Made by a program: the position numbers and the translations under genes. Shown here one piece after another: positions 1 through 32,387 of a stretch of DNA of 32,387 bases; the first letter of the stretch is position 1, and the number at the start of each line of letters is the position of its first letter. The stretch comes from Anaeromonas gelatinilytica (lineage in GTDB: Bacteria; Bacillota; Clostridia; Tissierellales; SIT17), in contig NZ_WSFU01000141.1 in NCBI RefSeq assembly GCF_016820635.1, positions 1-32,387 of the forward strand. Reading direction: 5' to 3'. A model generated the notes under the pieces. The model saw only the letters and a list, made by a program, of their open reading frames with translations. It ran no database searches and was not told where the DNA came from.

Positions 1-122
1 AAGCCTTTGGACTATTATATCAAACTAGAGTAGCATATTCTAATGAATTGCAAAATAGGGTAGATTGAAGAAGGAATTAAACAAACCTATAGGGTTTTAT
101 AATGTTTTGGCAACGATGTATT

Positions 123-1205
123 ATGCAAATACCAAATCTTAAAATATCTGATTTAATTGCTAAAGTACCTATAGTTCAAGGAGGTATGGGAGTAGGAGTT
201 TCTCTATCTTCTTTAGCAGGGTCAGTAGCTAAAAATGGGGGGATTGGAGTAATTTCAGGAGTAGAAATAGGATTTAATGAACCTGATTACTTTTTAAATA
301 AAAAAGAAGCTAATTTGAGATCATTAAAAAGACATATAAAAAAGGCTAAAAAAATATCTAATGGTGGAATAGTTGGAATTAATCTCATGACTGTTCTTAA
401 TAATTTTGAAGAACTAGTAAAGGAATCAATTAAAGAAAAGATTGATATTATATTTTCTGGAGCAGGTTTACCCTTAGGTCTTCCTAAACTCACAAAAGGA
501 AGTAACACTAAAATTGTACCTATAATATCTTCGGCTAAAGCTGCAAAAATCATATGTAAAAATTGGGATAAAAAGTATGATATAATTCCTGATGCCATAG
601 TAGTAGAAGGTCCCAAAGCTGGTGGTCATTTAGGCTTTAAAAAAGAAGATTTAAATGATAAAAATATTAATTTAGTAAATATAGTTAAAGATGTAGTAAA
701 TATAATAAAACCCTTTGAAACAAAGTACAATAAATCTATACCTATTATCGCTGGAGGAGGAGTATATGATGGTAAAGACATTGGAAATCTGTTAATAGCT
801 GGAGCATCAGGAGTACAACTGGGAACAAGATTTGTTGCTACAAAAGAATGTGATGCCTCTGAGAAATTCAAAAAAAATTTTATTAACTGTAAATCTGATG
901 ATATAGTTATTATAAAAAGTCCCGTAGGCATGATAGGTAGAGCAATTTCTAATAAATTCTTAAATAGTGTATCTTCACAAGATAAAACTCCTAAAAGATG
1001 TATAGCCAATTGCCTTAAACCTTGTATTCCAAGTAAAGCTCCTTATTGCATTGCAGAAGCATTAATTAATGCACAAAAAGGAAATATGGATGATGGATTT
1101 GCATTTGCAGGTGCAAATGCATATAAAGTTAATAAAATCATACCTGTAAAAACATTAATCAATAATTTAATGGAAGAAACTACCTATTATTTAAAAAATC
1201 ATTAA
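123..1205 (+). CDS. FMN-dependent nitronate monooxygenase / FabK-like oxidoreductase
   Basis: TIM-barrel flavoprotein of the nitronate monooxygenase (2-nitropropane dioxygenase)/FabK family, about 360 residues and full length. Visible family motifs are the N-terminal QGGMGVGVSL segment, GINLMTVL, the active-site region EGPKAGGHLG with its conserved His, and the FMN phosphate-binding segments PIIAGGGVYDG and GASGVQLGTRF. The C-terminal extension is Cys-rich (RCIANCLKPCIPSKAPYC) and is typical of a clostridial subgroup. The physiological substrate cannot be read from sequence: nitronates, an enoyl thioester or another electron acceptor are possible. An in-frame ATG lies at 102, but the protein family normally begins close to IPNLKI, so the ATG at 123 is preferred. 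Neither start has a good ribosome binding site. The gene ends in a bidirectional terminator shared with the hydrogenase-like gene. Confidence 0.85.
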   Translation: MQIPNLKISDLIAKVPIVQGGMGVGVSLSSLAGSVAKNGGIGVISGVEIGFNEPDYFLNKKEANLRSLKRHIKKAKKISNGGIVGINLMTVLNNFEELVKESIKEKIDIIFSGAGLPLGLPKLTKGSNTKIVPIISSAKAAKIICKNWDKKYDIIPDAIVVEGPKAGGHLGFKKEDLNDKNINLVNIVKDVVNIIKPFETKYNKSIPIIAGGGVYDGKDIGNLLIAGASGVQLGTRFVATKECDASEKFKKNFINCKSDDIVIIKSPVGMIGRAISNKFLNSVSSQDKTPKRCIANCLKPCIPSKAPYCIAEALINAQKGNMDDGFAFAGANAYKVNKIIPVKTLINNLMEETTYYLKNH

Positions 1206-1213
1206 ATATACAC

Positions 1214-1247
1214 AAAATCCATACCAAATTAATTTGGTATGGATTTT
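1214..1247. terminator. Bidirectional rho-independent terminator
   Basis: A perfect inverted repeat, AAAATCCATACCAAATT followed directly by its reverse complement, has a T-run on one side and an A-run on the other. It sits between two convergent genes and can end both transcripts. Confidence 0.85.
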
Positions 1248-1248
1248 T

Positions 1249-2670
1249 TTACTCTCTTGTCAATAATTTTATTAAAGACTCTTCTTCAACTATGTCATCC
1301 ATTGAATCAAAACCTAATTCTTGTAATATCTTAAGAACATTTAGATTATCATAGGGAGTCATAATTAAAGAGTCTTCTCCAAATTCATTAACTATCTTAG
1401 TAGCTTTATTTGCTTCTATGTTAGTCCTTGGTCCTCCTACACATCCTCCTTCACATCCCATTCCTTCTACAAAATTTACTTCTATTTTTTCTCTTGTAGA
1501 AAGATAATCTAATGTTTTTTTGCAATCTTTTACTCCGTCAACTCTTTTAGATTTTAATTTAATTAATCTTTGAGGAGCAATTCTATTTACTACTGTCTTA
1601 ACTGAAAAACTAACTCCTCCAGTTCTGGCATATACTCTCCCTCCAAAAGAAGCTTGATCCTTTTCATCCCCATCTAATGACTCTAATTCTATTTCTAAGG
1701 ATTTAAATATTTCTTCTAATTCTCTAAAAGTTAATACAAAATCAATGTCTTCTTTTAAGTCTGGTTCTTTTGCCTCTGATTTCTTTGCAATACATGGCCC
1801 AATAAAAACTACTTTAGATTCTGGATATAATTTTTTAATTATTCTTCCCGAAGCAATCATTGGAGAAATAGATGGAGACATGTGATTAAATGCTTTAGGA
1901 TAATTTTTTTTGGTTAAATTAAACCAAACAGGACAGCAACAACTTGTTAAGAAGAAATCATCTTCTTTTTTAACTAAATTATTAAATTCATGGGCTTCTT
2001 TTATCGTAAGTATATCTGCAAACATTGCCACTTCTATCATATCCTGAAATCCTAAAAGTTTTAAAGCTGTTCTTATTTGACCAAGAGATACATGGTCTCC
2101 AAATTGTCCTGCTATAGCTGGTGCTACAGTAGCATATATATTTATATCCCTATTCTTTAACATATCTATTAAAGGAATAAACTCTATCTTATCCTCTAAT
2201 GCTCCAAAATCACAATCACTGATACATTGTCCACAACTTAAACATTTATCATTAACTATAACAGGGCCTTTCTTTCTTCTATAAATTTGAGCTTCATAAC
2301 GACATACATTATCGCAAATACATCCTTCCTTATGACAATATTCACATACACCTTCTATTTTGGATACTACCGGTTTTTTTATATTTTGAATTTTCTTTAT
2401 TTCATTAAGCTCATCTCCAAATTGATTATTTCCATTGGCTTCTAATCCCATAGCTACTCGTATTTGGTCATTTATAAAACCTAAATCTTTATCTTTAAAT
2501 TCATATTTCTCTTTTATATCTAAAGCCAACCTATTCAAATCTTTTACTTCCTTTAACTCTCCATTCCAATATCTCTTAACTAATTCAGAAAATATTTCCA
2601 TTCTTTTTCGTTGAAATTCAGTGAATGCATTTAAAGATATATTTATCACCCTTTCAATTAATAATATCAC
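1249..2670 (-). CDS. [FeFe]-hydrogenase-like protein (H-cluster domain with N-terminal Fe-S motifs)
   Basis: The large-subunit [FeFe] hydrogenase domain is preceded by a helical N-terminus and Cys-rich motifs. Residues 109-123 carry C-x2-C-x4-C-x1-C-x3-C, and residues 143-153 form a ferredoxin-type CLSCGQCISDC. All four expected H-cluster cysteines are present: the CCPVW loop (C245, C246), GPCIAKK (C293) and MGCEGGC (C406, C410). The loops deviate from classical hydrogenases. The first reads TSCCCPVW rather than TSCCPxW, the second has GPC where catalytic enzymes have MPC, and the glycine stretch after the last Cys is interrupted (GGPR). This fits the poorly characterised putatively sensory or accessory groups rather than bulk H2-evolving enzymes (inference). 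No partner subunit or maturase is adjacent. The start is unresolved: ATG 2670 lacks an SD, while an SD-like GAAAGGGTGAT lies within the first codons and abuts GTG 2649. Confidence 0.82.
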   Translation of the reverse strand: MILLIERVINISLNAFTEFQRKRMEIFSELVKRYWNGELKEVKDLNRLALDIKEKYEFKDKDLGFINDQIRVAMGLEANGNNQFGDELNEIKKIQNIKKPVVSKIEGVCEYCHKEGCICDNVCRYEAQIYRRKKGPVIVNDKCLSCGQCISDCDFGALEDKIEFIPLIDMLKNRDINIYATVAPAIAGQFGDHVSLGQIRTALKLLGFQDMIEVAMFADILTIKEAHEFNNLVKKEDDFFLTSCCCPVWFNLTKKNYPKAFNHMSPSISPMIASGRIIKKLYPESKVVFIGPCIAKKSEAKEPDLKEDIDFVLTFRELEEIFKSLEIELESLDGDEKDQASFGGRVYARTGGVSFSVKTVVNRIAPQRLIKLKSKRVDGVKDCKKTLDYLSTREKIEVNFVEGMGCEGGCVGGPRTNIEANKATKIVNEFGEDSLIMTPYDNLNVLKILQELGFDSMDDIVEEESLIKLLTRE

Positions 2671-2776
2671 TATTTAGTATATACATTTAAATTATCTATT
2701 AAACTAAAGTTTCATCTAGATAATAATTTACTTTAATTTTATTAAATATGAATTATACCATTTAACAATACTATAT

Positions 2777-3112
2777 TTAGTTATTATTAACATAATATTC
2801 TGTGAATTCCTTATACTTATTATAACTAAATAATGCATCCTCCTTGATATCATCAAATATAACTCTATAACTCTTTTCACCCCATGGAGATATTTTCTTT
2901 ATATAATCAATATTAATTATATAGCTTCTATGACTCCTATAAAACATCTGATTATCCAGTTTATCATAAATTGAAGATAAAGTTCCAGTAGTTTGAATTT
3001 TTTCTTCTTTTGTATGTATAACAATTTTTCTATCTAATTTTTCAATAAATATAATTTTGTCAAAGTCTAGGAAGTTAAGTACATTTTCTTTCTTATAAGC
3101 CAACCTTTTCAA
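2777..3112 (-). CDS. Stand-alone LytTR-domain DNA-binding protein
   Basis: A 111-residue protein consisting almost only of a LytTR DNA-binding domain. The recognisable core is DFDKIIFIEKLDRKIVIHT, then the TTGTLSSIYDKL segment, the signature MFYRSHRSYIINIDYI and the C-terminal SYNKYKEF. No response-regulator receiver domain is present, so this is not a classical AgrA/LytR-type regulator, and there is no histidine kinase in the window. The start is TTG at 3112, chosen because AGGAGG at 3121-3126 lies 8 nt upstream. It is a single gene, transcribed away from the protease promoter region. Its targets are unknown. LytTR proteins bind paired direct repeats, and the nearby AT-rich protease upstream region would be one place to look. 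Confidence 0.85.
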   Translation of the reverse strand: MKRLAYKKENVLNFLDFDKIIFIEKLDRKIVIHTKEEKIQTTGTLSSIYDKLDNQMFYRSHRSYIINIDYIKKISPWGEKSYRVIFDDIKEDALFSYNKYKEFTEYYVNNN

Positions 3113-3290
3113 TTTTATACCCTCCTATTTATTATATTTATTGAATTAAATAATATCATATTTTCTAAAAAATGTAAATATTCTAACTAAATATAAGTTA
3201 AATATACATTTATAAGAAATTTTTTCATAATAAAACAAACAAACTTCATTATTGTAGTTTAGAACATTCATATTAACCTTTCAAACATAA

Positions 3291-3318
3291 TTGACAGGTT
3301 TATATTATTTTTTATAGA
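3291..3318 (+). promoter_or_regulatory. Sigma-A promoter of the leader ORF/protease
   Basis: TTGACA at 3291-3296, a 16-bp spacer and TATAGA at 3313-3318 (TAGAAT at 3315-3320 gives 18 bp). An 8-bp inverted repeat (TTTTATTA-aca-TAATAAAA, 3322-3340) overlaps the predicted transcription start. It could stabilise the 5' end or act as an operator. Confidence 0.75.
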
Positions 3319-3381
3319 ATCTTTTATTAACATAATAAAAAATCCGCAAAATATAAGACGTTATAGAGGGAGGTAATTCCA

Positions 3382-3450
3382 ATGCACATACTTACCAATC
3401 AGTATACGACCCTGAGAAAATATCAAATAATTTGTATAAGGAGGATTTAA
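3382..3450 (+). CDS. 22-codon leader ORF upstream of the protease gene
   Basis: A short ORF beginning ATG CAC ATA CTT and ending ...ATA AGG AGG ATT TAA. It has its own strong ribosome binding site (GGGAGG at 3368-3373, 8 nt upstream). Its stop codon at 3448-3450 lies one base before the GTG start of the protease. The ribosome binding site of the protease (AAGGAGG, 3438-3444) is made by its last codons, including a tandem rare AGG AGG pair. The peptide is basic at its end, contains one Cys and matches no family I know. The arrangement suggests translational coupling or a regulatory leader peptide. That role is inference; the layout itself is directly visible. Confidence 0.55.
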   Translation: MHILTNQYTTLRKYQIICIRRI

Positions 3451-3451
3451 A

Positions 3452-5167
3452 GTGAAAAGAACTAAAAGTGTTATATCTTTATTTATTTCTTTAGTTATGG
3501 TAATTTCTTTAATTTCTTTCAGTTTTGCAGACAATAATGATATTAAGGCTAAAAGTAATGAAAAGGTGGATAAACCAATAGAAAAAATCCAAGACAAAAA
3601 TAATGACAAGGTATTTGATAATCTAACCAAAAAATTAGATAAAAAAGATGATAGAGATGAATTCCCAGTAATAGTTGTATTTAATAAAGAAATTAATAAA
3701 AAACAAATGAAAGATATTGAAAATACTTTAGGTAAAATCAAAGTTAAACATGAATATGAAAATATTCCTAGTATATCCGCTACTCTAACAAAATCTCAAA
3801 TAGATAAATTATCTAATATGGATATAGTAAAAAGCATCGAATATGATATGGAAGTGAAAGTGTCAAATGATACTGCAACAGAATGGTTTGGAGTAAATAA
3901 AGCTTCTTCAGATTTTGGTTTAACTGGAGATAGAGATGGTGGTTTAAAGAATTATTCAAAAGATGACGTAGTTGTTGCAGTAATAGATACTGGTATAGAT
4001 AGTAATCATGTGGATCTTGATAATGGTAAAGTCATAGCATGGCACGATTATATAAAAGGTCAATCAACTCCTTACGATGATAATGGACATGGTACTCATG
4101 TATCTGGAATTATTGCAGGTGAAGGAGATGGAAATTCTAATTATAAAGGTGTAGCTGAAGGATCTGCCCTAATAGGTCTTAAAGTTTTAAGTAGTAGTGG
4201 TAGAGGTAGTATGAGTGATTGTACTGCTGCATTAGATTGGTGTATAGCAAATAAGGACACCTATGGTATCGATGTTATAAATATGAGTCTGGGTACATCT
4301 GGTAGTTCCGACGGTACTGATGCAACCTCTCTTGCCGTAAATAGAGCTGTAGATGCAGGTATATCTGTAGTAGTAGCTGCTGGTAATAGTGGCCCAGCTA
4401 AATATACAATAGGTTCTCCTGGAGCAGCTGAAAAAGCTATTACAATAGGTGCTATGGCAGATGTAGGTGAAGGTGGATTTAATTTAACTGATTTCTCAAG
4501 TAGAGGACCTACAGCTGACGAAAGAATTAAACCTGATATATCAGCTCCTGGATATAATATTATGGCTGCTAAAGCTAATTCTTCTAACTCCTATGTATCA
4601 TACAGTGGTACTAGCATGGCAACTCCATTTACCGCAGGTACTGTAGCTTTAATGCTTGATGCAAATCCTAATTTAACTCCTAATGAAGTTAAGAATACTT
4701 TAATGTCTACCTCAGTAGATATGGGACCTGATGGAAAAGATATAGAATATGGAATGGGAAGATTGGATGCATTTGAAGCTATTAATACTGTTGGTCAATA
4801 TAATGGAACAAATATAAATGTACCAAATGTATTATATGAATCAGATAAAATCAACACTGCAAATGGATCAGATTTATGGACTTTTGATGTGAACAACATA
4901 GATTATCCTATTTCAATAACAATGATTATGCCAAATTGGCAAAGTAGTTGGCTCGGTTCCACTCCAGACTTCGACATATATTTATATGATTCTAATGGTA
5001 ATGAAGTCGGTAATTCTCTAACATCTAATAGACAAGAAAATATTACATTTACACCAACAACAAATGGTACCTATACTTTAAAAGTAAAATCTTATTCTGG
5101 TACTGGTAACTATTTCTTTGATATTAGTGTAGGTGGAAGCAATTTAACTTTAACTGAAAATCAATAA
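3452..5167 (+). CDS. Secreted subtilisin-like serine protease (S8) with I9 propeptide and C-terminal PPC-type domain
   Basis: Extracellular endopeptidase of the subtilase family, 571 residues. The order is a signal peptide (residues 1-26, cleavage after SFA), a charged Lys/Asp-rich linker (27-70), an I9 inhibitor propeptide (about 71-136), a subtilisin catalytic domain (about 145-450) and a C-terminal beta-domain of the bacterial pre-peptidase C-terminal type (about 465-560). The catalytic triad is complete: Asp179 in VIDTGID, His213 in DNGHGTHVSG and Ser388 in YSGTSMATP. The oxyanion Asn312 is in AAGNSGP. The start is GTG at 3452, with AAGGAGG 7 nt upstream. A strong sigma-A promoter and a leader ORF precede it, and a hairpin terminator follows, so it is a single transcription unit with the leader. 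A likely role is extracellular protein or peptide degradation feeding amino-acid fermentation (inference). Confidence 0.96.
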   Translation: MKRTKSVISLFISLVMVISLISFSFADNNDIKAKSNEKVDKPIEKIQDKNNDKVFDNLTKKLDKKDDRDEFPVIVVFNKEINKKQMKDIENTLGKIKVKHEYENIPSISATLTKSQIDKLSNMDIVKSIEYDMEVKVSNDTATEWFGVNKASSDFGLTGDRDGGLKNYSKDDVVVAVIDTGIDSNHVDLDNGKVIAWHDYIKGQSTPYDDNGHGTHVSGIIAGEGDGNSNYKGVAEGSALIGLKVLSSSGRGSMSDCTAALDWCIANKDTYGIDVINMSLGTSGSSDGTDATSLAVNRAVDAGISVVVAAGNSGPAKYTIGSPGAAEKAITIGAMADVGEGGFNLTDFSSRGPTADERIKPDISAPGYNIMAAKANSSNSYVSYSGTSMATPFTAGTVALMLDANPNLTPNEVKNTLMSTSVDMGPDGKDIEYGMGRLDAFEAINTVGQYNGTNINVPNVLYESDKINTANGSDLWTFDVNNIDYPISITMIMPNWQSSWLGSTPDFDIYLYDSNGNEVGNSLTSNRQENITFTPTTNGTYTLKVKSYSGTGNYFFDISVGGSNLTLTENQ

Positions 5168-5175
5168 ATTCAAAG

Positions 5176-5210
5176 ATACCTGTGGCTAAGCCACAGGTAT
5201 TTCTATTTTA
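5176..5210 (+). terminator. Terminator of the protease gene
   Basis: ATACCTGTGG-CTAAG-CCACAGGTAT-type hairpin, GC-richer than its surroundings, followed by TTTCTATTTTA. It begins 8 nt after the protease stop codon. Confidence 0.85.
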
Positions 5211-5372
5211 TTGCTTTGGAAAATTTTTTATTTTTTAAGTATATTTAAAAATCATTATCATTTTTAACAATATTTCTAAAATCATCTAAAATTGATATTG
5301 CCATTTTTAAATTCTTCATAGCATTTATCTTATCTCTCTATTTTGCATAACTATAAGCTCCATTATATTACA

Positions 5373-5407
5373 AAAAGAAAAACCTATAAAGATTTAACTT
5401 TATAGGT
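5373..5407 (-). terminator. Terminator of the GntR-ABC operon
   Basis: ACCTATAAAG-ATTTAA-CTTTATAGGT hairpin (5382-5407) with an A-rich run on its left (5373-5381), which is a T-tract on the minus transcript. The right arm overlaps the permease stop codon. The stretch 5211-5372 between the two terminators holds no convincing gene. Confidence 0.75.
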
Positions 5408-6182
5408 CTATTTTACGTTCTAAAATATAACCAGTCGTGAATAAAAATACAATGATTAATGTTATGCTAAATATTAATGAAGGAACATTCATTTCTAATC
5501 CAGGTACATTAAATTCATTCATTGTTATTCCAATCTCATTTAAACCCTCCATATTAATTTTTATACCAAAAGGTATTTTATTTTCTATAAGCACTGTAAT
5601 AGCTGAAATAGCAGTATTTAATAAAATAAAGATTATAAATGATATAAACTTTCCTACTTTCTTAGTACCCAATGCAGCCTTACTTATTGCAATAGAAAAA
5701 TATACAGTTAATATAAATATTACCGATTGAATAACCCCTAAAATCAAAAATATTATCATCTCTGGAGTTTTCATTATTTCTTGCATATAATTTATAAAAT
5801 TAGAAAATATAGGTTCTTCTACTAATCCAGAATATTTATTTAACATCAAAGCAACAAATCCTATTTGTACAATACCATATAAAACATACCATAAAATAGT
5901 AACTAATAGTTTTGATAATACTATAGAAACTCCTGATATTGGAAGAGTCAAAGTAAGATATGCTCTATCTTCATATACTTCTTTACTGAAAGAATTTATA
6001 AAAAGTATCAATATTGCTATACTACCACCAATAATACTTATCATTGACAAAGTTATTGTACTAGGTACATTATCTATATCAGCTCTTATTAATAAAACAG
6101 TACTTAATAAAATCATTGTTATAAAAACTATCCCAACAAATCTCATACTTCCTTTAATCTCATATTTCATGAATTTTAACAT
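5400..6182 (-). CDS. ABC-2 type transporter permease
   Basis: A 260-residue integral membrane protein with about six hydrophobic segments (for example VGIVFITMILLSTVLLI near the N-terminus and a long terminal IFSITLIIVFLFTTGYIL). It resembles the permease of YtrA-regulated ABC systems. It follows the ATPase gene with a TAATG stop/start overlap at 6182, so the two are translationally coupled and surely form one transporter. There is only one permease gene, so the active complex is probably a homodimer with two ATPase copies. The substrate is unknown. Relatives respond to cell-wall-active antibiotics or export peptides, but nothing here identifies the cargo. Confidence 0.85.
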   Translation of the reverse strand: MLKFMKYEIKGSMRFVGIVFITMILLSTVLLIRADIDNVPSTITLSMISIIGGSIAILILFINSFSKEVYEDRAYLTLTLPISGVSIVLSKLLVTILWYVLYGIVQIGFVALMLNKYSGLVEEPIFSNFINYMQEIMKTPEMIIFLILGVIQSVIFILTVYFSIAISKAALGTKKVGKFISFIIFILLNTAISAITVLIENKIPFGIKINMEGLNEIGITMNEFNVPGLEMNVPSLIFSITLIIVFLFTTGYILERKIDL

Positions 6183-6877
6183 TATTTAAACACCTCCCTA
6201 TATAATTCATCTATAGACATAGATTTTTCAACCCTTAATTCTTCCACATCTCCAGTTAACACTATCTCTCCATATTTCAAAAATGCTACTTCATTAAACA
6301 CTCTTTCCAAATCCTGTACTAAATGAGTAGTTATAATCATAGCGCTATCTTCATTATAATTATTAATTATAGCATCTAATATTTTCTCTCTGGCCACTGG
6401 ATCAACCCCAGCTATAGGTTCATCTAATATATATAATTTTGCTCTTCTAGATAATACTAAAATAAGATGAAGTTTTTCAATCATACCTTTAGATAACTTA
6501 TTAACTTTTATATTTTCCTCTAATTCCATAAATTTCAGTAATTCTTTAGCTCTATCCATATCGAAATCATCATAAAAATCATTAAAGAAATTTAATGCAT
6601 CTTCAATCTTCATCCATTTATATAAAAAATTCCTATCTGGAAGATAAGAAACTATAGACTTTGTTTCAATTCCAGGTTTCTTATTGTCAATATAAACTTC
6701 TCCTTTAGATTGAGTTAAGATTCCCATTAATATTTTTATCATTGTAGTTTTTCCACTACCATTTGGTCCCAATAGACCTACTATTTTTCCCTTTTCAATA
6801 TTTAAATCAACATCTTTTAAAGCTATCTTATTCATATAAGATTTACTTAGTCCTTTCATTTCTACAATATTATTCAT
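6182..6877 (-). CDS. ABC transporter ATP-binding protein (YtrB-like)
   Basis: ATP-hydrolysing subunit of the adjacent transporter, about 231 residues. It has Walker A GPNGSGKT, a modified signature LSKGM in place of LSGGQ, Walker B LYILDEPIAGVDP and the switch His in TTHLVQD. The short signature and the YLPDRNFLY Q-loop region are typical of the YtrB/BcrA-like exporter ATPases. GTG at 6886 is in frame, but ATG at 6877 has the better spacing from AAAGGA (about 6889-6894) and is preferred. The start overlaps the end of the GntR gene by 8 nt, and the stop overlaps the permease start, giving a tightly coupled three-gene operon. Confidence 0.92.
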   Translation of the reverse strand: MNNIVEMKGLSKSYMNKIALKDVDLNIEKGKIVGLLGPNGSGKTTMIKILMGILTQSKGEVYIDNKKPGIETKSIVSYLPDRNFLYKWMKIEDALNFFNDFYDDFDMDRAKELLKFMELEENIKVNKLSKGMIEKLHLILVLSRRAKLYILDEPIAGVDPVAREKILDAIINNYNEDSAMIITTHLVQDLERVFNEVAFLKYGEIVLTGDVEELRVEKSMSIDELYREVFK

Positions 6878-7241
6878 TATTCTCACTTCCTTTCAATTCT
6901 TCTGAAACAATACTTAATATTTCTTCTTTATTAAATCCTAATTCTTTCATTTTTAATATAAAAGATTTAATCATTTCTCTTGATAATTCTTTCTTCAATT
7001 GTGCTATCATACTCCTATCCTCCATAATAAAAGTTCCCTTACCTCTTTTAGTAAAAGTTATTCCTTCTCTTTCCAATTCCTGATATGCTCTTTGAACAGT
7101 ATTAGGATTTACTTTAAGCTCCTCTGACATATCTCTTACAGACATCAATTTTTCCCCTTCTCTTATCTCTTCCTTAATTAGTTTTATTTTTATATAATCC
7201 ATTAGTTGAATATATATAGGTATATTATTATCAAAATTCAC
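6870..7241 (-). CDS. GntR-family transcriptional regulator, YtrA subfamily
   Basis: A 123-residue regulator with an N-terminal winged helix (PIYIQLMDYIK, then SVRDMSEELKVNPNTVQRAYQ as the recognition part) and a short helical C-terminus of the YtrA type rather than a large effector domain. YtrA regulators sit first in ABC-transporter operons and repress them, as the position here suggests. The start is GTG at 7241, with GGAGG at 7249-7253 seven nt upstream. It is transcribed from a consensus sigma-A promoter at 7274-7302. Related 12-bp elements on both sides of the divergent intergenic region are candidate operators. Confidence 0.93.
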   Translation of the reverse strand: MNFDNNIPIYIQLMDYIKIKLIKEEIREGEKLMSVRDMSEELKVNPNTVQRAYQELEREGITFTKRGKGTFIMEDRSMIAQLKKELSREMIKSFILKMKELGFNKEEILSIVSEELKGSENNE

Positions 7242-7258
7242 TGCTTCACCTCCAATAT

Positions 7259-7360
7259 TAATGTACTAAGCATATAATACACTAATGCTATAATGTTGTC
7301 AACAAATTATTAAAATTAATTTGTAACTAAATAGGTTACAAACAAATATAATGTATTAAG
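7259..7360. promoter_or_regulatory. Divergent control region with candidate operators
   Basis: Two nearly identical 12-mers, TAATGTACTAAG (7259-7270) and TAATGTATTAAG (7349-7360), flank the two divergent transcription starts. Between them lies a perfect 8-bp inverted repeat, TTTGTAAC-N7-GTTACAAA (7320-7342). The TATAAT at 7347-7352 is the probable -10 for the rightward small gene, so the inverted repeat covers its -35/spacer region. Binding by the adjacent YtrA-type regulator is inferred, not shown. Confidence 0.5.
7274..7302 (-). promoter_or_regulatory. Sigma-A promoter of the GntR-ABC operon
   Basis: On the minus strand, TTGACA (7302-7297), a 17-bp spacer and TATTAT (7279-7274). The element TTAGTACATTA lies just downstream, between the -10 and the ribosome binding site. 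Confidence 0.8.
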
Positions 7361-7381
7361 CTATATGAGAGGAGGCTTCAT

Positions 7382-7495
7382 ATGTCTGGTAAACGTGGAA
7401 TAGGAGGAATATTCGACTGTTGCAACAGCGAATTATTATTTTTCTTCTTACTATTAGTAGTTTTATTTATGCCTTACGGATTTGGAAAATACTAA
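7382..7495 (+). CDS. 37-residue hydrophobic small protein
   Basis: A small gene, not related to any protein I can name. It encodes a short basic N-terminus (MSGKRGIGG), a Cys pair (DCCNSE), one membrane segment of about 17 residues (LLFFFLLLVVLFMPYG) and a short tail. Support comes from an excellent ribosome binding site (GAGGAGG, 7368-7374, 7 nt spacing), a -10 element at 7347 and a strong terminator just after the stop. It is divergent from the YtrA-ABC operon and shares its control region. Similar tiny LLFFFLLLVVLF peptides occur in spore formers (recalled, unverified). It could be a membrane-inserted peptide linked to the transporter or a sporulation-associated peptide; I cannot choose. 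Confidence 0.65.
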   Translation: MSGKRGIGGIFDCCNSELLFFFLLLVVLFMPYGFGKY

Positions 7496-7513
7496 TTTTT
7501 GTAATACCTTTTT

Positions 7514-7557
7514 AAAAATAAAAGTCAATCCAAAATTTTGGATTGACTTTTATTTTT
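7514..7557. terminator. Bidirectional terminator
   Basis: A perfect 22-bp inverted repeat with no spacer, centred at 7535/7536 (core GTCAATCC / GGATTGAC), with A/T-runs on both sides. It lies between the small peptide gene and nrdG, which converge. Confidence 0.88.
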
Positions 7558-7558
7558 A

Positions 7559-8245
7559 TCATACTTTACATATCTCAAATAAATCTTTTATTTCTTCTTT
7601 TATTTCATTTATCTTTTCATTTTCATATGGATGAAGTTTGTTTTTACCTACCATTACTAAATCTCCATCTCTAAAATTTTGTAATATATACTTTTTACTT
7701 CCCTTTAAATACTCTGCTATATTTAAAATATCCTCTTTATCTATTAATTCTTTACATAATGTAGTTCTAAATTCATAATCCACACCTGAGTTTCTTATTA
7801 TTTGAATACTTTCTTTTATTTTTTTTACATCTACTATTGAATTAACAACATCTTCATACTTATCAAATGAAGTTTTTATATCCATAGCTATATAATCTAA
7901 TAAATTATTTTCCAGCAGTTTTTTTATTCTATTAGGATTTGTTCCATTAGTATCTAGTTTAACATGAAATCCTTCATCTTTTATTTCTTTAATTAAATCA
8001 TATATGTCATCATATAAAGTTGGTTCTCCACCACTTATCGTAACTGCATCAATAAATTTTTTTCTTTTATTTAAAAACTTAAATATTTCTTCTATATTTA
8101 TATGTGATTTATCATTGTCAACAATATGAGAATTATGACAATAAGGACATTTAAAATTACATCCTTTTATAAATAACACTGTAGATATTTTATCTGGATA
8201 ATCTATAAAAGAACTTTTTTCCATCTCACAAATTTCCATAGCCAT
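7559..8245 (-). CDS. nrdG: Anaerobic ribonucleotide reductase activating protein (radical SAM)
   Basis: Radical-SAM enzyme of about 228 residues. It uses a [4Fe-4S] cluster and S-adenosylmethionine to install the glycyl radical on NrdD. The cluster motif is CNFKCPYC (C-x3-C-x2-C), preceded by SSFIDYPDKISTVLF; the SAM-binding GGEP is in TISGGEPTLY. The start chosen is ATG at 8245, one base after the nrdD stop (TAG T ATG), because any earlier start would run back into nrdD. A second ATG two codons later is also possible. It is co-transcribed with nrdD and ends in a bidirectional terminator. Confidence 0.92.
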   Translation of the reverse strand: MAMEICEMEKSSFIDYPDKISTVLFIKGCNFKCPYCHNSHIVDNDKSHINIEEIFKFLNKRKKFIDAVTISGGEPTLYDDIYDLIKEIKDEGFHVKLDTNGTNPNRIKKLLENNLLDYIAMDIKTSFDKYEDVVNSIVDVKKIKESIQIIRNSGVDYEFRTTLCKELIDKEDILNIAEYLKGSKKYILQNFRDGDLVMVGKNKLHPYENEKINEIKEEIKDLFEICKV

Positions 8246-8246
8246 A

Positions 8247-10352
8247 CTATATTGCCTGCCCATCTTTAAGACTATGACCAGCATCGAATTCTAATCTATC
8301 CTTATATTCTGCTTTTTTTCCTTTATTCCAAGACTGTACTGGTCTATGAAAACCAACTACCCTAGTCCACACCTCTGTATCCTTACCACAATAAGGACAT
8401 TTAAATTGTTCCCCTTTAAGATATCCATGTTCTTCACATATACTATAAGTAGGAGTAATAGTGAGGTAAGGTATTCTACTATTTGCAAAACCTTTCTTTA
8501 ATAATTCTTTCACTGTCTCTATATTATTAATTTCTTCTCCAATAAATCCGTGAAACACTGTTCCTCCAGTATATCTTATTTGCAATTCTTCTTGAAGCTC
8601 TAACGCTTCAAATATATCTTTCGTATGTCCAACAGGCAATTGAGTAGAATTAGTATAATAAGGTTCCTCATCCCCTTGAGTTATAATATTTGGATACATC
8701 CTTTTATCCATTCTTGCAAATCTATAAGCTGCCCCTTCAGCTGGAGATGCTTCTAAATTCCATAAACTTCCTGTCTCTTCTTGAAATATTTGTATAACTC
8801 GATTCATAAATTCCATTATTTCAATAGAAAATTCTAATCCTTCTTCAGAAGTAATATCTTTACCTAATAAGTTCAAACAAGCTTCATTCATTCCATTTAA
8901 ACCAATAGTACTAAAATGATTCTTAAAGTATTCCCCATGTTCATCTTTAATTCCTTGAAGATAATATCTTGAATAAGGATATAACCCTACATTCATATAT
9001 TTTTCTAATGCAATTCTTTTAGTTTCACAAATATTCTTTGCTGTTTCCATTAATTCTCTAACTCTTTTCTTAAATTCTTCCTTAGTCTTCGATATATGAC
9101 CTATTCTTGGCATATTAAGAGTTACTACGTTTATAGATCCAGTCATAGGATTTGCTCCAAACAATCCTCCGCCTCTTTTTCTTAACTCACGATTGTCTAA
9201 ACGCAATCGACAGCACATACTTCTTACATCTTCAGGTTTCATATCACTATTTACAAAATTAGCAAAATAAGGTGTTCCAAATTTCCCAGTCATTTCCATT
9301 ATACTATTAGACACCTCTGAATCCCATGGAAAATCATCTGTTATATTTATAGTTGGAATAGGAAAACTAAAACTTCTTTCAGCTCCATCTCCCTCCATCA
9401 TAACTTCACAGTATGCCTTATTAAACATATCCATTTCCTTTTGAAATTCTCCATAAGTTTTATCCATTATATTCCCACCAATAATTACTGGCATATTCTT
9501 AATCATAGGATGAGGAGTAATATCTAATGTAATATTAGTAAAAGGCGTCTGAAATCCAACCCTAGTTGGTACATTAAGATTAAATATAAATCCTTTCATT
9601 AATTTTTTAACTTCTTTATAATTTAAATTATCATAATATATAAATGGTGCTGCATAAGTATCTAATGAGCTTATAGCCTGAGCTCCAGCGGCTTCCCCTT
9701 GTAATGTATATAACCAATTAACTATCTGTCCTAATAATGACTGTAAATGTTTTGGAGGTTTAGATTCTATTTTTTCTTTTGCTCCTCTAAATCCTTCTCT
9801 TAATAGAGCTTCTAAATCCCATCCACAACAATAAGGTGCTAATAACCCTAAATCATGTATATGAAGATCTCCTTTTATATGGGAATCTCTCATTTTTTTA
9901 GTATAAATTTTATTTAACCAATATTTCTTTGTAATAGACTCTACTATGTGATTATTCAATCCTTGAAGACTAAACCCCATATTTGCATTTTCATTTACTT
10001 TCCAATCTTCCAATGAAACATATTCATCTATCATTTTTTCTGCATCCATAAAAAGATTTTTAACTTCCCTTAACTCTTCATGCTTATTCCTATATAATAT
10101 ATAAGCTTTTGCTGTTTTAGCGTGTCCCTCTTCTATGAGAACTTTTTCGACAATATCTTGTATATCTTCTACATTAGGTATTCCTACACCATAAGCTTCA
10201 CTTAGTATTTTTTCCACCATATTAGAAAGCCTTTGAGCCTCATCGATATTTTTACCGCCAACGGATTTAGCTGCATTAAATATTGCATCTTGAATCTTTT
10301 CTAAATCAAAATCAACTATATTTCCATTTCTTTTTTGAACCCTTGAAATCAA
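8247..10352 (-). CDS. nrdD: Anaerobic (class III) ribonucleoside-triphosphate reductase
   Basis: Glycyl-radical enzyme that makes deoxyribonucleotides without oxygen, 701 residues. The N-terminal ATP-cone (about 1-95) begins SRVQKRNGNIVDFD and provides allosteric control. The catalytic barrel follows. Near the C-terminus is a metal-binding site with C639-x2-H642 and C652-x2-C655, so one expected Cys appears to be His. The glycyl-radical site is Gly667 in RVVGF. The start is TTG at 10352, preceded by GAGGGGGT with about 7-nt spacing. The upstream region has an inverted repeat over a TATAAT -10, reminiscent of NrdR control. It forms an operon with nrdG, 1 nt apart. No aerobic reductase genes are in the window. 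Confidence 0.96.
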   Translation of the reverse strand: MISRVQKRNGNIVDFDLEKIQDAIFNAAKSVGGKNIDEAQRLSNMVEKILSEAYGVGIPNVEDIQDIVEKVLIEEGHAKTAKAYILYRNKHEELREVKNLFMDAEKMIDEYVSLEDWKVNENANMGFSLQGLNNHIVESITKKYWLNKIYTKKMRDSHIKGDLHIHDLGLLAPYCCGWDLEALLREGFRGAKEKIESKPPKHLQSLLGQIVNWLYTLQGEAAGAQAISSLDTYAAPFIYYDNLNYKEVKKLMKGFIFNLNVPTRVGFQTPFTNITLDITPHPMIKNMPVIIGGNIMDKTYGEFQKEMDMFNKAYCEVMMEGDGAERSFSFPIPTINITDDFPWDSEVSNSIMEMTGKFGTPYFANFVNSDMKPEDVRSMCCRLRLDNRELRKRGGGLFGANPMTGSINVVTLNMPRIGHISKTKEEFKKRVRELMETAKNICETKRIALEKYMNVGLYPYSRYYLQGIKDEHGEYFKNHFSTIGLNGMNEACLNLLGKDITSEEGLEFSIEIMEFMNRVIQIFQEETGSLWNLEASPAEGAAYRFARMDKRMYPNIITQGDEEPYYTNSTQLPVGHTKDIFEALELQEELQIRYTGGTVFHGFIGEEINNIETVKELLKKGFANSRIPYLTITPTYSICEEHGYLKGEQFKCPYCGKDTEVWTRVVGFHRPVQSWNKGKKAEYKDRLEFDAGHSLKDGQAI

Positions 10353-10387
10353 GTAATTACCCCCTCATATTGTGGTTGCTTTTTATT

Positions 10388-10429
10388 CTGTACATATATA
10401 TTGTATATTATACATGCTATAATGTACAG
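10388..10429 (-). promoter_or_regulatory. nrdDG promoter with palindromic NrdR-like elements
   Basis: CTGTACAT (10388-10395) and ATGTACAG (10422-10429) form an outer inverted repeat. Inside it are two smaller near-palindromes, TACATATATATTGTA (10391-10405) and TACATGCTATAATGTA (10411-10426), about two helical turns apart. A minus-strand TATAAT (10412-10407) sits between them. NrdR boxes are paired AT-rich palindromes over nrd promoters (family knowledge), so NrdR is a likely binder. The match to the published box is only partial and the spacing is shorter than usual. Confidence 0.45.
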
Positions 10430-10679
10430 TTATTTTATGTAAAATAATCCATTTTATGTTATAATCCAAAAGAATATTTATAAAATCATACTATTGGACT
10501 AATAATTAATCTTATTAAATATTGTATTTTTATCATTCTGTTTCATTTATAAATCTCACTTCTTATTTTTATTTACCATAATAGAATAACATACTAAATA
10601 TTGAGTATATATTTAAATTTCTTAATTAATATTGTCTTTTAAAAATTTGATACTGATCACAATTAAAAATCCTATAAAT

Positions 10680-10688
10680 TGGTATACT
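10680..10688 (+). promoter_or_regulatory. Extended -10 promoter of the hemerythrin-like gene
   Basis: TGGTATACT (TGn followed by TATACT). The -35 region is weak, as is usual for extended -10 promoters. A strong AGAGGAGG ribosome binding site follows just before the ATG at 10723. The rest of the 370-bp gap (10430-10679) is AT-rich and shows nothing recognisable. Confidence 0.5.
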
Positions 10689-10722
10689 TATAAATAAGAA
10701 ATTAAATAAGAGGAGGAAAATT

Positions 10723-11280
10723 ATGAACTCAATTGATATTTTAGTAAATGAACATAACAACATAAAAAAAATATTAAAAATTGTTAGATGTATGTGTATA
10801 GAAATTGTAGAAGGAAAAGAAATTAATGGAGATGATTTCCGTGATATTATAGATTTCATCAGAAATTATGCTGACAAATATCATCATGGAAAAGAAGAAG
10901 ATATGTTATTTAAATATATGTCTAAAGAATTATCAAAAGATATTGGTGAAGGTCCCGTAAGAGGAATGTTCATAGAACATGATTACGGTAGAAGCTTTGT
11001 AATACAACTAGACATGGCTATTAAAGCTTATGAAAACGGAAATAATAATGCTAAAGTAGATATTATTGCAAATGCTGTTGGTTATGCTAATTTATTAAAT
11101 AATCATATTACAAAAGAAGATAATGTTATATATAAATATGCATCTAAACATTTGTCTAAAGAAACATTAAATAAATTAGACTCAGAATTTAAGGTTATTG
11201 AAAATAAAAATGAAAATTTAGATAAAAAGAAAAAATATATTGATTTAATTGATAGATTAGAAAAAAAATATAACTGCTAA
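10723..11280 (+). CDS. Hemerythrin-like (HHE) di-iron protein
   Basis: A 185-residue four-helix protein with the residues expected to hold a non-heme di-iron centre: His11 (NEHNNI), His54/His55 and Glu58 (YHHGKEED), His86 (FIEHDYGR) and His128 with Glu132 (NNHITKEDNVIY). This matches the bacterial hemerythrin HHE family. A charged Lys-rich helical tail (about 150-185) follows the core and ends in Cys. In anaerobes such proteins are linked to O2 or NO sensing or scavenging and to iron handling (family knowledge). The actual role here is not shown. The gene is monocistronic, with its own extended -10 promoter and a terminator overlapping its stop codon. Confidence 0.9.
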   Translation: MNSIDILVNEHNNIKKILKIVRCMCIEIVEGKEINGDDFRDIIDFIRNYADKYHHGKEEDMLFKYMSKELSKDIGEGPVRGMFIEHDYGRSFVIQLDMAIKAYENGNNNAKVDIIANAVGYANLLNNHITKEDNVIYKYASKHLSKETLNKLDSEFKVIENKNENLDKKKKYIDLIDRLEKKYNC

Positions 11281-11305
11281 GAGAATATTCTCTTAGCAGT
11301 ATTTC
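11273..11305 (+). terminator. Terminator of the hemerythrin-like gene
   Basis: ACTGCTAAGAGAAT (11273-11286) followed directly by its exact reverse complement (11287-11300), then ATTTC. The left arm includes the stop codon of the gene. Confidence 0.75.
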
Positions 11306-11404
11306 ATATTAATTTTCTTTCTTCGTTATTTAATTCCTTTATTGCATAATAAAAATCCTAAGTAGACTAACTTAAACTTAAATTCTAAATTTTAATTTTC
11401 TACA

Positions 11405-11432
11405 TTGATTAGTTTACATGCAAACTAATCAA
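11405..11432. repeat. 11-bp inverted repeat between convergent genes
   Basis: TTGATTAGTTT-ACATGC-AAACTAATCAA, a perfect hairpin without a T-tract on either side. It lies in the 208-bp gap between the hemerythrin and coat-like genes. It could be part of a small RNA or a protein-binding site. No ORF surrounds it. Confidence 0.45.
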
Positions 11433-11488
11433 TAGCATAAACTACACCTCTATGACTCACTATATAATTAATAAATTATTTAGGCAAC

Positions 11489-11522
11489 AAAAAAGATGAC
11501 TTATCAAAAAGTCATCTTTTTT
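11489..11522 (-). terminator. Terminator of the Tyr-rich protein gene
   Basis: AAAAAAGATGACTT (11489-11502) pairs perfectly with AAGTCATCTTTTTT (11509-11522) across a 6-nt loop. It lies 6 nt downstream of the minus-strand stop codon and can work in both directions. Confidence 0.8.
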
Positions 11523-11527
11523 ACTTA

Positions 11528-11947
11528 TTAATAATATGGATAATAATCATATCCAGGATAGTAATCATATCCGGGATAGTAATCATATCCGGAATAACCA
11601 GGATAATATGGGGAAAAACCATATCCGGGATATCTTCTACGTCTTCTAAGTAAAGAGCCTAATAATGCTAATCCTATAAAATCTCTAAAAAGTCTACGTC
11701 TACCAAAATATGGTCTTTGTTGTGCTGAAATTCCTCTACTCATTGCTCTTCTCTCTCGTAAATCTTCTTCTATCTCAGGATAGTCAACAATTACTTCATC
11801 ATATATTTCATCTATCATTCCCTCTAATTTTTCCTCTGACGGCATATCATACATAGGAGATTCATAAGGATAATGCCTCATTATTGTATCTTCGATCTTA
11901 GGATAAATCTTTTTATAGGTTTCAGGATAAGGTACATCTTGTTTCAT
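11528..11947 (-). CDS. Tyr/Gly/Pro-rich coat-like protein with PGYDYY repeats
   Basis: A 139-residue protein of no family I can name with certainty. The N-terminal half (1-70) is acidic and helical, with several Tyr-Pro pairs (YPETYKKIYPK, MRHYPYESP). The middle is strongly basic (GRRRLFRDFIGLALLGSLLRRRRRYP). The last 35 residues are a Tyr/Gly/Pro repeat (PGYDYY three times). Such Tyr-rich, Gly-rich tails are common in spore coat proteins that become cross-linked (general knowledge). A sigma-K-like promoter (CACC, 16 bp, CATAGGATA) lies just upstream, which supports a late-sporulation mother-cell role (inference). The ribosome binding site is AAAGGAGG, correctly placed before the ATG at 11947. 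The gene stands alone between a terminator and the end of the permease operon. Confidence 0.72.
   Translation of the reverse strand: MKQDVPYPETYKKIYPKIEDTIMRHYPYESPMYDMPSEEKLEGMIDEIYDEVIVDYPEIEEDLRERRAMSRGISAQQRPYFGRRRLFRDFIGLALLGSLLRRRRRYPGYGFSPYYPGYSGYDYYPGYDYYPGYDYYPYY
11545..11598. repeat. Three tandem 18-bp repeats within the Tyr-rich gene
   Basis: AATCATATCCRGGATAGT occurs at 11545-11562 and 11563-11580, and a diverged copy at 11581-11598. They encode the PGYDYY units and can expand or contract by slippage. Confidence 0.85.
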
Positions 11948-11980
11948 TCAAAAGCCTCCTTTACAATTATTATTCAATAT

Positions 11981-12009
11981 TATCCTATGTATAAATAGCA
12001 TCATTGGTG
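11981..12009 (-). promoter_or_regulatory. Sigma-K-like promoter of the coat-like gene
   Basis: On the minus strand, CACC (12009-12006), 16 bp, then CATAGGATA (11989-11981). This fits the sigma-K pattern AC ... CATAnnnTA. It would start transcription about 25 nt before the ATG, with the AAAGGAGG ribosome binding site in between. Confidence 0.42.
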
Positions 12010-12098
12010 AATTAATTTTTTTCATTAATTATAACTATAATTTTTCAAATACTCATCTTATTATAAATAAATTGGAAAGCACAAAATATTTTTAACTT

Positions 12099-13469
12099 CT
12101 ATGCTTCTACATTTGAACCTTGAGTTACATCTTCAGTTTTATTTTTTTTAATACCTATTAGTATGACATGTAAAATAATTCCTACTGCTAATCCCCAAGC
12201 TGCTCCTTTAATTGCTAATATTGCTGCCATAACACCTGCAATACCCCTTTGCGTATCTTTAGAACATAAATTCATAGCTAGTCTTGTACAAACATATCCT
12301 TGAACCAACATTGTTAGTGATAATGCAACTGGTAAAATAGGTTCAACTAGAGATACAATAGGTATTAACGCAACAGATATAAATGTTGCTAGCCTAAACG
12401 TTCCTATTCCACCAAATATCGAGTCCATTGCCGAACGTCCTTCTTTATACCTTTGAGCAACAGCTGCTGTTACTGCCGACCAAAGTGGCCCACATAAAGG
12501 AACATAAGGAGTTACTAATGACATAATTATATTTCTAAATCCACTGATTAAATTTGATCTATTTGAATTGAAATCGATTTTTTCATCAGTTCTTACTTCG
12601 TCAGCCTCATTTATCAATGCCTCACTAGTAACAAAATCCCCAAAAGCTATTATATAAACTATGAGTGCCATAGGTACAGCAGCTATAAAAACATCTATTC
12701 CAGGAAAACCTATACCAAATGGACTTACTGTTTGAATAATTCCAAAAAAATCAGGAATATGAATAATTGAACCGAATTCTATCACTGGTGCAGGCAATTC
12801 TTTTGCAATAGGACCTACAATTATACTTATGATTATTGCTGGTAGCATACCATATTTCCCAAACCTGTAAGCAAGTTTGCTTTTCTTCTTTAATCTTCTG
12901 AAACTTTCAGAAAATAATATATAGAAAGAAATAATAGCACCTATACTTATAGATATTGGATATATGCCATATCTTCCTGCGATATCAAACTCTCCAATAA
13001 CTGCTGACAACCCAGCACCTAGTAATATTCCTGCTTTTATAGAATCTGGAACAATATTTATGATTTTACCTGCACTACCTGTAATGCCCATCAATATAAA
13101 AATTATACCAACTAATAATTGTAATGCTATTATTGCATGTATTCTTTCAACTCCTACTGCAAAATTACTTACAAATGCTGTTGTTAATGGTATAGCTGGT
13201 GTAATCCAACCAGGTATAACAGGATCTCCTAATAAAGAATGGATGGAATATAATAATCCATTAATTATTACCATTCCCCATGCAATTTCAAATGGTATTC
13301 CTAATACATCTATCATAATTGGCACAGCACCTAAGCAAGTAGCACACATTAAAATACCTTGTAATGCTTCAGACCATTCCCACTTATAATGTATAAAAGG
13401 TATCCTTACTTTAAATATACCTGCTGATAAATATGGTTGTTCCTTACCATGTTCTCTATATTTGACCAT
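12099..13469 (-). CDS. NCS2/SLC23-like multi-pass permease
   Basis: A 456-residue integral membrane protein with about 12-14 hydrophobic segments, resembling the xanthine/uracil (NCS2, SLC23) permease superfamily. The conserved-looking helix is YIIAFGDFVTSEAL, near residue 275, and a Gly/Pro-rich segment VTPYVPLCGPLWSAV follows. It is the last gene of the 4-hydroxybutyrate operon: its ATG at 13469 is 21 nt after the CoA-transferase stop, with ribosome binding site GGGAGG. That position suggests uptake of 4-hydroxybutyrate or a related short-chain acid rather than a nucleobase. This is inference from context; sequence alone does not define the substrate. No clear terminator was found after it. 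Confidence 0.7.
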   Translation of the reverse strand: MVKYREHGKEQPYLSAGIFKVRIPFIHYKWEWSEALQGILMCATCLGAVPIMIDVLGIPFEIAWGMVIINGLLYSIHSLLGDPVIPGWITPAIPLTTAFVSNFAVGVERIHAIIALQLLVGIIFILMGITGSAGKIINIVPDSIKAGILLGAGLSAVIGEFDIAGRYGIYPISISIGAIISFYILFSESFRRLKKKSKLAYRFGKYGMLPAIIISIIVGPIAKELPAPVIEFGSIIHIPDFFGIIQTVSPFGIGFPGIDVFIAAVPMALIVYIIAFGDFVTSEALINEADEVRTDEKIDFNSNRSNLISGFRNIIMSLVTPYVPLCGPLWSAVTAAVAQRYKEGRSAMDSIFGGIGTFRLATFISVALIPIVSLVEPILPVALSLTMLVQGYVCTRLAMNLCSKDTQRGIAGVMAAILAIKGAAWGLAVGIILHVILIGIKKNKTEDVTQGSNVEA

Positions 13470-13490
13470 AAGTTTCCTCCCTTTATATTT

Positions 13491-14789
13491 TTAAAATTTA
13501 ATATTAAATCTTCTTTCATATTCTTTAGCTAAATCAACTCTAAAATCTGGATGAGCAATATTTATTAATGCTTCTGCTCTTTCTCTAAGAGTCTTACCTT
13601 TAAGTTTTGCAATACCATATTCTGTAACTATAAAATCAACATCATTTCTTGAAGTCGTTACTGTAGCTCCTTTATCTAATAAAGGAACTATTTTTGAAAC
13701 TTTACCTTTAGCTGCAGTAGAAGGCATAGCAATTATTGATCTTCCATCCTCTCCCATACTTGCTCCTCTAATAAAATCTACCTGACCACCTACTCCACTG
13801 ATTTGTTTAAGTCCAACACTTTCAGATGCTACTTGCCCCATTAGATCTACCTGTACACAAGAATTTATAGATACCATTTTATAGTTTTTCATTATTACTG
13901 CTGGATTATTAACATAATCTACAGAATGCATTTCTATAGAAGGATTATTATTTGCATAATCATATAATCTCTTGCTTCCCATTAAAAACGTGGCTACTGA
14001 TTTTCCTGGATGAATAGTTTTCTTCTTATTAGTAATTACTCCAGATTCTACTAGTTCTACTACTCCATCAGATATCATTTCAGAATGAATTCCTAAATCC
14101 TTCTTATCTTTTAAAAATAAGAGAACAGCATCTGGAATTGATCCTATTCCTAACTGCAATGTAGAACCATCGTCTATCAGCGAAGCACAGTACTTTCCTA
14201 TCTTCTTTTCTACTTCTCTAATTTTTCCAGGTGTAAGTTCTATAACAGGATGAGAGTTTTCTACAATATAATCTAGATCTGATATATGAATAAAATTATC
14301 TCCCAATATTCTTGGCATTTGATCATTTATTTCTGCAATTATCAATTTAGCCATTTCAGCTGCTGGTTTTGTGTAGTCATTTGAAACACCAAAGCTACAG
14401 TACCCATGATCATCTGGAGATGTAAGTTGTACTAGAGCAACATCCACAGGTAGATCTTCTCTTAAAAGTTTTGGAACTTGATAAAAGAAACAAGGAGTAA
14501 AATCTGCTTTTCCAGAATTAATTGCTTTCCTTGTTGCTCTACCAGCGAAAAGTGCATTATGCCTAAAATAAGGCTCCATACCATCTTTTACATATTCGGC
14601 ATTCCCCATAGGTACCAAATGCACTATTTCAACATCTGAATATATATCTTTATTCTTAACCATTACATCTAGAAAAAGAGATGGTTCTCCTACAGCATGC
14701 CCTACAACAACTCTATTCTTGGATTTAATATTTTTTACTGCTTTTTCTGGAGTAACTATTTTGTCTTTATATATTGATTTCCAATTCAA
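13491..14789 (-). CDS. abfT: 4-hydroxybutyrate CoA-transferase
   Basis: Family I-type CoA-transferase, 432 residues, like Cat2/AbfT of clostridia. It moves CoA from acetyl-CoA (or butyryl-CoA) to 4-hydroxybutyrate to give 4-hydroxybutyryl-CoA, the substrate of AbfD. The catalytic Glu is Glu237 in GIHSEMISDG. The CoA-binding motifs LQLGIGSIPDAV and GVGGQVDFIRGA are intact, and the family's TEYGIAKLKGKTLRERA ending is present. The start is TTG at 14789, one base after the stop of the upstream Cys-rich gene, with AGGGGGA inside that gene serving as ribosome binding site. Specificity for 4-hydroxybutyrate is supported by abfD in the same operon. Confidence 0.93.
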   Translation of the reverse strand: MNWKSIYKDKIVTPEKAVKNIKSKNRVVVGHAVGEPSLFLDVMVKNKDIYSDVEIVHLVPMGNAEYVKDGMEPYFRHNALFAGRATRKAINSGKADFTPCFFYQVPKLLREDLPVDVALVQLTSPDDHGYCSFGVSNDYTKPAAEMAKLIIAEINDQMPRILGDNFIHISDLDYIVENSHPVIELTPGKIREVEKKIGKYCASLIDDGSTLQLGIGSIPDAVLLFLKDKKDLGIHSEMISDGVVELVESGVITNKKKTIHPGKSVATFLMGSKRLYDYANNNPSIEMHSVDYVNNPAVIMKNYKMVSINSCVQVDLMGQVASESVGLKQISGVGGQVDFIRGASMGEDGRSIIAMPSTAAKGKVSKIVPLLDKGATVTTSRNDVDFIVTEYGIAKLKGKTLRERAEALINIAHPDFRVDLAKEYERRFNIKF

Positions 14790-14790
14790 A

Positions 14791-15066
14791 TTATTTTCCC
14801 CCTATTAACATTTTATCTAACTTAGATTTAAGCTTTTGATAATCTTCTATATCTTTAATTACCATTTTTCCATTTATTCCTTTTAATTCTTCATGTTTTA
14901 TACATGAACTCATACACCCAGATAAAATAACTACAAAATGACACATTTCATTATTGATCCTTGTAATAATATTAATATCTAAGTAATCCTCTTTTAATCG
15001 TTCAATTACACTTTTGCGATCATATCTTACATTACATCCCCCACAATATTTAACACATATATTCAT
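14791..15066 (-). CDS. Small CGGC-type cysteine protein of the abf operon
   Basis: A 91-residue soluble protein with seven cysteines counting Cys4, Cys8 and Cys11 at the N-terminus (NICVKYCGGCNVRYDR). A middle pair occurs as SGCMSSC, and others are at MCHF and near the end of that segment. The CGGCN-x-RYDR motif looks like a metal or thiol site. I recall similar small proteins beside clostridial CoA-pathway genes but know of no assigned function. It sits between the NifU-like gene (8-nt gap) and the CoA-transferase gene (1-nt gap), so it is certainly co-expressed with them. A role in iron-sulfur handling or redox protection of AbfD is a reasonable guess only. Confidence 0.75.
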   Translation of the reverse strand: MNICVKYCGGCNVRYDRKSVIERLKEDYLDINIITRINNEMCHFVVILSGCMSSCIKHEELKGINGKMVIKDIEDYQKLKSKLDKMLIGGK

Positions 15067-15074
15067 CTATATCC

Positions 15075-15353
15075 CTACTTATTTGTTCTTAATATTTTTT
15101 TTGCAAAATTATACAAATCCTCATTAACATCATTGTGTAAAATAACTTCTTTAATATCCAAAATATTTTCTTTTAATTTATTCTCTATTATTTCTTCTAC
15201 AGTATACTTTGCTGAAGGACAACCTTTACATTGGCCCAATAGCCTTATGTGAAGCCTTCCATTTTCATAAGATAATACTTCAATATCACCATAATGATTT
15301 GATAAATAAGGTCTTATTTCTCTTGTTATAACTTCTTCAATTCTATTAAACAT
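15075..15353 (-). CDS. NifU C-terminal-domain-like Fe-S scaffold protein
   Basis: A 92-residue protein equivalent to the C-terminal Nfu domain, with the conserved CxxC in LLGQCKGCPSAKYTVEE. Nfu proteins carry or transfer [4Fe-4S] clusters. AbfD, encoded 50 bp upstream, needs a [4Fe-4S] cluster, so this protein probably serves that enzyme (inference from position). The start is ATG at 15353, preceded by AAGGAG. The domain matches the usual length of about 75-80 residues plus a short helical tail. Confidence 0.85.
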   Translation of the reverse strand: MFNRIEEVITREIRPYLSNHYGDIEVLSYENGRLHIRLLGQCKGCPSAKYTVEEIIENKLKENILDIKEVILHNDVNEDLYNFAKKILRTNK

Positions 15354-15403
15354 TCTATCATTCTCCTTGTATAAGACTATTGGACATTATCTTTAATATA
15401 AAA

Positions 15404-16858
15404 CTATTCTTTAATATTAGCTATTCTTTTAGCTAATTTCTTTTTATGCTGCAAATTTCCTTGTCTTGCTATCATAATTCTCTGTGCTTGAGGAGATCCA
15501 GCACCATGCATAGACTCAGTTCTATATCCTACAGCCGCAGTACCTAACGATAGGTTTTCAATTAATCGTAAAATTCGTAATCGATTTTCCGTTGAAACAG
15601 ATGAAACCCCTACTAAGTATTTTTCTATATATGGTCCTATTTTTTCATTTCTAAAATCATCTTGAGAAGGTGCTGTAACCATCAATCCACCAGCTATATC
15701 TTCTGCTAACCTTACTATTTCATAAGGGAATCTAGTAACATTTTGTTTACATACATTAGCAAGAAGAAGGTCTATTATATAGTTACCAGAATCAGTTGGA
15801 TATCCTTCTGATGAACAAGCAATACCACACGCATATAGTGTTTCATTTAAATGGGTCATTTCAATCAACTTATCTTTTACATGTGATGCCTTTGCCGCTC
15901 CATTATACTCTGCAGCAAGTGCTGCTGACCCAATTAAAACATCACCCACTCCAACTTTACATCCGCCATAGCTTTGTCTATGATAACCTGCAAATCTTTC
16001 TACTAACATTCCAGCAAATTCCGTTTCACCATTCAGAAAAATTCTATCATTTGGAACAAAAACATCATCAAATATAACTAAAGCTTCCATTCCTCCAAAT
16101 TCTCTATTTCCTAAATCCATATCCGCATTTTCTTCTAATTTTCTTGTATCACATGATTGACGACCAATAACCATAAAAATACCTTCTGTATCTGTTGGTA
16201 CTGAAAATGAAATGGCATAATCTTTATCCTCTGGCTTCATAGCTTGAGTTGGCATAACTAAAACTTCATGGGAGTTCACTATACCTGTTTGATGAACTTT
16301 TGCCCCTCTAACAACTACTCCATCTTCTCTTCTCTCAACAACTCTTAAGTACAAATCAGGATCTACTTGTTGACTTGGTGGTAAACCTCTGTCTCCTTTT
16401 GGATCAGTCATTGCTCCATCAACAGTATAATCATTTTCCTCAACTAGTTTCATAAATTCTTTAAATCTTTGATGATAATTAGTTTTTAATGTTTTGTCAA
16501 TTTCATAAGTTGTGCTATATTGAGAATTAAAAGCATCCATCCCAACACATCTCTGAAAACAAGAAGCGGTCTTTTGTCCAAGCAATCTTTGCATTTTTAC
16601 TTTTTTAACTAAATCATCTGTACTAAAATGAATATTATTAAAACGATTAATCTTATTTCCAGTAATTAAAGATGTAGCAGTCATGAGATCCTCATGTTCT
16701 GGAAGTTGAGCTAAATCATAGGTCATTTTTACAGAATTCATAGAAGGTCTTAAAATTGGATTATCTACAACATTTTCTATAAATTCTCCAAACATATAAA
16801 CTTTTAAGTTTAACTTTCTCAAACTCTCTACATATTCTTCACCTGTCATTAAAGCCAT
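15404..16858 (-). CDS. abfD: 4-hydroxybutyryl-CoA dehydratase / vinylacetyl-CoA isomerase
   Basis: Homotetrameric FAD and [4Fe-4S] enzyme that converts 4-hydroxybutyryl-CoA to crotonyl-CoA by a ketyl-radical route. It is 484 residues and full length, with strong similarity to the Clostridium aminobutyricum enzyme as I remember it. The four cluster ligands are present: two Cys in TASCFQRCVGMDAF (equivalent to C99 and C103), His in AGYHRQSYGGC and the Cys ending that motif (H292 and C299). The segments DGAMTDPKGDRG, AKVHQTGIVNSHE and YRTESMHGAGSPQAQR are family hallmarks. The start chosen is ATG at 16858, about 9 nt after AAAAGGA; ATG 16867 lies too close to it. First gene of a five-gene operon under a sigma-54 promoter. 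Genes for succinic semialdehyde formation and reduction are not in the window. Confidence 0.97.
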   Translation of the reverse strand: MALMTGEEYVESLRKLNLKVYMFGEFIENVVDNPILRPSMNSVKMTYDLAQLPEHEDLMTATSLITGNKINRFNNIHFSTDDLVKKVKMQRLLGQKTASCFQRCVGMDAFNSQYSTTYEIDKTLKTNYHQRFKEFMKLVEENDYTVDGAMTDPKGDRGLPPSQQVDPDLYLRVVERREDGVVVRGAKVHQTGIVNSHEVLVMPTQAMKPEDKDYAISFSVPTDTEGIFMVIGRQSCDTRKLEENADMDLGNREFGGMEALVIFDDVFVPNDRIFLNGETEFAGMLVERFAGYHRQSYGGCKVGVGDVLIGSAALAAEYNGAAKASHVKDKLIEMTHLNETLYACGIACSSEGYPTDSGNYIIDLLLANVCKQNVTRFPYEIVRLAEDIAGGLMVTAPSQDDFRNEKIGPYIEKYLVGVSSVSTENRLRILRLIENLSLGTAAVGYRTESMHGAGSPQAQRIMIARQGNLQHKKKLAKRIANIKE

Positions 16859-16902
16859 CACAATCATTCCTTTTCTATTTATTTAAATCTAATTAATATC
16901 GT

Positions 16903-16918
16903 TGCAATATCTATGCCA
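16903..16918 (-). promoter_or_regulatory. Sigma-54 (-24/-12) promoter of the abf operon
   Basis: On the minus strand, TGGCATAGATATTGCA. The consensus is TGGCAC-N5-TTGCA, with one mismatch (C to T at position 6) and GG and GC exactly 10 bp apart. Transcription would start near 16892, about 34 nt before the abfD ATG. The divergently placed sigma-54 activator gene upstream makes this assignment convincing. Confidence 0.82.
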
Positions 16919-17065
16919 TATATCCAACTATACTCTAAATAATTGTTTTAATATAGATTTTTATAAACCTATAATAGACTGTATATATAAGCTCAACCCA
17001 CAATATATTTTCTTTCAGGATAATTTATTTATAACATGAGAACTCCATATTTCTACACAAGAAAA

Positions 17066-17119
17066 AAACTACTAATTTAATTTAGTTGTAAAAATGCAAC
17101 TAAATTAAATTAATAGTTT
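17066..17119 (-). terminator. Large hairpin terminator of the sigma-54 activator gene
   Basis: Two 23-nt arms (17066-17088 and 17097-17119) with one mismatch enclose an 8-nt loop. On the minus transcript they are followed by GTTTTTTTCTTG. It ends the activator message before it can read into abfD. The top of the stem coincides with one copy of the candidate activator site. Confidence 0.75.
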
Positions 17120-17185
17120 CTTATTACTTTATATTGGTATATATGTTTAGTAGTTGCATTTTTGCATCTGTTGCAAAAATGCAAT
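17085..17185. promoter_or_regulatory. Three candidate upstream activator sites
   Basis: Imperfect 16-bp palindromes of the form GTTGCA-N4-TGCAAC: GTTGTAAAAATGCAAC (17085-17100), GTTGCATTTTTGCATC (17153-17168) and GTTGCAAAAATGCAAT (17170-17185). The last two are 17 bp apart and together also form a 13-bp inverted repeat around TCTGT. They lie about 190, 255 and 272 bp upstream of the -12 element, distances usual for sigma-54 activators. Binding by the neighbouring Fis-type HTH is inferred. Confidence 0.65.
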
Positions 17186-18631
17186 TTAACTACGTTCATA
17201 TCGTTGTCTTTTTCTTACAAAAGTAGATGGATGCATTCCTAAATATTTCGCTGCATCTCTTACATTGTTAAATTTTTCATAAGCCCTATCCATAATATTT
17301 TTTTCATACTGTTTAATTAATTTGTCTAAATTGATATTTTCTGTTGGAAATTCAACATGAGGCATAGTCAAAGAAAGATCTAAATCAACGGGTAAATCTC
17401 TGACTGTTATTATGTCTGAATTACTAACAACTACAAGTCTTGCTATCATATTCCTAAGCTCTCTTATGTTACCTGGCCATTTATATTTAACTAGAATTTT
17501 AACAACATCTTGATCAATCTTTTTATTGAACCCAAGTTTTAAATTTAATTCATTAAGAAAATGTTCAATTAATATCGGAATGTCTTTTTTTCTTTCTCTA
17601 AGAGGAGGTATAGTTACTGGTACAACATTTAATCTATAATACAAATCCTCTCTAAATAATTTTCTTTTAACCAAATTTTCAAGATTTCTATTTGTAGCTG
17701 CTACAATTCTTATATCTACTTTAATAGACTTGGTCCCTCCAACTCGAATAATTTCATTTTCTTGTAGTACTCGTAGAAATTTAACCTGCATATCTAAAGA
17801 AAGCTCTCCTACTTCATCTAAAAAAACTGTTCCACCATTAGCGGTTTCAAAAATACCCATTTTCCCATTTTTATCTGCTCCACTAAATGATCCCTTCTCA
17901 TATCCAAACAGCTGACTTTCTATAAGATTTTCAGGAATAGCTCCACAGTTTACTTTTAAAAAATACTTGTCCTGTCTTCTACTATTTTCATATATATACC
18001 TTGCAATAACCTCTTTTCCAACGCCTGACTCACCTAACAATAAAACTGTCAAGTCCATAGGTGCAATTTTTTTAGCTTTTTTTAATACTTCTAACATTTG
18101 TTTATCTTCTGCTATAATTTGTGAATACCTTAGTGCTTGAGATTTAATAGATTCAATTTCAGAATAATATCTTTTGCTTATTTCTTCACTTCTAGTAAGC
18201 TTTTCGGTCAATTCATTAAGCTTAGTAATATCTCTAACATTGGTTACAACCATGCTTATATTACCTTCTTCATCGATTACCGGATTCGAAGAAATTAATA
18301 CTGTTTTACCATTGTTAAATGTTTGTTCTATTGTTACTGACTTCTTTTTTTCTAAAACTAATAACGTTCCAGATTCAGATATTATACCATCTTTCACTAT
18401 ATCTCTCATATTTCTTCCTATTACATTCTTAACCTTTATGCCTGTTATCTCTTCATAGGATTTATTCACTAAAATTGTATTAGCATTACCATCAGTTATG
18501 TAAATTCCATCGTATGAATTATCAATAACCGCGTCAAGCTGTGAACATATAGTTCTCATTTTTTCTATTTCTTTTTTTGGATCTTCATTTTCTCTGTAGA
18601 ATGAAGATATCCTCTCATTAACCCTATACAT
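17186..18631 (-). CDS. Sigma-54-dependent transcriptional activator (PAS, AAA+, Fis HTH)
   Basis: Enhancer-binding protein, 481 residues. A PAS sensor domain (about 30-140, beginning LDAVIDNSYDGIYITDGNAN) is followed by a short coiled linker. The AAA+ domain (about 168-400) has Walker A GESGVGKE (200-207), Walker B GTVFLDEVGE (267-276) and the sensor/R-finger region LFREDLYYRLNV. The C-terminal Fis-type HTH (about 440-478) is DAAKYLGMHPSTFVRKRQ. The sigma-54 contact loop reads GSFSGA (247-252) instead of GAFTGA, a conservative variant. No receiver domain, so the signal is probably a small molecule or redox state sensed by PAS. The ATG at 18631 has GGGGGA upstream. Adjacent to the abf operon and its sigma-54 promoter, it is the evident activator of those genes. 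Confidence 0.94.
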   Translation of the reverse strand: MYRVNERISSFYRENEDPKKEIEKMRTICSQLDAVIDNSYDGIYITDGNANTILVNKSYEEITGIKVKNVIGRNMRDIVKDGIISESGTLLVLEKKKSVTIEQTFNNGKTVLISSNPVIDEEGNISMVVTNVRDITKLNELTEKLTRSEEISKRYYSEIESIKSQALRYSQIIAEDKQMLEVLKKAKKIAPMDLTVLLLGESGVGKEVIARYIYENSRRQDKYFLKVNCGAIPENLIESQLFGYEKGSFSGADKNGKMGIFETANGGTVFLDEVGELSLDMQVKFLRVLQENEIIRVGGTKSIKVDIRIVAATNRNLENLVKRKLFREDLYYRLNVVPVTIPPLRERKKDIPILIEHFLNELNLKLGFNKKIDQDVVKILVKYKWPGNIRELRNMIARLVVVSNSDIITVRDLPVDLDLSLTMPHVEFPTENINLDKLIKQYEKNIMDRAYEKFNNVRDAAKYLGMHPSTFVRKRQRYERS

Positions 18632-18795
18632 TTAATTTCCCCCTATAGAATAATCATAATTATTTCATTACTAACCAAATAATATCTTAGTAATCTAAAT
18701 AATAAATGTTTTAATTCTATTTAAGAATGTATTTATATCATATAACTCTGTAAAGAAGGCTTTACTTATTACCTTACCATTCTATTGATACTATT

Positions 18796-18804
18796 AGTAT
18801 AACA
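18796..18804 (-). promoter_or_regulatory. Extended -10 promoter of the activator gene
   Basis: On the minus strand, TGTTATACT (TGn-TATACT, 18804-18796), with a poor -35. It gives a leader of about 155 nt, to the ATG at 18631. The rest of the 18632-18930 gap is AT-rich with no recognisable feature. Confidence 0.45.
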
Positions 18805-18930
18805 CAATTCATAAGATTTAGAATTTTTGGATTAATTTAATTTTATTTATAATATAACATTAGTTATTATAATATTGATATTTTAATAGCTTAATAGCAA
18901 CATTATTATTTGAATTTATTATTTTGTTAT

Positions 18931-18979
18931 AAAAAATTAAACAGCCTCAGTGCGAAATAGTATCGAACCTTAGCTGCTT
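18931..18979 (-). terminator. Probable terminator of the coiled-coil protein gene
   Basis: On the minus strand, AAGCAGC (18979-18973) pairs with GCTGTTT (18945-18939), with further partial pairing inside, and is followed by AATTTTTT. It lies about 60 nt after the stop codon. It is a local GC-rich island in an AT-rich gap, and the long loop leaves some doubt. Confidence 0.5.
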
Positions 18980-19037
18980 AAAATCATTATTATTTCATCT
19001 ATCTCCCCTAATAAGATAATATTGGGTTACTGATTTT

Positions 19038-19688
19038 TTAATATTTTTCATTAACTAATATTCCAGAATATTCTATATATTCTTCTCCATAACCTTCAAT
19101 CATATTGTTTCTAGGTACCTTTATAGATTTAAAATTTTTATAAAGTTTAATTACCAATGTTCTTAAAGGCTTAATTATAGACTCTAATTCATTAGATACT
19201 TGTATTTTTTCCATAAATTTCTTATCATCTATTTTTAGTCTCTCATTATCTTTAATATTTATTCCTAATTCATCTAATGACTCCTCATATTCCCTAACTA
19301 TATTTTTTATTTTTCTATTATAATCTGTAGAAAATTCTTTATCTAAGGCTTCTAGAGAATTCAAAGCATAGTTATATCTTTTAATTAACTCATCCATATT
19401 ATTTGCAGTATCTCTTTTATTAGTTTGAAAAACTTTTATAGCTCTTTCTAATTTTCTTTCATTATGATAAAAACTATAATATTCGTCTTTTAGCTTTTTT
19501 AAATTATCATAGAATTGATCTGAAACAATTAAATGATTTTCATTAGAAGAATAAGTATTATTATTTATTTCACTAGATGGAGATACTTTTTCTACACTAC
19601 TAGTATTCATTACTTGTCTACTTCTCTCTACAAAACTATTATGAATCCTATGTTTCATATTCGAGGTTCTAGATACTGAAGAAGTCAT
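19038..19688 (-). CDS. Hypothetical coiled-coil protein
   Basis: About 216 residues, unrecognised. The first 60 residues are Ser/Asn-rich and look disordered (TSSVSRTSN, SSEINNNTYSSNEN). Residues about 65-205 are highly charged and helical with heptad-like spacing (for example FYDNLKKLKDEYYSFYHNERKLERAIK and LDKEFSTDYNRKIKN broken into helices), ending in a short non-helical tail. No signal peptide, membrane segment or Cys. The start at 19688 is preferred over the ATG at 19706, because the sequence between them supplies the ribosome binding site (AAAGGAAG). It lies 72 bp downstream of the ABC exporter on the same strand and could be co-transcribed, which does not reveal its role. Confidence 0.7.
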   Translation of the reverse strand: MTSSVSRTSNMKHRIHNSFVERSRQVMNTSSVEKVSPSSEINNNTYSSNENHLIVSDQFYDNLKKLKDEYYSFYHNERKLERAIKVFQTNKRDTANNMDELIKRYNYALNSLEALDKEFSTDYNRKIKNIVREYEESLDELGINIKDNERLKIDDKKFMEKIQVSNELESIIKPLRTLVIKLYKNFKSIKVPRNNMIEGYGEEYIEYSGILVNEKY

Positions 19689-19760
19689 ATCAACACTTCC
19701 TTTCATTTAATAGACTACTTTATTATTACATACCTATAAAAATAATCTTCTAACATTCCT

Positions 19761-21497
19761 TTATGCTACTTCATCAGGCATATATCCTTTAAATTGAGAT
19801 TTATATAATTTAGAATATAGTCCTTCCATTTCTAATAATTCATCATGATTTCCTTGTTCTACAACACCTTTATCTGTTAATACTACTATCTCATCTGCAT
19901 TTTTAATTGTAGATAATCTATGAGCTATGACTATTGTTGTCCTTCCCTCTGATAATTCTTCTAAAGCCTTTTGGATTTTTATTTCTGTTTCATTATCAAG
20001 AGCAGATGTTGCTTCATCAAGAATAAGTATAGGTGGATTTTTAAGAAATACTCTAGCAATAGAAATTCTTTGTTTTTGTCCTCCAGATAATCTTATACCC
20101 TTCTCTCCAATATATGTCTCATAGCCATCTGGTAATGAAAGAATAAAATCATGAATATTAGCACTTTTCGCAGCTTCTATAATTTCTTCTTTACTAGCAT
20201 CAGGTCTTCCATATAGTATATTATCTTCGATTGTGCCAGTAAATAAAAATACATCTTGTTGTACAAATCCAATATTTTTTCTTAATGATTCTATTGTTAT
20301 ATCTTTAATGTCTATATTATCTATGGATATACTTCCACTATTAACCTCATAGAATCTAGGAATCAAATTACATAAAGTTGATTTTCCTCCACCAGAAGGT
20401 CCTACTAAAGCTAAAGTCTTGCCTTCTTTAACTTCTAAATCTATTCCCTTTAACACCTTTTCATCTTCATTATATGAAAAAGTCACATTGTCAAACTTAA
20501 TATTTCCCTTTATATTCATGAGTTCCTTTGCATTAGGACTATCGACAATATTTGGTTTTACACTTAATATTTCAACAAATCTTTCAAATCCAGCCATTCC
20601 AGATTGAAACTGTTGGGTAAATTGAGTTAACCTTCTTATTGGTTGCATAAAATAATTTACAAATAACAAAAATGCTACTAAGTCCGGAATATTCATATAA
20701 CCATTATATATAAATATTCCACCGAAACTTATAACTACAAGATTCAGCATATTTGATAAAAAATTCATTCCAGTAAAAAATTCTGCCATTGATTTAAAGG
20801 CAAACTCTCTTGAATCTTTAAATTCTCTATTTCCTATCTCAAATTTATACATCTCATGTTCTTCGTTCGTAAAAGACTTTGCAACCCTAATTCCAGATAT
20901 ACTATTTTCTACTTGAGCATTTACATTTGCTACCTTCCTTCTTACATTTCTAAAAGCAGTATTCATTTTCTTTCTTTTAGTAAGAGCAAAAAATATCATC
21001 AATGGAACAAATACAAATACTATTAAAGTAAGTCTCCAATCTATTGTAAGCATAAGAATAAAAGAACCTAATAGCATTACTGTAGATAAAAATAAATCTT
21101 CTGGTCCATGATGAGCTAATTCCGAAATTTCCCTTAAATCATTTACTATTCTAGACATTATATGTCCTGTTCTAACATTATCAAAATAACTAAAAGGTAA
21201 AGTTTGTAGATGAGAAAATAAATCTTTTCTCATATTATATTCCATCCTTGCACCTACAACATGTCCCCAATAATCTACTATGTAATTAAATATACTCCTA
21301 ATTATAAATAATCCTATCATTACCACCGTAATAATATATAATCGTCTCATATCTCCATCTGGTATGATATTTTCAGTAAATTCTCTAGTTACCATAGGAA
21401 ATATTAAATCAATTGCTGCCATTAAAAAAGCACATATCATATCTAATATAAATAATTTCTTATGAGGTTTATAATAAGATGCAAAAATTTTTAACAT
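19761..21497 (-). CDS. Half-size ABC exporter (transmembrane domain fused to ATPase)
   Basis: About 578 residues, BmrA/MsbA-type. The N-terminal exporter fold has six membrane helices (about 15-300), including the coupling region DNVRTGHIMSRIVND and the family segment VENSISGIRVAKSF. The ATPase domain has Walker A GPSGGGKST, Q-loop NIGFVQQDVFLF, signature LSGGQKQR, Walker B ILILDEATSALD and switch His IAHRLST. It probably works as a homodimer that exports lipids or drugs; the cargo is not defined by sequence. ATG 21497 is chosen because GGGAGGG lies 6 nt upstream. The in-frame ATG at 21518 precedes that site and is unlikely. Confidence 0.93.
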   Translation of the reverse strand: MLKIFASYYKPHKKLFILDMICAFLMAAIDLIFPMVTREFTENIIPDGDMRRLYIITVVMIGLFIIRSIFNYIVDYWGHVVGARMEYNMRKDLFSHLQTLPFSYFDNVRTGHIMSRIVNDLREISELAHHGPEDLFLSTVMLLGSFILMLTIDWRLTLIVFVFVPLMIFFALTKRKKMNTAFRNVRRKVANVNAQVENSISGIRVAKSFTNEEHEMYKFEIGNREFKDSREFAFKSMAEFFTGMNFLSNMLNLVVISFGGIFIYNGYMNIPDLVAFLLFVNYFMQPIRRLTQFTQQFQSGMAGFERFVEILSVKPNIVDSPNAKELMNIKGNIKFDNVTFSYNEDEKVLKGIDLEVKEGKTLALVGPSGGGKSTLCNLIPRFYEVNSGSISIDNIDIKDITIESLRKNIGFVQQDVFLFTGTIEDNILYGRPDASKEEIIEAAKSANIHDFILSLPDGYETYIGEKGIRLSGGQKQRISIARVFLKNPPILILDEATSALDNETEIKIQKALEELSEGRTTIVIAHRLSTIKNADEIVVLTDKGVVEQGNHDELLEMEGLYSKLYKSQFKGYMPDEVA

Positions 21498-21593
21498 ATG
21501 ATTCCCTCCCTGATGCATATCCTTAAATATAGTTTAAATCTTCTGAAGTTTAATGTCAATAACTTGATTCGTCCCCCTAAATACTATAGTATT

Positions 21594-21704
21594 CTATACT
21601 TCTTTAATCTTTTTCTTTGTTCTAGGATTTATTCCATATTTATTTCTTGAACATTTAGACAATATCCACATCAAGCCAAATAATATAATTAATCCTAATG
21701 GCAT
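21594..21704 (-). CDS. Possible 36-residue membrane peptide
   Basis: ORF with a hydrophobic first half (PLGLIILFGLMWIL) and a basic tail (PRTKKKIKEV). It has no good ribosome binding site, and the open frame extends 12 codons upstream to the edge of the 46-bp palindrome. It may be a remnant of a larger gene or a second cistron after the 55-residue ORF. Weak support. Confidence 0.25.
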   Translation of the reverse strand: MPLGLIILFGLMWILSKCSRNKYGINPRTKKKIKEV

Positions 21705-21734
21705 TAATATGCAAGAGTTATCTTGAATAATCCA

Positions 21735-21780
21735 AATAATTTATAATTAAATATCTTTAGATATTTAATTATAAATTATT
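21735..21780. repeat. 46-bp perfect palindrome
   Basis: Arms of 22 bp (21735-21756 and 21759-21780) with a 2-bp centre (TT), entirely AT except for the C and G near the centre. No T-tract lies next to it. It overlaps the last codons of the 55-residue ORF. Confidence 0.8.
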
Positions 21781-21932
21781 ACATTTAATAAGGAAAATAG
21801 TCCGACTATAAGAGAAAAAATTCCCATTAATAAATAAGTTTCATCTTCTATTTTCAATTTAGAATTTTTTTTGAATTTTTTTATTACAACTACTAATCCA
21901 CATATAATTAAAAAAACACTTACCAATATCAT
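21765..21932 (-). CDS. 55-residue protein with two membrane segments
   Basis: Small ORF with a good ribosome binding site (AAAAGGTGAT, about 21938-21947). It encodes a hydrophobic N-terminal helix (ILVSVFLIICGLVVVI), a charged loop (KKFKKNSKLKIEDE) and a second helix (LLMGIFSLIVGLFSLLNVII). This is a plausible two-pass membrane peptide with a cytoplasmic basic loop; no family recognised. The stop codon lies within the 46-bp palindrome. It follows the terminator of the XRE regulator gene and precedes the ABC exporter by more than 250 bp. Confidence 0.5.
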   Translation of the reverse strand: MILVSVFLIICGLVVVIKKFKKNSKLKIEDETYLLMGIFSLIVGLFSLLNVIIYN

Positions 21933-21974
21933 AATTATCACCTTTTAATAGTATCCAAATTAATTAATATTCTT

Positions 21975-22004
21975 ATACAAAAAAGAGTGTCCTAAGATAC
22001 TCTT
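21975..22004 (-). terminator. Terminator of the XRE-TPR regulator gene
   Basis: AAGAGTGTC-CTAA-GATACTCTT hairpin (21983-22004, one mismatch) overlapping the stop codon, with a T-run (21982-21978) on the minus transcript. Confidence 0.7.
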
Positions 22005-22779
22005 AAATTACTAAATTCTCTTTTACTCTATTTTTTAATAATAATATTTTTTCATTACTTGAATCAATTTTATTCAAAATCTCTTGAGCCTTAATCACAT
22101 CATTGTTATCAAAATAACATAATGATTTATAATATGCTATTTCTTCATTGATATCATGATTAATTTTATTTTTATCTAATTTTAAGATATTACTTTTTGC
22201 TAAATTAAAATGTATTAATGCATTATCTATATCATCTCTTAATAGCATAGTTATACCTAACATTTTATGTGTTTGAACAACCGAACTCACTTGGTTTAAT
22301 CTAGAGAAGTGATCTAATGCATCAAGAAATTGAGTTATTGCACAATGATATCTTTTATTATTTAAAGATAATTTACCTAATAAATACAAACCTCTACCAT
22401 AATAATTTGCAAGATTATATTTCTTTGATATTTCTATTGCACTATATATCTTTCCTAGTTTTTCTTCAGTATTTATTTTATTATTCAATTCTACTTCTTC
22501 AAATAACTTATTACATTCATCAGTAGCCATATCAGATTCAGTTTTTAATAAATATGAAGCATTTATATAAATATCTTCACCCTTTTCTTTAGAAAGATAA
22601 TTTATTCTATCAGCTAAATAAGTAGCATTAATAGGGTTAATCTTTCTTTTATTGTTTTCGAACATTGAAATATAATTTTTTGAAAATTTACTTCCTGCTA
22701 ATTCTTCCTGATTTATACCTAACTTTTTTCTTATTATTTTTATCCTTTCTCCAGGACTTAAAATTTTAATAATCTGCAT
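22003..22779 (-). CDS. XRE-family HTH regulator with TPR-like C-terminus
   Basis: About 258 residues. An N-terminal helix-turn-helix of the XRE/Cro type (about 8-70: SPGERIKIIRKKLGINQEEL, then SKFSKNYISMFENNKR) is followed by helical repeats of TPR type (about 90-255). This plan is shared by peptide-responsive and other clostridial regulators such as the RRNPP group; a signal peptide partner is not evident. ATG 22779 is preferred, preceded by GGGGGGA. An in-frame TTG at 22800 would place that site inside the gene. A promoter with a 10-bp direct repeat over its -35 lies upstream, suggesting autoregulation. Targets are unknown; the small membrane ORFs downstream are candidates. Confidence 0.85.
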   Translation of the reverse strand: MQIIKILSPGERIKIIRKKLGINQEELAGSKFSKNYISMFENNKRKINPINATYLADRINYLSKEKGEDIYINASYLLKTESDMATDECNKLFEEVELNNKINTEEKLGKIYSAIEISKKYNLANYYGRGLYLLGKLSLNNKRYHCAITQFLDALDHFSRLNQVSSVVQTHKMLGITMLLRDDIDNALIHFNLAKSNILKLDKNKINHDINEEIAYYKSLCYFDNNDVIKAQEILNKIDSSNEKILLLKNRVKENLVI

Positions 22780-22817
22780 TCTCAATCCCCCCCACTTCAA
22801 TTTATATTTATAAACTT

Positions 22818-22854
22818 AGCATAATTTTCTGATAATTTTTGTCGTTTCTTGTCG
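22818..22854 (-). promoter_or_regulatory. Promoter of the XRE regulator with a direct repeat
   Basis: On the minus strand, ACGACA (22845-22840), 16 bp, TATGCT (22823-22818). Two tandem 10-bp copies, CGACAAGAAA and CGACAAAAAT (22854-22835), overlap the -35. A helical-period direct repeat fits two HTH monomers binding side by side. Confidence 0.4.
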
Positions 22855-22863
22855 AATGTCATA

Positions 22864-25800
22864 TTAATTTAATATATTAGTTCTTTTGTAACACTTGCTA
22901 TTATATTTACAATATCGACACTCCTTACCATTTTTATCATAGTCATTTATATCTTTATAACTATTTATAAATAATATAAATTCTTTTATTTCTTTTATAT
23001 TCTCTTTAAGACTTTTCTTAGATATATCCACATCAACAAATTCTCCTGATTTAAGAAGCATTAATCCTGCTCTTTTCATTTTTACATTAAATAAATCTTG
23101 AACTACAGAAGTATATAATTGTATCTGTGGTCCATATTTTTCTATTAAATACTTTCTATTATCAATTTTATTTGTTTTAAAATCAATGATTTCAGCTTCC
23201 CCTTCTCTAATATTTATTCTATCTATAACGCCCGTAATTTTAAATAAACCTATATTATATTGAAATTTAACTTCCTTAAAACTTTTATCGACATTAAAAT
23301 CATTTTCTTTAATATAATTATCTACATAAGGTTTAATATCATTTATAATCTCTTCATCTAATGGTATGTTGTATTCTTTTAGTACTCTATTCATTAATTC
23401 TATTATTAAAGTATTTTCATCATATAATTCACAAATTCTATGAACAATTAAACCTTTATCTGTAGGAGATATCAACCTATTTTCTTTATTATCCTCATTT
23501 CCGTTATTAAACTTATTAATTGGTAAATTTTTATAATAACTATAATAAAAATTTCTCTTACACTGTTTAAATGTCATGAATTGACTTATACTAAAAGAAT
23601 CTAAATGGTTTTTTTCATGATTTTTATCATTAAATAGAGAAAACATTTCACTATTCATTTTTTTTATATTTAAATGCTCCTTATTTAAATTCCTAACTAT
23701 ATTAACCTTTTCTTCTTTCATATCTATATTCTCAATATATTTTATATTTTCTTTAGGTATATTTTTTTCTATCATATTTTTAAATGAATTTTTATATTTT
23801 TTCCCAATAGTTTGACATCCTAATATTAACTTTTCTTCAGTACGAGTCATAGCTACATAGAGTATTCTCTTATTTTCTTCTAATTCCTCTTTTTTATCAA
23901 TGTCTAATAATTGAGTAAATATTGGGGATAATTCTTTAGAAGGTTTTCCTTTAGAATCTGGATGTTTTATTCCTAAACCTTCATCCTTATTGAATAATAA
24001 CGTAGAATTATTTTGCTTAAATATCTTAGCAGTTTCTGGAATTATAATAACCTTAAACTGTAATCCTTTTGATTTATGAATCGTCATTATATTTACTGTA
24101 TTTCCTTGAGAATTTCCTATTTTAGCTTGTGATATATCTTTACCATATTTAATTGAATTCTCTATATATCTTAAAAATTCATTTAACTCCAATTTTTCTT
24201 TATATTCAATTTCTTTAGCAAATTCGATAAATTTATATATATTAGACATCTTTTGAATGTTGCCAAATAATAGCATATTCTTTTCTATATATTTTGTCTC
24301 TCTTAAAACTCCTTTTATAATATCTTTAACATTTAATATATTTTTTAATTTATTAAATTTATTAATTATTTCATATACCCTTTTTATTTTCTCCTTTTCT
24401 ATATCATCTATATCAATATTTAATAAATTATCTAATACATTATTATATTTATTTTTAAATATCCAATACAAAGTTTCATCAGAAACACCTATCATAGGAC
24501 TTCTTAAAAATCCTACTAAGGCTATATAATCATACTTATTATCTATTACTTTAAGTACATTTATTATATCTATTATTTCTTGATTCTCAAATAATCCTCC
24601 ACCAGAAATATTAGAATAAGGTATTGAATATTTCTTTAATTTTTCCTCATAATTTCCTATATTAGTACTTGTTCTAAATAATATAGCGATATCTCTATAA
24701 TCATACCTTCCGTCTTTAACCAATTGCTTAATGCGTCTTGCAATGAGCTCCCCTTCATATTTCTTGTGAAATTCACTAGGTGATTGACCTTCTGGTATTT
24801 CAATATCATCCTTTTTAAGTATTTCTACATCTATATCTGAAAAAGATTTTTTATTTGATTTTAATTCCTTATATTTATTTTTCATTAATTTAATAAAAAA
24901 ATCATTTATAAATTTCATGATAGTATCTACAGTTCTAAAATTATCATCTAATGATATTAATAGTTTATCAGAATTTTTAACTATATCATTAGATACATAC
25001 TCAAATACTGATAAATCGGCTCCTCTAAAACGATATATTGATTGTTTAGGATCTCCTACAATGAATAAATTATTTCTATCTAATTTACTGTTCTTACTGC
25101 ATAATTTATATAATATACTTTTTTGCAAATTATCGGTATCTTGAAATTCATCCACCATTATATATTTATACTTATTTTGATAATATTCTAAAACATCTTT
25201 ATTATCTAATAATCTTAGTGTTAATATTTGTAAATCTTCAAAATCTAAAACAGTCTCTTCTTTTTTCTTTAAACTGTATTGTCTATCTAATTCTATTAAA
25301 ATATCAAAAATTGCTATATAAATATTTCTATTCATCTTTTCTATTGACATCAATACAGAATTAATATCTTCTTCTACATTATCCAAATAATCTTGTAGCT
25401 TTTTGTTTTTCCCTAAATTCTTTTTTATATAACTCAATTGAAATATTAAATCCTCGTTTATCTCTTCATAATCACTATTATAAAAATTTATCCAAATATC
25501 ATCTTCTTTAAGTTTAAATAACTTACTGTTTTTTGTAGAATTATCAATTAAATATAAAATATCTTTTTTTATTGAACATATTTTATCTATATTTATATCT
25601 ATATTATCTATATTAGATAAGGTAATATCCCTTACTTCATTTATATCCATTCCAGTAGTTCGAATTTTTAAATATATCTTCTTCAAAGTAGTAATTATAT
25701 TTTCTGAATATAATGTTTCATCTATAGAAAATAGCGTAAAATATTGTAAAAAATTATAAATATATTCTTGCTTTTCTACACCCTTCATAAAAATATTCTC

Positions 25801-26208
25801 TAATATTTCAGTAATATACTTTATTTTTTTATATTCTTCGAGTATCTTAAAATCAGGATAGATTCTAGCTTCTATAGGATTTTCCATTAATATTTTTGAA
25901 CAAAATCCATGAATAGTTGAAATATTAGCCTTATCTATATCTTCGTAAATTCTTTTCCATTTTAAATCTTTAGATATTTTATCACTCAATTTCTTTCTTA
26001 TCCTATCTTTCATTTCGCTTTGAGCCTTCTTGGTAAAAGTTATCGCCACTATGGAATCTACTTCTTTACCTTTATCTAAATTTCCATTTTCTAATATATT
26101 AATATATCTTTCTACTAAAACTCTTGTTTTACCACTTCCTGCCCCTGCATTTACTACTAAATTTTTATTTATTATATTAACAGCTTTCTGCTGACTCGAT
26201 GTAAGCAT
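22864..26208 (-). CDS. addA: ATP-dependent helicase/nuclease AddA, with a Cys4 cluster in the nuclease domain
   Basis: Helicase and nuclease subunit of the AddAB double-strand-break resection complex, 1114 residues (somewhat shorter than the usual 1200-1250). SF1A helicase motifs are complete: Walker A AGAGSGKT (20-27), STIHGFC, VDEFQDTD, VGDPKQSIYRFRG, NFRT, IHKSKGLQFK and YVAMTRTEEKL. The C-terminal RecB-type nuclease has VIDRI, the catalytic IIDFKTNK and QIQLYT. Unusually, Cys883 (FKQCKRNFYY) and Cys1097, Cys1100 and Cys1106 (C-x2-C-x5-C) reproduce the iron-sulfur staple known from AddB and Cas4; the classical Bacillus AddA lacks it (recalled knowledge). The ATG lies 32 nt inside addB, so the two are translationally coupled. 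Confidence 0.92.
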   Translation of the reverse strand: MLTSSQQKAVNIINKNLVVNAGAGSGKTRVLVERYINILENGNLDKGKEVDSIVAITFTKKAQSEMKDRIRKKLSDKISKDLKWKRIYEDIDKANISTIHGFCSKILMENPIEARIYPDFKILEEYKKIKYITEILENIFMKGVEKQEYIYNFLQYFTLFSIDETLYSENIITTLKKIYLKIRTTGMDINEVRDITLSNIDNIDINIDKICSIKKDILYLIDNSTKNSKLFKLKEDDIWINFYNSDYEEINEDLIFQLSYIKKNLGKNKKLQDYLDNVEEDINSVLMSIEKMNRNIYIAIFDILIELDRQYSLKKKEETVLDFEDLQILTLRLLDNKDVLEYYQNKYKYIMVDEFQDTDNLQKSILYKLCSKNSKLDRNNLFIVGDPKQSIYRFRGADLSVFEYVSNDIVKNSDKLLISLDDNFRTVDTIMKFINDFFIKLMKNKYKELKSNKKSFSDIDVEILKKDDIEIPEGQSPSEFHKKYEGELIARRIKQLVKDGRYDYRDIAILFRTSTNIGNYEEKLKKYSIPYSNISGGGLFENQEIIDIINVLKVIDNKYDYIALVGFLRSPMIGVSDETLYWIFKNKYNNVLDNLLNIDIDDIEKEKIKRVYEIINKFNKLKNILNVKDIIKGVLRETKYIEKNMLLFGNIQKMSNIYKFIEFAKEIEYKEKLELNEFLRYIENSIKYGKDISQAKIGNSQGNTVNIMTIHKSKGLQFKVIIIPETAKIFKQNNSTLLFNKDEGLGIKHPDSKGKPSKELSPIFTQLLDIDKKEELEENKRILYVAMTRTEEKLILGCQTIGKKYKNSFKNMIEKNIPKENIKYIENIDMKEEKVNIVRNLNKEHLNIKKMNSEMFSLFNDKNHEKNHLDSFSISQFMTFKQCKRNFYYSYYKNLPINKFNNGNEDNKENRLISPTDKGLIVHRICELYDENTLIIELMNRVLKEYNIPLDEEIINDIKPYVDNYIKENDFNVDKSFKEVKFQYNIGLFKITGVIDRINIREGEAEIIDFKTNKIDNRKYLIEKYGPQIQLYTSVVQDLFNVKMKRAGLMLLKSGEFVDVDISKKSLKENIKEIKEFILFINSYKDINDYDKNGKECRYCKYNSKCYKRTNILN

Positions 26209-29200
26209 CTTTTATTCTCTCCTTTTGTTCAATTCTCTTCTTATTATATCTACAAATATCTTTATAGGGACAATAAGGACTACAATTGGTAGGTTGAAGT
26301 CTAAAATCTCCTTCTTTGATTCCCTTTACATACCTATTAATTTTATCTTTAGTAGTATCTATTACTTTTTCCCATTCTTCTTCAGAAAGAGTTTTTTTCT
26401 CTTCTAAAAGATAATTATATTTCTCTTTAACCATGGGATAAGAATATTCTCCATTTTTTATTATTATATATCCTCCTGCAATTGGATTAAATCCCTTAGA
26501 CTTTAAAACCATTAAATATACTGGTAATTGAAGACTTGTCCCCTCTAAAATGTCTTTTAGTCTCTTAGCATTAGAAGTTTTATAATCATATATTATAGCC
26601 TCATTTTCCTTTATATCAATTCTATCTATTTTTCCTAATAATTTTATATTAAAATCTTTAGTTTCAATTTGAAAATCCTCATTATATCCAAATTTAGATT
26701 CAAAATCATAAGGATAAAAAACTTTTTCTTTTAATTTATATATATCCTTCAAAACTAAATCTATAATTGTTTTTTCCATAAATTCTATTCTTAATTTCCA
26801 TATTCCTTCAATATCTTTAATTCTCATTTCATTTTGTATTATTCTTATAATTATGTTATGTATATTGTTTTTCAATTTAATAATTTCTTCTATTTTTCCT
26901 TCAATATAATCATAAATATCCTTTTTATAAATTGAATAAAAATCCGATAAAACTTTATGATATATATTTCCTTTATCAATATTGGTAAAATCAATTACTT
27001 CCTTTTCATTACTATCAATATTCAATATGTATTTAAAATAATATTTCATAGGACATTCTCCATAGGTTTCTAATTGAGTAATACTAAATATTTCATCCGT
27101 CACCTGACCTACTTTATCAATAACTTTAGGATCTTTAAGTTTACCATCAAATTCATAAAATTCTTCTGAATATCGCTTTTCTTCCACAGCTATACTCCTT
27201 TGAATATCTCTAATTGAAATATTATCAATAGAATTATACATGTTAGAAAAATCTAAAATGTCTTCTCCTTTATAATGCTTAAACATTATACTCCTTAAAA
27301 AATCAGAATAAGTAAATACTTCCATTAGATCATCTTTTAATAAATAATTCATATTTATTTCTTCATATTCAATCTTATCTTCAATTCGATTTCCTACAAA
27401 TTTGTTTAATAATTCATCTACAAAACTAGATGGTATCGAAGAATCTGTCTCAAAATCGTCAGAATAACTTAATACTAACCCTGTACTCCCTTTAGATACA
27501 GATAAAGCAAACATTAAGCTTTCTTTATCATATATTTCTTTATAATTTTTAAATACAATGCCTTGATTCTTAAATAATTCCCTATTTTTATCATTAAAAA
27601 ACCAATTATTTTTTAGTAACTTAGGATATTGACCCTCTCTTACCCCTATAATATACACCTTTTCAAAAAATAACCCTCTTGCCATAGAAGGTGTAATTAT
27701 TTTAATACCATTCTTATTTCCAGGATATACAATAATCTCTTCATCAGATAATAATCTTAATAATATATGATATACTTCTATAATATTTACTTCATCTTTA
27801 ATTGAAATATCCACAGTAAATTTTAATTTGTCAAATATGGTATTTAAAGCATTAGCAAATTTTATATCTCTAAAATATATCTCCTCATCATTATGAACCT
27901 CATATAGTTTTTCTATGTTTTCTATAAAATCATATTTAAATAATAATTTCTTTATACTTTTTATTATATCTTCTATAAAAGATTTTTTTGGAACATCAGA
28001 TGTATCTTTAATAATATTTCCAACAACATTTTTAATACTATTTATATTCCTTAAATTTTCTATATATTTTTCATTATCAGTAATTTCCAATTTATTCTCA
28101 AGATAATTGATTTCTCTTTCCAAAGCAACAACTATATTTATATCAGAATATTTATTATATATTTCATATAATATATTCTCTACAATATCCTCATCTAATT
28201 CCAGATTAATATTTAAATAATTAGATTTTATTAATTTAATTATATATTTCATATTATAATTTGATATCCTTATTTTCAATAAATTTAATATATTTTTAGC
28301 TATAGGAATATCTATCATCTTTTTTGTTTTATCAATAGAACAAGGTAATTTTCTTTTATGTAATTCTTCATAAATAATATCCTTATACATATTTACATCA
28401 TTAGCAATAATACCTATTTTATTTAAAGATACTCCTTTATTTACTAAACTTTTTATATCATCAACTATTCTATTTACTTCTAATTCAATATTTTGTGCCT
28501 TTATTAACTTAATTTTATTAGTTTTTTCATTCTTTTCCTTATCTTCAGTAAATAATGTATAAGATAATTTTTCAAAATAATTCATATTATTATTTCTTAT
28601 ATTAACCACTGAAAAATCAAATTGTTTTAATTTTTCTATAGTTTCATTCACAGTAATATAATTCTTTTTAAATTTATATGGAATATTTATATATATATTT
28701 ATATCAATCTTTGATAATTCTTCTATAAGATACAATTCAAGTGGTCTAAAATCAAAAAATTCATCAATAATAATTGTATCTAATGTTTTGAAAATTTCTA
28801 AACAATCTTTCATATTTTCAAATGCTTTCATATATACTTCTTCATTATCTAGTAAATTGTTTCCTTTTAAAAACTTTTGATATTCTTCATATATATTCCA
28901 TATTTCATTATATTTTATATGATTTTTAACCCCAGATTTTAAATTTTTCACAGTTACTAAAGATCTCTTTATTTCACCAATTATATAAGATAATGATTTT
29001 ATAAATGACTCATTATCTTTTTGATCCTTATAATAATGTATTTTTCCATTCTTTAATAATTTTCTTACTATACTGGCTATTATCGTTTCTTTAACGCTAT
29101 CATCAATTTTTCTATATGAATATTGATTAATTAATTCATTAACAACATCGTCAAATGTTATAACATTTAAACCAAATGCCCCTTTAATATCTACAAGTAG

Positions 29201-29353
29201 TTTTTCTCTATAAGCATTAAGTAAATTGCCAGAAGGCAATATATAATAAAATTTATCACAATTATTATTCTTTATAAATTCTTTACTTTTTTCTATCAAA
29301 ACATCTTTCTGATTATTATTTATATCACCATAATATATTATTTTTTCTCTCAT
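26177..29353 (-). CDS. addB: AddB-type subunit of the AddAB helicase-nuclease
   Basis: About 1058 residues. The N-terminal helicase-like part is degenerate: at the P-loop position the sequence reads YYGDINNNQKD, without GK[ST], so ATP binding is unlikely. Later helicase-like segments remain (KIGIIANDVNMYKD, ITPSMARGLFFEKVYIIGV). The C-terminal RecB-type nuclease has the catalytic IIYDYKTSN and LQLPVY. An iron-sulfur cluster is predicted from Cys771 (YGECPMKYYF, counted from TTG 29365) with Cys1028, Cys1032 and Cys1038, the spacing C-x3-C-x5-C differing slightly from the usual C-x2-C. ATG 29353 is chosen; TTG 29365 abuts AAGGAG and is too close. It is the first gene of the addBA pair. Confidence 0.9.
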   Translation of the reverse strand: MREKIIYYGDINNNQKDVLIEKSKEFIKNNNCDKFYYILPSGNLLNAYREKLLVDIKGAFGLNVITFDDVVNELINQYSYRKIDDSVKETIIASIVRKLLKNGKIHYYKDQKDNESFIKSLSYIIGEIKRSLVTVKNLKSGVKNHIKYNEIWNIYEEYQKFLKGNNLLDNEEVYMKAFENMKDCLEIFKTLDTIIIDEFFDFRPLELYLIEELSKIDINIYINIPYKFKKNYITVNETIEKLKQFDFSVVNIRNNNMNYFEKLSYTLFTEDKEKNEKTNKIKLIKAQNIELEVNRIVDDIKSLVNKGVSLNKIGIIANDVNMYKDIIYEELHKRKLPCSIDKTKKMIDIPIAKNILNLLKIRISNYNMKYIIKLIKSNYLNINLELDEDIVENILYEIYNKYSDINIVVALEREINYLENKLEITDNEKYIENLRNINSIKNVVGNIIKDTSDVPKKSFIEDIIKSIKKLLFKYDFIENIEKLYEVHNDEEIYFRDIKFANALNTIFDKLKFTVDISIKDEVNIIEVYHILLRLLSDEEIIVYPGNKNGIKIITPSMARGLFFEKVYIIGVREGQYPKLLKNNWFFNDKNRELFKNQGIVFKNYKEIYDKESLMFALSVSKGSTGLVLSYSDDFETDSSIPSSFVDELLNKFVGNRIEDKIEYEEINMNYLLKDDLMEVFTYSDFLRSIMFKHYKGEDILDFSNMYNSIDNISIRDIQRSIAVEEKRYSEEFYEFDGKLKDPKVIDKVGQVTDEIFSITQLETYGECPMKYYFKYILNIDSNEKEVIDFTNIDKGNIYHKVLSDFYSIYKKDIYDYIEGKIEEIIKLKNNIHNIIIRIIQNEMRIKDIEGIWKLRIEFMEKTIIDLVLKDIYKLKEKVFYPYDFESKFGYNEDFQIETKDFNIKLLGKIDRIDIKENEAIIYDYKTSNAKRLKDILEGTSLQLPVYLMVLKSKGFNPIAGGYIIIKNGEYSYPMVKEKYNYLLEEKKTLSEEEWEKVIDTTKDKINRYVKGIKEGDFRLQPTNCSPYCPYKDICRYNKKRIEQKERIKDAYIESAESC

Positions 29354-29404
29354 ATCAGATTTCAACTCCTTATAAATATAATTATACTAAATATTTTACA
29401 TTTT

Positions 29405-29432
29405 CCAAAAAAATAATCCCCTCATGGGGATT
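29405..29432 (-). terminator. Terminator of the 183-residue protein gene
   Basis: AATCCCC-TCAT-GGGGATT hairpin (29415-29432), followed on the minus transcript by TATTTTTTTGG. It separates this gene from addB. Confidence 0.85.
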
Positions 29433-29503
29433 TGTTTAATTTAATAAACTTTAATCTAAGCCGAAATTTGATATTTTTCAAAAAGATAATATTCTAGTAT
29501 AGA

Positions 29504-30055
29504 TTAATTATTAATTATAATTTCACATTTTTCTATCAACTCTTTTGGTATATTATCTCTATCTGTTAATACAATAAGCCTTATATTATTTTGGTTCACT
29601 GAATTTATTACTTTTACTATTTCATTCCATTTTAAACTATCTAATACATGATCATTCAATAATACATGAACACATTCATCTTCTATTATTTCATCTAATT
29701 TTGACATTATTACAGGAAAAAGTTCAGCAGCACTCATATATCCTACAATAGATTTTATTTTAACGATATTGATATTTTTTGCATTCATATATTCTATTAT
29801 ATTATCATCATATAAGAAATCCTCCACTGATATTTTCATATGATATCTTCTTTCTATATTTTCTTTATAAGTTGAACTTTTAAATCTACTATATTTTTCT
29901 TTACTCCAAAACGAATCTAATAATATCACTTTCTGGTTCCTTTTAGATGACTCTATAATATAATTTTTGACACTTATTTTAGATTTATTGTAATCATTAT
30001 TTAATAATAATACATTTTTATTATAAATATCTTTACTTAAAATATTGCTTAGCAT
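29504..30055 (-). CDS. Hypothetical protein with a degenerate P-loop-like fold
   Basis: 183 residues, unrecognised. It shows an alternating pattern of hydrophobic strands and helices like a small RecA/P-loop core: NVLLLNN (strand 1), QKVILLDSF, INIVKIKSIVG, ECVHVLLNDH and IRLIVLTDR, ending CEIIINN. At the expected Walker A position the sequence is NNDYNKSK, without the glycines, and the Walker B-like strand ends in ND rather than DE, so any nucleotide binding is doubtful. That structural reading is inference. The start at 30055 has a good GGAGG, and the gene is monocistronic. It is divergent from the PcrA-like helicase gene with a shared control region. Confidence 0.7.
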   Translation of the reverse strand: MLSNILSKDIYNKNVLLLNNDYNKSKISVKNYIIESSKRNQKVILLDSFWSKEKYSRFKSSTYKENIERRYHMKISVEDFLYDDNIIEYMNAKNINIVKIKSIVGYMSAAELFPVIMSKLDEIIEDECVHVLLNDHVLDSLKWNEIVKVINSVNQNNIRLIVLTDRDNIPKELIEKCEIIINN

Positions 30056-30078
30056 ATAAATCCTCCTATAATTAATAT

Positions 30079-30135
30079 TTAGTACTAGGTACTAATACCA
30101 TATACTATTATATCATATATTGCTAAATTATTTAA
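30079..30135 (-). promoter_or_regulatory. Promoter and inverted repeat before the 183-residue gene
   Basis: On the minus strand, TTAAAT (30135-30130), 17 bp, TATAAT (30112-30107). Just downstream of the predicted start is a perfect inverted repeat, TTAGTAC-TAG-GTACTAA (30079-30095), suited to an operator. A rightward TATACT at 30141 may serve the helicase gene. Confidence 0.45.
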
Positions 30136-30191
30136 CTTAATATACTATTTATATAGTAATTAATTTATATTTAATCTAAGGAGTGTCTTTA

Positions 30192-32261
30192 TTGACTAGA
30201 TCTTTTTTCAATAATTTATCAAAAAATTTCAATATTAATTTAAATCAACAACAAAAAGAGGCAGTTTTACATACAGAAGGCCCTGCATTAGTATTGGCTG
30301 TTCCTGGAGCTGGAAAAACTACTGTTCTTATTTCTAGAACTGGAAATTTAATATTAAATCATAGTATAAATCCTAAAAATATTTTATCTATAACTTTTAG
30401 CAAAGCATCTGCTTTAGACATGAAAAATAGATTCGATAGTATATTTGGAAAAAATAATGTCCACTTTTCAACTATACATAGTTTTGCCTACATGCTTATT
30501 CGTAATTATTCCAGAATCTATGATAAAGAATATATTTTAATAGAAGGTAAAAAATCACCAATAAATAAAATTAAAGTTTTAAAAACCATATATAGAGAAA
30601 TAAATGACACTTTACCTTCAGAAGAAAAACTGGAAGAATTATTAAATTCTATAGGATTTGCAAAAAATATGCTTTTAGGTAGAAATGACTTTTCAAAATA
30701 TAAAAATCTTAATATAAAAAATTTTTCAGATATATACAATGAATATGAAAATTTTAAACATCAAAATAGCTATATCGATTTTGATGATATGTTAACTTTA
30801 TCTATACATATTCTAAAAAATAATCCTCTTATTCTTAGCAATGTAAGAAGTAGATACAAATATGTACAAGTAGATGAAGGACAAGATACATCTAAAGCTC
30901 AAAATGAAATAATACGACTCTTAGCAACTCCCAGAGATAATATTTTCATAGTTGCCGATGATGACCAAAGTATATATGGATTCAGAGGAGCATATCCAGA
31001 ATACTTATTAAATTTTGATTCTCTATATAAAAATGCTAAAATATTTTTCATGGAACAAAATTATAGATCGAGTAGCAATATCGTAGAATGTTCAAATAAA
31101 TTTATTAAGTCAAATACTATAAGATTTAATAAAAATCTATTTACCAAAAATCCTGATATATTACCAGTAAATATTATTAAATTCAAAGATGATTTAAAAC
31201 AATATGAATATCTCTTTGATGAACTAAAAAATAACTGTAAAGACTCAGCTGTACTATTTAGAAATAATATTTCTACAATAGCTATAGTTGATGGCTTACT
31301 AAGGAATAATATCCCTTTTTATAAAAGAGATATTAAAATTAATTTTTTTGATCATTGGATTATAAAAGATATACTTTCTTTTATACAATTAACCTATGAT
31401 AATACAGATATCCATTCATTTGAAAGAATCTATTATAAAATAAATGGTTATATCTCTAAAGTACAAGTTCAATATGTTAAAAATAAAAAATCATCTGAAT
31501 CAGTATTTGATAAACTAATTACATTTCCTGAACTAAAATTTTTTCAAAAAAATAATATCAAGAGAATCAAAGATAAATTTAATAGTATGAAAAAATGGAA
31601 TGCTAAGGATTTTATGAATTCAATTCTATATGATTTAGACTATGATAAATTTTTAAGGGAGAATTCTAAAAGATTTGGACAATCCTATGAGAATATTAAA
31701 ATTATTATATCGACTCTTAAATTTATATCTGAAAATTTATCTAGTCCATTAAAAATTCAAGATAGATTAGATTGTATCAAAAAATCTCTATTCAATAATA
31801 GAACCTATGAAAAAGGAAAGGTTAGACTTTCAACTCTTCATTCAGCAAAAGGACTAGAATTTTCTAGAGTATTCATGGTAGATCTAATTGATGAAGAATT
31901 TCCTTCAAGTAACAGTATTGATGAATATGATCGTGGAAATAAAAAACCTTTAGAAGAAGAAAGAAGATTATTTTATGTAGGTATGACAAGAGCAAAGAAA
32001 GATTTGAAATTAATAACATATAAATCTAGAGATAATGAAGAAGTATATCAATCTAGATTTATCTCTGAATTAGAAAAAATTATTATAGATAATAACATCG
32101 GAGTTGCTAGTGGCGATAAAGTCAAGCATAAATCCTTTGGCAAAGGTTTTGTATTAGACATAGATGATGATTTAATAACAATAAATTTTGAAAAATATGG
32201 AAAAAAGAGAATTTCTTTATCCGTCAGTTTAGAAAACAATCTATTAAAAATAGTAAAATAA
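30192..32261 (+). CDS. UvrD/PcrA-family SF1A DNA helicase
   Basis: 3'-5' DNA helicase of about 689 residues. Motifs in order are QQQKEAV (Q motif), Walker A VPGAGKTT, ITFSKASALDM (Ia), FSTIHSFAY, VDEGQDTSKAQ (motif II), VADDDQSIYGFRGA (III), QNYRSSSNIV (IV), LSTLHSAKGLEFSRVF (V) and FYVGMTRAKKDL (VI). The C-terminal 50 residues (GDKVKHKSFGKGFVLDI to the end) are the small beta-barrel that ends PcrA proteins and can contact RNA polymerase. It is shorter than typical PcrA (about 730) and diverged in the 2B region, so it may be a second UvrD paralogue rather than the essential PcrA. TTG at 30192 fits AAGGAG with 8-nt spacing; GTG 30183 overlaps that site. Confidence 0.9.
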   Translation: MTRSFFNNLSKNFNINLNQQQKEAVLHTEGPALVLAVPGAGKTTVLISRTGNLILNHSINPKNILSITFSKASALDMKNRFDSIFGKNNVHFSTIHSFAYMLIRNYSRIYDKEYILIEGKKSPINKIKVLKTIYREINDTLPSEEKLEELLNSIGFAKNMLLGRNDFSKYKNLNIKNFSDIYNEYENFKHQNSYIDFDDMLTLSIHILKNNPLILSNVRSRYKYVQVDEGQDTSKAQNEIIRLLATPRDNIFIVADDDQSIYGFRGAYPEYLLNFDSLYKNAKIFFMEQNYRSSSNIVECSNKFIKSNTIRFNKNLFTKNPDILPVNIIKFKDDLKQYEYLFDELKNNCKDSAVLFRNNISTIAIVDGLLRNNIPFYKRDIKINFFDHWIIKDILSFIQLTYDNTDIHSFERIYYKINGYISKVQVQYVKNKKSSESVFDKLITFPELKFFQKNNIKRIKDKFNSMKKWNAKDFMNSILYDLDYDKFLRENSKRFGQSYENIKIIISTLKFISENLSSPLKIQDRLDCIKKSLFNNRTYEKGKVRLSTLHSAKGLEFSRVFMVDLIDEEFPSSNSIDEYDRGNKKPLEEERRLFYVGMTRAKKDLKLITYKSRDNEEVYQSRFISELEKIIIDNNIGVASGDKVKHKSFGKGFVLDIDDDLITINFEKYGKKRISLSVSLENNLLKIVK

Positions 32262-32326
32262 AACTTACTCAAATCAATTTTCTTTATCAACACTATTTGA
32301 TAAAAAGTTTAAACTTTCTACATCAA

Positions 32327-32356
32327 AAAAGACTTCCAAAATTTTGGAAGTCTTTT
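32327..32356. terminator. Bidirectional terminator between helicase and tRNA genes
   Basis: AAAAGACTTCCAAAA followed at once by its exact reverse complement, with A/T-runs on both sides. It ends the minus-strand tRNA transcript and probably the helicase transcript. Confidence 0.85.
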
Positions 32357-32359
32357 AAA

Positions 32360-32387
32360 TGGTGCCCAGAGGCGGAATCGAACCACC
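32360..32387 (-). tRNA. tRNA gene, 3' part (cut by window end)
   Basis: The minus strand reads GGTGG-TTCGATT-CCGCC (5-bp T-stem and 7-nt T-loop with TTCGA), then the acceptor strand TCTGGGC, discriminator A and an encoded CCA ending at 32360. The 5' acceptor strand should be GCCCAGA. The anticodon lies beyond the window, so the isotype cannot be assigned. Confidence 0.88.

What the first reader, a model, noticed from the sequence alone, without database searches (positions are those of the whole stretch)
16903..17185. Sigma-54 circuit controlling 4-hydroxybutyrate conversion
A -24/-12 promoter with a single mismatch (TGGCAT-N5-TTGCA) sits directly before abfD. The next gene upstream encodes a PAS/AAA+/Fis sigma-54 activator. 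Between them lie three copies of GTTGCA-N4-TGCAAC at 190-275 bp from the promoter. All parts of an enhancer-driven switch are present in one place. I do not recall sigma-54 control being established for abfD/abfT operons.
Basis: partly seen in the sequence, partly recalled or inferred. Interest (0 to 1): 0.78.

Follow-up and report, generated by a model that had tools for sequence, protein, structure and literature searches.

The report
Sigma-54 switch for 4-hydroxybutyrate operon
A bacterium related to clostridia appears to switch on its 4-hydroxybutyrate-using genes with an ATP-driven activator that binds three DNA sites upstream; the arrangement looks real and is shared by many relatives, but this kind of control was already predicted in print in 2019.

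Summary
A -24/-12 element (16918-16903, minus strand) lies 35 bp before the listed abfD start. Three near-palindromes, each one mismatch from GTTGCA-N4-TGCAAC, lie between it and a PAS/AAA+/Fis activator gene; rpoN is in the genome. Comparison supports the reading: 31 of 80 fetched abfD loci carry a related activator and together hold 47 such palindromes (in 22 of the 31), against a mean of 0.6 for permuted half-sites. All 30 loci of the activator group with an intact sigma-54 contact loop have a -24/-12 match upstream of abfD or its operon.

It is not new in kind. Nie et al. 2019 (PMC6615313) list an activator group, XanR, controlling abfD-nifU-hyp-ach-golB by sigma-54, and a 2025 survey names the dehydratase COG. 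Both are computational for this operon.

Two additions that my few searches did not find in print: the promoter-proximal site is the tip of a long hairpin here (the activator gene's terminator) and in 9 of the other 28 promoters compared; and one Lachnospiraceae/Eubacterium clade keeps the DNA-binding helix and operators beside abfD but lacks the contact loop and the -24/-12 site, suggesting a change to sigma-70 control.

The parts
17186..18631 (-). XanR-like sigma-54 activator: PAS, AAA+ (contact loop GSFSGA), Fis-type HTH with helix NVRDAAKYLGMHPSTFVRKR
   Evidence: Pfam PAS, Sigma54_activat E 1.7e-70, HTH_8; motif check; HTH shared with operator-linked relatives
17170..17185 (.). activator site (distal 1), directly after the activator stop codon
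   Evidence: 1 mismatch to GTTGCA-N4-TGCAAC; pair pitch 17 bp here, 18-19 bp in most relatives with a pair
17153..17168 (.). activator site (distal 2)
   Evidence: conserved partner of distal 1
17085..17100 (.). activator site (promoter-proximal), at the tip of the terminator hairpin
   Evidence: a third site 57-101 bp from the pair recurs
17069..17116 (-). likely intrinsic terminator of the activator gene, enclosing the proximal site
   Evidence: 20-pair stem counted plus T7; RNA fold of 17055-17125 -26.7 kcal/mol, z -7.9
16903..16918 (-). -24/-12 promoter TGGCATAGATATTGCA; start of transcription predicted near 16892
   Evidence: position conserved in relatives
15404..16867 (-). abfD, 4-hydroxybutyryl-CoA dehydratase/vinylacetyl-CoA isomerase (start probably 16858)
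   Evidence: phmmer to 1u8v E 2.8e-242
15075..15353 (-). NifU-like iron-sulphur protein
   Evidence: Pfam NifU E 3.5e-22
14791..15066 (-). small conserved protein (hyp)
   Evidence: no Pfam family; homologues beside abfD in many of the 80 loci
13491..14789 (-). 4-hydroxybutyrate CoA-transferase (AbfT type; by position 'ach' of Nie et al.)
   Evidence: 3eh7 E 1.9e-170, 3gk7 E 4.7e-159
12099..13469 (-). NAT/SLC23-fold permease, last gene of the presumed operon
   Evidence: AlphaFold model, mean pLDDT 82; Foldseek 7tak TM 0.89, 40% identity

Best explanation
This is a sigma-54 switch of the XanR group acting on one operon. A PAS-domain activator is made from its own gene, whose transcripts end at the hairpin at 17116-17069 (inferred). 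On an intracellular signal, perhaps 4-hydroxybutyrate or a CoA ester of it (guess), it assembles on the paired sites at 17153-17185 and on the third site at 17085-17100. It loops to sigma-54 polymerase at 16918-16903 and opens the promoter by ATP hydrolysis. The operon then makes AbfD, an iron-sulphur protein, an AbfT-type CoA-transferase and a permease, so that 4-hydroxybutyrate becomes crotonyl-CoA and feeds butyrate fermentation. Shown: sequence parts, rpoN, gene identities, cross-genome conservation. Inferred: binding, looping, ligand, transport substrate, co-transcription and expression.
For: Sites present; activator domains and rpoN. 47 palindromes in 31 activator-bearing loci against mean 0.6, maximum 3, for 20 permuted half-sites. 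A -24/-12 match within 150 bp of abfD in 22 of 30 intact-loop loci; in the other 8 it lies further up, between activator and abfD in seven and before the permease in L050 (read); against 7 of 43 loci without such an activator in the held stretch (Fisher p 1e-6, relatedness not corrected). All 20 activators followed by a site share one HTH helix. No sigma-70-like match, at that scan's threshold, on the minus strand between terminator and abfD. Enzyme identities.
Against: The contact loop is GSFSGA, a double variant; of 29 group activators checked, 20 have GAFTGA, 9 GSFTGA and none GSFSGA. 9 of 31 activator-bearing loci hold no palindrome with at most 1 mismatch. In the three same-genus genomes the best matches are 39-54% identical, the 54% one over the AAA+ part only. 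Ligand unknown; no sucD or 4hbD-like gene was recognised in the operon. Nothing experimental.
Confidence: 0.87

Rival explanations
1. The proximal site at 17085-17100 is only the activator gene's terminator; the working enhancer is the distal pair alone.
For: Long hairpin with T run, z -7.9. L013, L017 (abfD promoter) and L026 show only a pair and no third site with at most 2 mismatches.
Against: A terminator does not need GTTGCA-N4-TGCAAC at its tip, yet the consensus is kept there in loci with and without an extended stem (without: L008, L009, L018, L068).
Confidence: 0.15
2. The activator works through sigma-70, as proposed for the loop-less relatives, and the -24/-12 match is accidental.
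For: Loop-less relatives with the same HTH sit beside abfD without a -24/-12 site; the window's own loop is a double variant.
Against: The window's activator keeps Walker A, Walker B and a contact loop; its sites lie far upstream; a -24/-12 match is conserved in position.
Confidence: 0.05
3. The sites are real but the activator's main targets lie elsewhere; abfD is a side target.
For: Nie et al. list a second XanR target, acp-caiC-luxEC; L024 and L017 show further palindrome plus -24/-12 pairs.
Against: In this assembly (98.7% complete) no other place outside reading frames matches with at most 1 mismatch.
Confidence: 0.04

Closest known systems
XanR regulon of Clostridium (Nie et al. 2019, PMC6615313; parts 1-3 of 6 of the text and passages seen)
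   Same: Sigma-54 activator group; target abfD-nifU-hyp-ach-golB has the window's gene order for the first four genes; motif described as distinct from the TGT-ACA type
   Different: Fifth gene called golB there, a NAT-fold permease here; listed for Clostridium only; the XanR motif and site table are in a figure and a supplement that I could not see
PrdR (proline reductase activator)
   Same: Best NCBIfam hit of the activator, covering residues 22-478
   Different: 433.6 bits against a cut-off of 795; operator type TGT-N10-12-ACA and proline target in Nie et al.
Loop-less sigma-70 bEBPs (Rhodobacter and Caulobacter NtrC, VspR; passages of PMC10274813)
   Same: The side clade found here likewise lacks the L1/GAFTGA loop
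   Different: That clade is PAS-type, mostly beside abfD, and branches inside the XanR-like group

Membership tests
Sigma-54 (bEBP) activator circuit | AAA+ Sigma54_activat domain with Walker motifs and a GAFTGA-type loop | tested here: met
   E 1.7e-70; GESGVGKE, GGTVFLDE, loop as the variant GSFSGA
Sigma-54 (bEBP) activator circuit | -24/-12 promoter, rpoN in genome, upstream sites | tested here: met
Sigma-54 (bEBP) activator circuit | rpoN-dependent transcription | not testable with these tools
   needs bench work
XanR group (Nie et al. 2019) | target operon abfD-nifU-hyp-ach | tested here: met
   against Table 1
XanR group (Nie et al. 2019) | golB as fifth gene | tested here: inconclusive
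   fifth gene here is a NAT-fold permease; what golB denotes is not said in the text seen
XanR group (Nie et al. 2019) | same XanR binding motif | not testable with these tools
   motif is in Fig. 3 and Table S3, not available; text says only that it is distinct
PrdR equivalog NF041552 | score over curated cut-off | tested here: not met
   433.6 against 795 bits
AbfD | close match to the solved enzyme, with the segments holding the iron-sulphur ligands | tested here: met
   segments ASCFQRCVGMDAFN and FAGYHRQSYGGCKVGVGDV identical to 1u8v; that they hold the ligands is recalled

The most novel reading that the evidence does not exclude
The abfD regulator group changed sigma factor once. In a Lachnospiraceae/Eubacterium clade the regulator lost its sigma-54 contact loop and abfD lost its -24/-12 promoter, while the PAS sensor, the HTH and the TGCAAAAATGCA-type operators stayed beside the same target, now close to the abfD start. 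Separately, the sigma-54 type often nests an enhancer site in the tip of the activator gene's own terminator.
Probability: 0.65. Interest if true: 0.55.

Novelty: new member of a known kind. Interest (0 to 1): 0.42.

Why it matters
It extends a computational prediction made for Clostridium to a motif with defined spacing shared by several families, testable in one footprint. It also points to a natural experiment in which one regulator type, operator and target occur with and without sigma-54.

Tried and rejected
Considered and dropped: chance palindromes (permuted half-sites); PrdR identity; a wider regulon in this genome (the other two sites are inside reading frames); a second abfD (one match only); the second Sigma54_DBD match at C83, which lies in a reading frame that I read by eye as a LevR-type activator. 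No tRNA in the window.

Literature: no paper with all terms for enhancer sites in terminators or for GAFTGA with 'sigma54-independent' and 'loss'; one search listed loop-less and TyrR-type papers, of which I saw passages of two. Term searches for 4-hydroxybutyryl-CoA dehydratase with sigma-54, for CoA-transferase with enhancer binding protein and one search gave none, although PMC6615313 and PMC12316311 bear on it under other words. PMC6615313: parts 1-3 of 6 and passages seen; PMC6510779, PMC7438776, PMC8225356, PMC12069270, PMC12316311, PMC10274813, PMC6375630: term finds only.

Against my reading: 9 of 31 activator loci lack a palindrome with at most 1 mismatch; only 18 of 30 have one with at most 2 mismatches within 450 bp of abfD; in L016 the sites after the activator do not lie before abfD; the extended hairpin is seen at 10 of 29 promoters only, one of them (L017, 2246) not after an activator gene; six activators with the same helix have no site with at most 1 mismatch in the 700 bp searched. 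The Fisher and Mann-Whitney tests ignore relatedness. By the loop pattern nine rows lack the loop; two of them (L099, L101) lie outside the clade described.

Full report
What is there. On the minus strand the order is activator (18631-17186), three near-palindromes (17185-17085), a -24/-12 element (16918-16903), abfD (16867-15404), a NifU-like protein, a small conserved protein, an AbfT-type CoA-transferase and a permease. AbfD matches solved 4-hydroxybutyryl-CoA dehydratase 1u8v at E 2.8e-242. The transferase matches 4-hydroxybutyrate CoA-transferases 3eh7 and 3gk7. The permease has no Pfam family over its cut-off, but its model (mean pLDDT 82) matches the NAT transporter 7tak at TM 0.89 and 40% identity. 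The genome has rpoN, 12 matches to the activator at E <= 1e-60 counting itself, one abfD and 16 exact TGGCAY-N5-TTGCW sites against none for the reversed control.

More than chance. With 2 mismatches allowed the promoter motif is expected 2.7 times in the window, so alone it would be weak. The palindromes are rare: 4 against 0.41 expected in the window, and genome-wide 5 places with at most one mismatch, three of them here and two inside reading frames.

Conservation. Of 423 places encoding AbfD relatives the best 80 were kept. 31 of 80 hold an activator at 44% identity or more; these loci hold 47 palindromes with at most one mismatch, in 22 of the 31, against a mean of 0.6 and a maximum of 3 for 20 permuted half-sites. 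The other 49 loci hold 8 palindromes in 6 loci. A common layout is a pair at 17-19 bp pitch after the activator stop codon, a third site 57-101 bp nearer the promoter, then the -24/-12 site. Other layouts exist: pair only in L013, L017, L026; one distal site only in L030 and L074; pitch 13 in L024; divergent operons with -24/-12 sites on both sides of shared palindromes at 24-28 bp pitch in L056, L063, L065. Of 30 loci whose activator has the group's HTH and an intact contact loop, 22 have a -24/-12 match within 150 bp of abfD. In the other 8 it lies further up: between activator and abfD in L010, L012, L022, L025, L035, L044 and L052, and before the permease in L050 (read). Loci without such an activator in the held stretch: 7 of 43. 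Among 70 activator-like frames, all 20 with a site in the 700 bp after them share the helix [NS]-V-R-x-A-A-x-x-L-x-[MI]-x-x-[SA]-T-[FL]-V-R-K-R; of the 50 others 6 have it.

A site inside a terminator. In the window the promoter-proximal site is the tip of a hairpin of 20 or more pairs followed by seven T, fold z -7.9. Outward pairing of 8 or more bases beyond the 16-mer is seen at the proximal site of 10 of 29 promoters (window, L003, L005, L019, L025, L030, L035, L042, L074 after an activator gene; L017 at 2246 elsewhere), and at none of 44 distal sites, where the maximum is 6 (recounted; Mann-Whitney p 9e-5, relatedness not corrected). T runs after the stem vary and were not tested as terminators outside the window. 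The simplest reading is that the activator's terminator doubles as an enhancer site and also shields abfD from read-through; no sigma-70-like match falls between terminator and abfD on that strand.

A clade that may have left sigma-54. Seven activator relatives (L014, L036, L041, L043, L045, L119, L120) lack the GAFTGA loop. They form one clade (SH-aLRT 100, quick tree) inside the XanR-like part of the tree. PAS and an AAA+ domain were confirmed by Pfam in two of them (L045, L041). Six of seven lie beside abfD; for L120 the held stretch shows none. None of the five in the 80-locus set has a -24/-12 match within 150 bp of abfD; four of five have a palindrome with at most two mismatches within 450 bp, 12 bp before the start in L041 and 31 bp in L045 (by arithmetic). 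Four of the five genomes have rpoN; none was found in that of L014. Loop-less activators acting on sigma-70 promoters are known elsewhere (passages of PMC10274813). Here the sigma-70 step is inferred, not shown.

What was known. Nie et al. 2019 list XanR with target 'abfD-nifU-hyp-ach-golB, acp-caiC-luxEC', Butyrate/Butanol synthesis, Clostridium, among predicted sigma-54 regulons, with a motif distinct from the TGT-ACA type. Their gel shifts covered other promoters. A 2025 survey says COG2368, including 4-hydroxybutyryl-CoA dehydratase, is sigma-54 regulated primarily in Clostridia. I found no bench test for this operon (searches; finds). So the finding is a new member of a described, predicted kind. 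Identity with XanR rests on gene order, because the motif figure and site table were not available.

Limits. Ligand, transport substrate, co-transcription and expression are inferred. The contact loop GSFSGA is the main sequence-level doubt: of 29 group activators checked 20 have GAFTGA and 9 GSFTGA. PMC6615313 names GSFTGA and GAFSGA as variants that still allow activation, not the double variant. The locus is patchy: among the matches listed for 41 genomes, the activator at 50% or more over most of its length is seen only in G000, G015 and G005.

Noticed in passing
window 4-76 (+): RAGATH-18 RNA, 72.5 bits against gathering 44.9, just before a reading frame at 102-1205 (nitronate-monooxygenase-like by eye).
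   Followed up: no
L014, L036, L041, L043, L045, L119, L120: Activator relatives without GAFTGA loop, six of seven beside abfD, operators kept in most, no -24/-12 site found: possible change of sigma factor.
   Followed up: partly
L056, L063, L065: Divergent nifU-hyp and abfD-ach units with a -24/-12 match on each side of shared palindromes.
   Followed up: partly
L024 about 8123-8311 (+) and a minus-strand site at 7971; L017 2073-2261: Further palindrome plus -24/-12 pairs away from abfD, possible extra regulon members.
   Followed up: no
G000:C83:43000-45726 (L125): Large activator frame with GAFTGA, LevR-like by eye, whose N-terminal part matches the Sigma54_DBD model weakly; similar weak matches in about 1000-residue frames of G049 and G051.
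   Followed up: partly
window 11273-11300: Hairpin with a 12-pair stem that scores as terminator-like on both strands, between convergent reading frames 10723-11280 (+) and 11528-11947 (-).
   Followed up: no
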